Below are positions 1-64,000 of a stretch of 64,000 nucleotides of DNA, in pieces. The position numbers and the translations under genes are program-made. The DNA comes from Microtetraspora glauca (lineage in GTDB: Bacteria > Actinomycetota > Actinomycetes > Streptosporangiales > Streptosporangiaceae): positions 1 through 64,000 of the forward strand of contig BBYL01000024.1 of assembly GCA_001570385.1 (NCBI GenBank), in the 5' to 3' direction. The notes under the pieces are model-generated. The model ran no database searches. It was not told where the DNA came from and saw only the letters and a program-made list of their open reading frames with translations. The number at the start of each line of letters is the position of its first letter. Position 1 is the first letter of the stretch.

Positions 1-90
1 GGGTGGGGCTCGGGGTCGGGCTGGGCGTGGTGCTGGGGGTGGGGCTCGGGGTCGGGCTGGGCGTGGTGCTGGGGGTCGGGCTCGGGGTGA
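1..90. repeat. 36-bp tandem repeat encoding a TPSPTP linker
   Basis: A 36-bp unit is repeated about two and a half times and continues past the window edge. On the minus strand it encodes repeats of TPSPTPSTTPSP, the usual Thr/Pro/Ser linker between the catalytic and binding domains of secreted actinobacterial hydrolases. Copies are almost identical, so copy number may vary between strains. Confidence 0.85.
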
Positions 91-1249
91 CACCGCCGTC
101 CAGCCCGAAGAACCGCATGTCGTGGTACGCGGAGCAGATGGTGTCGAGGAAGTAGGCGCCCGCCGTGCCGCACTGGTCGGCCGCGCCGCCGGGGTCCACC
201 GGAGTTCCGTGGCCCATGCCGGCGACCGCGTAGAACCGTACGGCGTCGTCGCCGTACCGCTCCAGGGTCGTGCCGGAGGGAAGGCTCTCGGTGGACGCGG
301 GTGTCCGCGAGACACCGAGCACATCGGTGAACTGGTCGCGCAGCTCGGTGCCGTTGGCCTTGTTGACGACGTAGTCCGCCTGCCCGTGCCAGATGGCCAC
401 CCGAGGACGCCGTCCGGTGTAGCCGGGGTACGCGTCGCGTACGAGATCGCCCCACTGCGCCGGGGTCTTGCTGACGGCCCCGCCCATGCAGGTGCTCGTC
501 GAGGCGGGCGGTGCGCAGCGGTACGGCAGGCCGGCCACGACGGAACCGGCCTGGAACAGGTCGGGGTAGGTCGCGAGCATGACCGCCGCCATCGCCCCGC
601 CCGCCGACAGCCCCGTGACGGAGATCCGCCCGGCGTCGAGGCGGTACGCCCCGGAGGCGTGGGCGACCATCTGCGCGATGGACAGTGCCGCTCCCTGGCC
701 CCGCTTGATGTGGGCCTCCTGGTACCACTGGAAGCAGTTGGACGGGAAGCTCGCGGAGTCGATCCGCTCCGGGAGGATCAGCGCGAAGCGGTGGAGGTCG
801 GCGAACTTCCTCCAGCCGGAGTTGGTGAAGTAGTCGCTCGCGGTCTGCGTGCAGCCGTGCAGGGCCACGACGGCGGGCGCGCCGTCCGGCAGGCCGTCGG
901 GGCGGTAGACCCACATGGTGAGGCCGCCGGGATTGGACCCGAACCCGGTGACCTTCTCAAGCGCCGCCGCCCGTGCCGGACGCGCCCCGGCGACCAGGGC
1001 GGCGACCAGCACGACGGCCATGACGGCGGCGGTGACAGCGGTGACGGCGCCCGGCGGCAGGACGAGGGCGGATCCGCCGACGGAGAGCGGGCCTCGACCG
1101 GGACGCGCCGGGACGCGTCTCGGGCGGGGTTCCGAAGAGCGTCCCGGAAGGCGTCCGGAAGAGCGTTCTGAGGGGCGTCCTGGGGTCTGTACTGGGGTGT
1201 GTCCTGGGGGGAGGGACAGCGGGGCACCGCCGTCGGGGAGTGGGGTCAC
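1..1249 (-). CDS. Secreted PHB-depolymerase-family esterase, C-terminus cut by window edge
   Basis: The minus-strand frame reads an extracellular alpha/beta hydrolase of the esterase PHB depolymerase (CE1-like) family, which hydrolyses ester bonds in polymers or acylated polysaccharides. Visible motifs are an oxyanion-region HGCTQ, a nucleophile elbow GLSAGGAM, and a late GMGHGTP that supplies the catalytic His. The GTG start at 1249 has AGGAG six bases upstream; an in-frame GTG at 1267 is an alternative. The first 65 or so residues are Arg/Pro-rich, followed by a hydrophobic segment ending in ARPARA-A, so the signal peptide has an unusually long n-region or translation starts at the ATG at 1021. 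After the catalytic domain comes a Thr/Pro/Ser linker that runs off the window, so a C-terminal domain such as a carbohydrate-binding module probably lies outside. That is inference. Confidence 0.82.
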   Translation of the reverse strand, partial: MTPLPDGGAPLSLPPGHTPVQTPGRPSERSSGRLPGRSSEPRPRRVPARPGRGPLSVGGSALVLPPGAVTAVTAAVMAVVLVAALVAGARPARAAALEKVTGFGSNPGGLTMWVYRPDGLPDGAPAVVALHGCTQTASDYFTNSGWRKFADLHRFALILPERIDSASFPSNCFQWYQEAHIKRGQGAALSIAQMVAHASGAYRLDAGRISVTGLSAGGAMAAVMLATYPDLFQAGSVVAGLPYRCAPPASTSTCMGGAVSKTPAQWGDLVRDAYPGYTGRRPRVAIWHGQADYVVNKANGTELRDQFTDVLGVSRTPASTESLPSGTTLERYGDDAVRFYAVAGMGHGTPVDPGGAADQCGTAGAYFLDTICSAYHDMRFFGLDGGVTPSPTPSTTPSPTPSPTPSTTPSPTPSPT

Positions 1250-1391
1250 GAACGGCTCCTCGTTCACAGGCCCGACATTTGCCCGTGACGGTACATTCGC
1301 CAATGTTCACGTGATATGTGGCACATCCCCACGTTCGGACCCCGCCCGAGTATGGGATCGCGACGTGCGCGACCGGCGGGGCGCCCCCGGA

Positions 1392-1859
1392 TCAGGAGAC
1401 GCCGAGCTCCTTGAGCAGGCGGGCGACGTGGCCGGTGGCCTTCACGTTGTAGAGAGCCTTCTCGATCTTGCCGTCCGCGTCGATGACGAAGGTGGACCGG
1501 ATCACGCCCATGATCGTCTTGCCGTAGTTGGTCTTCTCGCCGTACGCGCCGTAGGCCTTGTGGACGTCGAGGCCGGTGTCGGAGAGCAGCGGGAAGGTGA
1601 GGGCGTCGTGCTCGCGGAACTGCTGGAGCTTGGCGGGCTTGTCCTTGGACACGCCGAGGACGGCGAAGCCGTGGCCGGTGAGGGCGTTCAGGTTGTCGCG
1701 GAAGTCACATGCCTGCTTGGTGCAGCCGGGCGTCAACGCCGCCGGGTAGAAGTAGAGGATGACCCGCGTGCCGCGGAACGACGCGAGCGACACGTCGTTC
1801 CCGTCGGCGTCCGTAAGGGTGAAGTCCGGCGCGGCGTCGCCGGGCTCGAGCCTGCTCAT
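1392..1859 (-). CDS. bcp: Thioredoxin-dependent peroxiredoxin (Bcp type)
   Basis: A 155-residue atypical 2-Cys peroxiredoxin that reduces hydrogen peroxide and organic hydroperoxides using thioredoxin in the cytoplasm. The peroxidatic Cys46 lies in TPGCTKQAC and Cys51 five residues later is the likely resolving cysteine, the alpha-helix-2 arrangement known for Bcp/PrxQ. Length is normal for the family. The ATG at 1859 has a perfect AGGAGG five bases upstream. It stands alone: the esterase lies downstream in the same orientation beyond a 140-bp gap, and DUF3618 is divergent. Confidence 0.95.
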   Translation of the reverse strand: MSRLEPGDAAPDFTLTDADGNDVSLASFRGTRVILYFYPAALTPGCTKQACDFRDNLNALTGHGFAVLGVSKDKPAKLQQFREHDALTFPLLSDTGLDVHKAYGAYGEKTNYGKTIMGVIRSTFVIDADGKIEKALYNVKATGHVARLLKELGVS

Positions 1860-2024
1860 GAAGTCCTCCTGCTATTGGACGGAAAAGCCCATGCTTCGCG
1901 TGCCACGGGGGTGACCCGCGCGGATGCGGGTAGGCGCTAATCAAACTACCGGGTCGGCCGCTGCGCGGCGCGGCCCCGCGAGCTGGCAGACTGATCGGAC
2001 ACGAGTACCTAGGAGGGGGTCGCC

Positions 2025-2342
2025 ATGGCGGAGACCGATCCCGATGCGCTGGAGCGGGAGATCGAGCGTACGCGGGTGGAGTTGGCTCGTACGGTCGACG
2101 CCATCGCGGACCGTGTGAGCCCGAAGCGCGTGGCCGAGCGGAGCGTGGCGAAGGTCAAGGCCAACGCCGAGCGTCTCGTGGGGGGCGCTCAGCATCGTCA
2201 TGTCAGGCCCGGTGAAGAGGGCGAGGCCGGTGTCTGGGACGAGTACGCGCCCCGGGACATCAGCCCCGTTCTCATCGTCATGGGTGTCGCGCTCGTCGTC
2301 GGCGCGACCGTCCTCCTGCTGCGCCGCCGCAACCGGAGCTGA
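2025..2342 (+). CDS. DUF3618 membrane protein
   Basis: A 105-residue protein. Residues 5-50 form the charged helical DUF3618 segment (ALEREIERTRVELARTVDAI followed by DRVSPKRVAE), and residues 75-95 form a single transmembrane helix rich in Val, Leu and Ala, followed by RRRNRS. The family is common in actinobacteria, where it often sits near phage-shock or cell-envelope genes; its function is unknown. The start has a strong AGGAGG. It is divergent from bcp, about 165 bp away, and convergent with the PLP enzyme downstream. Confidence 0.85.
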   Translation: MAETDPDALEREIERTRVELARTVDAIADRVSPKRVAERSVAKVKANAERLVGGAQHRHVRPGEEGEAGVWDEYAPRDISPVLIVMGVALVVGATVLLLRRRNRS

Positions 2343-2393
2343 CCGCCCCGCCCGGTCATCGCCGACCTCCCGCCCGGTCATCGGGCCCGCGGG

Positions 2394-3563
2394 TCAGAGG
2401 AAGGTCTTCCCTTCGCCCCGGTAGGTGGGCACCTCCTCGACCACGCGGTCGCCCTCGATCAGGTGCAGGGTCGCGAACCGCTCGCAGAGCTCGCCGGCCT
2501 TGGCGTGGCGGAACCACACCCGGTCGCCGACGCGCAGGTCGGAGGCGGCGTCGCCGAGCAGCGGGGTCTGCACCTCGCCCGCCCCTTCGTTGGAGTCGTA
2601 CCGCAGGCCGGCGGGCAGGTACGGCTGCGGCAGCCGGGTCGGTCCGGGCGCCCCGGAGGCGTGGTAGCCGCCGCCGAGCACGGTCGCGACATCGGCCGCG
2701 GGCTTGCGCACCACGGGCAGGGCGAACAGCGCGGCCGGATGCCCCTCGAAGTTGCGATAGAAGTCGAACAGCCGCGGGTGGAAGAACCCGGAGCCGGCCG
2801 CGACCTCGGTGATCGCCTTCTCTTTGACGGTCTTCTCGATGCTGCCGGTGCCGCCGCCGTTGACGAACTCCAGGTCGGCCACCTGGCGTACGGCCCGCAC
2901 GATCCGGCCCCTCCGGATGATCAGCTCGCGGCGTGACCGCGCCTGCATCCAGCGGACCGCCCTGCCGTACAGGCCGGGGATCTTGTCGCCCACCCCGGCG
3001 ATCTGCGCCTCGTACGCCATGAGCCCGGCGAGCCGGAGGCCGGGCCGCTTGGCGATCTCGGCCGCGATCTCGGCGGCCTGTTCGGGCTCGCGCAGGGGGG
3101 AGCGCAGCGCCCCGGCGCGCAGCTTTCCGGCGAACGCGACGAACGCCGCATCGATGTCCAGACATATCCGGATCTGGTGGGGCTGGCCCTGGAGCAGATC
3201 CAGGTGCTCGGGGGAGTCGACCATCACCGTGATCTCCCGGGCCGCGACCGGATCGGCGCCCAGGGCGCGGATGGCCGCGCGGTCGGTGGTGGGATAGGCC
3301 ACGAGCACGTCGCGCATGCCGGTGGAGACCAGCCAGAGCGCCTCCGGGAGCGTGAACGCCATGATTCCGGCGAATCCGTCCATCGCCAGGACACGTTCGA
3401 GGATCGGGCGGCTGCGGATCGACTTGCTGGCCACCCGGATCGGCTTCCCGCCGGCCCGCCGCACCATGCCCTCGGCGTTCAGCCGCAGCGCGTCGAGGTC
3501 GAGCACCGCGAACGGCGCCTCCAGGTGTGCGGTGGCCCGGTCCAGGCGCTCTCGGTCGTCCAT
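2394..3563 (-). CDS. PLP-dependent amino acid deaminase/aldolase (D-threonine aldolase / alanine-racemase-fold family)
   Basis: A 389-residue fold-type III PLP enzyme with an alanine-racemase-like N-terminal barrel. The Schiff-base lysine is in VASKSIRSR near residue 45, and a PLP-phosphate Gly cluster NGGGTGS lies near residue 235. The C-terminal D-serine-dehydratase/D-threonine-aldolase-like domain contains WFRHAKAGELCERF, whose His and Cys may be metal ligands as in D-serine dehydratase. The relatives deaminate or retro-aldol cleave D-hydroxy amino acids; the exact substrate cannot be read from sequence. There is no clear ribosome site before the ATG at 3563, so the mRNA may be leaderless. 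The gene is monocistronic, convergent with DUF3618 and divergent from the AmaP pair. Confidence 0.85.
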   Translation of the reverse strand: MDDRERLDRATAHLEAPFAVLDLDALRLNAEGMVRRAGGKPIRVASKSIRSRPILERVLAMDGFAGIMAFTLPEALWLVSTGMRDVLVAYPTTDRAAIRALGADPVAAREITVMVDSPEHLDLLQGQPHQIRICLDIDAAFVAFAGKLRAGALRSPLREPEQAAEIAAEIAKRPGLRLAGLMAYEAQIAGVGDKIPGLYGRAVRWMQARSRRELIIRRGRIVRAVRQVADLEFVNGGGTGSIEKTVKEKAITEVAAGSGFFHPRLFDFYRNFEGHPAALFALPVVRKPAADVATVLGGGYHASGAPGPTRLPQPYLPAGLRYDSNEGAGEVQTPLLGDAASDLRVGDRVWFRHAKAGELCERFATLHLIEGDRVVEEVPTYRGEGKTFL

Positions 3564-3733
3564 ATGGGCAGCTTAATGCCGCCGAGGCGAAATATATGAG
3601 TGGCGTTCATATTAATCGCCGGGCAAATTTTGCGGCGCCGCGCCTTCAAGATCCGGTCGAAGGAGTGGTGCGCGTCCCCCCGAGATCTTTTGCGGTGTAC
3701 CCATAGGCACGTGAGCATGCCTGTACACGGGAA

Positions 3734-4351
3734 GTGGTGATCGGCCTGATGAGCATCGTGGAGGACATCCTCGCGGCCTCCCCGGCCGCGGCGGTGCGGA
3801 CCCAACAGCGGACGCTGCGGCGCAACGCGATCCGCGCCCTGCGCCCCGGGCGGACACCCGCGGGCATCGTGGTCTCCGCTCTGCTCGCCACGTCGTCGTG
3901 GACCGTCCTCGCCGTGGCCATCGGCGGCCTGTTCGGCGCCCCCGCGGACCCCCGGCTGGGCAGTCTGATGTCGCTGACCCTTGGCGATCCGGTCATCCGC
4001 AGCGCGGCCAGCGCGATGGTCGTCGCCGGAGCGCTCCTGGTGGCCCTCGCTCTGATCCCCGGCCGCCCCCGGCTCATCGCCGTGGAGACCACGGACCCGC
4101 TGCTCGTGATCGGCCTCACCCGGAGCGGCCTGCGCCGGACGTTGTCGAGCGCGGCGCGCGGCGTCGAAGGGGTGGAGGCCGCCCGTGTGCGCATCCATCC
4201 CCGGCGGATCGAGGTGACGGTGATCACCCGCGCGCAGGGGACGGGCGAACTGCTCCGGGCGGTCGGCACCGCCGTCGGAGACCGGCTCGCGGGCCTCGGC
4301 GTCCAGAGCCGCCAGGACGTCGTCGTACGGCTGCGCAGGACGAGGGTCTGA
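3734..4351 (+). CDS. DUF6286-type membrane protein
   Basis: About 205 residues with two hydrophobic segments near residues 45-70 and 90-115, then a soluble C-terminal half (VETTDPLLVIGLTRSGLRR onward) that resembles the Asp23-like folded region of actinobacterial DUF6286 proteins. These normally sit in Asp23/Gls24-AmaP envelope-stress clusters. The start is uncertain: GTG at 3734 or 3737, or ATG at 3749; GGGAAG lies just before the second GTG. The stop lies three bases before the next gene, so the two are co-transcribed. Function is inferred only from family and neighbour. Confidence 0.7.
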   Translation: MVIGLMSIVEDILAASPAAAVRTQQRTLRRNAIRALRPGRTPAGIVVSALLATSSWTVLAVAIGGLFGAPADPRLGSLMSLTLGDPVIRSAASAMVVAGALLVALALIPGRPRLIAVETTDPLLVIGLTRSGLRRTLSSAARGVEGVEAARVRIHPRRIEVTVITRAQGTGELLRAVGTAVGDRLAGLGVQSRQDVVVRLRRTRV

Positions 4352-4353
4352 CC

Positions 4354-4830
4354 ATGCGCTCTCACATCGGAAATCGTGTCGGCATCCTCCTGGTGGGGGT
4401 GGCCCTGCTGGCGGGCGGCATCACGATGCTGCTCGCCGCGAGGGACCGTCCCGGGGACGAGGTCCTCGATCTGAGCTTCTTCACCGACAACGCGTGGGCG
4501 CGCCCGATCGGCATCCTGCTGCCCGTGGTGATCGGGCTGGTCGCGACGCGGTGGTTGCTGATCGCGTCCGGCTGGGGGCGGTGCGGCAGCCGTACCGGCT
4601 CGGGGATCGCCATGCTCGGCGTCGCGCTGAAGGGCGTCCAGGGCATCGGCAAGCTGTACGTCAGGCTGGTCGGCGAGCGCAGGATGCGGATCCGGATCGA
4701 TCTCCTGCCCGACGCCGACCCGGCCGAGGTGATCGGGCGGCTGAACCGCGAGGCGGTCTCACGAGTTCGCGGCGTGGTGGGCCGCGGCGACCTTCCGACG
4801 CTGGTCAGGCTGCACATCCGGCGACGCTGA
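4354..4830 (+). CDS. AmaP-like alkaline-shock membrane anchor protein
   Basis: A 158-residue protein with an N-terminal transmembrane helix ([17 protein letters not shown]), a charged loop, a second helix ([20 protein letters not shown]) and a C-terminal Asp23-like segment rich in RIRIDLLPD. This is the architecture of AmaP, which anchors Asp23 proteins to the membrane in envelope stress. The ATG at 4354 immediately follows the DUF6286 stop. No Asp23/Gls24 gene is visible upstream, where a minus-strand enzyme begins, so this is a reduced version of the usual cluster. Its 3' end overlaps the convergent GT-C gene by about 72 bases. Confidence 0.72.
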
Positions 4831-6153
4831 GCGCCGTGCTCCCAGGGCCAGCCCGGCGGCGAGGCAGGCGAGCGGCACCACCGGGACGACGTAGCGGTGG
4901 TCGAAGGCCGCGATCATCGGAGGCAGGACGAGCAGGGCCGCCGCCGCGGCCAGCGGCAGCAACACGGACCACCGCCGGGCGGCCAGGCCGCCGAGCCCGA
5001 TCAGCAGGATGATCGCGAGGAACGGCCCGCGCAGGTAGCCCTGCTGCTGGTAGGCGCGCAGCACTCCGGCCCAGGGCTCGACGACGCGCGTCTCGCCCGG
5101 CGACCCCTGGTACGCCGTGGTGAGCTGGGTGGCGGTACGGCCCGCCGACGCGATCTTGTCGCTGAACGGCTTCACCGACTCGGGGAAGACGTACGCGCTC
5201 TGCGGGCCGGGGGAGGGATAGACCCGGCGCTCCCATTCGAACGCCCAGAGGGCGTCCTTCAGTCCGGTCATCAGGAAGTCGAGCGGCTGGCTGCGGATCG
5301 CCAGCGAGGCGAACTCCCCGGCCAGCTCCTCCCTGCCCGCGCCGACCTTCTGGAGCGGTGAGGCGGCGTCCCAGATGTACGCGGGCGCGGCGAGCCGGGG
5401 CTCCGACGGGCAGAGGCCGGTGAGGCGCGGAGCGGGGTTCATCCTGTCGCAGTCGGCAAAGGTCATGGTCCGCGACCACAGCCAGGTGCTGCTCCCGCCC
5501 ATGCCGTACGAGCCGTGCGCGCTGTTGAACCAGACCGCGTAACCGCCGAGGACGACGGCCGCCGCGGCGACACCCGCGACCAGCGCCCCGCGGCCGGCAC
5601 GGGACAGCAGCACCCAGGCGGCGGCGATGACGATCAGCGGGAGCCCGATGGTCCGGGTGATCGTCGCGAGCGCCAGCAGGAAGAGCGCCGCCGTCGCGGC
5701 CCACACCGGCGGTTTGGGCCACCACACCAGGATCGCCACCCCGGCCACGGCCAGGAAGGTGAACAGCAGGTCGGCCATCATCAGGTGTTCGAGCTGGATC
5801 TGGTGGACGTCCAGCAGAACCGGCGCCGCGGCGAGGGCCGCGCCCCAGCCCGGCAGTGCCGTACGGCGTCGCAGGACCGCGTAGACGAGAGCGGCGATGC
5901 CGATCCCGAGCAGGTGCTGGACGACCACCACGGACTGGATGTCGCGCAGCGGGCTGAGCAGCCACAGGAACAGCGAGTAGCCGGACGGGCGGGACGCCAG
6001 CGGGCGCAGATCGAGGCCCGAGCTGAGATAGGCGAACGAGTCGGCCCAGAACCACAGCGCGGGCCGGTAGCCGAACACGGCCAGCGCCCGCAGCGCCACG
6101 CCGATGAGGAGGGCGGCGAAGAACGCCAGGTGCGACCGCAGGAACGAGGTCAA
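4759..6153 (-). CDS. GT-C-like multi-spanning membrane glycosyltransferase
   Basis: About 464 residues with roughly ten hydrophobic helices. The first extracytoplasmic loop carries [12 protein letters not shown], whose acidic residue matches the catalytic Asp/Glu of GT-C enzymes that use polyprenyl-phosphate sugars. A large non-membrane segment near residues 230-340 precedes the last helices, as in GT39/GT83-type proteins. The frame is open to 6399, but the N-terminal 80 residues of that longer reading are charged and unlike a membrane protein. I choose the TTG at 6153, preceded by AGGGGGG. Sugar and acceptor are unknown. The 3' end overlaps the AmaP gene on the other strand. Confidence 0.68.
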
Positions 6154-6326
6154 TGTCCCCCCTGCGATTCGCGATCCGCCCGACAAATCAGGAACAGCCA
6201 GAATAGGGCATGATCGGCTGGCGTGCCCGTCACGGGGTGCCGGCAAGAGCGGTGCGATGAGCCGCCGAACCTCGCCTGAGCGGGGGTTCCGCGGCTCTCG
6301 CACGCTCCTGCCGGTGCGCGTGTTCG

Positions 6327-8717
6327 CTACCGCAGCGACGTCGTCGTCAGCCGCGGACACGCCCTGATCTCGGCTTCCGTGAACCGCTCCGTCACCCACT
6401 GGCCGCGCGAGAACAGCTCGGTCTGGTCGGCGTGGTGCGGCGAGGCCGAGCTGGCCGACAGCGAGTACGTCAGCACGGTCCGGGTGCGCGGCCCGGCCGG
6501 CGTCAGCTCCACGGCCATCATGAAGCTGGAACCGGTGTTGACGTCCGGATAGCGGCCCTCCTTACTGAGCGCGCCGCCGGTGCGGATCCGGTCGAAGCAG
6601 CCCTCCCCCTCGGTGCAGCCAGGAACCGGGACGGAGCCGTACCGCTGGGCCTTCCCCGGCGTGAGCGTCAGCGGGAGGCCGTCGGCCGTGAATGCCCGCA
6701 CGGCGTCGGCCAGCGCGGCCGGCACCGCCGGGTTGGCGGTGTCGAGCCCGCGCGGCGTGGTGAGCGGGCGCTCGGGATCGAACGGCACCTTCCACCAGCT
6801 CTTTGGCGGGACGACCGTGCCGTCGGGCCGCCTCTGCGGGCGGTTCAGGCCCAGGAAGAACTCGCGCCACAGGATCGCGCCACGGCTGTCGAGGCGGGCC
6901 CGCCCGTCCCAGGCCGTCAGCGTGGCGCAGGCCCGGCGGACGTCGACCTTCTCGCCGTCGGTCGCCGTCATCACGGGCGTGGCCCGGCACAGCGCGCGCA
7001 GATCCGGGCGGAGCAGCTCGGCGCTCAGGTTGCGCTTGCCCGTCGCCGTCCGCTGGAGCGTCTCCAGCGTGAAGCCGGGAGCGCCGAGCCCGTCGTCGCC
7101 CGACAGCCGCTGAGCGATCATGTCGAGGCCGACCCGGGTGCGCAGGTCCCGTTCCGTACGGGTGTCGCCGTAGATGCGCGGATAGTCCGTGAGGGGGGCC
7201 TTCGGGTTGGCCAGCCAGGGGCTGGCGTTGGCGTTGGTCACGTAGTCGACGCGGGTCAGCCGGGGCTGGGCGGCGGGGCCGAAGATGCCCGGCTCGATCG
7301 CGTCCGCGTCCTTGCCCCACAGGCAGTCCGACGTGGAGCCGTCCAGGAGGAGCATCTCGGGGTCGTCCTTGGCGCGGCAGCGCTCCGCCTGCTCGTCGGT
7401 GACATGCGGGACCACCGAGGCGTCGGCGAAGTACGCCTCGCCGCCGACGTCCGTGGCGAGCGTGTAGACGAAGGGCGTGCCCTGGTGCGTATCCTGCGCG
7501 CGGCGCAGCGCGGCCAGGTCGCGGGCGGCGCCCATGGCCAGCCACTCGTCGGCGAAGCGCAGGTTGGCGGCGTTGGCGTCGGCCAGGGCGATCGCCGTCT
7601 CCTCCGTCCAGCCGGTGGCCAGCACCGGGCCGTACCGGGAGGTGTAGAGAGTGGTGGTGACGACGTTGATCTGGCCCTGGGCGTTCCGGACGGTGACCGA
7701 CACCTCCTGCCGACCCATCGGCTCGGGCCGGCCGTCCACCAGGTACGCGGTGCGCTGGCCCGGCACCAGCTTGAGCTGGTACAGGGTGAAGCGCTGGGCG
7801 TGGGAGACGGTGTGCGTCCAGGCCACGCTCGCGTTGTGGCCGATCTGGACCACGGGGGTGCCGTACAGGCTGCCGCCCGACACGTCGAGCACGCCCGGGA
7901 TGGTCAGGTGGACCTGGTAGAAGCGGCGGGAGCCGTTCCACGGGAAGTGGGGGTCGGCCAGCAGCATGCCGTGGCCGTCGCGGGTGGCCTCGCGCCCGAT
8001 GGCGAAGGCGTTGCTTCCGGGGGCGGGCACGGTTTTCGACGGGACCGTCCTGTCCGGCTGGTTCGGCTCCTTCCTGTTTTCCGGCTGCTCCTCCGGCTGC
8101 TCCTCCGCCTGCCCGGAGGCGGCGATGGCCTCCTTGAACGAGGAGCTGCCGCCCAGGCGGCCGAGGTCGAGCAGGTTCATCCAGACGTCCGTGGCGGTGA
8201 TGGGGCCGACCCACTCCTTGCCCCGGCAGGCCGGGTCGGGCAGCCGGGCCACGCCCGTGTCGCTCAGGTAGCGGTTGAACCCGGCGACGTAGCCGTCCAC
8301 GAGCGCGCGCAGTTCGGCGCTGGGACCGTAGGGCGCGGGGCGGGCGAGCACCCGGCGCAGCACGCCCGACGCCTGGACGCTCTTGTAGTAGACGTCGCTG
8401 GCCAGGTTGGCGACCGGGTCGATGGCGTCGTCCGACATCGCCTCCGCGCCGAAGTGGCGCGACCGCTCGCCGCGCAAGGTGAGTGCCCACGAGGCCATGA
8501 CGCACAGGTTGTCCTGGGCGAAGGTGTAGCCGTAGCCGTAGCCGAGGCCGCCGTGGTCCTTCGCGGAGATGTGCGGGATGCCGTATTCGGTGCGCCTGAT
8601 GTCGGCGGCGTAGCGGCCTTCGGCGGCCCGCGCCGGCGCGGGCGCCGCCACAAGGAGGGCGCCGGCCAGGGCCGCTGCGAGCGGTGCGGCCAGCCGCCTG
8701 GCAAGGGTCATGATCAT
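6327..8717 (-). CDS. Secreted penicillin-acylase-family hydrolase (aculeacin/AHL-acylase-like)
   Basis: A 796-residue Ntn-hydrolase precursor that would self-cleave into alpha and beta chains and hydrolyse amide-linked acyl groups from lactams, lipopeptides or acyl-homoserine lactones. There is a signal peptide ([19 protein letters not shown]), an N-terminal alpha domain with GIPHI and YAQDN-like motifs (YTFAQDNLC), a Pro/Glu-rich linker, then the beta chain starting at the Ser of GSNAFAIG, followed by DPHFPW. GSNA and DPHFPW resemble aculeacin A acylase and PvdQ-like enzymes. The ATG at 8717 has AGGA six bases upstream. It starts eight bases after the permease stop, making it the last gene of the padR-ABC-FtsX operon. 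That context suggests an extracellular detoxifying role, which is inference. Confidence 0.88.
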
Positions 8718-8725
8718 CGACGGTC

Positions 8726-11059
8726 CTATTCGAAGCGGGCGTTGTCGGGCGCGGTCACACGCTTGAGCAGCGGCAGGCCGGCGAGGACCACGAGCAGGGC
8801 GGCCAGCAGCCCCCCGCCGACGGTCAGGAAGTAGGCGGGGCCCGGCAGCACCGCCGGTGCGCTCTTGATCGCCAGCTGGTCGATCATCGGCTCGGCCACG
8901 CCGAAGCCCGCGGCCGCCGCCACCAGGGCGGCCACCACCACGGGGGCCGCCGTCTCCAGCAGCACCACCTTGGACAGGGTCCGTGTCGGCGTGCCGCACA
9001 ACCGCAGCAGCGTGAACGGCTGCCTGCGCTCCACCACGCCGCCCGCGACCGCCACCAGCAGGCCGCAGCCCGCCACCAGCAGGGTCAGCGCGACGATGGC
9101 CAGCGCGACGCGTTCCATCTGGTCCAGCAGCACCGCGCGGGCCTGGGCGACCTCGGCGAACGTCTGCGGCGTCTCGGTGCTGCCGGAGCGGGCGACGTAC
9201 GCGGTGAGCAGCGTACGGATCCGTTCACGGACGTCCGGGTCGTCCGCGCGGATCAGCACCGCCGCCAGGGGGAGGCCGGCCGAGGCGGCCTGGGCGTCCT
9301 TGCCGGAGCCGCCGGAGCCACCGGAGCCGCCGGAGGCGCCGGGTGCGGGCGGGTTGGCCGCGTCCACGATCGGCAGCTTGCGGTCGACGGAGAGCATGTT
9401 GTCGCTGGACAGCAGCCGGATGAAGTCGGCCTTCACCGCGCGGGTGCCCGGGGTGCACCGGCCGAGTGCCGGGAAGCTGGTCAGGGCGTCGCATTCGATG
9501 ACGTGCCCGAGCAGGAAGTCGGGTCGGCAGCCGGGGCCAGGGTCGCACGGAGGAGGGATGTCCGGCCAGGTCAGCGCGTCGGCCCTGCGGTAGATCGGCA
9601 GCACGGTGACGCCGGGATGGGCGCGTACCTCGGCGAGCAGTTCTGCCGCCGTGCCAGGCGGCAGAGGCAGGCCGTCGATGTCCTTGCCGTACCCGAACGA
9701 CGTCCGCATGACCTCGCTCAGCGTGCCGCCGCCCGCCGCCTCCTGGCCCGAGACGACGGCGGGGACGATGCCGGCGACGGCCGTGCCGATGAAGACCGCC
9801 AGCACGATCCCGTTCACCGACCGGAAGGCCGCCTTCGGGTCCGCCGCCAGCCGCTGGGCGGCCAGCAGCGTCGCCGCGCCGGGCGTGACCCGGGCGGCCA
9901 GTCGTGCGGCCAGCATCGTCAGCCAGGGCCCGACCACCACGAGACCGACCATGATCAGCGCCAGGCCGACGTCGACGAGCACCGCGTTCGGGTCGTTGCC
10001 GCCCGCGAACACCGGGCCGGCGAACAGCCCCAGCCCCGCCAGGAGCGGAAGCGCCCGCCACCATCCCGGGGCGGAGGCCCGCACCTTGCGCGCCGCGCCG
10101 AGCGGTGTGATCCGCACCCGGCGCAGCGACCACAGGGCGGCGCCTGCCGCGGCGAGCGGCACGCCCGCGACCACGGCGGCGTACTGGAGCGCGGTGGGCG
10201 CGACCACGTCGGGGAAGAAGCGGGAGCCGGTGATGGCGACGCCGGCCAGGGCGGGCCGCAGCGCCTGGAAGACCGCGATGCCGACGAGCGCGCCCAGCAG
10301 CGCGCCGAGCGCCGCGTCCACCGAGGCGATCGCGTTGATCTGCCGCGTGGTGGCGCCCGCCAGCCTGATCGCCGCGAAGCGCGCCTCGCGGCGGGCGGCG
10401 GCCAGGCGCGTGGCCGTACCGACGAGGACGAGCAGCGGGAAGATCAGGCCGATGGCGGCGATGCCGAAGCCGTGCTCGTAGAGGGCCGTGGTGTCGTCCG
10501 CGACCGGGGTGGTGGCGACGGCGTCGACGGCCACGGTGCCGGCCATGGCGGCCAGCCCGTCGGGGCGCTGACCGACGACGACGACCAGGTCGTCGGGGCC
10601 GGACAGCGCCGCCCGTCCGATGAGGCCGGCGCGGGTGCCGGGGAAGCGATCGGCGAGTTGCTCGCGCGGCACGGTGTCCATCAGCTCGGCGAGCGCGGGC
10701 GAGACGTAGTACCGCCCCGCGCCGGGAAGCGCGGGGACGCCGGGCATGGTCGGCGTGGACGTCCGCGCGTCGAGGACGGCGACGTCGAGCCGCTTGATCG
10801 GACGACCCGCGTAGGAGTCCTGGCGGTGGTTCCACAGCACCGCGCCCGGGGTGGCGCCCAGCGCCCAGCCGCCCGGCGCGGAGCCGGTCGTGCACTCCCA
10901 GCACGGGCGGTCCGCGGTGACCTGGAAGGCGTTGAACAGCGCCACCGTGGACAGCAGCACCGTCACCCCCATCGCGACGGCGGCGGTGACGAGCGCCAGC
11001 CGGACAACCGCCTCCCGGCCGCCGCGCAGCGACAGCCGCAGGCCCAGCCAGAGCGTCAT
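8726..11059 (-). CDS. FtsX-type ABC transporter permease (two FtsX domains)
   Basis: A 777-residue permease with one N-terminal transmembrane helix, a first extracellular region, three helices near residues 205-320, another helix block near 350-450, a second large extracellular region containing a Gly/Ser run and several Cys residues, then a final FtsX unit with three helices near residues 655-770. This is the macrolide-exporter-like (DUF214/MacB-type) double-FtsX layout. Its ATG overlaps the ATPase stop as ATGA, so the two form a translationally coupled transporter. The acylase follows directly, and PadR control is likely from the operon layout. Confidence 0.88.
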   Translation of the reverse strand: MTLWLGLRLSLRGGREAVVRLALVTAAVAMGVTVLLSTVALFNAFQVTADRPCWECTTGSAPGGWALGATPGAVLWNHRQDSYAGRPIKRLDVAVLDARTSTPTMPGVPALPGAGRYYVSPALAELMDTVPREQLADRFPGTRAGLIGRAALSGPDDLVVVVGQRPDGLAAMAGTVAVDAVATTPVADDTTALYEHGFGIAAIGLIFPLLVLVGTATRLAAARREARFAAIRLAGATTRQINAIASVDAALGALLGALVGIAVFQALRPALAGVAITGSRFFPDVVAPTALQYAAVVAGVPLAAAGAALWSLRRVRITPLGAARKVRASAPGWWRALPLLAGLGLFAGPVFAGGNDPNAVLVDVGLALIMVGLVVVGPWLTMLAARLAARVTPGAATLLAAQRLAADPKAAFRSVNGIVLAVFIGTAVAGIVPAVVSGQEAAGGGTLSEVMRTSFGYGKDIDGLPLPPGTAAELLAEVRAHPGVTVLPIYRRADALTWPDIPPPCDPGPGCRPDFLLGHVIECDALTSFPALGRCTPGTRAVKADFIRLLSSDNMLSVDRKLPIVDAANPPAPGASGGSGGSGGSGKDAQAASAGLPLAAVLIRADDPDVRERIRTLLTAYVARSGSTETPQTFAEVAQARAVLLDQMERVALAIVALTLLVAGCGLLVAVAGGVVERRQPFTLLRLCGTPTRTLSKVVLLETAAPVVVAALVAAAAGFGVAEPMIDQLAIKSAPAVLPGPAYFLTVGGGLLAALLVVLAGLPLLKRVTAPDNARFE

Positions 11060-11766
11060 CGCACGGCCTCGTCGGCGTAGGGGTCGGTGACCTTGCCGTC
11101 GCGCACCATGACCTCCCGGTCGGCGCAGGCGGCGACGCGGGCGTCGTGGGTCACCACGATCACGGTCGTGCCCTCCTCGCGGGCCAGGCCGACGAGCAGT
11201 TCCATGACCTTCTCGCCGGTGAGCGAGTCGAGCGCGCCGGTGGGCTCGTCCGCGAAGATCACCTTGGGCCGCGCCACCAGCGCCCTGGCGATCGCCACCC
11301 GCTGCGCCTGCCCCCCGGACAGCTCGCCGGTGCGCCGCTCGCCCAGGTCGTCCAGCTCCAGCCGCTTCAGCCAGCCGTCCGCCCGCTGGTAGGCCTGCTT
11401 GCGCCTGACCTTGCCGAGCAGCAGCGGCAGGGCGACGTTGTCGGCCACCGTGAGCTCCGGCACCAGCTGGCCGAACTGGAAGACGAAGCCTAATGAGGTA
11501 CGGCGCAGCTCGGACCGCCTGGCGTCGCTCAGGGTGTCCAGCCGCCGCCCGTCGAACCAGACCTCGCCCGCGTCGGGGGTGAAGATGCCGGCCAGGCAGT
11601 GCAGCAGCGTGGACTTGCCGGAGCCGCTCGGGCCCATGATCGCCAGGATCTCCCCCGCCGTCACGGACAGGCTCGCCTCGCGCAGCGCCTGCGTCCGGCC
11701 GTAGGAGCGGTCGATGGAACGGGCCTCCAGCAGCGGGCCCGGCACGGGAAGGGCGTCGACGGTCAT
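11056..11766 (-). CDS. ABC transporter ATP-binding protein (LolD/MacB type)
   Basis: A 236-residue ATPase with Walker A GPSGSGKST near residue 45, signature LSGGQAQR, Walker B VIFADEPTGALD and H-loop VVTHDAR. It belongs to the FtsX-partner family that energises export or membrane extraction rather than import. Both ends overlap neighbours by ATGA-type junctions: upstream padR and downstream permease. It has the same chosen length as the ATPase of the second PadR module at 20.6 kb, though the two proteins are clearly diverged. Confidence 0.93.
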   Translation of the reverse strand: MTVDALPVPGPLLEARSIDRSYGRTQALREASLSVTAGEILAIMGPSGSGKSTLLHCLAGIFTPDAGEVWFDGRRLDTLSDARRSELRRTSLGFVFQFGQLVPELTVADNVALPLLLGKVRRKQAYQRADGWLKRLELDDLGERRTGELSGGQAQRVAIARALVARPKVIFADEPTGALDSLTGEKVMELLVGLAREEGTTVIVVTHDARVAACADREVMVRDGKVTDPYADEAVR

Positions 11767-12290
11767 GCGCGGCGCACCGTTTCCGCCAGCGCGCCCAGCC
11801 GGGCCGTGGTCAGGTCGATCCAGCGCAGGTCGGCGTCCAGGTGGAAAAGGGCATGGTCGGCCAGCAGGGCGTCCACGAGGGCGCCACCGCGTTTGATCTC
11901 CGACAACTCGCGCATGCGCCGCATGTGCGTGGCGCGCTGGGTGACCAGGTAGCGCTCCGCGTCGTGGCCCAGCATCAGCGCCAGCACGACCTTCGTGAAC
12001 AACACCGTCTGCAGGAACGGCTCCGCCGCCACCGGCTCGGCCAGCCAGACCTTCACCTCCTGCTTGCCCAGCGGGGTGATGGTGTAGCGCTTGCGGTCGG
12101 GGCCGTCGCCCGGCTCGCTCTGGCCGGCCGTGACCTTGCCGTCCCTGGCCAGGCGGCCGAGCGTCGAATAGACCTGCCCGAAGGGGAGCGGCTTGCCCCT
12201 GCCGAAGTAGGTGTCGTAGTCGCGCTTCAGGTCGTATCCGTAGCTGGGCTCGCGGTCCAGGAGGCCCATCAGGGCCAAGGGGACTGTCAT
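11763..12290 (-). CDS. PadR-family transcriptional regulator
   Basis: A 175-residue PadR protein. The N-terminal winged helix contains MGLLDREPSYGYDLKRDYD and the wing-region QVYSTLGRLARDG; the C-terminal dimerisation helices follow (VirR-like subtype, with a long alpha-helical tail). PadR proteins usually repress adjacent transporter genes and lose DNA binding when they bind a drug or phenolic ligand. It is the first gene of the operon with the ABC ATPase, permease and acylase, and a palindrome lies 11 bases upstream of its ATG, so autoregulation is likely. Confidence 0.9.
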   Translation of the reverse strand: MTVPLALMGLLDREPSYGYDLKRDYDTYFGRGKPLPFGQVYSTLGRLARDGKVTAGQSEPGDGPDRKRYTITPLGKQEVKVWLAEPVAAEPFLQTVLFTKVVLALMLGHDAERYLVTQRATHMRRMRELSEIKRGGALVDALLADHALFHLDADLRWIDLTTARLGALAETVRRA

Positions 12291-12300
12291 GACGGATGAC

Positions 12301-12319
12301 TATATACCGGGGGTATATA
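12301..12319. promoter_or_regulatory. Putative PadR operator
   Basis: TATATAC and GTATATA form a perfect 7-bp inverted repeat around five bases (CGGGG), with a further GTGTATA half-site-like stretch at 12324-12330. It sits 11 bases upstream of the padR ATG, where the core promoter would be. TA-rich palindromes in front of padR genes are typical autoregulatory sites; binding itself is inferred. Confidence 0.65.
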
Positions 12320-12470
12320 CGCGGTGTATAGAAGGGCGCACATGTGGGCCGTTTCCACGGAGACCGCGTCCGGTCACGGGTTGCCCCGTGCCGGACGTCG
12401 CGCCCGCCTGTGCCCGGTTCTTACAGGGTGACCGTGCCGGCCCCGCCGCGCGGGCGGACCGGCGCCCCGG

Positions 12471-13844
12471 TCAGCACTCGATCACGTTGACGGCGAGGCC
12501 GCCCCGGCTGGTCTCCTTGTACTTGTCGAGCATGTCCCTGCCGGTGTCGCGCATGGTCTTGATGGCCTTGTCGAGCGACACGAAGTGGCGGCCGTCACCG
12601 CGCAGCGCGATCCGGGCCGCGGCGATCGCCTTGATGGAGGCCACCGCGTTCCGCTCGATGCACGGGATCTGGACCAGGCCGCCGATCGGGTCACAGGTCA
12701 GGCCGAGGTTGTGCTCGATGCCGATCTCGGCGGCGTTCTCGACCTGTTCGGGCGTGCCGCCGAGGACCTCGGTGAGCCCGGCCGCGGCCATCGAGCACGC
12801 CGACCCGACCTCGCCCTGGCAGCCGACCTCGGCGCCGGAGATCGACGCGTTCTCCTTGAAGAGCACTCCGATCGCACCGGCGGTGAGCAGGAAGCGGACG
12901 ACCCCGTCGTCGTCCACTCCCGAGACGAACCGCGTGTAGTACGACAGCACGGCGGGGATGATGCCGGCCGCGCCGTTCGTCGGCGCCGTGACGATCCTGC
13001 CGCCGGCCGCGTTCTCCTCGTTCACGGCGAGCGCGAACAGGGTCACCCAGTCCATCGCGCGCAGCGGGTCGAGGTCGGCCTCGGTCTGCAGCCTGCGCAG
13101 GAGCTGGTTCGCCCGCCGCTTCACCTTGAGGCCGCCCGGGAGGACGCCCTCCTGGGTGCTGCCGCGACGCACCGACTCGGCCATGACCGACCACAGGTGC
13201 AGGAGCCCCGCGCGGATCTCCTCGGTGGTACGGCCGAAGGCCCGCTCGTTCTCCAGCATGAGGGCGGAGATCGACAGGCCGGTCTCCGCGCACCGGGCGA
13301 GCAGCTCCGACCCCGTGGTGAACGGGTGCGGGAGGACCGTGTCGTCCGGTTTGATGCGGTCGGCGCCGGTGGCGTTCTCGTCCACGACGAACCCGCCGCC
13401 CACCGAGTAGTAGATCTTCTCGCGCAGGATCTCGCCCGACTCGGTGAAGGCGGTGAACCGCATCCCGTTCGGGTGGTGGGGCAGTGTGATCTTCCGCTCG
13501 AAGACGAGGTCCTCGCCGACGACGAAGGGGATCTCGCGGGAGCCGTACAGGGTGACCGTGCCCGTGTCCCGCATGGCGGCGAGCCGTTCGTCGACGGTGT
13601 CCACGTCGACGAGCTCGGGCTTCTCACCGGACAGGCCGAGCAGCACCGCCTTGTCGCTGCCGTGGCCCTTGCCGGTCAGGCCGAGCGAGCCGTACAGGAT
13701 GACCTCGACGCGCGAGGTCTTCTCGAGCAGACCGTCCTGGTGGAGACCGCGGGCGAACTTGTGCGCCGCGGCCATCGGGCCGCCCGTGTGCGAACTGGAC
13801 GGCCCGATGCCCACCTTGAACAGATCGAAGACACTGATCGCCAT
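12471..13844 (-). CDS. sdaA: L-serine ammonia-lyase, iron-sulfur type
   Basis: A 457-residue single-chain L-serine dehydratase that converts L-serine to pyruvate and ammonia. The N-terminal domain has the family signature [12 protein letters not shown]. The C-terminal domain carries the three [4Fe-4S] ligands in the known C-x41-C-x10-C spacing: Cys342, Cys384 and Cys395. Cys350 is an additional nearby cysteine. The start is 25 bases downstream of the gcvH stop, so it should share the riboswitch-controlled transcript. With GcvT and GcvH it completes a route from excess glycine via serine (needing glyA, not here) to pyruvate. Confidence 0.96.
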
Positions 13845-13869
13845 TGATCCATGCCCTTATCTGGAAATG

Positions 13870-14259
13870 TCAGGATTCACCCGACGTGAGGGTGGTGTAC
13901 TCGGCGGCGGAGAGCAGGTCCTCCGGCTCGCCCTCGAGGCGCACGCGGAACAGCCAGCCGTCGCCGTACGGGTCGGAGTTGACCAGAGAGGGATCGTCCA
14001 CGACCGCGGGGTTGGTCTCCACGATCTCGCCGCCGACCGGCGCGTAGATGTCGCTCACCGACTTGGTGGACTCCACCTCGCCGACCGCGTCACCGGCCTC
14101 GACGTTGGTGCCCACCTCCGGCACCTGCACGAAGACCACGTCGCCGAGCTGCTCCGCGGCGTACGCGGTCACGCCCACCGTCACGGTGAGGCCGTCATCG
14201 AGACCGGCCACCCACTCGTGCTCCTTGGTGTAGCTCAGCTCGTCGGGAATGCTGCTCAC
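13870..14259 (-). CDS. gcvH: Glycine cleavage system H protein
   Basis: A 129-residue lipoyl carrier that shuttles the aminomethyl group between GcvP, GcvT and the lipoamide dehydrogenase. The lipoylated residue is Lys66 in [15 protein letters not shown], the standard ExxK context. Length is typical. Its ATG overlaps the gcvT stop (ATGA), and sdaA follows. gcvP is absent from the window, as is common in actinobacteria where it is encoded elsewhere. Confidence 0.97.
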
Positions 14260-15341
14260 TTGCTCCTCCTGTAGAAAGGCAGATCAACGACGTCAACGGG
14301 TTCATGGCTACCACGGATGTCCACGGCCAGACCTCCCTTTTCGAGAGCGTCCGCGGCGACGTACGCCATGGCGATGGGCTTGCCCAGCGTCTGCGAGGGC
14401 GCGCCGCTGGTCACCTCGCCGACGACCTCGCCCTCACACGTGACGGGATAGCCGTGGCGGGGGACTCTGCGGCCGCGCGCCACCAGGCCGACCAGGCGGC
14501 GTCCGGGGGCCGTGCGCCCGGAGAGCGCGGCCCGCCCGACGAAGTCGCCCGGCTTGTCGAACTTCACGACCCGGCCGAGGCCGGCGTCGAAGGGCGTGGT
14601 GTCCGCGGTCAGCTCGTTGCCGTACAGCGGCATGCCCGCCTCCAGGCGCAGCGTGTCGCGCGCGGACAGCCCGCAGGGCCGCAGTCCGAGCTCCGCCCCC
14701 GCCTCGGACAGGGCGTTCCACAGCGGGACCGCGTCCTCGGGCCGGACGAACAGCTCGAAGCCGTCCTCGCCGGTGTAACCCGTACGCGCGATCATGACCT
14801 CGAACCCGGCGACCTCGCCGGGGAGCCCCGCGTAGTATTTGAGCCCGACCAGGTCGGCGTCTGTCAGCTTCCCGAGGATGTCCGTGCTGTTCGGCCCCTG
14901 GACGGCGATCAGCGCGTAGGAGTCCGACCTGTCCTCGACCCGGGCGTCGTACGGCTGGGCGCGCTCGGCCAGCTCCTCGGCCACCCTGGCGTAGTTGGAG
15001 GCGTTCGCGACGACCATGAACTCCTCGGGCCGGAGGCGGTAGACGATCAGGTCGTCCAGCACGCCGCCGTCCTCGGTCACGATCATGGTGTACCTGGCGC
15101 GGCCGGGCTCCAGCACGCTCAGATGCCCGACGAGGGCGAAGTCCAGCGCCTCTCCCGCCTGCGGGCCGGTGACGTGGATCTCGCCCATGTGGGACAGGTC
15201 GAACAGGCCGGCAGCGGTGCGCACCGCGTTGTGCTCGGCTGACTCGCTGCCGTAGCGCAGGGGCATCTGCCATCCCGCGAAGTCGGTGAGCGTCGCGCCG
15301 AGGCTCTCGTGAACCTCACGCAACGGGGTAGATCGGGACAT
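14256..15341 (-). CDS. gcvT: Aminomethyltransferase (glycine cleavage T protein)
   Basis: A 361-residue T protein that transfers the methylene unit from aminomethyl-lipoyl GcvH to tetrahydrofolate and releases ammonia. It has the N-terminal folate-binding GCV_T domain with LSHMGEI and GYTGEDGFE, and a C-terminal barrel with FVGRAAL and GEVTSG. Length matches the family. The ATG at 15341 has GAGGTG six bases upstream. It is the first gene of gcvT-gcvH-sdaA, directly downstream of a tandem glycine riboswitch. Confidence 0.97.
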
Positions 15342-15373
15342 GATCGCACCTCAGGAAGACGGATGACAGCATC

Positions 15374-15567
15374 CTCCCCCTCTGTCATGGGTGCCTGAGA
15401 GCTTCGTCCGTTTCCTTACCCGGACTTTCACCTTCGGCGAGGCCGCGTACGGCCTGCTTTCCAGAGGACACCTGGCCCGCGCGGTCCTTTGCCTTGAGAG
15501 GTTCGCGGGGAGGGCTTGCTCCTTCAGGGGACCTGACCGGCTGTCAGGACGCTCTCCCGCACGGGAT
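15374..15567 (-). promoter_or_regulatory. Tandem glycine riboswitch (gcvT RNA)
   Basis: Two glycine aptamers can be read on the minus strand in front of gcvT. Aptamer I contains GGGAGAGC (15551-15558), CTGAAGGAGCAAG (15515-15527) and CTCTCAAGGC (15491-15500). Aptamer II contains GCCGAAGG (15431-15438), CTCTCAGGCACC (about 15391-15402) and closes with CAGAGGGGGAGGA (15372-15384). These are the conserved core elements of the glycine riboswitch. The 3' end is about 30 bases from the gcvT start. In this family glycine usually turns expression on; the switching mechanism (terminator or ribosome-site access) is not obvious here. Confidence 0.93.
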
Positions 15568-15626
15568 CGATGGTGTTCTGCCAGCCTAGTGGTCGTACCC
15601 CGTCTCGCGAAACCGGTGGGCCTCTC

Positions 15627-16625
15627 TCAGATCCAGCCGCGCGCCGACGCCTCGGCTCCGGCCTGGAACCTGGTGGTGGCGCCCAGCCGTTCGACGACCG
15701 CGGCGATCCGGCGGGTCGCGGTTCGCGCGCTGACCCCGAGCTGCCTGGCGATCGTCTCGTCCTTGAGCCCGGCCTTGAGCATCTGGAGCACCAGCAGGTC
15801 CTCCTCGTCCGGCCGGTCGCCGACGGGCGGCCGGGTCCCGGTGAGCGGCTGGCCGCGCTCCCAGTAGGCGTCGAACAGTTCGATGAGCGCGTCGAGCAGG
15901 CCGGAGGGACGGATCAGCGCGACGTTGTCGTAGACGCCGTCCACGAGGGGCATCAGCGCCACTCGCCGGTCCACGATCCGCAGCTTGAACGGCAGGCTGG
16001 GCAGGAACCTGGACCGCTCACCCTCCTCGGCCAGCCGGAGGAGGGTCTCGAACCGGCCGGGGCGTCGCAGGGACTCCGGGCAGTACACGACCCGGATGTC
16101 CACCCCGCGCGCGATCAGTTCCCGGGTGCCGGCGACCTCCGACTCGTTGCTGTCCACCGAGTTGTCGGGCCACCCGATGTAGGGCGGCCGGTCGAGCGCC
16201 AACACCTCCGACGTGACCGCTCTGTTCGTCTCCGTCATCTGCCGCTTCACCGCGTCCTCGCCCGAGAGGATCTCCACCAGGCCGGCCGGGTCGGCCCGCA
16301 GCCGGCCCGACTGGTAGAGCTGTGCGAAGTCGGCGACCGTGGTCCGGATTTCGGCCAGCCCCGCCTCGGCCTCCAGTCGGCGCCGGTCGATCAGCCATCC
16401 GAGCGCCGCCTCCGGCGCCACCGGCTCGTACCTGCCCGGCCTGATCCGTCGTAGCAGCCCGAGTTCGGCCAGCCGGGCCAGCGCGTGCCGTACCCGTGCG
16501 GCGCTGACCCGCAGCGAGCCCGCCAGGTCGGTGACTGTGCGGTCGGGGTGGCGGAGCAGGGACCGGTAGATCTGTTCGTCGAAATCGCCGATGCCCACCG
16601 CACCGAGCACTGGCTGGTCGTCCAC
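15627..16625 (-). CDS. TrmB-like / LuxR C-terminal HTH regulator
   Basis: A 332-residue DNA-binding protein with HTH motifs at both ends: an N-terminal TrmB-like winged helix (VTDLAGSLRVSAARVRHALA, residues 30-50) and a C-terminal LuxR-type HTH (ETIARQLGVSARTATRRIAA, residues 290-310). The middle resembles the phospholipase-D-like effector region seen in such regulators (RGVDIRVVYCPESL). The family is common in actinobacteria, usually with unknown ligands. It is divergent from the secreted subtilase, which is the obvious candidate target; no operator is clear in the 150-bp space. Confidence 0.82.
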   Translation of the reverse strand: MDDQPVLGAVGIGDFDEQIYRSLLRHPDRTVTDLAGSLRVSAARVRHALARLAELGLLRRIRPGRYEPVAPEAALGWLIDRRRLEAEAGLAEIRTTVADFAQLYQSGRLRADPAGLVEILSGEDAVKRQMTETNRAVTSEVLALDRPPYIGWPDNSVDSNESEVAGTRELIARGVDIRVVYCPESLRRPGRFETLLRLAEEGERSRFLPSLPFKLRIVDRRVALMPLVDGVYDNVALIRPSGLLDALIELFDAYWERGQPLTGTRPPVGDRPDEEDLLVLQMLKAGLKDETIARQLGVSARTATRRIAAVVERLGATTRFQAGAEASARGWI

Positions 16626-16775
16626 CCACCACCTGACCGGATCGTGACGCTTTTCGCCATATGACCGAAAACGCCAGCACTATATCTCGACAACTGATCC
16701 TCACGGGCCGTTCACTTCTAGCTGCCTCCCGGCGACCTTGCTGCAGGGCGGCACCCCCCGTCTCGAAGAGGAGCA

Positions 16776-19745
16776 ATGGCCCGCAACCCCCGACGAGTGA
16801 GTGCCTTCGGCGCGATGGCACTCGCCGCCGCCGTGGTGATCACCACGGCCTCGGCGCCGGCTTCGGCCGATCCCCTGACCACCGGCCCCCTGACCACCGG
16901 CCCGACCGACACCTACATCGTCACGCTGGCCGAGCAGCCGCTCGCGACCTATGACGGCGGCGTCGCCGGCATCCCCGCCACCAAGCCCGGCAAGGGCAAG
17001 AAGGTGGACACCGGCAGCGCGAACGCCAAGCGCTACCGCGACCACCTGAAGAGCAGGCAGGACCAGGTCTCCCGGAGCGTCGACGCCACGCCGGCCAAGC
17101 AGCTTTCCGTGGCCTCCAACGCGTTCGTCGCCGAGCTCACCATGACCCAGGCGGCGCGGCTGAACACCACGCCCGGTGTGCTCTCCGTCGTTCCCGACCG
17201 CCTGCGCAAGGCTCTGGACGACCGCAGGTCCACCGACTTCCTCGGCCTGTCCGGCGAGTCCGGTCTGTGGTCCAGGCTCGACGGCACCGCGAACGCGGGC
17301 AAGGGCATCGTGGTCGGCGTGATCGACACCGGCGTCTGGCCGGAGAACCCGTCGTTCGCGGCCCCGGCCCTCAACGCCACGGCGCCCACGGACGCCGATC
17401 CGTACCGGCCCTATCTGCAGGGCTCGACCACGGTCATGAAGAAGGCCGACGGCGGCACGTTCACCGGCGTCTGCCAGACCGGCGAGGAGTTCGCCGCCAA
17501 CCTGTGCAACCAGAAGCTGATCAGCGCCCGCTACTTCGGTGACGCCTGGCTGAAGCGGGTACCGCCGGCCAATCGCGCCGACTACGTCTCGCCGCGCGAC
17601 GCGCAGGGGCACGGCTCGCACACCGCCTCCACCGCCGCGGGCAACGCGGACGTGCCGGCGAGCGTGAACGGCACCGACTTCGGCCAGATCTCCGGTGTCG
17701 CGCCCGGCGCGGCGATCGCCGTCTACAAGGCGCTCTGGGAGAGTGCCGACGGCCAGCAGACCGGCGGCCTGGACTCCGACATCCTGGCCGCCGTCGACCA
17801 GGCGGTGGCCGACGGCGTCGATGTGATCAACTACTCCGTGGGCTCCGAAGCGGAGTCCCCGGCGGAGGACCCGATCGGGCTCGCCTTCCGCGCGGCCGCC
17901 GCGAGCGGCATCTTCGTGGCCACCGCCGGCGGCAACAGCGGCCCGGGTGGCTCGACGCTGGACAACACCATGCCGTGGACGACCACCGTGGCCGCGAGCA
18001 CGGCCGCGCCGTACGTGGCCGAGGTGGAGTTGGGCGACGGCACCAGGCACCGCGGTTCGAGCACCACGGTCAGTGACACGTTCGGGCCCAAGCCGCTGGC
18101 CACGGGCCCGGTGGTCAAGAACGCCTCCGTCGACGACTTCGAGGCGCAGGTCTGCGCCCCGAACAGCCTCGACCCGGCCAGGACCGCCGGGAAGATCGTC
18201 GTCTGCGAGCGCGGCACCGTCACGCGCCTGGAGAAGTCCGGTGAGGTCAAGCGGGCCGGCGGCGTCGGCATGATCATGGTCAACATGGCCGACGAGGACA
18301 CCGTCGCGGACTCGCACGCCGTGCCGACCGTGCACATCGGCGGGCCCGGCGTGCCGGCCGTGCTGGCCTACGCGGCGACGGACGGGGCGACCGCCATCCT
18401 GCGGCCCGCGAGCGCCGAGGGCGCCGTCTACCCGCGGGTGGCGGGGTTCTCCTCGCGCGGACCGTCGCTGACCAACCGCGGCGACCTGCTCAAGCCCGAC
18501 ATCGCCGCCCCCGGCGTCTCGATCCTGGCGGCCGTCGCTCCGCCGACGAACAACGGCAACGATTTCGGCTTCTACGACGGCACCTCGATGGCCACCCCGC
18601 ACATCGCGGGTCTGGCCGCGCTCTACCTGGGCAAGCACCCTGATCTGTCGCCCATGGCGATCAAGTCCGCGATGATGACGACCACCGCGCCGACCAGGAA
18701 CGCCGATGGCACGGGCAGTACCGACGCCTTCGCGCAGGGCGCGGGCAACGTCGATCCGGCCCGGATGCTCGAGCCCGGCCTGGTCTACGACTCCACGGAG
18801 CAGAACTGGCTCGGCTACCTGGAGGGCCTGGGCGTCAGGACGGGCAGTGGGGTGGCACCGATCGCCACCAGCGACCTGAACTACCCCTCGATCGCGCTCG
18901 GCGGGCTGGCCGGCCCCCGGACCGTCACCCGTACGCTGACGGCCGTCACGCCCGGCAAGTACAAGGCCGACATCGACCTGCCCGGCGTCAAGGCCAAGGT
19001 GAGCCCCTCCACGCTGCGTTTCGACCGGGCCGGTGAGACCAAGTCGTTCACCGTCACCATGGAGCTGAAGGACGAGGTCGCGACCGGCATCACCGGCTCG
19101 CTGACCTGGACCGGCGAGGGCCGTACCGTTCGCAGCGTCGTCGCGGTGACCGCTCAGGGCGTGCTCGCTCCCGCCGAGGTCAGGGGCAAGGACGCGAACG
19201 GGTCGGTGTCCTTCGAGGTGACCCCGGTCAAGAAGAAGACCGACATGACGGCCTACGGGCTGGTCTCCGGCCCGGAGATCGTCGGCTCGGTCGGTCCCGA
19301 GGAGGCCAACGGCAAGCAGTACACGATCGTCGTCCCCGAGGGGACCAAGGCCGTGGAGTTCCGGGCCCGCCCCGACAACGGCCTGGAGCTGGGCTTCGGC
19401 GGAGGCGTGCTCTACGAGGGCAGGGAGTTCGCGGGCTGGGTGGATCGCGACGGCGATGACTACCGGCTGGTCATCTCGCGGCCGAAGGCCGGGAAGTACA
19501 CCTTCGTGCTTGTCAGCTACCTGACCGCGCCGGGCACCACGTCGACCCCGTTCCACGCGCAGGCGAACGTGGTGACCGACGCCCCGGGCGTGGGTGGTCT
19601 GACCGTGTCGCCGCGCAAGCTCAAGGGCACCCCGGGGGTTCCCGAGACGGTGACCGCCGGCTGGTCGAGGCTGCCGGACGGGCGGCCCCACACCGGTTAC
19701 ATCGAGTACCCCAACGGGGCCGGAACCGTGATCAGCGTCAACTGA
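16776..19745 (+). CDS. Secreted S8 (subtilisin-like) serine protease
   Basis: A 989-residue extracellular protease. Signal peptide at residues 1-32 (AAAVVITTASAPASA-D), I9-type inhibitor propeptide at about 45-150, then the S8 catalytic domain with Asp184 (VIDTGVW), His279 (GHGSHTAS), oxyanion Asn387 (AGGNSGP) and Ser604 (GTSMATPHIAG). A protease-associated (PA) domain is inserted before the Ser motif, as in plant-type and actinobacterial subtilases. The last 300 residues contain fibronectin-III-like and beta-sandwich regions with no cell-wall anchor, so the product should be released. The ATG follows GAGGAG closely. The gene ends in a strong hairpin and is probably monocistronic. Confidence 0.95.
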   Translation: MARNPRRVSAFGAMALAAAVVITTASAPASADPLTTGPLTTGPTDTYIVTLAEQPLATYDGGVAGIPATKPGKGKKVDTGSANAKRYRDHLKSRQDQVSRSVDATPAKQLSVASNAFVAELTMTQAARLNTTPGVLSVVPDRLRKALDDRRSTDFLGLSGESGLWSRLDGTANAGKGIVVGVIDTGVWPENPSFAAPALNATAPTDADPYRPYLQGSTTVMKKADGGTFTGVCQTGEEFAANLCNQKLISARYFGDAWLKRVPPANRADYVSPRDAQGHGSHTASTAAGNADVPASVNGTDFGQISGVAPGAAIAVYKALWESADGQQTGGLDSDILAAVDQAVADGVDVINYSVGSEAESPAEDPIGLAFRAAAASGIFVATAGGNSGPGGSTLDNTMPWTTTVAASTAAPYVAEVELGDGTRHRGSSTTVSDTFGPKPLATGPVVKNASVDDFEAQVCAPNSLDPARTAGKIVVCERGTVTRLEKSGEVKRAGGVGMIMVNMADEDTVADSHAVPTVHIGGPGVPAVLAYAATDGATAILRPASAEGAVYPRVAGFSSRGPSLTNRGDLLKPDIAAPGVSILAAVAPPTNNGNDFGFYDGTSMATPHIAGLAALYLGKHPDLSPMAIKSAMMTTTAPTRNADGTGSTDAFAQGAGNVDPARMLEPGLVYDSTEQNWLGYLEGLGVRTGSGVAPIATSDLNYPSIALGGLAGPRTVTRTLTAVTPGKYKADIDLPGVKAKVSPSTLRFDRAGETKSFTVTMELKDEVATGITGSLTWTGEGRTVRSVVAVTAQGVLAPAEVRGKDANGSVSFEVTPVKKKTDMTAYGLVSGPEIVGSVGPEEANGKQYTIVVPEGTKAVEFRARPDNGLELGFGGGVLYEGREFAGWVDRDGDDYRLVISRPKAGKYTFVLVSYLTAPGTTSTPFHAQANVVTDAPGVGGLTVSPRKLKGTPGVPETVTAGWSRLPDGRPHTGYIEYPNGAGTVISVN

Positions 19746-19760
19746 CGTGACCTGAAGGAA

Positions 19761-19830
19761 ATGTCCGAGGAACCTGGCGTGGGCCGGGCGGCAGTCGCCG
19801 CCCGGCCCACGCCAGGTTGAATCCGGACAT
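19761..19830 (+). terminator. Very long hairpin terminator after the subtilase
   Basis: A perfect 22-bp stem (19771-19792 pairing with 19797-19818) closes on a 4-base loop AGTC. An outer 7-bp stem, ATGTCCG at 19761 with CGGACAT at 19824, encloses it across a small internal loop. There is no long T run, as usual for high-GC actinobacterial terminators. It begins 16 bases after the stop codon. Confidence 0.85.
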
Positions 19831-19980
19831 CCCCTGTGGGCGATCTCCGGCCGACGGTCCCACCCTGTCTCCCGGGTCTCCCGACGCGTCTCCCGGAGCC
19901 CGCCTGTGCGGCGGTCCTTCCGGCAGGTCGCGGAGCTCCCCTCGACCAGACGGTGTCGCCGCGTGACGGGTGTCGCCGGG

Positions 19981-20553
19981 TCAGGCGGTGGCCTGGCCGT
20001 CGGCGGAGGCGGTGTGGACCTGGACGTCTCCCGCCGTCAGGCCGGCCAGGCGTTCTTCGGCCGTGTCGAGCACCTGGAGGTCGGCCTTGATGTGCGCGGC
20101 GGCGGCGTCGATGAGCAGTGCGACGAGCGGATCGCCGGTGTGCGCGCGGCGTTGCCTGGTGAGCGCGCCGAGGTCGGACAGGTGGGCCTGCCGTTGCGCC
20201 GTGACGAACGCGGCCAGGGACTCGGCACCGAGCCTGCTCGCGCCGAGGAGTTTGAGGAACAGCTCGTCCCTGAAGCCGGACGAGCGGGTCCACGGGCTGG
20301 TCGCCCACGATCGCAGCTCCTCCGCTCCCTCCGGCGTGAGCTGGTAGGTCGTCTTGTCCGGCCGGTCGCTCTGCGCGACGTGGTCGCGGACGACGTGCCC
20401 GTCCCGGACCAGGCGGTCGAGGATCTGGTACAGGTGCCCGATGTTGAGCCCGCCCCACTGAGGGCCGATGGCGGCCTCGAACCTGGCCTTCAACTCGTAG
20501 CCGTGACTCGGGCCGTCGGCGAGGAGGGTCAGGACCGCGTGGCTGAGCGGCAT
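19981..20553 (-). CDS. PadR-family transcriptional regulator
   Basis: A 190-residue PadR repressor: winged helix with LTLLADGPSHGYELKARFE and HLYQILDRLVRDG, then a long C-terminal helical dimerisation region (PadR_C-like). I start it at ATG 20553, which has AGGAAGG nine bases upstream; the frame stays open to 20616, but that extension would cross the operator palindrome. It is divergent from an ABC/FtsX export pair, the typical arrangement of a PadR that represses its own transporter and itself from one shared site. Confidence 0.9.
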   Translation of the reverse strand: MPLSHAVLTLLADGPSHGYELKARFEAAIGPQWGGLNIGHLYQILDRLVRDGHVVRDHVAQSDRPDKTTYQLTPEGAEELRSWATSPWTRSSGFRDELFLKLLGASRLGAESLAAFVTAQRQAHLSDLGALTRQRRAHTGDPLVALLIDAAAAHIKADLQVLDTAEERLAGLTAGDVQVHTASADGQATA

Positions 20554-20571
20554 CCGGAGCTGCCTTCCTGA

Positions 20572-20617
20572 ATTGTCACAATGTAGGGACTCCCATACTG
20601 CCCTACATTGTGACAAT
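20572..20617. promoter_or_regulatory. Perfect 17-bp inverted repeat, likely shared PadR operator
   Basis: The arms at 20572-20588 (ATTGTCACAATGTAGGG) and 20601-20617 are perfect reverse complements, separated by 12 bases. Each arm holds an ATGT/ACAT half-site as in known PadR and LmrR sites, and each is itself nearly palindromic (ATTGTCACAAT). It lies 18 bases before the padR ATG and 10 bases before the ABC ATG, so one dimer pair could block both directions. Confidence 0.75.
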
Positions 20618-20627
20618 GTATGGGCGC

Positions 20628-21338
20628 ATGGGAGTCGACGTCAGCCTTCGGCATGTGAGCCGTCGATACGCGTCCGCCGTGGCGCTCGACGAGGTCAGCC
20701 TGGACATCGAAGCGGGAAGCGCGGTCGCGCTCATGGGAGCGTCCGGAGCGGGCAAGTCCACGCTGCTCCATCTCGTCGGCGCGATGGACCGGCCGGACGC
20801 GGGGGAGATCCTGGTCGACGGCGCCAGGGTGGACGACCTGCCGCGCCGGGGGCTGGACCGATACCGCCGCCGCATCGGGTTCGTGTTCCAGCGCTTCCAC
20901 CTGCTGCCCGCGCTCAGCGTGCTGGACAACGTGCTCGCCCCCGTCTTGCCCCGCCGAGTCGATTTCGACCGCAAGGCGAGGGCGATGGACCTGCTGGACG
21001 CGGTGGGGCTGACCGACCGCGCCTCCGCGCTGCCGAGCAGGCTGTCCGGAGGCCAGCAACAGCGCGTCGCCATCGCCAGGGCGCTCATCGGCCGCCCGCC
21101 GCTGCTGCTCGCCGACGAGCCCACCGGCAACCTCGACAGCGGCACCGGTCACGAGATCGTCGATCTGCTTCTCACGCTCCGCGAGGCGTACGGCATGACC
21201 ATGCTGGTCGCCACCCACAATCCCGAGGTCGCCGCCGTGTGCGACCGGGTCGTACGGATGCGGGACGGGAAGATCGCCGCCGACGAGCGGCTGACCCCAC
21301 CTGACGACGTGCTCGACCGGATCGGCAGGCTCGGGTGA
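20628..21338 (+). CDS. ABC transporter ATP-binding protein
   Basis: A 236-residue FtsX-partner ATPase with Walker [10 protein letters not shown], signature LSGGQQQR, Walker [13 protein letters not shown] and H-loop VATHNPE. I start it at ATG 20628 because earlier in-frame starts (GTG 20610, ATG 20616) lie inside or at the edge of the operator palindrome. No good ribosome site precedes any of them, so a leaderless mRNA is plausible. It overlaps the permease start by GTGA and is divergent from its PadR. Confidence 0.93.
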
Positions 21339-24178
21339 TCCGCCTGATGTGGGCCCAGCTCCGTCACCGGCTGGGCCGCTCGCTCGTGCTGCTGATCGGC
21401 ATCCTGGTCGCGGCCACTGGCTTCACCGTGCTGACCGGCACGGCCGAGACCCAGCGCCTGGAGATTGTCGGGACCGTCGGGAAGAACTTCCGCGCGCAGT
21501 ACGACATCCTCGTCCGGCCCAAGGGCTCGACCACCGATCTGGAGCGGACGCGTTCCCTGGTACGGCAGAACCACCTGTCGGGCATCTTCGGCGGCATCAC
21601 CCTCGACCAGTACGAGAAGGTCAAGCACATCAATGGGGTGGAGATCGCGGCGCCGATCGGCATGGTCGGCTACCTCACCAGGGGAGGCTCGGCCGACATC
21701 GACGTCACCGACGTGCTCCACAAGGGCGACCGGACCATGCTGCGGATGGATCAGACCCGGGTCGCCGACCGCGGTCTCACCCGGATCTCCTACGGCGGGC
21801 CGCGCTACCAGTACGTCACCCGCAGGCCGGTCACGGTGCCCGTCACCAAGCACAACGGCGGAGACGCCAGATTGCTCGCCAAGGAGACGACCGCCTCGGG
21901 GCGGGAGGTCGCGCTCGGCCCATCGCTGCTCGAACGGAAGGAACGCGGCTGGGCGGCCCAGAAGACGTTCCCCTTCGAAGGGGGCGCGCAGGTCGGGTAC
22001 TGGTCCACGAGCACGGCGTACGGCATGGGGACGATCACCGAGAACACGTTGGGCGACTGGACCCCGGGACGGGCGATCGTCAGCGTCGAGCAGGAGTTCC
22101 CGTTCCTGCTCGCCGCCGTCGATCCCGAGGCGGAGGCCCGGCTGGCCGGCCTGGACAAGGCGATGGTCGCCGGCCGCTACCTCAGGGCGGAGGAGGAGTA
22201 TCGCGTGCCGCCGACCGGAGGCGGCAGGGAGGTCCTGCTCCTCGCCGCGGCGCGGCAGTACGCCGACCAGCGGGACGAGATCGAGATCCGCAGGCTTCCG
22301 GCCGAGGCGGCGGACAAGGTCGTCAAGGGAACGCCGGCGGAGGCATTGAAGAAGTACCTCACCGCGCAGGACGGCGAGGTCGTCAAGCGGGTGACACTGG
22401 ACGCCGCCGACGTCTACGACGGCATGCTCGACGGGTGGCAGGACATCCCGGAAGGCCAGGTGTCGACCCCGCTGACCCGCTTCTGGACGGCGGGCCCGAC
22501 CGAGTACCGGGAGTTGGGAGACCGGCACGTCGCCGCGGCTCCGGTGGACAACGATCCGGCCGTCTGGAAGGACCCCGCGTGGGGGAAGGCTTTCGGGGAG
22601 CCGGCGTACTTCTTCCTCGGGTGGGAGGGGCACGCGAACGCGCCCATCGGGGCGGCGGACGCGCAGTTCCGGCCACTGCGTCCCACGTTCGTGCCGGACA
22701 TCGACACGCTGTCCACCCGCCTGATCGGCCGGTTCGACCCGGAGAGGCTGCCGGGGTTCAGCGAGCTGACGGGATTGCCGATGGAGACCTACAACCCGCC
22801 GGTCGCCAGGCCCGGCGACAGCCGTACGGGGAAGCTGCTCGGCGGGCAGGACCTGCTGCCCAACGACAACGTCGGCGGCTACCTCCAGACGCCGCCCCTG
22901 CTGCTGACCAACCTCGAAGGGCTGCGGCGGATCACTTCGGCGGCCAAGGCGAGCGGCGCGGGTGAGAAGGCGCAGGCGGCCACGGACGCCGCCCCGCTCA
23001 GCGTGGTCAGGGTGCGCGTGGCCGGGGTGATCGGCCCCGACCCGGTCAGCCGGGAGCGGATCAGCCAGGTGGCCCGGGACATCGTGGCCGCCACCGGCCT
23101 GGACGTGGACATCACCATCGGGTCGTCGCCGTCGCCGATGACCGTGGAGCTGCCCGCAGGCTCGTACGGGCGGCCCGCGCTGACCCTGCGCGAGGGCTGG
23201 GTGAACAAGGGGGTGGCCTACCGCATCCTGGCCGCGGCCGACCGCAAGTCGATGGCGCTGTTCGTGCTGATCCTCGCCGTGTGCGGGCTCTTCGTCGTCA
23301 ACGCGGCGTCGGCCGCCGTGCGGGCACGCCGCGCCGAGCTGGGCGTGCTCGGCTGTCTCGGCTGGTCGCGGCCCCGGATATTCGGCACTGTGCTGCTGGA
23401 GGTCGGCGTGATCGGCCTGCTCGCGGGTTGTCTCGCGGCGGCGCCGGCCGTCCCGCTCTCCTCGTGGGCGGGCCTGCCGGACCCCGGTGCCCGCAGTTGG
23501 CTGGCCGTACCCGCGGCCCTGCTGCTCGCACTGCTGGCGGGGCTGGTGCCGGCGTGGCGCGCGTCGCGGGTGCCCCCGGTGGAGGCGGTCAGGCCCGCCG
23601 TACGGCTTCCGCGCCGGGCCAGGTCGCCCCGCGGGGTGACCGGGCTGGCGCTGACCACGCTGACCAGGGTCCCCGGCCGCGCCCTCCTCGGCGCGTCGAC
23701 CCTGGCGGTGGCGGTGTTCGCGCTGACCCTGCTCCTCGGAGTGACGTACGGCTTCCGCGGGCGGGTCGTCGGCTCCCTGCTGGGGGACGCGATCGTTCTG
23801 CAGGCGCGAACGGCCGACTACGTCGCGATCGGGGTGATGTTCGCGCTGGCCGCGCTGGCCGTGGCCGATGTGCTGTACCTCGGCGTGCGTGAGCGGGACA
23901 CCGAACTGGCCGCGTTCCGGAGCACCGGCTGGTCGGGTGCCGCGCTGGCTCGTCTGATCGTGTCGGAAGGGGTCGGGATCGGCATGCTCGGTGCCCTGTC
24001 GGGTTCGGTCGCCGGGCTCGTCGCGACGTACGCCGTGGCGGGTGAGCTGCCGGCCCCCGTCGTCGCCGGGGCAGGGGCCGCCGGCGGGCTCGCCGTGCTG
24101 CTGGCCGCATCCGCCTCCGTCGCCCCCGCCCTGCTCGCGCAGCGGCTTCCCCTCGCCCGCCTGCTCGCCCGGGAGTGA
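21335..24178 (+). CDS. FtsX-type ABC transporter permease
   Basis: A 947-residue permease. An N-terminal transmembrane helix (SLVLLIGILVAATGFTVL) is followed by a very large extracellular region of about 600 residues, then three helices near residues 640-740 (MALFVLILAVCGLFVVNAAS first) and a second FtsX block near 790-940. The large extracellular part sets it apart from the 777-residue permease of the other module. The GTG start overlaps the ATPase stop. Substrate is unknown; PadR-controlled relatives are often antibiotic or antimicrobial peptide exporters. It ends 8 bases from the convergent amidotransferase. Confidence 0.88.
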   Translation: MIRLMWAQLRHRLGRSLVLLIGILVAATGFTVLTGTAETQRLEIVGTVGKNFRAQYDILVRPKGSTTDLERTRSLVRQNHLSGIFGGITLDQYEKVKHINGVEIAAPIGMVGYLTRGGSADIDVTDVLHKGDRTMLRMDQTRVADRGLTRISYGGPRYQYVTRRPVTVPVTKHNGGDARLLAKETTASGREVALGPSLLERKERGWAAQKTFPFEGGAQVGYWSTSTAYGMGTITENTLGDWTPGRAIVSVEQEFPFLLAAVDPEAEARLAGLDKAMVAGRYLRAEEEYRVPPTGGGREVLLLAAARQYADQRDEIEIRRLPAEAADKVVKGTPAEALKKYLTAQDGEVVKRVTLDAADVYDGMLDGWQDIPEGQVSTPLTRFWTAGPTEYRELGDRHVAAAPVDNDPAVWKDPAWGKAFGEPAYFFLGWEGHANAPIGAADAQFRPLRPTFVPDIDTLSTRLIGRFDPERLPGFSELTGLPMETYNPPVARPGDSRTGKLLGGQDLLPNDNVGGYLQTPPLLLTNLEGLRRITSAAKASGAGEKAQAATDAAPLSVVRVRVAGVIGPDPVSRERISQVARDIVAATGLDVDITIGSSPSPMTVELPAGSYGRPALTLREGWVNKGVAYRILAAADRKSMALFVLILAVCGLFVVNAASAAVRARRAELGVLGCLGWSRPRIFGTVLLEVGVIGLLAGCLAAAPAVPLSSWAGLPDPGARSWLAVPAALLLALLAGLVPAWRASRVPPVEAVRPAVRLPRRARSPRGVTGLALTTLTRVPGRALLGASTLAVAVFALTLLLGVTYGFRGRVVGSLLGDAIVLQARTADYVAIGVMFALAALAVADVLYLGVRERDTELAAFRSTGWSGAALARLIVSEGVGIGMLGALSGSVAGLVATYAVAGELPAPVVAGAGAAGGLAVLLAASASVAPALLAQRLPLARLLARE

Positions 24179-24186
24179 CCGGACAG

Positions 24187-24897
24187 TCAGCGGCGCCGGG
24201 CGCGGGCGGCGCGGGCGGCGGCGGTGACGAGGGCGTGGAAGACGGGCGCGTGTTCGTCGGCTTCGGGGTGCCACTGGACGGCGTGGGCGAAGGGGTGGCC
24301 GTCGAGTTCGACCGCCTCGATCGTGCCGTCGTCCGCGTGCGCGGTGACGGCCAGCCCGTCGCCCAGGCGGTCGATCGCCTGGTGGTGGTAGTGCGCCGGG
24401 GTCACCTCCTCGGCCTCGTAGATCTTGGCCAGGGTGGGGGAGAGCCGTACCGGGATCCGGCCGAAGGTGCCGGGCGCGGGGGAGTGGCCGGAGTGGCCGA
24501 CGATGTCCGGAAGGTGCTGGTGGAGGGTCCCGCCCCTGGCGACGTTCAGCACCTGCATGCCCCGGCAGACGCCGAGGAACGGCATGCCCGCGTCGAGGGC
24601 CGCACGCAACACCCTGAACTCCGCCTCATCCCGAAATTTCCGGATGTAGCCGGTCTGGTCGTGCGGGGGCGAGCCGTACCTGGCCGGGTCGATGTCGCCC
24701 CCGCCCGCGATGATCAGCCCGTCGAGCCGTCCGGCCACCGTGGCCGGGTCCCCCGCCGGCGGCAGGATGACCGGCTGCCCGCCCGCCCGGCTCACCCGCT
24801 CGACGTACATGTACGGCAGCAGCGCCGCCGTCATCTCCCAGACGGTGAACTTCGCGGGTTCGACGTAACAGGTGATCCCGATGACGGGACGGGACAT
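24187..24897 (-). CDS. Gamma-glutamyl-gamma-aminobutyrate hydrolase-like class I glutamine amidotransferase
   Basis: A 236-residue peptidase C26 enzyme. The catalytic triad is visible: Cys111 in LGVCRGMQ, His210 and Glu212 in QWHPEAD. The closest functional model is PuuD, which hydrolyses gamma-glutamyl-GABA to glutamate and GABA as the last step of putrescine breakdown through glutamylated intermediates. It lies 133 bases downstream of the GS/aldehyde dehydrogenase/SDR operon on the same strand, supporting that role. The ATG at 24897 carries no strong ribosome site beyond GGAAAGG. Confidence 0.88.
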   Translation of the reverse strand: MSRPVIGITCYVEPAKFTVWEMTAALLPYMYVERVSRAGGQPVILPPAGDPATVAGRLDGLIIAGGGDIDPARYGSPPHDQTGYIRKFRDEAEFRVLRAALDAGMPFLGVCRGMQVLNVARGGTLHQHLPDIVGHSGHSPAPGTFGRIPVRLSPTLAKIYEAEEVTPAHYHHQAIDRLGDGLAVTAHADDGTIEAVELDGHPFAHAVQWHPEADEHAPVFHALVTAAARAARARRR

Positions 24898-25030
24898 GCC
24901 GCCGCCTTTCCTCGTGTTTCCCCGATGCCCACGTCACGGCGAACGCACAGGCGTCCACGATCGCGACCGCGTACGCGCGTGATCGACGACACTCTGTGCG
25001 TCCGGTGTGACGAGGGGTCCGATACCCCGA

Positions 25031-25795
25031 TTACAGCGGCGTGACGTACGCGCTGGAGATGCCGCCGTCGACCAGGAACTCCGACGCCGTGATGAAGGAC
25101 GCGTCGTCCGAGGCGAGGAACGCGACGGCCGCGGCCATCTCCTCGGCCCGCGCGAAGCGGCCGATCGGGATGTGCACCAGCCGGCGCTGCGCCCGCTCCG
25201 GGTCCTTGGCGAACAACTCCTGCAGCAACGGCGTGTCGACCGGCCCCGGGCAGAGGGCGTTCACCCGGATGCCCTCGCGGGCGAACTGCACACCCAGCTC
25301 CCGCGTCATCGCCAGCACGCCGCCCTTGGACGCGGTGTAGGAGATCTGCGAGGTGGCCGACCCCATCACCGCCACGAACGACGCCGTGTTGATGATCGAG
25401 CCCTTGCCCTGCCGCTGCATGTACGGGATCGCGTGCTTGCAGCAGTAGTAGACCGAGGTCAGGTTGACCTCCTGCACCCGGCGCCAGGCGTCGATGCCCG
25501 TCGTGAGGATCGAGTCGTCCTCCGGAGGCGAGATGCCCGCGTTGTTGAAGGCGATGTCCACACTGCCGTAGGTCTCATGCGCCGTCCGGAACATCCGGAT
25601 GACGTCGTCCTCCTGGGAGACGTCCGCCTTGACGAAGAGCCCGCCGACCTCGTCGGCCGCCTTGGTCCCCGCCACCTCGTCGAGGTCCACGGCGACGACC
25701 TTCGCGCCCTCCTGGGCGAACCGGCGCGCCGTGGCGAGCCCGATGCCGCTGCCCGCACCCGTGATGACGGCCACGCGGTCCTGCAAACGCTGCAT
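25031..25795 (-). CDS. SDR-family oxidoreductase
   Basis: A 254-residue classical short-chain dehydrogenase with cofactor motif TGAGSGIG, NNAGISPP, and active site Ser plus Tyr-x-x-x-Lys (YTASKGG). The Asp after beta-2 (VAVDLDEV) suggests NAD(H) preference. It follows the aldehyde dehydrogenase by 4 bases, so it belongs to the putrescine-like operon, where SDRs of this FabG-like type are frequent companions with no settled substrate. An oxoacyl or hydroxy-acid substrate is equally possible. Confidence 0.9.
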   Translation of the reverse strand: MQRLQDRVAVITGAGSGIGLATARRFAQEGAKVVAVDLDEVAGTKAADEVGGLFVKADVSQEDDVIRMFRTAHETYGSVDIAFNNAGISPPEDDSILTTGIDAWRRVQEVNLTSVYYCCKHAIPYMQRQGKGSIINTASFVAVMGSATSQISYTASKGGVLAMTRELGVQFAREGIRVNALCPGPVDTPLLQELFAKDPERAQRRLVHIPIGRFARAEEMAAAVAFLASDDASFITASEFLVDGGISSAYVTPL

Positions 25796-25799
25796 AGGT

Positions 25800-27185
25800 C
25801 TACTCCGTTGAGATGAAGACGTTCTTGGTCTCGGTGAAGGCGGCGAGGGCGTCAGGGCCGAGCTCCCGGCCCAGGCCCGACTGTTTGAACCCGCCGAACG
25901 GGGTCCAGTAGCGGACGCTCGAATGCGAGTTGACCGACAGGTTCCCCGCCTCGACCGCGCGCGCCATCCGCAGCGCCCGCCCGACGTTCCCGGTCCAGAT
26001 CGACCCGCTCAGCCCGTACGGCGTGGCGTTGGCGAGGCGCACGGCGTGCTCCTCGCCGTCGAAGGGGATCGCCGTCACGACCGGCCCGAAGATCTCCTCC
26101 TCGTAGGCCCGGCGGAACTCCGGATCCCCCGTACGGGACAGGGGGTCGAACCCGGGCGGTGCGGCGAGGACCGTCGGCGCGAACCAGTAGCCGGGCCCGT
26201 CAGGGCAGGCGCCCCGCGCGTACGGCGTCACCTCGGGCCCGGTGAACGACGCGACGCGGGCGAGGTGCTCGGCGCTGACCAGCGGCCCCATCTGGGTGGC
26301 GGGGTCGAGCGGGTCTCCGACCCGCACCTCCCGTACGGCTCGGGCCAGCCGGTCCAGGAACTCGTCGTAGATCTCGCGTTGCACGAGCAGGCGGGAGCGG
26401 GCGCAGCAGTCCTGCCCCGAGTTGTCGAAGACGGCCATCGGCGCGGAGGCGACGGCCCGGTCCAGGTCGGCGTCGGCGAAGACGATGTTCGCGCTCTTGC
26501 CGCCGAGCTCCAGCGTGACCCGCTTCACCCGCGCGGCGGCCTTGGCGCCGATGAGCCTGCCGACCTCGGTCGAACCGGTGAAGACGATCTTCGCGACGTC
26601 CGGATGCTCGACCAGCCGGGATCCAGCGACCTCCCCTGCCCCAGGCAGGACCTGGAGCACCCCCTCGGGGAGGCCGGCGTCGAGGGCCAGCTCGGCCAGT
26701 CGCAGTGCCGTCAGCGGGGTCCACTCGGCGGGTTTCACGATGACCGCGTTCCCGGCCGCGAGCGCGGGCGCGACGCCCCACGTCATGATCACCATGGGGA
26801 AGTTCCACGGCACGATCACCCCCACGACGCCCAGCGGCTCCTGGAAGGTGACGTCCACGCCGCCGGGGACGGGGATCTGCTTCCCGTGGTCGCGCTCGGG
26901 CGCCCCGGCGTAGAAGTCGAGCACGTCGCGGACGTTCCCGGCCTCCCAGCGGGCGTTGCCGATCGTGTGCCCGGCGCCCGCGACCTCCAGCAGGGCCAGT
27001 TCCTCGGCGTGGTCGTCCACCACCTGGGCGAACCGTCGCAGCAGCCGGGCCCGGTCGCCCGGAGCGGTGGCCCGCCAGGCCGCGAACGCTGCCCTGGCAC
27101 GCTCCACCGCGCGATCGACCTCGGCCGCGTCGGCCGGTTCGACCTCGGCGATGACGTCCTCGGTCGCCGGATTGATGATCTTCAC
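25800..27185 (-). CDS. Aldehyde dehydrogenase (PuuC-like candidate)
   Basis: A 461-residue NAD(P)-dependent aldehyde dehydrogenase with PWNFP, general base Glu226 (LELGGKS) and nucleophile Cys260 (NSGQDCCAR). In this operon the expected substrate is gamma-glutamyl-gamma-aminobutyraldehyde, oxidised to gamma-glutamyl-GABA. Its ATG overlaps the stop of the glutamine-synthetase-family gene. Other aldehydes cannot be excluded from sequence. Confidence 0.92.
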   Translation of the reverse strand: MKIINPATEDVIAEVEPADAAEVDRAVERARAAFAAWRATAPGDRARLLRRFAQVVDDHAEELALLEVAGAGHTIGNARWEAGNVRDVLDFYAGAPERDHGKQIPVPGGVDVTFQEPLGVVGVIVPWNFPMVIMTWGVAPALAAGNAVIVKPAEWTPLTALRLAELALDAGLPEGVLQVLPGAGEVAGSRLVEHPDVAKIVFTGSTEVGRLIGAKAAARVKRVTLELGGKSANIVFADADLDRAVASAPMAVFDNSGQDCCARSRLLVQREIYDEFLDRLARAVREVRVGDPLDPATQMGPLVSAEHLARVASFTGPEVTPYARGACPDGPGYWFAPTVLAAPPGFDPLSRTGDPEFRRAYEEEIFGPVVTAIPFDGEEHAVRLANATPYGLSGSIWTGNVGRALRMARAVEAGNLSVNSHSSVRYWTPFGGFKQSGLGRELGPDALAAFTETKNVFISTE

Positions 27186-28528
27186 AGTCGTTCGAACCCC
27201 CGGAAGAGCTCCCAGTCCGTGACGGCCGCGTCGAAGGCGGCGATCTCGACCCTGGCGTTGTTGGCGTAGTGATCCACGACGTCCTTCCCGAAGGACTCCT
27301 CGGCGAGGGCCGAGTTCTCCCAGAGGGAAAGCGCGTCACGCAGCGTGCTCGGCACCGTCTCGGCCCCCGACGTGTACGCGTTGCCGCCATAGGGCTCGTC
27401 GAGGGGCAGTTCGTTCTCGATGCCGCGCAGCCCGGCGGCGATCAGGGCGGCCACCGCGAGGTAGGGGTTGACGTCGCCGCCGGGCACCCGGTTCTCGATG
27501 CGCAGGGAGGGGCCGTGCCCGACCAGGCGCAGCGAGCAGGTGCGGTTGTCGATGCCCCATTTCACGGCGGTCGGGGCGAAGCTGCCCGGGACGAACCGCT
27601 TGTAGGAGTTGATGTTCGGCGCGTAGAAGAGCGTCAGGTCCCGCATCGCGGCGAGCTGGCCCGCGATGAAGTGCTCCCCGATCTTCGACAGCCCGTACTG
27701 CTCCCGCCCCGCCATCACCGGGACGCCGTCGGCGTCGCGCAGCGAGATGTGGATGTGGCAGGAGTTCCCCTCACGCTGGTTCGGCTTGGCCATGAACGTG
27801 ATCGACCTGCCCTCCTGGGCGGCGATCTCCTTGGCGCCGTTCTTGTAGAACACGTGGTTGTCGCACGTCGTCAGTGCGTCGGTGAACCGGAAGGCGATCT
27901 CGTGCTGCCCGAGGTTGCACTCGCCCTTCGCCGACTCGACGTACAGCCCGGCGCCCTCCATGCCGAGCCGGATCTTCCGGAGGAGCGGCTCGATCCTGGC
28001 CGTGCCGAGCAGTGAGTAGTCCACGTTGTAGACGTTGGCCGGGGAGAGATCGCGGTAGCCGCGCTGCCATGCCTGCTCGTAGGTGTCGTTGTAGACGCAG
28101 AACTCCAGCTCGGTGCCGACGAAGGCGGTCCAGCCGTACGCCGCGAGCCGGTCGATCTGCCTCCTGAGGATCTGCCGGGGAGAGGGCACGACGTCCGAGC
28201 CGTCCTCCCAGACAAGGTCGGCGAGGAGGAGGACCGTTCCCTCCTGCCACGGCACCCTGCGCAGGGTCGAGAGGTCGGGCCTCATCACGAAGTCGCCGTA
28301 TCCCCGGTCCCAGGAGGACATCGCGTACCCGTCCACGGTGTTCATGTCGACGTCCACGGCGAGCAGGTAGTTGCACCCCTCGGCGGCGTGTTCGAGCACC
28401 TCGTCGAGGAAGTATCTGGCGGCCAGCCGCTTGCCCTGCAACCGGCCCTGCATGTCCGTGATCCCCAGCAGGACGGTGTCAACCCGGCCCGCCTCGATTT
28501 CCGCGCGAAGCTGCTCGACGGTCAGCAC
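27182..28528 (-). CDS. Glutamine-synthetase-family ligase (gamma-glutamylpolyamine synthetase-like)
   Basis: About 448 residues of the GS fold with the N-terminal beta-grasp (VDTVLLGITDMQGRLQGKR) and catalytic domain containing GTELEFCVY, SAKGECNLGQHEIAFR, NQREGNSCHIHISL and NRTCSLRLVGHG. It departs from true glutamine synthetase and resembles PuuA/GlnA3-type enzymes that glutamylate putrescine or other polyamines. The GTG at 28528 is chosen because GAGGAGG lies just upstream and the longer N-terminus reads unlike the family. First gene of a tight operon with the aldehyde dehydrogenase and SDR, divergent from a GntR regulator. Confidence 0.87.
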   Translation of the reverse strand: MLTVEQLRAEIEAGRVDTVLLGITDMQGRLQGKRLAARYFLDEVLEHAAEGCNYLLAVDVDMNTVDGYAMSSWDRGYGDFVMRPDLSTLRRVPWQEGTVLLLADLVWEDGSDVVPSPRQILRRQIDRLAAYGWTAFVGTELEFCVYNDTYEQAWQRGYRDLSPANVYNVDYSLLGTARIEPLLRKIRLGMEGAGLYVESAKGECNLGQHEIAFRFTDALTTCDNHVFYKNGAKEIAAQEGRSITFMAKPNQREGNSCHIHISLRDADGVPVMAGREQYGLSKIGEHFIAGQLAAMRDLTLFYAPNINSYKRFVPGSFAPTAVKWGIDNRTCSLRLVGHGPSLRIENRVPGGDVNPYLAVAALIAAGLRGIENELPLDEPYGGNAYTSGAETVPSTLRDALSLWENSALAEESFGKDVVDHYANNARVEIAAFDAAVTDWELFRGFERL

Positions 28529-28551
28529 ACCGCCTCCTCGGGGCGTCAAAA

Positions 28552-28565
28552 GTCTGGAAACAGAC
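28552..28565. promoter_or_regulatory. Putative GntR/FCD operator
   Basis: GTCTG-GAAA-CAGAC is a perfect 5-bp inverted repeat 24 bases upstream of the GS-family start. FCD-type GntR regulators bind short palindromes of the TGGTCTG...CAGACC kind. It lies between the divergent operon and the GntR gene, so it is the best candidate site, inferred only. Confidence 0.5.
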
Positions 28566-28832
28566 CAATGGATGGATGCAAGCATTCGGCCCGGCCCCGC
28601 GTCAACCATGACCGTGAGCTAATCTCGGGCCAAAACGCCCTGTGAGGACGAGACGGGGACGGACCAGCGGGCGTGTCCTGCGGATCTCACCGCCGGGACG
28701 CGTACGCCGGGGCGGCCGCACGGGGTGGGACGCCTGGGTGAGATACCCGGGAGAGCCGCACCGGAACGAGCAGGTGACGACGCGCACGTGACCGAGCGGA
28801 TGACCGAGCAGGTGACAAGGGAGGGAGCCGCA

Positions 28833-29591
28833 GTGGACGCGCCCCGAGCCCGCGCGAGCGCGGTGCGCGCGGTGAGCGCCCCGCTGCTTCCGCTGCTCCG
28901 CCCGGTCAGGTCGGGAAACGCCTTCGAGGAGACCGTCGAGCGGCTCCTGCAGGCGATCAAGCTCGGGGTCGTCGCCCACGGTGAGAAGCTGCCCCCCGAA
29001 CGCGAGCTCGCCGCCCAGCTCGGCATCAGCAGGGTGACCCTCCGGGAGGCGATCCGCGCGTTGCAGGACGCCGGATTCCTCGACGTACGGCGCGGCCGGT
29101 ACGGCGGCGCGTTCGTCGTCTACGAGCCGCCGCGCCCGGGGCAGGGCGACCTGCGCAGGGCGGTCAAGGCGATGGGTCAAGGCGGCCTGGAGGACGCCCT
29201 GACCTTCCGGATGGCGGTCGAATGCGGCGCGGCCGAGGTCCTGGCGAGCGCGGAGCTGACGGCCGCGCAGCGCGGGACGCTCACCCGCCGCCTGGAGGAG
29301 GTGAACGAGGCCGCTCCCGCCGACTACCGGCGCCTGGACACGGCCTTCCATCTGTCGATCGCCGAGCTGACGGGCTCGCCGCTGCTCGCCGCCGCCTGCG
29401 CGGACGCGCGGCTGCGGGTGACCGACCTGCTCAACGCCATCCCCGTGCTGGGGCCCAACATCGAGCACGCCTCCGTCCAGCACGCCGCCATCGTGGCCGC
29501 GATCCTCGCCCGCGACCCCGACGCGGCGCGCCGGGCGGTCGCCGAACATCTCGAGGGAACGGCGGCGTTGCTGCGGGGCTTCCTCTCCTGA
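28833..29591 (+). CDS. GntR-family regulator with FCD effector domain
   Basis: About 252 residues. The N-terminal GntR winged helix has LPPERELAAQLGISRVTLRE and the wing RRGRYGGAFV; the C-terminal FCD all-helical domain has metal-ligand-type residues in DTAFHLSIAELTG and the later His residues near EHASVQHAAI and EHLEGT. FCD regulators sense small acids or amine catabolites. The frame is open to 28725; I start at GTG 28833 where GGGAGG is well placed. Divergent from the putrescine-like operon, which it probably represses. Confidence 0.85.
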   Translation: MDAPRARASAVRAVSAPLLPLLRPVRSGNAFEETVERLLQAIKLGVVAHGEKLPPERELAAQLGISRVTLREAIRALQDAGFLDVRRGRYGGAFVVYEPPRPGQGDLRRAVKAMGQGGLEDALTFRMAVECGAAEVLASAELTAAQRGTLTRRLEEVNEAAPADYRRLDTAFHLSIAELTGSPLLAAACADARLRVTDLLNAIPVLGPNIEHASVQHAAIVAAILARDPDAARRAVAEHLEGTAALLRGFLS

Positions 29592-29752
29592 CGAAACCTG
29601 ACCGGCCCGGCCTCGCGCGTACCTACGCGCGTAGGCGCGCAGGAGGACATCCCCGCCGAATCCTGACAAGAGATGTTGAGGGGTGCCACAGCCCCGCTGA
29701 AATGTTCCTATGGAGGTATGAGCGATGATCTCGGCAAGCGGGAGCACTGCTG

Positions 29753-30481
29753 ATGGCCCAATCGCCCGACCCCCGCGAAGCTGACACCGACGAACCCCTA
29801 CTGATCAGGCTGCTCACCATCTACGACAGCCTCCTGGCCCGGATCGATCACCGGTATGGCGAAGGCAGCGAGCGCGGCCGGATCGTGCTCGTCGCCGTGG
29901 TGGCCGCGGTGGTCCTGGCCGCCCTCGCCTTCGTGATCGCTGTGCTGTGGGTGGTGATCGCGATCGGCGTAGCCCTCGTGGGAGCCGCCACAGGCGCCGC
30001 CGCCGAAGGGGTGGACGCGGCGACCTCCTCGCAGTTCATGGACGTCATCACCAAGCCGGTCCATGCCTATCTCACTGAGCACGCCGCAGGTCTTCCCATC
30101 ACCGCCGAGGCGCTGTGGAAGGCATGGGCGGTGACCGGGGTGGGCCTGTGGCTGCTCGGCCTGTTCCGGTCCTGGGGCGTGCGCCTGGCCTGGACCTTGT
30201 ACGGCGCGAGCACCGTGGCGATGGTCTACGCCGAAAGCCCCGCGGCCGGCCAGGCCCTGGCGGCAGGGGTGGCCGTGCTGGCGTGGGCGGTGGTGTCACT
30301 GCCGGTCTTCGCCGGGATCGGCCGCCGCTCCCGCACGCTGATCAATCTGCCCGCCCCCGTCACATCGGGCGAGACCGCCGTCGCCCTGGTGCGCGAGCAG
30401 GTCGCCGAGATGCGGGAACGGCTCAACCGGCTGGAGGTGGCCTCCGACGAGTTGTCGGCCCGCCGCACGCACGAGGAGTGA
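29753..30481 (+). CDS. Unrecognised membrane protein with C-terminal coiled coil
   Basis: A 242-residue protein: a soluble N-terminus, a long hydrophobic stretch at residues 43-85 (IVLVAVVAAVVLAALAFVI onward), two more helices near 120-140 and 150-195, and a charged C-terminal helix (EQVAEMRERLNRLEVASDEL) that looks coiled-coil. I cannot assign a family. The layout resembles small accessory membrane proteins of actinobacterial integrative elements, but no integration or transfer gene is nearby. A chimeric remnant follows it. Confidence 0.6.
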   Translation: MAQSPDPREADTDEPLLIRLLTIYDSLLARIDHRYGEGSERGRIVLVAVVAAVVLAALAFVIAVLWVVIAIGVALVGAATGAAAEGVDAATSSQFMDVITKPVHAYLTEHAAGLPITAEALWKAWAVTGVGLWLLGLFRSWGVRLAWTLYGASTVAMVYAESPAAGQALAAGVAVLAWAVVSLPVFAGIGRRSRTLINLPAPVTSGETAVALVREQVAEMRERLNRLEVASDELSARRTHEE

Positions 30482-30536
30482 GGCTGCTCGTCAGAGCGAA
30501 ATCGGCGCATCGCGCGTCGCCACGTGACCTCAAGCG

Positions 30537-31055
30537 GTGCCTGCCGCCGTTCGACCCGTAGGCGGGCAGCCCAGTCGGCGGTATTTGCCGGCGCGATGGG
30601 CCGAGCAGGTCCGCGCGGGCGTCGTGCGGCAGCCGTACGGCGACGCGGCCTTCTCCCCCATCCACGAGCGGGACGTCGCAGCCGTCGCGGTGCGCGCGCT
30701 GCTCGCCCCCGGCGACCGGGTGCTCGGGCTCACCGCGTGGCAGGCGGTCTTCGAGCATGCCCGCATCGGCCGCGACAGCCGGGTGCTGATCAATCTGGTG
30801 GCCGACGTGCCCGCCTCGGTGACGCGGCTGGCCAAGGAGTTCGTCTCGATCACCCAGCCCATCGAGCATCCGCGCGCCGTCCAGTTCGTGGCCCGCAACG
30901 ACCCGGGCCAGCTGGCCGAGCTCGTGGCGCTGATCGACAAGGGCGTGGTCCACGTCAAGGCGGACGTTCGCCCGCTGGAGTCCCTGGCAGACCTGCACCG
31001 GGCCGCCGAGCGCGGCCTTATCCGCGGAAAGGCCATAGTGGAGGTGGAGGCGTGA
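30537..31055 (+). pseudogene. Chimeric remnant: epimerase fragment joined to medium-chain dehydrogenase C-terminus
   Basis: A 172-residue open frame that reads as parts of two enzymes. Residues 20-60 (PARWAEQVRAGVVRQPYGDA, then HERDVAAVAVRALL) match the tail of an NmrA/epimerase-like NAD(P)-binding protein. From about residue 65 it switches to a zinc-type alcohol dehydrogenase/quinone oxidoreductase: TAWQAVFEHARIGRDSRVLI, then directly to the far C-terminus (DPGQLAELVALIDKGVVHVK, ERGLIRGKAIVEV). The roughly 100-residue nucleotide-binding core, with its GAAGGVG-type loop, is missing. The frame is intact, but neither enzyme could function. Interpreted as a deletion-fused pseudogene. Confidence 0.7.
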
Positions 31056-31181
31056 TCAAGATTGGCATCGTCGTCCTACGGCCGACGCCGACAACGCCGC
31101 GAGGTGGCGCCTCGGGCGACGCGACGGGGCAAAGATTGACGAAGGGGCACTAGCATCACGGGCGGGGACGGGGACTTCCAC

Positions 31182-31970
31182 ATGGCTGACTGGTTTCACG
31201 AGAGCGTGGTCGAGACCCACCGCCTGCCGCTGTTCTGCTTCTTCGTGGCGCTGATCGTGGCCTTCGTGTTCACACGCATCAACGTCCGGCTGATCAGGTC
31301 GCGGGTACGGTGGTTCGGCAACGTCAGCGTCGGTGAGATGCACATCCACCACGTCGTGTTCGGCGTGATCCTCATGCTGCTCGGCGGCGTCGCGAGCCTG
31401 ATCGTGTCGGGCATCTCCACCGGCTGGTACGCCTTCACCGCGGCGGTGTTCGGGGTGGGGTCCGCCCTCGTGCTGGACGAGTTCGCCCTGATCCTGCACG
31501 TCAGGGACGTCTACTGGTCACAGGAGGGCCGCACCTCCGTCGACGCGGTCTTCGTGGCGGTCGCCGCGACGGGCCTGCTGCTGCTCGGCCTGCGCCCGCT
31601 CGGCTGGGGAGAGTCCGACGGCACGCCGGAGGGCAGATGGCTCGCGGCCGGCTTCCTCATGGTGAACCTCCTCTTCGCGGTGACCACGCTGCTCAAGGGC
31701 AAGATCTGGAGCGGTCTGCTCGGACTCTTCCTGCCGCCGGTCGTCTACGTCGGCGCGGTACGGCTGGCCCGGCCCGGCTCGCCCTGGGCCCGCTGGTTCT
31801 ACGCCGAAAGCGCCAGGCGGCCCAAGCCCAGGCGGATGGCGCGAGCCGTACACCGGGAGGAGCGGTGGCGGCGGCCGGCCATCCGGATGAAGATCGCTTT
31901 CCAGGAGTTCGTCTCCGGCCGGCACGACCTGCCGGCTCCGCACCGGAACTCCCGCCGCCGCCAGGGGTAG
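31182..31970 (+). CDS. Conserved actinobacterial integral membrane protein with HIHH motif
   Basis: A 262-residue protein with about six hydrophobic helices and a basic C-terminal tail (RRPKPRRMARAVHREERWRR). Histidine-rich GEMHIHHVVFGVILMLLGG near residue 50 and acidic LVLDEFALILHVRDVYW near residue 105 are potential metal-binding or catalytic residues on neighbouring helices. I recall similar unnamed membrane proteins in actinobacteria, but no function. Not obviously linked to the flanking genes. Confidence 0.7.
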   Translation: MADWFHESVVETHRLPLFCFFVALIVAFVFTRINVRLIRSRVRWFGNVSVGEMHIHHVVFGVILMLLGGVASLIVSGISTGWYAFTAAVFGVGSALVLDEFALILHVRDVYWSQEGRTSVDAVFVAVAATGLLLLGLRPLGWGESDGTPEGRWLAAGFLMVNLLFAVTTLLKGKIWSGLLGLFLPPVVYVGAVRLARPGSPWARWFYAESARRPKPRRMARAVHREERWRRPAIRMKIAFQEFVSGRHDLPAPHRNSRRRQG

Positions 31971-32031
31971 CCGCGCGCTCCGTTCCGCCGTCATGGGGTG
32001 GTGGGCGACAGGTCCAGGCGCCTGTCTCCGC

Positions 32032-34020
32032 TCACCGAGTACGAGAACGCCGGAGGGCGGTGGCGAGAGCGTCGAGGTGCTCCGTGACCGGGCCCAAGGT
32101 GAGCAGGCCGCTGCCCGCTCCGGCCAGCTCCGCCGCCGCGGGGATGAGCTCGTTGTGCGCGAGTTCCATCGTCTCCCGGTCGCCGACGGCGATGGCCGCG
32201 CGCCCGGCGAGGCACCACAGGGCCTCGAAGAGAAGGTCGCGGGGCGGGGCCGGGACCTCGCGCAGCGCCGCCGCGGCATCGCCGCGCCGGTCGTCGGCCA
32301 GCAGCACCAGGGGGCGGGCCCAGGGCTCGTACGGCCCCCAGTCGGTGCCCTCGTCGGCCTGGACGGGCAGCGCGTGCCGTACCCGGAGGCACAGCAGGGC
32401 GAGCGGGAGCAGGCCGTGCTCCAGCCCGGGCATGCCTGCGCCGTCCAGCCGTGCGGCGGCACTCCGGTAGGCCGCCTCCATCTCATCCATCGGCGCCCGC
32501 CCGTCGGCCGCGAGCCGCAGCGCCCGGTACCACTCGGTGAACACGCCGGTGAGCGGCAGTTCGTGGCGCTCGGCCAGGCGGTCCGCGGCGGCCGCGTGAT
32601 GGTCGGCTCCGGGGAAGTCGGCGAGCGCGCCGCGGGCCTGGAGGCGGATGAGGTGCCCGAGGATCTCATACGTCGCCAGGCCGTTCCGGGCGGACAGGGC
32701 GACCAGTTCGGCGCCGATCGCGTCCCGGCGTGCGGCCAGCCCCGCGCGGTGGAAGGTCTGCATGAAGGTGCCGTTGAGGGCGAACGCCAGCAGTGCGGGA
32801 TCGTCCAGATGCCGGGCGATCTGCTCCGCCTGCCGAGCCGCCCGCGGTCCGTGCGCCGAGCTGGTGCCGCGTGATTCCAGGGCGATCGTGGCCAGCAGCC
32901 GGGCCCGCGCGGCCGCATGCTCGCCGGTCGGGAGAGCGGCCAGAGTACGCTCGGCGGCCGCGACCACCCGCATGGCCTGCTCCGGGTCGTCGACGCGGGT
33001 CCAGATCGCCGGGACGTCGTAGGCGCCGATCACGCGGGCGGTCAGTTCCGTGTCGCCCAGCTCTTCCGCCGCCGCGATGGCCGCCACGCGGTGCTCGCGG
33101 GCCGCTTCGAGTCCGCCGCCGCCGGTCACCGCGAGACCGCGCAGCAGGCCCACCGTCGACTCCAGCCTGGCCCGGGCGCCGGACGCCACGGTGCGGTCGT
33201 AGGCGGCGGCCGCCCGCGCCCACACCCGCCCCGCCGCTTCACCGGGCCGAGGGACGGGGTCGAGGTGCTCGGCGTGGTGGAGGATGTCCGCCTCCAGGCG
33301 GCGCAGCCGCGGGTCCGGATCCACGCCAAGCTGCTCGACGAGGAGCGTTCGTGCCCGGCGCAGCACCGCGAGCGCGTCACCCTGGCGGCCGGTGCGGTAC
33401 AGCGCGAGGGCGAGCAGCCGCCAGGCGTCCTCCCGCCAGGGGTGCTCGGCCACGTGCGCGTCCAGATCCGGCACCGCCTCGGCGGCACGTCCCAGGGCCA
33501 TCCGGGCCTCGGCCCGGCGCTCCACGGCGTGCAGCCGTAGCTCGCCCAGGCGGGAACGCTCCGCGCGGGCCCAGGTCTCCTCGGTGAACTCGGCGTAGGC
33601 GGGGCCGCGCCACCATGCCAGCGCCTCCTCCAGCAGGGCGAGCCCGTCCTCGGGCGGCAGCGTCGCGGCCGCGGTCACCGCCTTCTCGAAGCGCCAGGCG
33701 TCCACCGCGCCCGGCTCGGCGCGCAGCGCGTATCCGGGGCCCTCGGTGACGAGCAGCCGGGCAGCGGCGCGAGGCGGGCGCGCGGGTTCCAGGGCACGGC
33801 GCAGCGCGGCCACGAAGGTACGGACCGCGCCCACCGCCCCGGGCGGCGGGTCGTCCCACAGGTCCTCGACCAGGCCGGTGACCGGGACGACGCGGCGGCG
33901 GGCGACGATCAGCCGGGCCAGCACCGCGCGGTGCCGCGGACCCTTCAACGCGATCGCGCCCCCGGCGGCGTCCCAGGCCACCACCGGCCCCAGCACCCCG
34001 AACGCGACCTGTGCCTGCAC
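32032..34020 (-). CDS. SARP (BTAD) transcriptional regulator with C-terminal helical repeats
   Basis: A 662-residue AfsR/SARP-family regulator. Residues 1-95 form the OmpR-like winged helix (LKGPRHRAVLARLIVARRRV and LVEDLWDDPPP); residues 100-245 are the bacterial transcriptional activation domain (AYAEFTEETWARAERSRL and HPWREDAWRLLALALYRTGR). There is no NB-ARC ATPase; the rest is Ala/Leu-rich helical repeats resembling TPRs. SARPs bind direct repeats near -35 elements, often for secondary metabolism. No biosynthetic cluster is visible; the divergent hydrolase and its repeat-bearing promoter are the nearest candidate targets. Confidence 0.88.
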   Translation of the reverse strand: MQAQVAFGVLGPVVAWDAAGGAIALKGPRHRAVLARLIVARRRVVPVTGLVEDLWDDPPPGAVGAVRTFVAALRRALEPARPPRAAARLLVTEGPGYALRAEPGAVDAWRFEKAVTAAATLPPEDGLALLEEALAWWRGPAYAEFTEETWARAERSRLGELRLHAVERRAEARMALGRAAEAVPDLDAHVAEHPWREDAWRLLALALYRTGRQGDALAVLRRARTLLVEQLGVDPDPRLRRLEADILHHAEHLDPVPRPGEAAGRVWARAAAAYDRTVASGARARLESTVGLLRGLAVTGGGGLEAAREHRVAAIAAAEELGDTELTARVIGAYDVPAIWTRVDDPEQAMRVVAAAERTLAALPTGEHAAARARLLATIALESRGTSSAHGPRAARQAEQIARHLDDPALLAFALNGTFMQTFHRAGLAARRDAIGAELVALSARNGLATYEILGHLIRLQARGALADFPGADHHAAAADRLAERHELPLTGVFTEWYRALRLAADGRAPMDEMEAAYRSAAARLDGAGMPGLEHGLLPLALLCLRVRHALPVQADEGTDWGPYEPWARPLVLLADDRRGDAAAALREVPAPPRDLLFEALWCLAGRAAIAVGDRETMELAHNELIPAAAELAGAGSGLLTLGPVTEHLDALATALRRSRTR

Positions 34021-34112
34021 CCCTGACCACCTTTTCCGGGGACATCGCCCCTGGTCACGCTAGCGCGCTCATCGGATGCTCATTCGCGCCCGGCAGCCTT
34101 GAGGACACCCGG

Positions 34113-34177
34113 TCACCTACCGGGCTCACCTACCGAAGTCCTCATCGACGTCGCCCACTCATCGAAGTCATCTACCG
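34113..34177. promoter_or_regulatory. Direct repeats in the SARP-hydrolase divergent region
   Basis: TCACCTACCG occurs at 34113 and again at 34126, 13 bases apart, with a close copy TCATCTACCG at 34168. CTCATCGA(C/A)GTC occurs at 34141 and 34158. Repeats spaced by about one helical turn plus are what SARP proteins bind. Assignment to this SARP is inference. Confidence 0.5.
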
Positions 34178-34192
34178 AAAGAGATGGAAACC

Positions 34193-35071
34193 ATGGCATC
34201 CGCCATCGCCGGATTCGACTACCAGCGTGTCGCCGTCGCCGACGGCGTGTCCCTGAACGCGGCCGTCGCGGGCTCGGGCCCCGCGATCGTGCTGCTGCAC
34301 GGCTTCCCCCAGACCCACCTGATGTGGCGGCACGTCGCCTCCGACCTCGCGGCCGACCACACCGTGATCTGCCCCGATCTGCGTGGCTACGGCGCCAGCG
34401 ACAAACCCGCCGAGACCGACCTCACCGTCTACGCCAAGCGCACCATGGCCGCCGACGTCGTCGCGCTGGCCCGCGCGCTGGGGCACGAGCGATTCGCACT
34501 GGCCGGGCACGACCGCGGCGCCCTGGTCGCCTTCCGCGCCGGGCTCGATCACCCCGACACGATCAGCCACCTGGCCTGCCTCGACGTGCTCCCCACGGTG
34601 GACATGTGGGAGGTGATGCGCGGCGTCACCGCCGCCGTCGGCTTCCACCTCTACCTGATGGCCCAGCCTCCGGGCCTGCCCGAACAGATGATCGGCGCCG
34701 CCTCGGACGCGTTCTTCGGCCACTTCCTCGACATCTGGACCAACGACCCGCGGGCGATCCCCGCCGACGTACGCGCCGCGTACCTCGACGCCTGCCGTGA
34801 CGCGGTGCCCTCGATCGTGGCCGACTACCGCGCCTCCGCCGGCATCGACGTCGCCCACGACCAGGCCGACCGGGACGCCGGCAACCGGTTGCGGATGCCG
34901 GTCACCGTGCTCCAGCAGGACTGGGGCGCCGCGCTCGGCTACGACGCGGCGGCCCTGTGGAGCGCCTGGGCGCCGGACCTGCGGCACATCGGCGTCACCT
35001 GCGGCCACTTCATGGCCGAAGAAGCCCCCGCCGACATCGCCACGGCGCTTCGCGACCTCCTCGCCCGCTGA
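34193..35071 (+). CDS. Alpha/beta hydrolase, haloacetate dehalogenase / epoxide hydrolase type
   Basis: About 292 residues. The nucleophile is an aspartate, Asp107 in GHDRGAL, rather than serine, which places it with haloalkane/haloacetate dehalogenases and epoxide hydrolases. HGFPQTHLMW supplies the oxyanion hole and His272 in CGHFMAEEAP is the likely catalytic base. HLYLMAQPPGLPE aligns with the HW-containing halide pocket of fluoroacetate dehalogenase but lacks the Trp, so dehalogenation is uncertain. Start is ATG 34193 or 34184. Divergent from the SARP regulator. Confidence 0.85.
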   Translation: MASAIAGFDYQRVAVADGVSLNAAVAGSGPAIVLLHGFPQTHLMWRHVASDLAADHTVICPDLRGYGASDKPAETDLTVYAKRTMAADVVALARALGHERFALAGHDRGALVAFRAGLDHPDTISHLACLDVLPTVDMWEVMRGVTAAVGFHLYLMAQPPGLPEQMIGAASDAFFGHFLDIWTNDPRAIPADVRAAYLDACRDAVPSIVADYRASAGIDVAHDQADRDAGNRLRMPVTVLQQDWGAALGYDAAALWSAWAPDLRHIGVTCGHFMAEEAPADIATALRDLLAR

Positions 35072-35100
35072 ACGAGCGAGGCCGGGCGCGGAGTCGGGCG

Positions 35101-35160
35101 GCGAGGCTGTGAGGGGCGGCGCGGGGTGCGGCGAGGTTGGGAGGGGCGGCGCGGTCCGCA
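35101..35160. repeat. Imperfect 30-bp tandem duplication
   Basis: GCGAGGCTGTGAGGGGCGGC and GCGAGGTTGGGAGGGGCGGC begin two adjacent 30-bp units in the intergenic space between the hydrolase and the MFS gene. The run is strongly G-biased on the plus strand and contains no gene. Confidence 0.7.
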
Positions 35161-35214
35161 CTTTGACGCCCCCCGAAAGCCCCGAATCGGGCGGGCATGG
35201 GATGGTGGTTGCCC

Positions 35215-36462
35215 GTGACTGACCAAGCCATGGGCGTTCAGGGATTCGTACGTCGGCATATCGTGGACACCCGGCCGCTGTCGATCCCGCATTATCGCCG
35301 GTTGCTGTTCGGCCAGGGACTCTCGTTCATCGGTTTCCAGCTCACCGCGGTCGCGGTGAGCGCGCAGGTCTACGCGCTCACCCAGTCGTCGCTGTGGGTG
35401 GGACTCCTCGGGCCGGTGGCGTTGGTTCCCCTGGTCGTCTTCGGTCTGTGGGGCGGGGCGATCGCCGACGCCGTGGACCGGCGCAAGCTGCTCCTGACCT
35501 GCTCGCTCATCAGCTGGACCGCCACCCTGGTGCTGCTCGTCAACGCGGTGTTCCTTTCGAACGTATGGCTGTTGATGGCGGCCGTCGCCGTGCAGTCCAC
35601 CGGAGTCGCGGTGGCCTCGCCCACCCGCAACGCGATCATCCCGAGACTGGTTCCCAAGCACCTGGTGCCATCGGCCAACACGCTGAACTTCACCCTCGGC
35701 AGCCTCGGATCGGTCCTCGGGCCCCTGCTCGGCGGTGTCGTACTCGCCGGGGGCGGATACGGCATGGCCTACCTCATCGACGCGCTCCTTTTCAGCGCCA
35801 GCCTCTACGCGGCCGTACGGCTGCCCCGGCTCGAACCGCTCGGCGAGACCGCCGCGCCGGGTTTTCGCGCGGTGGCCGAGGGGTTGCGCTACATCCTCGG
35901 CAGTTCGATCGTGCTGATGTCGTTCGTCGTGGACATCATCGCGATGGCCTTCGCACTGCCGCGCGCCCTCTTTCCCGAACTCACCGCGACACGGTTCGGG
36001 GGCTCGGAGATGGCGTTCGGCTGGCTGTCCGCGAGCGTGGCGCTCGGCGCGGTCATCGGCGGCGTGTTCTCCGGCTGGGTGGGCCGGGTCCGCAGGCAGG
36101 GGGTGGCGCTGACATTCGTGATCGCGCTGTGGGGCCTCACGGTGGCCGCGGCCGGGCTGGCCGAGCAACTCTGGCTGGCCGTGGCGCTGCTCGCCGCCGG
36201 AGGCTTCGCGGACCTCGTCTCGGCGGTGTGGCGGCAGACGATCCTCCAGACATACGCGCCCGACGAGATGCGCGGCCGCCTCCAGGGTGTCTTCTTCGTC
36301 GTGGTGGCGGGTGGGCCGAGGCTCGGCGACATGAGAGCGGGAGCGACGGCGGCGACGTTCGGCCTGGTCCCCGCGTGGGTGGGAGGGGGCCTGCTCTGCG
36401 CCCTCGTCGTGCTCGTCGTCGGCCTGTCCGTGCCCGCCTTCCGCGCCTACCGCACGGGCTAG
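35215..36462 (+). CDS. MFS exporter (EntS/MFS_3-like)
   Basis: About 415 residues with twelve predicted helices. The loop 2-3 motif GAIADAVDRRKLL and RLVPKHLVPSANTLNF are typical of the enterobactin-exporter-like DHA group. Likely a proton-driven exporter of a siderophore or drug; substrate cannot be told. The start is unclear: ATG 35197, GTG 35215 or ATG 35230, none with a strong ribosome site; the alignment-like core begins with SIPHYRRLLFGQ. It stands alone between the hydrolase and the HTH-ABC operon. Confidence 0.82.
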   Translation: MTDQAMGVQGFVRRHIVDTRPLSIPHYRRLLFGQGLSFIGFQLTAVAVSAQVYALTQSSLWVGLLGPVALVPLVVFGLWGGAIADAVDRRKLLLTCSLISWTATLVLLVNAVFLSNVWLLMAAVAVQSTGVAVASPTRNAIIPRLVPKHLVPSANTLNFTLGSLGSVLGPLLGGVVLAGGGYGMAYLIDALLFSASLYAAVRLPRLEPLGETAAPGFRAVAEGLRYILGSSIVLMSFVVDIIAMAFALPRALFPELTATRFGGSEMAFGWLSASVALGAVIGGVFSGWVGRVRRQGVALTFVIALWGLTVAAAGLAEQLWLAVALLAAGGFADLVSAVWRQTILQTYAPDEMRGRLQGVFFVVVAGGPRLGDMRAGATAATFGLVPAWVGGGLLCALVVLVVGLSVPAFRAYRTG

Positions 36463-36524
36463 ATGCGACGGCGCTTCAGGCCGGCTGGCGGTCGTCTCCG
36501 GCTCGATCTCGCCGCCGTTTGCGC

Positions 36525-36594
36525 GTCAACCGGTGTTGACTCCGCCGCGCGGTCAACGTAGATTGACCCGGGATGCCGGTCAACATAGGTTGAC
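36525..36594 (+). promoter_or_regulatory. Triple GTCAAC-N4-GTTGAC operator overlapping two phased promoters
   Basis: Three palindromes start at 36525, 36552 and 36579, exactly 27 bp apart: GTCAACCGGTGTTGAC, GTCAACGTAGATTGAC and GTCAACATAGGTTGAC. They contain two promoter-like pairs with 17-bp spacers: TTGACT (36536) with TAGATT (36559), and TTGACC (36563) with TAGGTT (36586). The second would start transcription at about 36598, the A of the next gene's ATG, so a leaderless mRNA is expected. Binding by the small HTH protein is inferred from position. Confidence 0.75.
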
Positions 36595-36597
36595 TCC

Positions 36598-36834
36598 ATG
36601 AACGGAGAACTCGTGGCTCTGGTGACCGAAGCCGAGGGGGACGATCCGCTGCGCGCGCTACGGGCCGCCGCCGAGCTGCGCCGGCAGGTCGATCGGCTGG
36701 CCGCCGTGCAGGTACGGCGAGCCCGTGTGCAGGGGATGTCGTGGGTGCAGATAGCGCAGGCCCTGGGGGTCAGCAAACAGGCAGTGCACAAGAAGTTCGG
36801 CGGCAGGAGGCTGTTCGGGGGCGGGTGCGAGTAG
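36598..36834 (+). CDS. Small helix-turn-helix protein, probable autoregulator
   Basis: A 78-residue protein: an N-terminal helix (ALVTEAEGDDPLRALRAAAE), a second helix (RRQVDRLAAVQVRRARV), and an HTH (MSWVQIAQALGVSKQAVHKK) close to the C-terminus. Similar small one-domain proteins precede ABC exporters in actinobacteria. It sits directly behind three phased operators and 5 bases ahead of the ABC exporter, so it probably represses itself and the exporter. No ribosome site precedes the ATG, consistent with leaderless translation. Confidence 0.8.
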   Translation: MNGELVALVTEAEGDDPLRALRAAAELRRQVDRLAAVQVRRARVQGMSWVQIAQALGVSKQAVHKKFGGRRLFGGGCE

Positions 36835-36839
36835 CAGGG

Positions 36840-38573
36840 ATGACCGGGATGACCGAGCGGGGGGCCTGGCGATTACTGATCGGCCAGATCCGTCCCCACA
36901 GGCGAGCCCTGCTGCTCGGCGGGGCGCTCAGCCTCCTCGGCAGCCTCGCCGGCCTCGCGATGCCGCTGCTCGCGAAGACGGTGATCGACGCCTTCGGGCA
37001 GGGGCAGGATCTTGTGGGCCCCGTTCTCGGCCTGTCCGTGGCGGTGCTGGTGGGCGCGGTGGTGTCCGCCGGCGGACGGTTCCTGCTCGAACGCATGGGC
37101 GAGGGCATCGTGCTCGCGTCCCGGACGAACCTCGTCGACCGCATCCTGCGCCTCCGGGTGCCGGACGTGGACCGGCTCAAGCCGGGAGATCTGCTCTCCA
37201 GGGTCAGCTCCGACACCACCCTCCTGCGGGCCGTGTGCACCGACGCCCTGGCCGGCGCGGTCGGGTCGGTCTTCATGTTCCTCGGCGCCGTCGTGATGAT
37301 GGCGATCATGGACGGGGTGCTCCTCCTGGTGACGCTCGGCGTCGTGGCCCTGGTGGGCCTCGCGGGCGTCTCGATCGCGCCGAAGATCAGGCGGTCGTCC
37401 CTCCAGGCCCAGGTGGCGCTCGGCGAGATGAGCTCGACGCTCGACCGGGCGCTCCAAGCGTTCCGTACGGTCAAGGCCAGCGGGGCGGAGACCCGCGAGA
37501 TCACCGCGGTGACCGCCGCCGCCACCGAGGCGCGCGACCGGGGCGTCGCGGCCGCCGCGTGGACCTCCGCCGCGGGCATCAGCGCGTGGATGTCGGTGCA
37601 GCTCGCGTTCCTCGCGGTGCTCGGCGTGGGCGGCGCGCGGGTGGCGAACGGGTCGATGGAGATATCGGCGCTGATCGCGTTCCTGCTGTACCTGTTCTAC
37701 CTGGTCTCGCCCATCGGGCAGCTCGTCCAGAGCCTGACCCAGATGCAGAACGGCCTCGCCGCGGTGACCCGCATCCAGGAGATCGCCCAGCTGCCCGCCG
37801 AGCCCCCCGTCTCCGCGGTCACGGGCGGCGGCGCGCCGGTCGGGGTCACCTTCACCGACGTCGCCTTCCGGTACGGCGACGACCGGCCGGTGGTCCACGA
37901 CGGGGTGAGCTTCGAGGTCCCCGCGGGCGGGATGACCGCGCTCGTCGGCCCTTCGGGAGCGGGCAAGTCCACGGTGTTCGGCCTGGTCGAGCGGTTCTAC
38001 GAGCCGGACTCGGGGACCATCGCCGTCGGCGGCAGGGACATCCGCGACTGGCCGCTGGACGAGCTGCGGTCCTCGCTCGGGTACGTGGAGCAGGACGCGC
38101 CGATCCTCGCCGGGACGCTCCGCGAGAACCTCACCTTCGCCGCCCCCGGCGTGACCGACGAGGAGATCGCGCACGCGCTGGCCAGGACCCGGCTGGACGA
38201 CCTGGTCGAGCGGCTGCCCCAGGGGCTCGCGACCCCGGTCGGTCATCGTGGCGTGCTGCTCTCCGGCGGCGAACGCCAGCGGGTCGCCATCGCCAGGGCG
38301 CTGCTCCGCAGGCCGCGTCTCCTGCTCCTGGACGAGGCGACCTCCCAGCTGGACGCCGTCAACGAGCTGCGGCTGCGCGAGGTGGTCGCCGAGGTCGCGC
38401 GCGAGACCACGGTCCTGGTGATCGCGCACCGCCTGTCCACGGTCACCGGCGCCGACCGCATCATCGTCATGGAGGCGGGCAGGGTCCGTGCCTCCGGCAC
38501 GCACGAGGAGCTCGTCGAGGCGGACGACCTCTACCGGGAGCTGGCCGCCACGCAGTTCCTCGTCGTGTCCTGA
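36840..38573 (+). CDS. ABC exporter, fused membrane and ATPase domains
   Basis: About 577 residues. Residues 20-300 are the six-helix type-I exporter domain (ABC_membrane), and residues 340-570 the ATPase with Walker A GPSGAGKST, Q-loop YVEQDAP, signature LLSGGERQR, Walker B LLLLDEATSQLD and H-loop IAHRLST. As a half-transporter it should act as a homodimer. ATG 36840 or ATG 36849 are both possible; AGGGA lies 8 bases before the second. Co-transcribed with the small HTH protein. Drug, lipid or peptide export is the likely role. Confidence 0.92.
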   Translation: MTGMTERGAWRLLIGQIRPHRRALLLGGALSLLGSLAGLAMPLLAKTVIDAFGQGQDLVGPVLGLSVAVLVGAVVSAGGRFLLERMGEGIVLASRTNLVDRILRLRVPDVDRLKPGDLLSRVSSDTTLLRAVCTDALAGAVGSVFMFLGAVVMMAIMDGVLLLVTLGVVALVGLAGVSIAPKIRRSSLQAQVALGEMSSTLDRALQAFRTVKASGAETREITAVTAAATEARDRGVAAAAWTSAAGISAWMSVQLAFLAVLGVGGARVANGSMEISALIAFLLYLFYLVSPIGQLVQSLTQMQNGLAAVTRIQEIAQLPAEPPVSAVTGGGAPVGVTFTDVAFRYGDDRPVVHDGVSFEVPAGGMTALVGPSGAGKSTVFGLVERFYEPDSGTIAVGGRDIRDWPLDELRSSLGYVEQDAPILAGTLRENLTFAAPGVTDEEIAHALARTRLDDLVERLPQGLATPVGHRGVLLSGGERQRVAIARALLRRPRLLLLDEATSQLDAVNELRLREVVAEVARETTVLVIAHRLSTVTGADRIIVMEAGRVRASGTHEELVEADDLYRELAATQFLVVS

Positions 38574-38952
38574 GCTCCGTCGTTCCGTACGCCGCGGGGC
38601 GTCGCGCCCGCGGGAGAAGGCGATCGGCGACATCCTGACAGAATGAGATGACAGCGGGAAATGGTGTCACGGGTTGACTGCGTGTCCGGTGACCTGCGGC
38701 GATGCGGAAGTCGTACGGACCCTTTACCGCGCTGACCCGCTGGCCCGCCGATGGACCGGGAAGATCCGGCAGTGCGGAACCTCTCCTTCGCCATGGCCGG
38801 CTCCGGGTTGAGCGCGTGCGGTGCGTCCTGGAACTCGGCCTTGGGCGGGGCATCCCTGCCTCGGCATGGGGTGCCCCGCCGCCTCCTCCCCGCACGGCGC
38901 CCGTTTCCGATCATGGGGATGAGCAGGAGGGGGATTCCGCGTTGGGCACAGC
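38574..38952. other. Intergenic stretch without a recognised gene
   Basis: This 379-bp stretch holds the possible terminator at its left edge and the promoter region of the RpiR gene at its right. Open frames exist on both strands but none has codon usage, ribosome site or motif content like a real gene. No RNA gene was recognised. Confidence 0.6.
38592..38613 (+). terminator. Possible terminator after the ABC exporter
   Basis: CCGCGGGGCG pairs with CGCCCGCGG around a 3-base loop, with one bulged G. It begins 18 bases after the stop codon. No T run follows. Position and stem support termination, but high-GC DNA makes such stems by chance fairly often. Confidence 0.45.
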
Positions 38953-39813
38953 GTGAGTGGTGGACTTGATCGGCTCCTGGAGGGCCGGCGGCTGTCGCCC
39001 GTTCAACGCCGGATCGCCCACTATCTCAGGGAGCACCTCGACGAGGCGATCTTCCTGTCCAGCGTCGAACTGGCCGAACGCGCCGGAGTCAGTCAGCCGT
39101 CCGTGACACGCTTCGCGATGGCCCTGGGTTTCTCGGGGTATCTCGACCTGAGGCACGCGCTGCGTCCCCTGGTCGTCGGCGGAAACGGGGCGGACGGCGC
39201 GGAGCCCGGCCGTCCCGAGCCCGACCGGGTGCTGTGCGACGCCGTCGACGGCGATATACGCGACCTGACCATGATCCGCGACCGGCTGGCCGGCGACGGC
39301 CGGGCCGCCGGTCTGGCCGGATCGCTCCGCGAGCTCGGTACGGCTCTCGCCGCGTCGGAGCCGCTGCCGGTCCTCGGCCTGCGGGTGTCGAGCGGCCTCG
39401 CCACGACGTTCGCCTACTACGCCAGGCGGATCCATCCCGACGTGCGGTTGCTCGTCCACGGCGGATCCGAACTGACCGAGGGGCTCTACGCCGCGCGGAG
39501 GGCGGGAGCGGGGTGGCTGCTCGCCGTCATCCTGCCCAGGTATCCGGCGGAGGCCGTACGCGCGTTGGAGCAGGCCAAGGAACTCGGCCTGAACACGGCG
39601 GTGATCACCGATCGGTGCGACGTGCCCTTCCCCGCCGACGTCGTGATGGACGCGCCGGTCGGGGAGCGGCTCGTGTTCGACTCGCACATGGCGCCGATGG
39701 CGCTGACGATGGTGCTCGTGGAGGCGATGGCGGACGCGGCGCCGCTGCGCACCCAGGCGCGGCTCGACGAGTACGAGCGGATGACCGACCAGACCGGCGT
39801 CTTCCACCCCTGA
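38953..39813 (+). CDS. MurR/RpiR-family regulator with SIS domain
   Basis: A 286-residue regulator: N-terminal HTH_6 (SSVELAERAGVSQPSVTRFA, residues 38-58) and a C-terminal SIS sugar-phosphate-binding domain (residues 125-270; GLRVSSGLATTFAYYARR and AVILPRYPAEAVRAL). The usual SIS Ser/Thr-rich phosphate loop is weakly kept, so the ligand may not be a classical sugar phosphate. The GTG start at 38953 lacks a strong ribosome site. No sugar or amino-sugar operon is adjacent, so the target is unknown. Confidence 0.87.
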   Translation: MSGGLDRLLEGRRLSPVQRRIAHYLREHLDEAIFLSSVELAERAGVSQPSVTRFAMALGFSGYLDLRHALRPLVVGGNGADGAEPGRPEPDRVLCDAVDGDIRDLTMIRDRLAGDGRAAGLAGSLRELGTALAASEPLPVLGLRVSSGLATTFAYYARRIHPDVRLLVHGGSELTEGLYAARRAGAGWLLAVILPRYPAEAVRALEQAKELGLNTAVITDRCDVPFPADVVMDAPVGERLVFDSHMAPMALTMVLVEAMADAAPLRTQARLDEYERMTDQTGVFHP

Positions 39814-39991
39814 CGCGACGCGCGGTCCGTTCGGTCCGCGCAGCCCTGCTCGCCGGCGATGGAAGGACACGACGGGTTCGCAACGCCGCCGACCGCCGGC
39901 CGCCGACCGCCGAGCAACGCCGGTGGCTGACTCGCCTCAGAGAAGGGCCATCGTGGAAGGCGGCAGGCGTGGTCCGCCGGACACGACCTCG

Positions 39992-40522
39992 CTAGGGAAG
40001 CTCGCCGTTCCTGACCTTCCCGAGCGCCTCCTCCGCCCATTCGAGCTGGGCGCGTAGATGGCGGATGTTGAGCCGGAGGCACTCGTCGATGTGCCGGGCC
40101 GCGCCGTATCCGGCCTTGCCGCCGATCGCCCGTTCCGTCATCTCGATCGACATGCGCAACTGGGCGATGCGGGACTCCATGGCGTTGGCCAGGTCCGTGG
40201 GGGAGAGCCGGTCCATGAAGGTCAGCGCGACCTGGAACGGGTCGACGATCGGCTTGATCTCCCGCCAGTAGCTCAGCAGGTGCCGCTGGAACTCCAGCCG
40301 CCCGTCATCGGTGATCTCGTAGACGGTCTTGCCGCCGCGACCCTTGTCGACGATCGTCAGCAGACCCTCGTCGGCCATCTTGGCGAGCCCGTGGTAAATC
40401 GAGCCGAAGGCCACGTTGGCCCAGTGATCGGCGCCCCACAGCTCAAGGCGGCGCCGTACCTCGTAGCCGTGCATGGGTCCGTCAAGCAGCACTCCGAGGA
40501 TCAGAACTCGCGTCGAGGACAT
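39992..40522 (-). CDS. PadR-family transcriptional regulator
   Basis: About 176 residues: winged helix with LGVLLDGPMHGYEVRRRLE and SIYHGLAKMADEG, then a long helical C-terminal half with LRMSIEMTERA typical of the longer PadR group. I start at ATG 40522 (MSSTRV); the frame extends to 40540 but through the operator. A promoter TTGACG-N16-TATAAA on this strand ends about four bases before the ATG, so the mRNA may be nearly leaderless. Divergent from a small unknown protein. Confidence 0.88.
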   Translation of the reverse strand: MSSTRVLILGVLLDGPMHGYEVRRRLELWGADHWANVAFGSIYHGLAKMADEGLLTIVDKGRGGKTVYEITDDGRLEFQRHLLSYWREIKPIVDPFQVALTFMDRLSPTDLANAMESRIAQLRMSIEMTERAIGGKAGYGAARHIDECLRLNIRHLRAQLEWAEEALGKVRNGELP

Positions 40523-40549
40523 ACTCAAACTTTTATACAAACTTGAGTA
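40522..40549. promoter_or_regulatory. PadR operator covering its own start codon
   Basis: TACTCAA at 40522-40528 and TTGAGTA at 40543-40549 are perfect 7-bp arms of an inverted repeat whose left arm begins at the padR start codon. Between them are two CAAACTT direct repeats and the TATAAA (minus) or TATACA (plus) -10 element. Binding here would block initiation in both directions. Confidence 0.68.
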
Positions 40550-40561
40550 CCATCGTCAATC

Positions 40562-40891
40562 ATGGACGCGATTCACCGTGACGAGGACGGCGCGCTGCTC
40601 GGCTATGTGGGGCCGGTGGGCGGCGCGTGGCAGGCCCTGACCGTGTTCGGCTATCCGCTCGCCGAGGCCGGGCCGTACGAGGAGGCCGAGGAGCGGGTGC
40701 GGCGGGACGGGCTCGCCCGGCTCGCCGACCGGTGGCTCTTCCTGGAGGGCGGCGAGTGGTATCGCTGCGTGATACTCGAAGCCGACACGACCGAGGTCCG
40801 CGTCCGGCCCGACGACCACCGCTATCCGCGCGACGTCTACGCGCTGACCTTGGAGCGTCCCGGCCCCGGCACCTTCCGCCCCGAACGCTGA
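40562..40891 (+). CDS. Small hypothetical protein divergent from padR
   Basis: A 109-residue acidic protein without signal peptide or membrane helix. The first half reads like a beta-rich globular domain (ALLGYVGPVGGAWQALTVFG) and the second has WLFLEGGEWYRCVILEADTT. I do not recognise the family. It shares a divergent promoter and operator with the PadR gene and so may be its target, as in two-gene PadR units. Confidence 0.65.
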   Translation: MDAIHRDEDGALLGYVGPVGGAWQALTVFGYPLAEAGPYEEAEERVRRDGLARLADRWLFLEGGEWYRCVILEADTTEVRVRPDDHRYPRDVYALTLERPGPGTFRPER

Positions 40892-40990
40892 GGTGCTCGC
40901 GGCGCTGAGGGGTGGATGAACACGCCCGGCCGAACCCGCGTGATCGTCCCGTGTTCACCGTGGCCCGCCTGGAATCAATATGGTGGGCGA

Positions 40991-41683
40991 ATGTCCGAAA
41001 GACCTGTGGCGCTGGTGACAGGAGCCTCTCGCGGGGTCGGTGCGGCCATCGCGCGAGCCCTCGCCCCCACGCATGACCTGTTGCTCGGCGGGCGCGACCG
41101 CGCCGCGCTCGACTCCGTGTGCGCCGGACTGCCCGGCGCGCGGCCCTGGCCGGTCGAACTGACCGCGGTCACCGCGGCGGACGTCGAGGGCGTCGACCGG
41201 CTCGACCTGCTCGTCCACAGCGCCGGGACCGTACGGCTCGGCGATGTCGCGGAGACTCCCGCGGCGGAGTGGCGGCGGACGTTCGAGGTCAACCTGTTCG
41301 CGGTGACCGAGCTGACCCGGCTGCTGCTGCCCGCGCTGCGCGCGGCCGGAGGGCAGGTCGTACTGATCAACTCCACCGCCGGGCAGCGGGTGAACGCCGG
41401 CTGGGGCGCGTACGCAGCGAGCAAGCTTGCCTTGCGGGCCTTCGCCGACGCGCTTCGCCTGGAGGAGCATTCCCACGGCGTGCGCGTCACCACGATCTAT
41501 CCCGGGCGGACCGACACCGACATGCAGAGGGGTGTCCGGGCGCAGGAGGGCGGCGACTACGAACCCGGCAAGTACCTCAACGTGGACTCGGTCGCGAAGG
41601 CGGTGCTCGCCGCGGTGACCGTCACCGCGGACGCCCAGATCACCGAGATCACGATCCGTCCGTCGGCGTCCCTCCCGAGCTGA
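40991..41683 (+). CDS. SDR-family oxidoreductase
   Basis: About 230 residues. Cofactor loop TGASRGVG, active-site Ser in LINSTAG and YAASK, with FADALRLEE following as in small SDRs. The short spacing after beta-1 lacks an acidic residue (LLLGGRDRAAL), suggesting NADP. The ATG at 40991 is chosen over an open extension to 40916 because the dehydrogenase fold begins right there. Substrate unknown. Monocistronic. Confidence 0.88.
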   Translation: MSERPVALVTGASRGVGAAIARALAPTHDLLLGGRDRAALDSVCAGLPGARPWPVELTAVTAADVEGVDRLDLLVHSAGTVRLGDVAETPAAEWRRTFEVNLFAVTELTRLLLPALRAAGGQVVLINSTAGQRVNAGWGAYAASKLALRAFADALRLEEHSHGVRVTTIYPGRTDTDMQRGVRAQEGGDYEPGKYLNVDSVAKAVLAAVTVTADAQITEITIRPSASLPS

Positions 41684-41880
41684 TCCCGGCTCCCTGGTGA
41701 ATGAGTCCATTCACCAGGCGTGCCGTACGAAGCGGGCGAGGATGCGCCGACCGGCCCCCCGGGGGTAGGGGGCCATCGACCGTGCCATGCGGGGGTGGTG
41801 ATCCGGTCGTACCGACAGGGGGCGGGAAGCCCGCGCCGGCCAGGCCGGCGGTGGAGAGAAAGGGCGTTCCGGGCATAGCG

Positions 41881-43299
41881 ATGGCGACTGAGAAGGCTCC
41901 GGTCAGACCGACGGGGGCGGGGCACGACGCGGCTGTCCTCGCCGGCGGCGACGGCGGCGGCGTCACCTACTGGTGCGAGATGGCCTGGTTGCCGCCCGGC
42001 GAGGTGGTGGAGTGCGTGTGCGTCCGGGTCGAGGGGACGCGGATCGCCGCCATCCAGCCCGAGGTCCCACCGCCGCCGGGAGCCGTACGGCTGGCCGGGC
42101 TGACCCTGCCCGGCCTGGCCGACGCGCACTCGCACGCCTTCCACCGGGCGTTGCGCGGGCATACCCAGACGGCGCGCGGCACCTTCTGGACCTGGCGCGA
42201 GCAGATGTACGCCGTGGCCGCCCGGCTCGATCCCGACCGCTACCTCGCGCTGGCCAGGGCGACGTTCGCCGAGATGTCCCTGGCCGGCGTCACCTGCGTC
42301 GGCGAGTTCCACTACCTGCACCACGGGCCGGGCGGCGTGCCGTACGACGACCCGAACGCGATGGGGCACGCGCTCATCGAGGCGGCGAGGGACGCCGGTC
42401 TGCGGATCGCCCTGATGGACACCTGCTACCTCACAGGCGCGATCGGACACCCTCTGATCGGCACCCAGCTCCGCTTCGGCGACGGCGACGCGACCCGCTG
42501 GGCACACCGGGTCGAGCTGCTCGGCCGCTCCCAGCGGACGGCCGAGGACGTGGTGGTCGGCGCGGCGATCCACTCGGTCCGCGCGGTGCCCCCCGAGGAG
42601 ATGTGCCTGGTCGCGGAGTTCGCCAACCGGCACGCGATTCCCCTCCACGCGCACGTCTCCGAGCAGCGCGCGGAGAACCACGACTGCGTCCAGGCGTATT
42701 CGGCGACTCCCGTCCAGCTGCTGCACGAGCACGGGGCGCTGGGACCGCGCTCGACCGCCGTCCACGCGACCCATCTGTCCGACGTGGACATCGTGCTGCT
42801 CGGCGGCTCCACCACGCACGTCTGCATGTGCCCGACCACCGAGCGGGACCTCGCCGACGGCATCGGGCGGGCGCGCAGGCTGCTGGACGGCGGCTCGCCG
42901 ATCACATTGGGCTCGGACAGCCACGCGGTGATCGACCTGTTCGAGGAGGCGCGCGCCGTGGAGCTGGACGAGCGGCTCGCCACGCGCGAGCGCGGCCATT
43001 TCCGCGCCGCCGAGCTGCTCGACGCGGCCACAGCGGCCGGGCACGCGTCGCTCGGCTTCCCCGACGCGGGCATGCTCGTCCCCGGAGCGTGGGCCGACCT
43101 GGTCTCGGTGCGCCTCGACTCGGTCCGTACGGCGGGCACGACGAAGGGCACGGCCGCCGAGGCCGTCGTCTTCGCGGCGACGGCGGGTGACGTGCATTCG
43201 GTCGTCTCCGGGGGCCGCCGGGTGGTCGAGGACGGGCGGCACATGCTGGGAGACGTCGGCGTCCTCCTCAGCGACGCCGTCGCGGGTGTCCGGAGGTAG
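41881..43299 (+). CDS. hutF: Formimidoylglutamate deiminase
   Basis: About 472 residues of the amidohydrolase superfamily. Metal ligands are visible in ADAHSHAFHR, HAHVSEQ and the late GSDSHAVIDLFEE; the RTxxxGTFWTWREQMY segment is specific to HutF. It converts N-formimidoyl-L-glutamate to N-formyl-L-glutamate and ammonia in histidine breakdown. ATG 41881 is a best guess: the frame stays open upstream to 41701. No hutH, hutU or hutI is in the window, so it is a detached pathway member. Confidence 0.88.
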   Translation: MATEKAPVRPTGAGHDAAVLAGGDGGGVTYWCEMAWLPPGEVVECVCVRVEGTRIAAIQPEVPPPPGAVRLAGLTLPGLADAHSHAFHRALRGHTQTARGTFWTWREQMYAVAARLDPDRYLALARATFAEMSLAGVTCVGEFHYLHHGPGGVPYDDPNAMGHALIEAARDAGLRIALMDTCYLTGAIGHPLIGTQLRFGDGDATRWAHRVELLGRSQRTAEDVVVGAAIHSVRAVPPEEMCLVAEFANRHAIPLHAHVSEQRAENHDCVQAYSATPVQLLHEHGALGPRSTAVHATHLSDVDIVLLGGSTTHVCMCPTTERDLADGIGRARRLLDGGSPITLGSDSHAVIDLFEEARAVELDERLATRERGHFRAAELLDAATAAGHASLGFPDAGMLVPGAWADLVSVRLDSVRTAGTTKGTAAEAVVFAATAGDVHSVVSGGRRVVEDGRHMLGDVGVLLSDAVAGVRR

Positions 43300-43590
43300 C
43301 GCGTACGTGCCACCTGGCCTCCCGTCCCGGGGTGCCGCTCGTGGCGCGGGCCCGGAAGGACGGAAGCCGCGTCGTTTGAGAACGCGCGGAAGGGGTAATC
43401 GACGGGCTTTCCAGGCGTTCGCCTCCTCCTTGAGTAGGACGCCGAAAACCATTCTCCAGTCGTATTAGTTCAGGGAATCTTTCTTCCAGGGAAATCGTTG
43501 ATCGGGTCAGGACAAAGACGGCGGGAAAGCCCTGGTCTGGGCCGACTCGACTCGGACATACTGCGGCGCGGCGGAACGAGGTGCCATCGA

Positions 43591-44526
43591 ATGGCGACGG
43601 GGAATCGGACGCACGACCAGCACGTCTCTGATCGGGACCTGCTGGGGACCTACCTGGCCGAAATCGGGCGGGTCCCCTTGTTGACCGCGGAACAGGAGGT
43701 GGATCTCGCCAAGCGGATCGAGGCCGGCCTGTTCGCCGAGCACCTGTTGGACAGCGGGCGCGCCGAGCCCAGGGTTTCCGACGCGGCGGACGAGGAGCTG
43801 GAACGCCTCGCGGTTTCCGGGCGGCGTGCGAAGGACGAGTTCATCCAGGCGAACCTGCGGCTCGTGGTCGCGGTGGCCCGGAAATACTCCGGCAGGGGGA
43901 TGCCGTTGATCGATCTCGTCCAGGAGGGAAATCTGGGCCTGGTCCGCGCGGTGGAGAAATTCGATTACCGGCGTGGTTACAAGTTTTCCACCTACGCCAC
44001 CTGGTGGATCCGCCAGTCGGTCGGCAGGTCGATCCACGAGCAGGCGCGGCCCGTACGCTTGCCCACCCACGCGGGTGAGCAGATGACCCGCCTGATGCGG
44101 GTCCGCCGCGATCTGCTGGCCGAGTTCGACGTCGAGCCGACCGACGCGGACCTCGCCGAGTTGCTCGACCTGCCGATCGAGCGGGTGCAGGAGCTGCGCC
44201 GCTGGGCGTCCGATCCGGTGTCGCTGCAGCTCGGTGTGGGTGACGAGGACGAGACCGAGCTCGGCGACATGATCGCCGACGAGACCTGGGCCGATCCGGA
44301 GCAGCAGGCGATGGCGACGCTGGAGAAGGAGCGCCTGGAGCTCTGGCTGACGGGTCTGGAGGGGCAGATCCGCGAGATGCTCCGGTGGCGGTACGGCCTC
44401 GTGGACGGCCGCGAGCACACGCTCACCGAGGTGGGGGAGCGGTACGGCATCGGCCGGGACCGGGCCAGGCGGCTGGAGCGCGACGCGCTGCTGCGTCTGC
44501 GCAAGATGGCCGGCGCGGCGGCCTGA
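43591..44526 (+). CDS. Principal-type (group 2) sigma-70 factor
   Basis: About 311 residues with region 1.2 (LGTYLAEIGRVPLLTAEQEV), region 2 (ANLRLVVAVARKYSGRGMPL, EGNLGLVRAVEKFDYRRGYK, FSTYATWWIRQS), region 3 and region 4 (HTLTEVGERYGIGRDRARRL). It lacks the long N-terminal region 1.1 of HrdB, so it is a HrdA/C/D-like non-essential principal homologue. The frame is open from 43498 but the ATG at 43591 has GAGG nine bases upstream and family-like N-terminus. A strong hairpin lies about 170 bp after the stop. Confidence 0.9.
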   Translation: MATGNRTHDQHVSDRDLLGTYLAEIGRVPLLTAEQEVDLAKRIEAGLFAEHLLDSGRAEPRVSDAADEELERLAVSGRRAKDEFIQANLRLVVAVARKYSGRGMPLIDLVQEGNLGLVRAVEKFDYRRGYKFSTYATWWIRQSVGRSIHEQARPVRLPTHAGEQMTRLMRVRRDLLAEFDVEPTDADLAELLDLPIERVQELRRWASDPVSLQLGVGDEDETELGDMIADETWADPEQQAMATLEKERLELWLTGLEGQIREMLRWRYGLVDGREHTLTEVGERYGIGRDRARRLERDALLRLRKMAGAAA

Positions 44527-44693
44527 GCCGCGCGGACGAGACGGACGCGAACCCCGAGAAGGACCACCGGCAAGAAGGACGACAGCGACAGGGACGAGAG
44601 CGCCGAGACGGCGGCGACAAGTACGGGGAGATCGGCGCGGCCGCCCGCCGGTCGATGTGAGCCGCCGATCGATGTGAGAAGGACGTAATGCGA

Positions 44694-44717
44694 GCGCGCA
44701 CCGATTACGGTGCGCGC
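44694..44717 (+). terminator. Strong hairpin terminator between sigma factor and amtB
   Basis: GCGCGCACCG and CGGTGCGCGC form a perfect 10-bp stem around ATTA, followed by TTCGTTTGTGT. It separates the sigma-factor transcript from the nitrogen operon. Confidence 0.85.
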
Positions 44718-44739
44718 TTCGTTTGTGTGTGAGCCATCC

Positions 44740-44808
44740 GAAACGCACCCGAAACACCGCCCAGGCGAGTTTCACAGACGTGAAACACACAGAGTCCCGC
44801 CCGGAAAC
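44740..44808 (+). promoter_or_regulatory. GlnR-like boxes upstream of amtB
   Basis: GAAAC at 44740 and 44751 are 11 bp apart (n6 spacing). TTCAC at 44771 and GAAAC at 44782 match the GlnR a-site/n6/b-site layout, and another GAAAC lies at 44804, 22 bp further. GTTTCAC-AGAC-GTGAAAC also forms a perfect palindrome there. GlnR controls amtB-glnK-glnD in Streptomyces, so the assignment is strong by analogy, though the exact site limits are inferred. Confidence 0.7.
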
Positions 44809-44927
44809 GGTGGAAGAACACGCTGTGGCCAACGTCAGTGCGCCAACCGGTCGACGATGCCCTGGACGGACGCAACTGAGCGCGTGAATAGCCGGCCACA
44901 TGGCAATGTTAAGGAGGGCCGCGTTCG

Positions 44928-46576
<1,649 letters not shown>

Positions 46577-46580
46577 TCGC

Positions 46581-48893
46581 ATGATGAGAGGGGATGCTCG
46601 CTCGTTCGCCGCGGCCCGCAAGGAGCGCGCGGCGGACATCGACAGGTGGCTCACCGATCTGTTCCGTACGGCCTGCACGCAGCCGTACGCCCGGGAAGGG
46701 CGGAACGGGCCGGGAACCAGGAGCGGGCTCCCGGAGGAGCGCGGCTCCGCCGACAGGAACGGATTCGGCGGTGTCGCGCTCGTCGCGGTCGGCAGCCTGG
46801 GGCGGGGCGAGCTCGCCCCGGGCAGCGACCTCGACCTGGTGCTGCTACACAACGGCCGGGAGGACGTGGGCCGGATCGCCGACCGCGTCTGGTATCCCAT
46901 CTGGGACTCCGGCGTCGGGCTCGACCACTCGGTCCGCACGATCGACGAGGCCGCCAAGGTGGCCCGCGAGGACCTCAAGGCGGTTCTCGGCCTGATCCAG
47001 GCCAGGCACGTCGCGGGCGACGCCGAGCTGACCCGGGCGGTGCGCGAGACCGTGCTCGCCGACTGGCGCGCGGAGTCACGGCGCAGGCTCGCCGAGCTCA
47101 GGGACGCGGCCGACCAGCGGGCCGGCGCGAGCGGAGAGCTGGCCTTCCTGCTCGAACCCGACCTGCGCGACTCGCGCGGCGGGCTCAGGGACGTCCAGGC
47201 GATGCAGGCCGTGGCCGCAGCCTGGGTCGCCTCGGCCCCCGGCCCGCGCGTCCGCGAGGCGTACGAGCTGCTGCTGGACATCCGGCACGGGCTGCACCTG
47301 GTCACCGCGCGCGGCGCGGACCGGCTCGTGCTGCAGGAGCAGGACGCGGTCGCGGGCAGCCTCGGACTGCTGGACGCCGAGGCGCTGATGCGCCGCCTGG
47401 CCGAGGCGGGACGCACCGTCTCCCACGCGTTCGACTCGACCTGGCGCACCGTGGACCGGCTGCTGACCGGTCCCGCTCCGCGCGGCAGACGGCCGCTCGC
47501 CGACGGGGTCGTCGAGCACGGCGGCGAGGTGGTGCTCGCCCGAGGCGTCTCCCCTCGCAACGACCCGGTGCTCGTGCTCCGCGTCGCCGCCGCGGCGGCC
47601 GAGGCCGGGCTGCCGATGGCACCCGCGACGGTGTCCGCGCTGGCCGCCCAGTCGCCCCCGCTTCCCGTGCCGTGGCCGGAGGAGGCCAGGGACGCCCTCG
47701 TCTCCCTCCTGGGTGCCGGGCGCGCCGCCGTACCGGTCTGGGAGGAGCTGGACCAGGCGGGCGTCCTCGTCCGTCTCATCCCCGACTGGGAGCGGGTACG
47801 GCACCGCCCGCAGCGCAACCCGGTGCACAGGTACACCGTCGACCGGCATCTGATCGAGACGGCGGCCGGCGCCGCCGCGTACACGCGCGACGTCTCGCGT
47901 CCCGACCTGCTGCTCATCTCCGCCCTGCTGCACGACGTCGGCAAGGGCTGGCCGGGCGACCACTCGGTGACGGGCGAGGTCGTCGCCAGGGACATCGGCG
48001 CCAGGATCGGCCTGCCGCCCGCGGACGTGGACATCCTGGCCCGGGTCGTCCGCCACCACCTCCTGCTGCCCGAGACGGCGACCCGCCGCGACCTGGACGA
48101 CCCGGTGACCATCTCCCGGGTCGCCGAGGCCGTGGGGTCGCGCGAGGTGCTGGAACTCCTCGCCGCGCTCGCGGTGGCCGACGGGAACGCCACGGGACCG
48201 GCCGCCTGGAACTCCTGGAAGGCGTCCCTGGTCTCCGATCTGGTGCGCCGGGCGAAGTCGGTCCTCTCGGGGGCGCCGCCCGCGCCCGCGCCGGTCCTGT
48301 CTCCCGAGCAGGCCGCGCTGGCCAGGCACGGAGGAGGCGCCGTCCGGGTCCACGGCGGCGCGGTGACCGTGGTCGCGCCCGACCGGCCGGGGCTGTTGTG
48401 GCACGCCGCGGGGGTGCTGGCCGCGCACCGGCTCGTCGTCAGGTCGGCGGCGTCGGCGTCGGCGGGCTCGACCGCCGTGATCGAGTTCGCCGTCGTCCCG
48501 GAGTACGGATCGCCGCCCGATCCCGCGACGCTGGAGGCCGACCTGCGCCTGGTGCTCGCGGGCCGCCTCGACATCGAGCAGCGGCTCGCCCGCCGGGCCC
48601 GCGCCCTGCGGCCGCCCCGCGTTCCGGTGGCGCCGCCGAAGGTCTCGCTGGTGGACGACGCGTCCAGTACGGCGACGGTGGTGGAGGTGCGGGCGCACGA
48701 CCGCCCGGGGCTTCTGTGGCGCATCGGGCGGGCCTTCGGCGAATGCGGCCTTGACGTGAGAGCGGCCAGAGTGGAGACTCTCGGCGCGGAGGCCGTGGAC
48801 GTCTTCTACGTCGTCGATCGGGCCGGCAGGCCTCTCGTGGACGAGGAGCAGCGGGGCGAGGTGCGGCGGCACGTTCTCGCCGCGCTGCGATGA
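46581..48893 (+). CDS. glnD: PII uridylyl/adenylyl-transferase and -removing enzyme
   Basis: A 770-residue four-domain GlnD. Nucleotidyltransferase motif GSLGRGELAPGSDLD near residue 70; helical linker; HD domain ALLHDVGKGWPGDHS near residue 450 for demodification; two ACT domains in the last 180 residues (VVAPDRPGLLW and VRAHDRPGLLWR) that sense glutamine. In actinobacteria the enzyme adenylylates GlnK. Last gene of the operon; a 131-bp gap precedes the first conservon. Confidence 0.95.
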   Translation: MMRGDARSFAAARKERAADIDRWLTDLFRTACTQPYAREGRNGPGTRSGLPEERGSADRNGFGGVALVAVGSLGRGELAPGSDLDLVLLHNGREDVGRIADRVWYPIWDSGVGLDHSVRTIDEAAKVAREDLKAVLGLIQARHVAGDAELTRAVRETVLADWRAESRRRLAELRDAADQRAGASGELAFLLEPDLRDSRGGLRDVQAMQAVAAAWVASAPGPRVREAYELLLDIRHGLHLVTARGADRLVLQEQDAVAGSLGLLDAEALMRRLAEAGRTVSHAFDSTWRTVDRLLTGPAPRGRRPLADGVVEHGGEVVLARGVSPRNDPVLVLRVAAAAAEAGLPMAPATVSALAAQSPPLPVPWPEEARDALVSLLGAGRAAVPVWEELDQAGVLVRLIPDWERVRHRPQRNPVHRYTVDRHLIETAAGAAAYTRDVSRPDLLLISALLHDVGKGWPGDHSVTGEVVARDIGARIGLPPADVDILARVVRHHLLLPETATRRDLDDPVTISRVAEAVGSREVLELLAALAVADGNATGPAAWNSWKASLVSDLVRRAKSVLSGAPPAPAPVLSPEQAALARHGGGAVRVHGGAVTVVAPDRPGLLWHAAGVLAAHRLVVRSAASASAGSTAVIEFAVVPEYGSPPDPATLEADLRLVLAGRLDIEQRLARRARALRPPRVPVAPPKVSLVDDASSTATVVEVRAHDRPGLLWRIGRAFGECGLDVRAARVETLGAEAVDVFYVVDRAGRPLVDEEQRGEVRRHVLAALR

Positions 48894-49024
48894 CCTAGCT
48901 GGATGACGTGAGGCCGGAAGAAGGGGAGCAACCCCTTACCAGTTGGTAACAATTCTGTCGCCCTCGGAGGGCGAATCGCCGGTAATCGTGACCTTGTGGT
49001 CGAATTGTCCGCGTTTGCGTAGCG

Positions 49025-52000
49025 ATGTCATTTCATGCTGTCGGGATGCGTGATGGCATCCCGAGAATGGCGGGGCCGGTGAGTACGGAGCAGCAGAGTG
49101 GCGGTGGCGCGGAGGGTACGCCCGAAGCGGCCGGAGCGCGGAGCGGCACGTGGGCGGACCGCCTCGCACCGCGCAACTGGCGTGTCCCCTCCCGGCTGAC
49201 CGCCCTGATCGTCGCCCCGACCCTCGTGGCGGTGGCCCTCGCGGGCGCCAGGGTCGTCGACTCGGTCGGCAGCCTGAACGGATACCAGCGGACCAGCTCC
49301 GCCGCCGAATACTCCGTACGGCTCCGCGACCTCGCCCAGCAGCTCGCCATGGAGCGCGACCTCGCCGCGCGCGGCGGCGGTGCCAAGCGGGTGTTCAACG
49401 TGGACGGCACCACCAAGCTCACGCTGACCGACCAGCGCGTGGCGGTCGACGGCCTGGCGCGGAAGGTCGCGGCCGACCTCGCGAAGATCGACGACAGCTA
49501 CGGCGTGCGTGCCGTACAGCAGGCGGAGCAGGCGGGGAACCGGCTCTCCGGCCTGGAGAACGTCCGCGAGAAGGGCACCGAGGAGGACTACACCGGCATC
49601 ATCGCCGGTCTGCTGCGCCTGCACGACGAACTCGGTCAGAGCAGCGACGACGCCCTCGTCGTCGCGGACATGCGCGCCCTGAGCGCCCTGGCGTACGCCA
49701 AGGAGGAGGCGTCCCAGCAGCGGCAGATGCTGACCAGGGAGCTGATGGAGGCCAACCAGCGGTTCACCGGCTACGAGCTGAGGGACTTCATCGCCTCCCA
49801 GTCCCGGCAGCAGGGGTACATCGACCGCTTCTACGCCGAGACCGGCTCCGGCGACGCCGCGTTCCTGGCCGGCCTCCTCAGTGACAAGGACGTGGTCGAC
49901 GCCGAGCTGACCAAGTCGTGGGCGATCACGCTGGCGATCCAGAACTCCTCGCTGAGCCGCTACCAGGCCAGGGACCGGACCCTGGTGCGCTGGTTCCAGC
50001 ACAGCACCAAGACGATCGGGCAGCTCGCGGTCGCCGAGAAGCGGCTCTCCGGCGCCGTCATCGACCGTGCCAAGGACCTGCAGTCCGCCGAGCAGCGCAA
50101 CGCGCTGATCGCGGCCGGGCTCATCCTCGCCCTCCTCCTGCTCGTCCTCGCCACCACCGTGCTCATCGCCCGGTCGATGGTCCGGCCGCTGCGCCGGCTG
50201 CGCGCCGAGGCCCTGGAGGTCGCCGGCATGCGGCTGCCCGAGGTCGTACGGCGGATGCGCGAGTCCGACGACCCCGAGAACGTGCCCGAGGTGCGGCCCA
50301 TCGACCTCGGCACGAACGACGAGATCGGCGAGGTGGCCCAGGCGTTCGACGAGGTGCACGCGCAGGCCGTACGGCTGGCCGCCGAGGAGTCCCGGCTGCG
50401 CAGCAACGTCAACGCCATGTTCGTGAACCTGTCGTGGCGCACCCAGACGCTCGTGGAGCGGCAGATCTCGCTGATCGACGGCCTGGAGCGCGGCGAGCAG
50501 GACGGCGCCCGCCTGTCGGACCTGTTCAAACTGGACCACCTGGCCACCCGCATGCGGCGTAACAGTGAGAACCTCCTGGTCCTCGCCGGGCACGAGCCCG
50601 CGCGCAAGCGGAGTAAGCCGGCCCTCCTGGTCGACGTCGTACGCGCCGCGCTCTCGGAGGTCGAGGACTACGAGCGGGTGACCGTCCGGGTCCACCGCAC
50701 CGCCTCGGTCGCCGGGTACGCCGCCAACGACTCCGTCCACCTGGTGGCCGAGCTGGTGGAGAACGCCATCGCCTACTCGTCGGACCGTACGAAGGTCGTG
50801 GTGTCGAGCGACCGCATCGAGGGCGGCGCGGTGTTGCTCTCGGTGAGCGACTCCGGGATCGGCATGTCGCAGGAGGAGTTGGCCGAGGCCAACCGGCGGC
50901 TCGCGGAGCCGCCCATGGTGGACGTGTCGGTCTCCCGGCGGATGGGTCTCTTCGTGGTCGGCCGCCTCGCGCTGCGGCACGGCATCCGGGTCCAGCTGCG
51001 CAGGGGTGACGCCGGCGGCCTGATCGCCATGGTGCTGTTCCCCGCCGAGCTCGTCTCCGGCACCGACCGGCCCGTCGCCGGGCAGGCTCCGGGAACCACC
51101 ACAGGGCAGGTTCCGGGGAACGGCCCCGCGCCGGCCGGGAGCGGGTTCGGCCAGGGTCAGGGCAACGGCTTCGGACAGGTCGCCGGGAACGGCGTCGGCC
51201 GGGCCCGGATCGCCGCCGCGCCGGGTCCGGCGACAGGTCCCGTCGCGCGCACGGCGGGCGCCCATGCGGCGGGGACCGGTGCGTCGGGGAGCGGGGCGCC
51301 GGGCCGTGAGCCTTCGGCGACGTCCGCTCCTTCAGGAGCGGGGACGACCCGGGGGAACGGGCTGCCGACACGCACACCGGCCGCCAGTGGTTTCTCCGCC
51401 TCCGGGGGAGCGGCCCAGCTTCCCACGGGAGGGTTCTCCGCCTTCGGCGATTCCGGTCGGCAGGACAACGGGAGCACAGGAAACGCAGGGGGCTTCTCGG
51501 CGTTCGGAGACGCGGACCGGCAGAGCACGGGGCAGTTCCCCGCGTTCAGGGACGGGGATCGGCGGAGCACAGGGGAGTTCCCCGCCTTCAGAGACACGGA
51601 CCAGCAGAGCACGGGGCAGTTCCCCGCGTTCAGGGACGGGGATCGGCGGAGCACGGGGCAGTTCCCCGCGTTCAGGGACGCGGACCGGCAGGGCCCGAGC
51701 GGCCCCGTCGCCTATCCCGCTCCCACAGGAGACTCGGGCGGCTCGGCCGGGCTCCCGAACCGCGCCGGCGCCGCGGACCGTACGGCACCCGCCGACGGCT
51801 CCGGTCGCGACAGCCGCCAGGCACCCCCGGCGTCGTACGCGTCCACGATGGACGCGCCGTCGGCCCTGCCCAGGTTCACGGAGCATTCCGGCGCCTTCCC
51901 CGTGGAGGGGGCCCCGCCGGTCCCCTCGCACATCGCGGACGACGCGCACCTCGAACGGGGAGACGAGTTCTTGCCGATCTTCGCCTCGGTCGAGTCCGCG

Positions 52001-52483
52001 TGGTTCCGCCGCCCGGCGACCCCGGCCGCGGGCGCCGTGCCCGGTGCCGCCCCCGCTGGTGCCGTACCCGGGACGCCCGGATCCGCGACCGGGCACGGGA
52101 ACGGCTCGGCACAGGGGCGGACCGTGTCGCCGGGCGGGGGCGCGACCGCCGTTCCGGCCACCTCCGGAGGTCCCGGCGGCGACCCGTCGCGGGGCGGCTG
52201 GGCGTCCCGCGCGGACAGCGGATTCGAGGCGGCGGCCGCGGCGAGCGCCCCCTCTCTGGGAGGCGTCACGTCGGCGGGTTTGCCGAAGCGGACCCCCAGG
52301 GCCAATCTTGTGCCCGGCTCGGTGGGCGCGGCGCCGGGCACTCCGGCCCCACCCAGGCCGGCGGTGTCGCCGGATCTGGTGCGCAGCCGCTTGTCCAGCT
52401 ACCAGCAGGGTGTACGGCGCGGCCGGGCCGACGTGTCCGGCGCCGAAGCCGAGAAGCCCGGTAATGAGGAGGAAAGTTCGTGA
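49025..52483 (+). CDS. cvnA: Conservon 1 sensor histidine-kinase-like protein (CvnA type, nitrate/nitrite-sensing domain)
   Basis: A 1152-residue membrane protein: a transmembrane helix near 60, an extracellular NIT-like helical sensor domain, a second helix near 375 (ALIAAGLILALLLLVLATTV), HAMP, a dimerisation region (RQISLIDGLERGEQD), and a HATPase (ELVENAIAYS, SDSGIGM, GLFVVGRLALRHGI). A 440-residue Pro/Gly/Ser-rich tail follows, with 42-bp repeats and the conserved EFLPIFASVESAWF and LGGVTSAGLPKR motifs. The start is ATG 49025, or the GTG at 49081 (VSTEQ), which matches a GTGAGTAC in the second conservon. Overlaps cvnB by GTGA. Confidence 0.9.
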   Translation: MSFHAVGMRDGIPRMAGPVSTEQQSGGGAEGTPEAAGARSGTWADRLAPRNWRVPSRLTALIVAPTLVAVALAGARVVDSVGSLNGYQRTSSAAEYSVRLRDLAQQLAMERDLAARGGGAKRVFNVDGTTKLTLTDQRVAVDGLARKVAADLAKIDDSYGVRAVQQAEQAGNRLSGLENVREKGTEEDYTGIIAGLLRLHDELGQSSDDALVVADMRALSALAYAKEEASQQRQMLTRELMEANQRFTGYELRDFIASQSRQQGYIDRFYAETGSGDAAFLAGLLSDKDVVDAELTKSWAITLAIQNSSLSRYQARDRTLVRWFQHSTKTIGQLAVAEKRLSGAVIDRAKDLQSAEQRNALIAAGLILALLLLVLATTVLIARSMVRPLRRLRAEALEVAGMRLPEVVRRMRESDDPENVPEVRPIDLGTNDEIGEVAQAFDEVHAQAVRLAAEESRLRSNVNAMFVNLSWRTQTLVERQISLIDGLERGEQDGARLSDLFKLDHLATRMRRNSENLLVLAGHEPARKRSKPALLVDVVRAALSEVEDYERVTVRVHRTASVAGYAANDSVHLVAELVENAIAYSSDRTKVVVSSDRIEGGAVLLSVSDSGIGMSQEELAEANRRLAEPPMVDVSVSRRMGLFVVGRLALRHGIRVQLRRGDAGGLIAMVLFPAELVSGTDRPVAGQAPGTTTGQVPGNGPAPAGSGFGQGQGNGFGQVAGNGVGRARIAAAPGPATGPVARTAGAHAAGTGASGSGAPGREPSATSAPSGAGTTRGNGLPTRTPAASGFSASGGAAQLPTGGFSAFGDSGRQDNGSTGNAGGFSAFGDADRQSTGQFPAFRDGDRRSTGEFPAFRDTDQQSTGQFPAFRDGDRRSTGQFPAFRDADRQGPSGPVAYPAPTGDSGGSAGLPNRAGAADRTAPADGSGRDSRQAPPASYASTMDAPSALPRFTEHSGAFPVEGAPPVPSHIADDAHLERGDEFLPIFASVESAWFRRPATPAAGAVPGAAPAGAVPGTPGSATGHGNGSAQGRTVSPGGGATAVPATSGGPGGDPSRGGWASRADSGFEAAAAASAPSLGGVTSAGLPKRTPRANLVPGSVGAAPGTPAPPRPAVSPDLVRSRLSSYQQGVRRGRADVSGAEAEKPGNEEESS
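51434..51700 (+). repeat. 42-bp tandem repeats in the cvnA tail
   Basis: Units start at 51494, 51536, 51578, 51620 and 51662, with a diverged first copy at 51434. Each encodes 14 residues of the type FPAFRDGDRRSTGQ. The copies at 51536 and 51620 are identical over more than 30 bases, suggesting recent expansion. Confidence 0.85.
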
Positions 52484-52899
52484 CCGCCCTCAGCGTTGAG
52501 GCACGTAGGTTCGACTGGCTGATCACGGAGTTCGTCGGCGGCACCCCCGGTGTCGCGCACGCCGTGGTCGTGTCGGCGGACGGGCTGCGGCTGGCCAATT
52601 CCGACGGGTTCCCGCCCGACCGCGCCGACCAGCTCGCCGCGGTGGCGGCGGGTCTGCTCAGCCTGACCGTGGGCGCGTCCCGCGTCTTCGACGGCGGTCC
52701 GGTGACCCAGACGGTGGTCGAGATGCAGCGCGGGCTGATGCTGATCATGGCGATCAGCGACGGATCCTGCATGGCCGTGCTCGCCGCGGCCGACTGCGAC
52801 ATGGGCCTGGTGGCCTACCAGATGACGCTGCTGGTCGAGCGGGTCGGCCAGGTGCTGACCCCGGCGCTCCGCGCCGAGCTGCAGTCCACCCGCCGCTGA
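52480..52899 (+). CDS. cvnB: Conservon 1 roadblock/LC7 protein (CvnB)
   Basis: A 139-residue roadblock/LC7-fold protein (FVGGTPGVAHAVVVSADGLR and YQMTLLVERVGQVLTP). Roadblock partners regulate the small GTPase of the same operon, as MglB does for MglA. The GTG overlaps the cvnA stop. It closely resembles its counterpart in conservon 2. Confidence 0.93.
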   Translation: MTALSVEARRFDWLITEFVGGTPGVAHAVVVSADGLRLANSDGFPPDRADQLAAVAAGLLSLTVGASRVFDGGPVTQTVVEMQRGLMLIMAISDGSCMAVLAAADCDMGLVAYQMTLLVERVGQVLTPALRAELQSTRR

Positions 52900-52921
52900 C
52901 GCCCGGTCATGGGAGACAGGC

Positions 52922-53281
52922 ATGCGCCCTGGTGATGGGGAAGAGGACGAGCCCCTCTTCCGTCCGTACGCCGTCACCGGCGGACGCTCCGAGCCGCGTT
53001 ACCACCTGGCGATGGAGACTCTCGTATCATCGGTGACCCTGATGAGCGATGACTACTCGCTGCTCAGCCCCGAGCAAGAGTCGATCATCGTGCTCTGCCG
53101 TTCCGTTCGTTCCGTCGCGGAGATCTCCGCGCTGCTGCGGGTTCCGCTCGGCGTGGCCCGCGTGCTCATCGCCGATTTGGCCGATGAGGGTCTGGTCCGC
53201 CTGCATGTGCCCCAGCTCAACCAGGGACAACCAGACCTCAACCTGCTCGAAAGGGTGCTCAGTGGACTTCGCAGGCTCTAG
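52922..53281 (+). CDS. cvnC: Conservon 1 DUF742 protein (CvnC)
   Basis: A 119-residue DUF742 protein with the fixed beginning FRPYAVTGGRSEPRYHLAMET and a winged-helix-like core (RSVAEISALLRVPLGVARVL). Its C-terminus LERVLSGLRRL overlaps the GTPase start by 20 bases. No enzymatic residues are seen; it likely couples kinase and GTPase. Confidence 0.92.
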   Translation: MRPGDGEEDEPLFRPYAVTGGRSEPRYHLAMETLVSSVTLMSDDYSLLSPEQESIIVLCRSVRSVAEISALLRVPLGVARVLIADLADEGLVRLHVPQLNQGQPDLNLLERVLSGLRRL

Positions 53282-53846
53282 CCACGGCTCTCAACGGGGC
53301 CTCGCCTCAACGAAGATCGTCGTGGCCGGTGGGTTCGGCGTGGGCAAGACCACCTTCGTGGGTGCCGTCTCGGAGATCCTCCCGCTGACGACCGAGGCCG
53401 TCATGACCGACGCGAGCGCGGGCATCGACGACCTCGGCCTCACGCCGAACAAGACGACGACCACCGTGGCGATGGACTTCGGGCGCCTCTCCCTGGCCCA
53501 GGACCTCATCCTTTACCTGTTCGGCACTCCCGGTCAGCACAGGTTCTGGTTCATGTGGGACGATCTTGTACGCGGCGCGATCGGCGCGGTCGTGCTGGTC
53601 GACAGCCGCAGGCTGGCCGACTGCTTTCCCGCCATCGACTATTTCGAGGAGGCCGGGCTGCCCTTCGTGGTGGCGATGAACGGCTGGGACGGCACGTTCC
53701 ACCACTCGGTGGAGGAGGTCAGGGAGGCGCTGTCCCTCGCCCCCCACGTCCCACTGGTCCGCACCGACGCACGCTCGCGCGAGGCGGTGAAGTCCACGTT
53801 GATCAGCCTCGTGGAGTACGTGCTCCGCGTGCGGGCCGTGTCCTGA
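53262..53846 (+). CDS. cvnD: Conservon 1 small GTPase (CvnD)
   Basis: A 194-residue Ras-like GTPase with P-loop GGFGVGKTTFV, switch II GTPGQHRFWFMWDD and VVAMNGWDG in the NKxD position. The GTG start lies inside the end of cvnC and the first residues VDFAGSSHGSQRG are read from the overlap. End of the first conservon; 250 bp of AT-richer DNA follow. Confidence 0.92.
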   Translation: MDFAGSSHGSQRGLASTKIVVAGGFGVGKTTFVGAVSEILPLTTEAVMTDASAGIDDLGLTPNKTTTTVAMDFGRLSLAQDLILYLFGTPGQHRFWFMWDDLVRGAIGAVVLVDSRRLADCFPAIDYFEEAGLPFVVAMNGWDGTFHHSVEEVREALSLAPHVPLVRTDARSREAVKSTLISLVEYVLRVRAVS

Positions 53847-54097
53847 GCGCGGCGCCGGACCGAGCCGAAAAGGGTCGTCGAGGCGCCCCTTATTGATGGC
53901 GATTGTGGCGTTTTGTCCGATTTCACGGACCAGTCACAGGATGCGCCATGTTGAACACGGATTCAAATCAACTCGTCGTCCGATCGTTAACGCTGTCCGA
54001 TAAGTCTTGCTTAAACCTGGTCTGGGCTGCAACACTCCTCCTTTGGCCTGCCCTTTGCAGAGCTCTCGAAGATCTGAATCCCGAAGGAGTTACGGTC

Positions 54098-55225
54098 GTG
54101 TCCCGTACCCGGTACACCCGTCGTCTTCCGGCTGCCGCCGTCGTGGCCGGTCTTGCCCTTGCCCTGGCAGCGTGCGGCTCGTCGGAGACCACAGGAGCCG
54201 GGGCGGCTCCAACCGCGTCCGCCGCGAAGCTGGACCCCAACGCCGACCTGAAGAAGCAGTCGCTCAACATCACCATCTGGGACGGCTACTCGCCGAAGGA
54301 CCTCCCCCAGCGGGTGAAGCAGAAGCTCGGCTTCGACATCAAGATCGCGATCCACGACACCAACGAGACCGCGATGGCCAAGCTCACCGCGAGCGAGAAC
54401 AACGGCGGCTTCGACGTCGCCTTCGTCTCCGGCCAGTACGCCCAGGCGCTCAGCGAGCAGGGCCTGCTCGAGCCGCTGCACCCCGAGCTGATCCCGAACC
54501 TCGCGAACCTCTACCCCGAGGCGTCGGAGCTGTCCTACGACAAGGGCAACAAGTTCTCGGTTCCCTACACCTGGGGCAGTACCGGCATCTGCTACCGCAG
54601 CGACCTGGTGAAGACGCCGCCGACGAGCTGGAACGACATCCTCAACCCGGCGCCGGAGTACGACAAGAAGGTCACGATGATGACCACCGAGCGCTGGCTG
54701 GCCCTGCCCGCCCTCAAGTCGCTCGGCTACTCCATCAACACCGCCGACGACGGCCAGCTCGCCAAGGCCAAGGAACTCCTGCTCAAGGCCAAGTCCCACC
54801 TCCTGGCGTACGACGACACGACGTTCGGCGACCGCCTCAAGTCGGGCGAGGCCGTGATGGTCGAGGCGTGGGACGGCTGGTGCCCGGAGAACGTCAAGAA
54901 CATCAAGTTCACCGTGCCGAAGGAGGGCAGCGACCTCTGGGCGGACACCATGGTGATCTTGAAGAGCTCCAAGAACAAGGAGGCGGCGCACGCCTTCATC
55001 AACTACATCCTCGACCCGGAGATCCACGGCTGGGTGGCCGCGAACATCCTCTACAAGGTGCCGAACAAGGCCGCCATGGACAAGGTCGACCCCGCTCTCG
55101 TCCAGTCGTTCCCGTCGCTCAAGCTGAGCCCTGCCGACCTGCTCCAGGGCGAGTCGATCATCGACCTGGGCGCCGACTCGGCCAAGTACACCCGCCTCGC
55201 GACGGAGGTCGCGGCGCAGCAGTGA
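54098..55225 (+). CDS. Orphan spermidine/putrescine-type substrate-binding lipoprotein
   Basis: A 375-residue extracytoplasmic solute-binding protein (SBP_bac_8 / PotD-like). The GTG at 54098 has AAGGAG eight bases upstream. Signal peptide ends in LALALAACGSS, a lipobox with Cys as first mature residue. LNITIWDGYSPKDLPQRVKQ, FDVAFVSGQYAQALSEQGL and YTWGSTGICYRSDLV are PotD-like. No permease or ATPase is adjacent; it lies between two conservons on the same strand and ends in a terminator. It may serve a distant transporter or act as a sensor. Confidence 0.85.
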   Translation: MSRTRYTRRLPAAAVVAGLALALAACGSSETTGAGAAPTASAAKLDPNADLKKQSLNITIWDGYSPKDLPQRVKQKLGFDIKIAIHDTNETAMAKLTASENNGGFDVAFVSGQYAQALSEQGLLEPLHPELIPNLANLYPEASELSYDKGNKFSVPYTWGSTGICYRSDLVKTPPTSWNDILNPAPEYDKKVTMMTTERWLALPALKSLGYSINTADDGQLAKAKELLLKAKSHLLAYDDTTFGDRLKSGEAVMVEAWDGWCPENVKNIKFTVPKEGSDLWADTMVILKSSKNKEAAHAFINYILDPEIHGWVAANILYKVPNKAAMDKVDPALVQSFPSLKLSPADLLQGESIIDLGADSAKYTRLATEVAAQQ

Positions 55226-55264
55226 TCCGAGTGACCCACGGCTGACCTCACGTTCGACGTGTGA

Positions 55265-55294
55265 CCCGGCGCCTCCCTTCTGGGGGGCGCCGGG
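55265..55294 (+). terminator. Terminator after the binding lipoprotein
   Basis: CCCGGCGCCTCCC pairs with GGGGGGCGCCGGG (one G-U pair) around TTCT. It starts 39 bases after the stop codon. The next 200 bp up to the second conservon are AT-richer and contain a TTGGG-CTGA-CCCAA palindrome at 55331 and probably the promoter. Confidence 0.8.
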
Positions 55295-55501
55295 ACCGTT
55301 ACAACGACAGGATCAGCCGATTTTGATCACTTGGGCTGACCCAAATGCGGTCCTATACATCCCGTTCTGTGGGAATAAGGTCACGACTGCGCGCGGTGCA
55401 CGTTTGGCCGATCTGGTAATGGTGTGTTCCAATTACCCTCGCTTCAATGACGTCCCAGGCATCACAGCCGCCACGCGGCTGAGGGCCATAGCTGCGCGTA
55501 T

Positions 55502-58500
55502 ATGAGCTTCGGCAAGAGGTTGCGAAAACCCGTGAGTACTCAAGAACCCAAGGCTGCCCCAGAGCCGGAGGCGGTACCGGTATCGATGCCGGCCTCCGAC
55601 ACCGCGTCCAGGCGCGCCTCAGGGGACGGCGGCTGGTTCCGGCTGGGGAACTGGAGGGTGAGGTCGCGGCTCGTCGCGCTCATCCTGCTTCCCACGGTCG
55701 TCGGTGTGCTACTCGGTGGCATCCAGCTTGCCGACGCGGTCAACACATCGGTCCAATACCGGCGCCTCAACGAGGTGGCGGGCCTGGTCCAGGCGGTCAG
55801 CGGCCTTTCGCACGAGGTCGCGATGGAACGTGACTACACCGCCTGGTACACGGCGACCGGCCGCAGGCCGGCCCGGCTGGCCCAGGTGCGCAGCGCGCAG
55901 CAGGACGTGGACAAGGCCAGGAAGAAGGTCGCCGACACCATCGCGCAGCTCGACAGCGGCCACTCCACCCGTGTCCGCAACCGGGTCGAGGAGATCGAGC
56001 GCTGGATGGAGGGCCTCACCGGCCTCCGGAAGCAGTTCGTCTCCAGCGGCGTGCCCGCCCGAGCCGTTCTCGGCACGTACACGACCATGATCGAGGCGTT
56101 CAACGCGCTGGGCGACGAGCTGCGATCCGCCACCGGTAGCGACCGCCTGTTCGCCGACGGCATCGCTCTCGGCGCGCTCAGCCGGGCCAAGGAGCAGGTC
56201 GCCCGCCAGCGAGGCATCTTCACCGTCGGAATCGCCGAGAAGGCGCTCACCTACGACGACCTCTCCGACTTCCTCGGAGCCCGCCAGGCACAGGACAGCA
56301 ACTTCGAGACCTTCCAGAAGGAAGCCTCGCCCGACGACGTCAAGTTCTACACCCAGACGGTCAAGGGCTTCCAGATCGAGAAGGCGTACTCCCTCCGAGC
56401 CGGCGCGCTGGCCCAGATGCGCGAGTACAACCGGATCATCGACCTGGACCGCACCCGCAGGGGCGACGACCTGCGCCTGTGGTTCGAGACGATGACCACG
56501 ACCGTGGACAAGATGAACGTCGTCGAGCAGCGCCTCGCCGGGTCCGTCGTGACGCAGACGCAGACCCTGGCGGACGACGAGCAGCGCCGGGCGATCATCT
56601 CCGGTTCCGCGATCCTCCTGCTCCTCGGCCTGATGCTGCTGATCACCACCGCGGTCGCCGGATCGCTCACCCGGCCGCTGCGGCGGCTGCGCCGCGAGGC
56701 GCTGGAGATCGCCGGTTCGCGGCTGCCGCGCACGGTCCAGATGCTGCGCGAGGCACAGGACGACTCGGTCAAGGTCGAGGTCGCGCCCATCCAGGTCAAC
56801 ACACGCGACGAGATCGGTGAAGTCGCCCGGGCCTTCGACGAGGTCCACCAGGAAGCGATCCGGCTGGCGGGCGACGAGGCCAAGCTGCGAAGCGCCGTCA
56901 ACTCGATGTTCGTGAACCTGTCCCGCCGCACCCAGACGCTGGTGGAGCGGCAGCTGGCCCTGATCGACGGGCTGGAGCAGGGCGAGCAGGACGAGGGCCG
57001 TCTCGGGAACCTGTTCAAGCTGGACCACCTGGCGACCCGCATGCGCCGTAACAGTGAGAACCTGCTGGTCCTCGCGGGCCAGGAGCCCGCCCGCCGGTGG
57101 GGCCAGCCGGTCCCGGTCGTCGACGTCGTCCGCGCCTCGCTCTCCGAGGTCGAGAACTACGAGCGAGTGAGCCTTCAGGTGTCGGCGGGCGGCGCGGTCG
57201 TCAGCCAGGCCGTCAACGACGTCGTCCACCTCGTCGCGGAGCTGGTCGAGAACGCGATCTCGTTCTCCCCCCGCGAGACGAAGGTCGTCGTGTCGAGCAA
57301 CCGGATCGACGGCGGCGGTCTCATGATCTCCGTCAGCGACCTGGGCATCGGCATGACCGCGGACGAGCTCGCCCAGGCCAACTGGCGGCTCGCCAACCCG
57401 CCGGTCGTGGACGTGTCGGTGTCCCGCCGCATGGGCCTGTTCGTGGTCGGCCGCCTCGCGCTGCGCCACGGCATCCGGGTGCAGCTCCGTCAGCAGGACG
57501 CGGGCGGCCTCACCGCCATGGTGCTCCTGCCCGAGGCGCTGCTCGCCCAGGCCGGCCCGGCCTTCCCGGGCATGCCGCCGGCCGACCCCGCCGCCCAGTT
57601 CGGCGGGGCCCCGGCGCTGGCCAGCCCGACGTCCTTCGACGCCCCGCCGCGTACGCCGGTGATCGGGTCGGACGCGCCGGGCGTCGGCACCCCGGGCGCG
57701 GACCCGTTCGAGCGTGGCCCGTTCGACACGTTCGGACGGGACAAGGAGCCGTTCGCCAAGAGCACGTTCGGTGCGGGCGCGGCCCCGGAGCCGGAGCCGT
57801 TCGCGCGTGACGCGTTCGACGTGCCCCAGACGGCCCGCGACCCGTTCGACCCGCCGGCGGCCACGCGGAACCCGTTCGACCCGCCGCCCGCTCCGGCGCG
57901 CAGCCCGTTCGACCCGCCTCCGTTCGAGCAGGGCTCGGACGCGGACCCCTTCGCGAAGAACGCGTTCGGCGCGGGCGCGGCCCCGGAGCCGGAGCCGTTC
58001 GCGCGCAACCCCTTCGACCCGCCCCCGTTCGAGCGTGGCAAGGCCACCGGCGCTCCCGTGGACACGCCGTGGCCGGGTCACCTGCCCGCGCCCGGCAGCT
58101 CCTCCTGGCCCAGCCCGCCGGGAGACTCGGGCGGCTGGCCGGCAGCTCCGCGCGGGGCGTTCGAGCCGGATGTGGACAACACCGGCCCCCTGCCCGTCGT
58201 ACGGACCTCGCCGATGGAGGACCAGCCGGAGGAGTTCCTGCCGATCTTCGCGGCGGTCGAGTCCGACTGGTTCAAGAAGGTCGAGCCGGGGACCGAAGAG
58301 CCCGAGAAGAAGTCCGGCATGGAGACCAATCCGCTGGAAGCACGGCAATGGTCGTCCCCCGCCGACGCCGGCTGGCAGGCCGCCAAGGCCGCCAGCGACC
58401 CGTCGCTCGGCGGAGTCACCTCCTCCGGTCTGCCCAAGCGGGTCCCCAAGGCCAACCTGGTACCGGGTTCCGCGTCGGCGATCGCCTCCAGTGGGGCGTC

Positions 58501-58699
58501 GGCGTCGGCGGCGCCGGCACCCCCGCCGCCCGCGCCCTCGCTCTCGCCCGACCGCGTACGCAACCGGCTGGCGAGCTTCCAGCAGGGCATCCGGCAGGGA
58601 CGCGCGGTGGCGCGAGGAGAGGTCAGCGGTGACCAGGGTTATCCGGGGGCGACGCCGATGACCGGCGGCGGCCCGGACACTGACAAGGAGGACGCATGA
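55502..58699 (+). CDS. cvnA: Conservon 2 sensor histidine-kinase-like protein (CvnA type)
   Basis: A 1065-residue paralogue of the first CvnA: membrane helix near 60, NIT-like extracellular domain, helix near 375, HAMP, ALIDGLEQGEQDEGR, HATPase with ELVENAISFSP, SDLGIGM and the same GLFVVGRLALRHGI. The tail differs: PFDPPP and PEPEPFAR repeats, then the shared EEFLPIFAAVESDWF and LGGVTSSGLPKR. Start ATG 55502 (MSFGKR) or the inner GTG (VSTQE). Overlaps its cvnB by ATGA. Confidence 0.9.
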   Translation: MSFGKRLRKPVSTQEPKAAPEPEAVPVSMPASDTASRRASGDGGWFRLGNWRVRSRLVALILLPTVVGVLLGGIQLADAVNTSVQYRRLNEVAGLVQAVSGLSHEVAMERDYTAWYTATGRRPARLAQVRSAQQDVDKARKKVADTIAQLDSGHSTRVRNRVEEIERWMEGLTGLRKQFVSSGVPARAVLGTYTTMIEAFNALGDELRSATGSDRLFADGIALGALSRAKEQVARQRGIFTVGIAEKALTYDDLSDFLGARQAQDSNFETFQKEASPDDVKFYTQTVKGFQIEKAYSLRAGALAQMREYNRIIDLDRTRRGDDLRLWFETMTTTVDKMNVVEQRLAGSVVTQTQTLADDEQRRAIISGSAILLLLGLMLLITTAVAGSLTRPLRRLRREALEIAGSRLPRTVQMLREAQDDSVKVEVAPIQVNTRDEIGEVARAFDEVHQEAIRLAGDEAKLRSAVNSMFVNLSRRTQTLVERQLALIDGLEQGEQDEGRLGNLFKLDHLATRMRRNSENLLVLAGQEPARRWGQPVPVVDVVRASLSEVENYERVSLQVSAGGAVVSQAVNDVVHLVAELVENAISFSPRETKVVVSSNRIDGGGLMISVSDLGIGMTADELAQANWRLANPPVVDVSVSRRMGLFVVGRLALRHGIRVQLRQQDAGGLTAMVLLPEALLAQAGPAFPGMPPADPAAQFGGAPALASPTSFDAPPRTPVIGSDAPGVGTPGADPFERGPFDTFGRDKEPFAKSTFGAGAAPEPEPFARDAFDVPQTARDPFDPPAATRNPFDPPPAPARSPFDPPPFEQGSDADPFAKNAFGAGAAPEPEPFARNPFDPPPFERGKATGAPVDTPWPGHLPAPGSSSWPSPPGDSGGWPAAPRGAFEPDVDNTGPLPVVRTSPMEDQPEEFLPIFAAVESDWFKKVEPGTEEPEKKSGMETNPLEARQWSSPADAGWQAAKAASDPSLGGVTSSGLPKRVPKANLVPGSASAIASSGASASAAPAPPPPAPSLSPDRVRNRLASFQQGIRQGRAVARGEVSGDQGYPGATPMTGGGPDTDKEDA
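57700..58040 (+). repeat. PFDPPP/PEPEPFAR repeats in the second cvnA tail
   Basis: GAGAAPEPEPFAR is encoded twice, at about 57772 and 57970, by nearly identical stretches of more than 30 bases, and PFDPPP-type units recur between and after them. The region is a disordered Pro-rich linker. Confidence 0.8.
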
Positions 58700-59118
58700 G
58701 GGAGATGAGCCAGGCGGCTCGCGGCATCAACTGGCTGATCACTGACTTTGTGAACAACGTTCCCGGCGTTGCCCACACGGTCGTGGTGTCGGCGGACGGC
58801 CTGCCGCTGGCGTACTCCGATGGGTTCCCCAAGGACCGGGCGGACCAGCTGGCGGCGGTCGCCGCCGGGTTGATCAGTTTGACGCAGGGCGCGTCGCGGG
58901 TGTTCGAGGGCGGCCCGGTCACGCAGACGGTGGTCGAGATGCAGCGCGGGCTGCTCCTGATCATGTCGATCAGTGACGGGTCGTGTCTCGCGGTGCTCGC
59001 GTCCGCGGACTGCGACATGGGTCTGGTGGCGTACCAGATGACGCTGCTGGTGGATCGTGCGGGACAGGTGCTTACCCCCGCGGTACGCGCCGAGCTCCAG
59101 GCGTCCCAGCCCAGATAA
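58696..59118 (+). CDS. cvnB: Conservon 2 roadblock/LC7 protein (CvnB)
   Basis: A 140-residue roadblock protein (FVNNVPGVAHTVVVSADGLP, YQMTLLVDRAGQVLTP) paralogous to the protein at 52.5 kb. ATG overlaps the cvnA stop. Presumed GTPase regulator. Confidence 0.93.
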   Translation: MREMSQAARGINWLITDFVNNVPGVAHTVVVSADGLPLAYSDGFPKDRADQLAAVAAGLISLTQGASRVFEGGPVTQTVVEMQRGLLLIMSISDGSCLAVLASADCDMGLVAYQMTLLVDRAGQVLTPAVRAELQASQPR

Positions 59119-59139
59119 AGGTGATGACAGGAGGACGTT

Positions 59140-59577
59140 GTGGCAGGCGGCGGCTGGACGGATGAGCCCTACCCGCCGGTGGACGACGCCCACCGGCACT
59201 ATGGCGGGACGAACCCGATTCCTCAACCGGGGCCGGCGGAACCGAGTTCACTGGTGCGCCCCTACGCGGTGACCGGTGGGCGTACGGCACCGCGTCTCCA
59301 ACTCGCGATGGAGGCACTCGTGTCCTCCGCGACCTCGACTCACCAGGATCTGTCCACGCTCACGCCGGAGCGGCAGGCGATCGTCTCGCTGTGCCGCCAG
59401 ATCAGGTCCGTGGCGGAGGTCTCGGCGATGCTGCGGATCCCGCTGGGCGTGGTCCGCGTGGTGATCTCCGATATGGCGGCGGAGGGGCTGGTGCACGTGC
59501 ACCAGCCGCAGTTGGAGGCTGGTAAGCCGGATCTGAACTTGCTTGAAAGGGTGCTCAGTGGACTTCGCAGGCTCTAG
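59140..59577 (+). CDS. cvnC: Conservon 2 DUF742 protein (CvnC)
   Basis: A 145-residue DUF742 protein with an extra N-terminal segment before VRPYAVTGGRTAPRLQLAME and the same core RSVAEVSAMLRIPLGVVRVV. The GTG at 59140 has AGGAGG. Its last 20 bases are shared with the next gene and are nucleotide-identical to conservon 1. Confidence 0.92.
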   Translation: MAGGGWTDEPYPPVDDAHRHYGGTNPIPQPGPAEPSSLVRPYAVTGGRTAPRLQLAMEALVSSATSTHQDLSTLTPERQAIVSLCRQIRSVAEVSAMLRIPLGVVRVVISDMAAEGLVHVHQPQLEAGKPDLNLLERVLSGLRRL

Positions 59578-60160
59578 CCATGGCTCTCAGCGGGGCCTGA
59601 CCTCGACGAAGATCGTGGTGGCGGGCGGTTTCGGTGTGGGCAAGACCACCTTCGTCGGCGCGGTCTCGGAGATCATGCCGCTCACGACCGAGGCGGTGAT
59701 GACCGACGCCAGCGCCGGCATCGACGACGTGGGCCTGGTACCGCACAAGACCACGACGACCGTGGCGATGGACTTCGGCCGGGTCTCCCTGGACCAGGAT
59801 CTGATCCTCTACCTGTTCGGTACGCCGGGTCAGCATCGCTTCTGGTTCATGTGGGACGACCTCGTACGCGGCGCGATCGGCGCCGTGGTGCTGGTGGACA
59901 CGCGGCGGCTGGCGGACAGCTTCCCCGCGGTCGACTACTTCGAGGAGGCCCAGCTCCCGTTCGTCGTCGGCGTCAACGGCTTCGACGGGCAGTACCCGCA
60001 CAGCGAGAACGAGGTACGCGAGGCCCTGAGCCTGTCGCCGCACGTGCCCATCGTCCGCACCGACGCGCGTACGCGGGAGTCGGTCAAGACCACGCTCATC
60101 ACTCTGGTCGAGCACGCCCTGACGATGCGTGTCGCCGTACCCGGTTGGGGCGGCCGCTGA
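59558..60160 (+). CDS. cvnD: Conservon 2 small GTPase (CvnD)
   Basis: A 200-residue GTPase, P-loop GGFGVGKTTFV, GTPGQHRFWFMWDD, VVGVNGFDG. Same N-terminus VDFAGSSHGSQRG as the first. Last gene of the second conservon; about 500 bp without a clear gene follow. Confidence 0.92.
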   Translation: MDFAGSSHGSQRGLTSTKIVVAGGFGVGKTTFVGAVSEIMPLTTEAVMTDASAGIDDVGLVPHKTTTTVAMDFGRVSLDQDLILYLFGTPGQHRFWFMWDDLVRGAIGAVVLVDTRRLADSFPAVDYFEEAQLPFVVGVNGFDGQYPHSENEVREALSLSPHVPIVRTDARTRESVKTTLITLVEHALTMRVAVPGWGGR

Positions 60161-60662
60161 CCGGGGCCCGGCACGCGAGCGCGCGAACGGCCGGAGTCCC
60201 GGCGAGACGTGCGCTCGAACGGCCGGGGTGCGCGTCCGCCACGCGTCCGCCCCGGCCGGCGGTGCCGTCCGCCTCGCCCGCCTCGTCCGTTCAGCCCCGT
60301 ACGCGGGAAGCGGCGGCCAGGTTCCCCCGAGCTTCGGGCCTGCGAAAGATCCCCATATCTGGCTTTTGTCACCTAACTGGGTAGATGCCAGGCGAAGCGC
60401 GATAGATGCCGAAGATATCCCGGTTGCTATCGCTTGCTGCTTTGGACCGTTCCACGAATCGTGCCGGTTTCGGGCCGGATGAATTCCTGTTGCGGTCCTA
60501 TTTTTTCGAGTTATGCCCTTCGGGGGCGCGTCGGAGGGGCTCTCTGCCCGAGATCGGCGGCGCGCGCGTGCTCCCGGCCGGGCCCCGTGGATCGCCGCAG
60601 CGACGACCCACGGGACGATCCACGGGACGATCCACGGGGACGGCCCGCCGGAGAGACGGACC
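60161..60662. other. Intergenic stretch with an AT-richer island and a 12-bp triplicate
   Basis: No convincing gene is seen. Positions 60340-60520 are visibly AT-richer than the surroundings, with runs such as TATTTTTTCGAG. At 60602-60637 a 12-bp unit (GACGATCCACGG, first copy with one change) is repeated three times, just beyond the methyltransferase stop. It may hold a terminator for either side, but no strong stem was found. Confidence 0.55.
60602..60637. repeat. Three 12-bp tandem repeats
   Basis: GACGACCCACGG, GACGATCCACGG and GACGATCCACGG follow directly. They lie 26 bases beyond the stop of the minus-strand methyltransferase. Purpose unknown. Confidence 0.8.
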
Positions 60663-61664
60663 CTAGACGGGCAGGGCCTCGATCAGGCTCGCCCCGGCCG
60701 GGAGCGGCACCACGCGCGAGACCGACAGGCCCGACGCGGCGAGCAGCGCCGCGTACTCGCCGCGGGTCCGTTCCCTGCCGCCCGCGAACAGCGTGAGCAT
60801 CCGCAGGTCGATCTCCTTGCCGATGTGCGGCGAGTCGTCGTCGGGCAGCACCATCTCCAGCAGCAGCACCCTGCCGTCCGCGGTCATCGCCTCACGGACG
60901 TTGCCCAGGATCCGCAGGGCCGCGTCGTCGTCCCAGTTGTGGATGATGCTGGCCAGCAGGTAGGCGTCGGCGGCGGGCACCCCCTGGAAGAAGTCACCGC
61001 CGACGAGTTCGCACCGGTCGCCGAGACCCCGCGCGTCCAGCGGCTCGCGGGCGTCCTCAACCACGTGGTCCAGATCGAAGAGCACGCCGCGCACGGCCGG
61101 GTAGGCGTCGAGCACCGCGGCCAGCAGGTGCCCCTTCCCTCCGGCGACGTCCACGAGGGTCTTCACGCCGGAGAAGTCGTAGCCGCCGGCGAGCGCCGCC
61201 TCGATCGGCGCCGCACGGGTGGCCATGTAGGCGTTGAAGTTCCGCGCCGCCTCGGGACGTTCCGCCAGGTAGTCGTAGTACGGCCCGTACTGCTCCACGA
61301 ACACGGAACGGCCGCGCCGTACGGACTCGGGCAGTGTGCCCAGCGCGTGCCAGTAGCCCGCCTCGGCCATCACCCGTACGGCGGGGCGCATGCTGCCGGG
61401 CACGTCGCCGCGCAGCATGCCGCCGGCCTCGGTGAGCTCGTAGACCTGGGGGGCGACCGTGCGCACCACGCCCATCGCCGCGAGCTCGCGCATCACCCGA
61501 TCGAGCGACGGGGCGTGCGCGCCGCAGGCGGCGGCCAGGTCCGTGACGCTGAGCGGGCCGGCGGCCAGATGGTCCGCGCAGCCCAGCTCGGCCATGGTGG
61601 CCAGGGCGCCGAACCGCGAGAGGCCGATGATGGCGTCCCAGATGGGGCCGGTGGAGTCGATCAA
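60663..61664 (-). CDS. SAM-dependent O-methyltransferase (dimerising, AdoMet_MTases 2)
   Basis: A 333-residue class of plant-caffeate/hydroxyneurosporene-type methyltransferase. N-terminal winged-helix dimerisation domain (ALATMAELGCADHLAAG onward, residues 15-90), then the SAM site VDVAGGKGHLLAAVL near residue 167, GGDFFQGVPAADAYLL and the catalytic-His region IIHNWDDD. The TTG start overlaps the ABC ATPase stop (TTGA), so it belongs to the transporter operon. Its substrate may be the transported compound; this is inference. Confidence 0.88.
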   Translation of the reverse strand: MIDSTGPIWDAIIGLSRFGALATMAELGCADHLAAGPLSVTDLAAACGAHAPSLDRVMRELAAMGVVRTVAPQVYELTEAGGMLRGDVPGSMRPAVRVMAEAGYWHALGTLPESVRRGRSVFVEQYGPYYDYLAERPEAARNFNAYMATRAAPIEAALAGGYDFSGVKTLVDVAGGKGHLLAAVLDAYPAVRGVLFDLDHVVEDAREPLDARGLGDRCELVGGDFFQGVPAADAYLLASIIHNWDDDAALRILGNVREAMTADGRVLLLEMVLPDDDSPHIGKEIDLRMLTLFAGGRERTRGEYAALLAASGLSVSRVVPLPAGASLIEALPV

Positions 61665-62443
61665 TGCTTCTCCAGAACTGAGGCGGGGGTGGTGGTGTGA
61701 CCGCCCCGGACGAGACGGCCCACCTCGGCGCGCAGCCGGACGAAGGCGTCGAGCTGCCTGGTCGCGATCTGGTCGCGCGAACGGCCGAGGCCGATCTCCA
61801 GGTCGGCGGCGACGCGCGTCGGGGACCGCGTGAGGACGATGACCCGGTCACCGACGTACACGCTCTCGTCGATGTCGTGGGTGATCAACAGGATGGTGAT
61901 CCCGTGGTGGGCGCAGACGTTCAGGACCAGGTCCTCCAGGTCCTCGCGGGTCTGCGCGTCCACGGATCCGAACGGCTCGTCCATGAGCAGCAGCGATGGC
62001 CGGTAGGCGAGCGCCCGCGCGATGGAGACGCGCTGCTGCATGCCTCCGGACATCTCCCACGGGAACTTCCCGCCCGCGTCGGCCAGGCCGACCTGTTCGA
62101 GGGCCGTCATCGCGGCCTCCCTGCGCCGCCTCCGGTCCATCCCCTTGCGCCGCAGCGGCAGGGCGACGTTGTTGGCCGCAGACATCCACGGGAACAGGGA
62201 CCGGCTGTAGTCCTGGAAGACGATCGCCAGGTTGTCGGGCGTGCGTTCGACCGGCTCCCCGCCGAGGGTGATCCGCCCACCCGACGGCCGGATGAGCCCG
62301 GCGACGGATCGCAGCAGTGTGGACTTCCCGCACCCCGAGGGGCCGACGACGCTGACCAGCTCGCCCTCGGCCACGGAGAAGCTCACGCCGCCGAGTACGC
62401 GGTGCGAGCCGTACGAGTGGACCAGATCGGTGATCTCGAGCAC
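61661..62443 (-). CDS. NitT/TauT-type ABC importer ATP-binding protein
   Basis: A 260-residue SsuB/TauB-like ATPase: Walker A GPSGCGKST, Q-loop FQDYSRSLFPWMSAANN (family-typical), signature MSGGMQQR, Walker B LLLMDEPFGSVD, H-loop THDIDE. It drives uptake of small organic anions such as sulfonates, nitrate, or pyrimidine/thiamine precursors. Follows its permease by 9 bases and overlaps the methyltransferase. Confidence 0.92.
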   Translation of the reverse strand: MLEITDLVHSYGSHRVLGGVSFSVAEGELVSVVGPSGCGKSTLLRSVAGLIRPSGGRITLGGEPVERTPDNLAIVFQDYSRSLFPWMSAANNVALPLRRKGMDRRRRREAAMTALEQVGLADAGGKFPWEMSGGMQQRVSIARALAYRPSLLLMDEPFGSVDAQTREDLEDLVLNVCAHHGITILLITHDIDESVYVGDRVIVLTRSPTRVAADLEIGLGRSRDQIATRQLDAFVRLRAEVGRLVRGGHTTTPASVLEKH

Positions 62444-62452
62444 GGGACCTTC

Positions 62453-63241
62453 CTAGGTAGTCTGCCTGGCACCTCGATGCCAGGCCAGAACGCGCCGTTC
62501 CACCAGCAGGAACGCTGAGTTGAGCAGGTAGCCGAGCAGGCCGAGCAGCACGATGCAGCCCCACATGTCGGGGTAGAGGTAGCTGCGCTGCGTGTAGAGC
62601 AGCCGGTAGCCGATCCCGTCGGTGCCCGCGAAGATCTCGGCGATCACCATGAGGATCAGCGCGAGGGAGAGCGCCAGCCGCAGCCCCGCGAAGATCTTGG
62701 GCATCGCGGAGGGCAGGATGACCTGCCACAACCGCTGGGCCGCGGAGAACCCGAAGATGCGCGCGGTCTCCAGGTGCTGGCGGTCGACCGTACGCGCGCC
62801 GTCGATGGTGTTGAGCAGGATCGGCCAGATCACTCCGAAGACGATGGTGGCGAGCTGGGCCGGGGTGCCGAGCTTCAGCAGGGCCAGGAAGAACGGCACG
62901 AGCAGCGGCGGGGGCACGGCCCGGCCGAACTGGATCAGCGGGTCGACGTAGTCCGACAGCCGGGGCGAGCACCCGATCGCGATCCCGGCGGCGATGCCGA
63001 TGACCGCGGTCACCAGCCAGCCGGTGAACAGCCGAGCCAGGCTGGGGCCGAGGTCGGCGAGCGCGCCGTCCGTCAGCAGGAGGTGCGAGGGCGGTCCGGA
63101 GAACCAGAGCTCGTACATCCGCGCCAGGATCGCCGACGGGGGAGGGAAGAACGGCTGCTCCGCCACGCGCGTGACGACCTCCCACGCCACGAGCGCGACC
63201 GGCACGAGCCAGAGGCGGCCGAGAGCCTTGACGACGTTCAT
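62453..63241 (-). CDS. NitT/TauT-type ABC importer permease
   Basis: About 262 residues with six helices and the importer EAA-type loop (ETARIFGFSAAQRLWQVILP). The ATG at 63241 overlaps the upstream permease stop (ATGA); the longer frame to 63337 reads through that gene and is not used. Pairs with the second permease, which suggests a heterodimeric channel. Confidence 0.9.
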   Translation of the reverse strand: MNVVKALGRLWLVPVALVAWEVVTRVAEQPFFPPPSAILARMYELWFSGPPSHLLLTDGALADLGPSLARLFTGWLVTAVIGIAAGIAIGCSPRLSDYVDPLIQFGRAVPPPLLVPFFLALLKLGTPAQLATIVFGVIWPILLNTIDGARTVDRQHLETARIFGFSAAQRLWQVILPSAMPKIFAGLRLALSLALILMVIAEIFAGTDGIGYRLLYTQRSYLYPDMWGCIVLLGLLGYLLNSAFLLVERRVLAWHRGARQTT

Positions 63242-63996
63242 CGGGCTCCTCCGGTGCGGACGTGGTGCCAGCGGAACAGGCGGCGTTCCAGCGCCACCAT
63301 CACGGAGTCGGCGACGACGCCGAACAGGCCGGCCCACAGGGTGGCGGCCAGCATGAGGTCGACGCGGCTTCCGCTCGCCGCCTCGGTGATGTAGATCCCG
63401 ATGCCCTCGGATCCTCCGGCCATCAGTTCCGCGCTGATGGCCAGAATGATCGCGATGCCGGACGCGACGCGGATCCCTGTGGCGATGAACGGGGCGGCGC
63501 TGGGCAGGGCCACCCTGGCCAGGACAGGGAGGGGAGCGAAACCGAAACTGCGCAGGGTCTCCTTGGCGAGCGGGTCGACGTCCTTCAGGCCGTAGATGGT
63601 GTTGATCAGTACGGGCCAGGACGACGCGTACACGATGACGGCCAGCTTGAGGTTCAGGTTGTCGCTGAAGAGCAGGATGGCCAGCGGGATGACCGCGACC
63701 GACGGGATCGGGCGGAGGAACTCGATCAGCGGGCGCACCGCCGCCTCGGCCCGCGGCAGGGTGCCGAGCAGCAGCCCGGCGGGTACGGCCACCGCGACCG
63801 TGAGCAGGAGCCCGAGGAGCCAGACGGTGAGCGTGGCCCCGGCGTCGGCGAGGAAGTCCTGGTCGGTGACCAGGCCGGCCGCGCCGGCGAGCACCGTGGA
63901 CATGCGCGGCAGGAATCGGTCGTCCACCAGCCCGCTCATGCCGACGAGCTCGGCGGCGGCGAGGAACCCCGCGGCGCCCACGACGCCGCGGAGCAC
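63238..63996 (-). CDS. NitT/TauT-type ABC importer permease, possibly cut at the window edge
   Basis: At least 252 residues with about six helices and the EAA loop ETLRSFGFAPLPVLARVALP. The GTG at 63996 has no visible ribosome site and the frame stays open to the window end, so the true start may lie outside. The binding protein of this importer would be expected upstream, off the window. Confidence 0.85.
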   Translation of the reverse strand: MLRGVVGAAGFLAAAELVGMSGLVDDRFLPRMSTVLAGAAGLVTDQDFLADAGATLTVWLLGLLLTVAVAVPAGLLLGTLPRAEAAVRPLIEFLRPIPSVAVIPLAILLFSDNLNLKLAVIVYASSWPVLINTIYGLKDVDPLAKETLRSFGFAPLPVLARVALPSAAPFIATGIRVASGIAIILAISAELMAGGSEGIGIYITEAASGSRVDLMLAATLWAGLFGVVADSVMVALERRLFRWHHVRTGGAR

Positions 63997-64000
63997 TCGT

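Follow-up and report, generated by a model that had tools for sequence, protein, structure and literature searches.

The 64,000-nucleotide stretch of Microtetraspora glauca DNA analyzed here (referred to as the window) carries three evenly spaced palindromes, which have the gene of an MFS permease (35197-36462) on one side and that of a 78-aa helix-turn-helix (HTH) protein on the other and which most probably form the switch of an autorepressed efflux operon, built on the kind of operator used by the repressor ClpC2. The neighbors of the HTH gene are this permease and an ABC exporter, whose ATG is found 5 nt past the HTH stop codon (Table 1) and whose two domains were recognized by Pfam as ABC_membrane (E 3.4e-38) and ABC_tran (E 1.2e-31). 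It is also worth recording that an alpha/beta hydrolase gene and the permease gene lie directly upstream of the array on the same strand (34184-36462), that the permease is assigned to MFS_3, its match to the EntS model being below the cut-off of that model, and that alpha/beta hydrolases are found behind such arrays elsewhere too (L165, L141, L041).

Table 1. Features of the array and of the genes behind it, in window coordinates
Feature	Position	Strand	Description
Operator 1, distal	36525..36540	.	GTCAACCGGTGTTGAC, GTCAAC-CGGT-GTTGAC; its TTGAC is the predicted -35 of P1
Operator 2, middle	36552..36567	.	GTCAACGTAGATTGAC, GTCAAC-GTAG-ATTGAC; holds the predicted -10 of P1 and -35 of P2
Operator 3, proximal	36579..36594	.	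GTCAACATAGGTTGAC, GTCAAC-ATAG-GTTGAC; holds the predicted -10 of P2; 3 nt separate its end from the ATG
Putative promoter P1	36536..36564	+	TTGACT-17-TAGATT, from operator 1 into operator 2; 9/12 matches; predicted start ~36571, 27-nt leader
Putative promoter P2	36563..36591	+	TTGACC-17-TAGGTT, reaching from operator 2 to operator 3; transcription predicted to begin on or beside the ATG
HTH protein	36598..36834	+	78 aa; stand-alone relative of the ClpC2 N-terminal domain
ABC exporter	36840..38573	+	Fusion of permease and ATPase; 577 aa counted from ATG 36840

A sequence-only reading of this DNA had described three operators at an exact 27-bp spacing, and these are indeed present as 16-bp palindromes at a step of exactly 27 bp, with the correction that the middle one is imperfect. 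Operators 1 and 3 are perfect, while operator 2 has one mismatch, ATTGAC in place of GTTGAC, that provides a better -10 element (TAGATT vs TAGGTT) paid for in symmetry. The exact operator motif is absent from the rest of the genome (9.27 Mb in 62 contigs). When up to 2 mismatches are allowed, the window contains 3 matches against 1.69 expected and 20 of 100 shuffles reach that number, and single sites of this quality are therefore unremarkable, which is the one point in favor of the array being a set of chance repeats. At up to 1 mismatch, 400 copies of the window simulated with a first-order Markov model contained a mean of only 0.07 sites, and in none of them were two or three sites spaced by steps of 26-30 bp; together with the conservation of the array in relatives, this led us to reject chance repeats, to which we assign a negligible probability. 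The same reading had also held that promoter and operator were duplicated as one unit, a view that our data do not bear out, as the two 11-bp stretches between operators are identical at 4 of 11 places and hence lend no support to the duplication of a 27-bp unit.

The operators had furthermore been described as superposed on two promoter signals with 17-bp spacers, and both signals can be read in the sequence. P1 was the sole sigma-70-like match returned by the promoter scanner in the interval 36001-38000, where 0.1 would be expected; P2 was not picked up by the standard scanner in the same interval, and is present as written in the sequence, its -10 ending 6 nt before the ATG at 36598. No terminator-like site was found by the scanner between the MFS gene and the array, and read-through from the MFS gene is thus possible.

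Comparison with relatives agrees with such superposition and supports it. We assembled 117 loci (6 from the genome itself, 2 copies of the window, 29 from 60 relatives, and 80 named loci), two of which were excluded as copies (L007, L008) and one of which had no match (L006), so that an HTH match was placed in 114. The form usual upstream of relatives of the HTH gene in Actinomycetota has two copies: 75 of the 114 HTH matches (73 distinct arrays) have two or more copies in front of them, the last two being separated by a step of 27-30 bp, and no such pair was found in the other 39. The step in the 73 arrays is 27 bp in 28 of them, 28 bp in 31, 29 bp in 13, and 30 bp in one. A TA in the center of the copy is found in 72 of 73 proximal vs 6 of 73 distal copies (Fisher p 6e-33, to be taken as a guide only because the loci are related), and three of these six distal copies are in fact the middle copies of triples. 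The looser pattern NANNNT at matching phase, used as a control, is found in 39 of 73 distal copies, which makes TA, and not NANNNT, the telling feature. The half-site ATTGAC, as in operator 2, is found in 14 proximal and 6 distal copies out of 73 each. Because a -35/-10 spacer of 17 or 18 is present in 71 of 73 arrays, the 27-29-bp step is best read, on this comparison, as following promoter geometry. In 68 of 73 arrays, 6-7 nt separate the end of the -10 from the start codon, where the start codon was chosen as the first one after the last copy, a choice that favors short distances. Such placement accords with the earlier suggestion that the second promoter would begin transcription on the start codon, and, judged by position only, P2 would be leaderless and the ordinary promoter of this HTH family.

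The genes that follow the HTH gene in the 75 two-copy loci were typed by tblastn using one example of each kind. Clp_N genes account for 38 and ABC exporter genes for 15 of these loci, 5 of the exporters being of the window type and 10 of a second type with 43% identity to it; 7 loci have a beta-lactamase-fold gene and one has an alpha/beta hydrolase gene. The remaining 14 matched no example; among them, Pfam identified L027 as Clp_N and L037 as polyketide-cyclase-like. These partner kinds suggest a response to toxic compounds. In a tree of the HTH proteins (62 rows, 78 columns, with many forks open), those with Clp_N partners are on one side of a branch with support 100/99; on the other side, exporter and beta-lactamase partners need three changes each, the beta-lactamase label of L011 having been given by eye as its locus is cut and provided no tblastn match. 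As a separate observation, L002 and L035, which represent the HTH-Clp_N paralogue of the genus, have GTAAAC rather than GTCAAC as left half-sites.

Three copies in the same sense are rarer. Besides the window, they were seen in Microtetraspora niveoalba (L009/L038), whose sites, including operator 1, are identical to those of the window, and in Acrocarpospora (L010/L039), where the steps are 28 and 27 and the center of operator 1 is CCGG. In G028 (L011) the outer two copies are kept and the middle one has no left half-site, TAAATT and TTGAC being retained. The HTH proteins of these loci (L001, L009, L010, L011) form one clade with support 98/91. A search of the DNA for triples returned 2 of 394 genomes of the class, that of the window being one and L118 the other; the triple in L118 is back to back, with TA in the outer copies and none in the middle one. 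In L107, a third copy is a poor match at a different step. It appears, therefore, from these searches that the same-sense tandem triple is seen only in one small Streptosporangiaceae clade. The middle copies of all three triples carry the -10 TA, which only 3 of 70 other distal copies do, and this supports P1 as a real promoter unit.

Several variants of the layout were met along the way. The 11-bp spacers of L118 (1501-1570) are mirror images (CCGAGGGCAGG/CCTGCCCTCGG), and only the rightward HTH gene is recognized there. The array of M. fusca (L012/L040) is down to one palindrome with a 3-bp center, and the ATG that matches the start in the window is not in frame with the HTH. Palindrome pairs whose half-sites are GTCAAG/CTTGAC were found in L128, L140, L142, L212, L250, and L263, where they precede either small genes judged XRE-like by eye or divergent genes of the HTH family; these pairs might possibly be specificity variants of the same layout.

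Although the loci above were collected through the HTH gene, the link between array and HTH family also emerges when only DNA is searched. Such a pattern search found the pair in 62 of 197 genomes of the class, compared to 0 of 197 for the reversed control pattern, and an HTH family gene directly follows 52 of the 64 two-copy arrays found in this manner (the two of the window being left out). Among the other 12, five have GTCAAG half-sites (L128, L140, L142-L144), three precede the exporter (L191, L192, L195), one a Clp_N gene (L190), and two alpha/beta hydrolases (L165, L141), while L189 points at a contig end. The small HTH protein, already put forward in the sequence-only reading, is on these grounds the likely reader of the array.

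Linkage to the exporter is seen in one genus (g4), taken as Nonomuraea, where the pair was found in 38 of 39 genomes, a number that reflects one genus and not 38 independent events. Among 49 array places in this genus, 38 are before the exporter orthologue, 5 before a family HTH gene, and 6 before neither. In all 38 array-bearing genomes the array stands directly before the exporter orthologue with no family HTH gene between; in the 24 such loci listed, the exporter match is 62-70% identical and starts 32-138 nt past the array, which leaves no room for one. The 18 named Nonomuraea HTH genes (L042, L044-L047, L049-L061), which belong to the 39 loci with no such pair, are without an array of their own. 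Two genomes of a further genus also have the array before the exporter (L192, L195). Among the 22 exporter loci from the 60 relatives, 8 had two copies or more within 700 nt when as many as 2 mismatches were accepted (L225, L226, L229-L232, L239, L240, with varied steps in L231, L239, and L240), and L228 had one; no copy was found within that distance in the other 13 (L227, L233-L238, L241-L246), many of which are more distant homologues. On this gene order, the exporter is a likely target of the array. An odd N3 palindrome is present before the HTH gene in L227.

No Pfam or NCBIfam family was matched above cut-off by the HTH protein itself, the best Pfam match being HTH_23 with 22.1 bits vs a curated cut-off of 24.6, and Sigma70_r4_2 and others also being below theirs; a Clp_N domain is absent according to the Pfam scan. 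The AlphaFold2 model (pLDDT 84.4) has helices 49-56 and 60-68 forming the HTH, with the recognition helix at approximately residues 60-68 and the motif SKQAVHKKF at 59-67. Foldseek returned no significant match for this model (best E 0.97, generic HTH rows), VIA-align likewise returned generic HTH rows (DeoR and Fis on top, Z 5.4), and 8ada and 9sdc were absent among the best 50 fold-comparison matches listed. Profile comparison was more informative, with RelI (9sdc, E 2.7e-6) as the closest solved structure and ClpC2 residues 4-72 (8ada, E 0.0013) as the next match of interest; the CAP repeat entry 8vd6, with weak and repeated matches, scores between the two. When the HTH family (46 rows) was aligned by hhalign to 12 ClpC2 N-termini, which are the best 12 of 41 ClpC2-type places in 148 genomes, homology was evident (probability 96.9, E 1.8e-10) and the alignment extended through the recognition helix, which reads [ST][KR]QAAQKRF in ClpC2. 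The operators of these two groups differ by one base pair at their center, which is N5 in 12 of 12 ClpC2 loci and N4 in none, as opposed to N4 in 79 and N5 in 1 of 107 loci of stand-alone QAVHK-type HTH genes. In the genome of the window, a 134-aa ORF with the helix SKQAARKRF (L003, G000:C45 near 2219) is preceded by GACAAC-N5-GTTGTC, with a ClpC2-like 5-bp center and changed half-sites.

Based on the anatomy of the array, its conservation, its linkage to the HTH family and the exporter, and the homology between the HTH protein and the N-terminal domain of ClpC2, we infer that the 78-aa protein would bind the palindromes as a dimer. Promoter letters are part of every palindrome, its right half (TTGAC) serving as a predicted -35 and its center and right half as a predicted -10 (TANNNT); dimers lying over the -35 and -10 of both promoters would for this reason shut out RNA polymerase, and the HTH gene and the exporter would be repressed together. 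P2, with operators 2 and 3, would be the leaderless, usual form of the family, and P1, with operators 1 and 2, an extra upstream promoter-operator step found in a single Streptosporangiaceae clade. Release of the HTH protein by a signal would then turn on its own gene and the ABC exporter, which might remove drug-like compounds.

Three evenly stepped sites could also suggest a cooperative or graded switch, where neighboring dimers touch and the response becomes steeper or staged, and ClpC2 is reported to be able to occupy two consecutive sites at once (PMC10030653). The step, however, may be 27, 28, or 29 bp and follows the promoter spacer (with 28 and 27 combined in Acrocarpospora), and 27 bp corresponds to about 2.6 turns, not a whole number, which would place neighbors on nearly opposite faces of the DNA. 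As the spacing follows promoter geometry, cooperativity is not supported, and we consider it unlikely, although it retains some weight. Were only the promoters of importance, with P1 providing extra basal output and operator 1 being a by-product of its -35, one would understand why the middle copy in G028 lost its left half-site and kept TAAATT and TTGAC; the left half-site of operator 1, however, is of no use to a promoter and is nonetheless intact in the window, M. niveoalba, Acrocarpospora, and L011, which makes this explanation improbable.

Another protein might read the array, for example the paralogue L002, an HTH gene followed by a Clp_N protein gene, with the adjacent HTH protein modifying or competing with its binding. 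A second array does exist in the same genome before this paralogue, and G095 and G190, two genomes from another genus, have an exporter array with no family HTH gene beside it and a second array that precedes an HTH gene of the family (L192-L195). The operators of the paralogue are, however, GTAAAC-N4-GTTGAC and not GTCAAC, the HTH protein of the window is separated in the tree from those with Clp_N partners (100/99), and an HTH gene is found right behind the array in the triple loci L001, L009, and L010, as well as in L118. Reading by another protein is therefore, in our opinion, decidedly improbable, and repression by the adjacent HTH protein remains the explanation that we favor.

In the published work on ClpC2 (PMC10030653), DNA contact is assigned to residues R185 and R189 of the C-terminal domain, a domain that the 78-aa protein lacks, which counts against the explanation favored here; the R185A/R189A protein binds less well and the matching M. 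smegmatis mutant shows 2.0-fold derepression; the dimer mutant R57A shows 4.6-fold derepression, and high affinity is tied to the dimer. The crystallized chain in 8ada (ClpC2 4-72) ends at residue 72, in the turn before the recognition helix, and the second published fragment spans residues 94-252 (PMC10030653), so that this helix, which begins at about residue 73, lies in the gap between the two fragments. As these half-sites are shared by the promoter of a protein that consists of the HTH only, the HTH may well be the part that reads the DNA in both proteins.

A wider proposal, which we regard as evenly balanced between right and wrong, would be that an antibiotic-response regulon extends across the phylum under the control of one lineage of small HTH proteins, akin to the N-terminal domain of ClpC2, and uses a single operator grammar. 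Clp_N drug sponges, beta-lactamase-fold enzymes, alpha/beta hydrolases, and the ABC exporter of the window would be its targets. Its parallel branches would be separated by one central base pair (4 vs 5), the N-terminal HTH and not the C-terminal arginines would read the DNA in ClpC2, and the triple in the window would be a tandem two-promoter elaboration. If true, the DNA-reading role in ClpC2 would shift from the C-terminal domain to the N-terminal HTH, which is simply testable, and related repressors would share a one-base-pair specificity code. An uncharacterized exporter, with the array in 38/39 genomes of one genus, would moreover be tied to a ClpC2-type operator, that of a repressor whose response to a ClpC1-directed antibiotic is known. 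A general signal shared by ClpC1 drugs is not assured, as ecumicin and ilamycin do not trigger ClpC2 according to the available text of PMC12913811, from which the word transporter is absent. Beyond the ClpC2 and RelI papers, titles and beginnings of abstracts among the open-access matches listed (the top 9-20 of each search) revealed no work on the 4-bp-center operator, on the HTH-exporter pair, or on the Nonomuraea array.

Autorepressed efflux operons of the TetR type, such as those of QacR and CgmR, have a small repressor acting on the promoter of itself and/or of the exporter. The arrangement in the window is similar, with a small putative repressor that would sit on the promoter of itself and of the exporter, but its HTH protein is unrelated to these repressors and has no recognizable ligand-binding domain. 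RelI, the antitoxin of RelS-RelI (9sdc, PMC13284704), is by profile a related small HTH protein, whose similarity to ClpC2 in the HTH region was already noted in that report; no inverted repeats are described there upstream of relSI, and the HTH gene studied here adjoins an MFS permease and an ABC exporter and no RelS toxin gene. The two-gene HTH and Clp_N units (L002, and the 38 of 75 two-copy loci) share the HTH family, the kind of operator pair, and the promoter, but their partner is a Clp_N protein and their HTH proteins are on the other side of the family tree. The closest parallel is the mycobacterial autorepressor ClpC2, which EMSA and reporter assays are reported to show binding and repressing its own promoter, thought to be leaderless, through operators that have these half-sites, often in two copies, and that cover its -35 and -10 (the operator being given as CGTCAAC-n5-GTTGACG in PMC10030653). 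Its N-terminal HTH/dimer domain is homologous to the HTH protein of the window. ClpC2 differs, however, in its C-terminal Clp_N domain, which binds cyclomarin and is missing from the HTH protein of the window, and in the 5-bp center of its operator compared to 4 bp here, while the array in the window has three copies and an exporter as its output.
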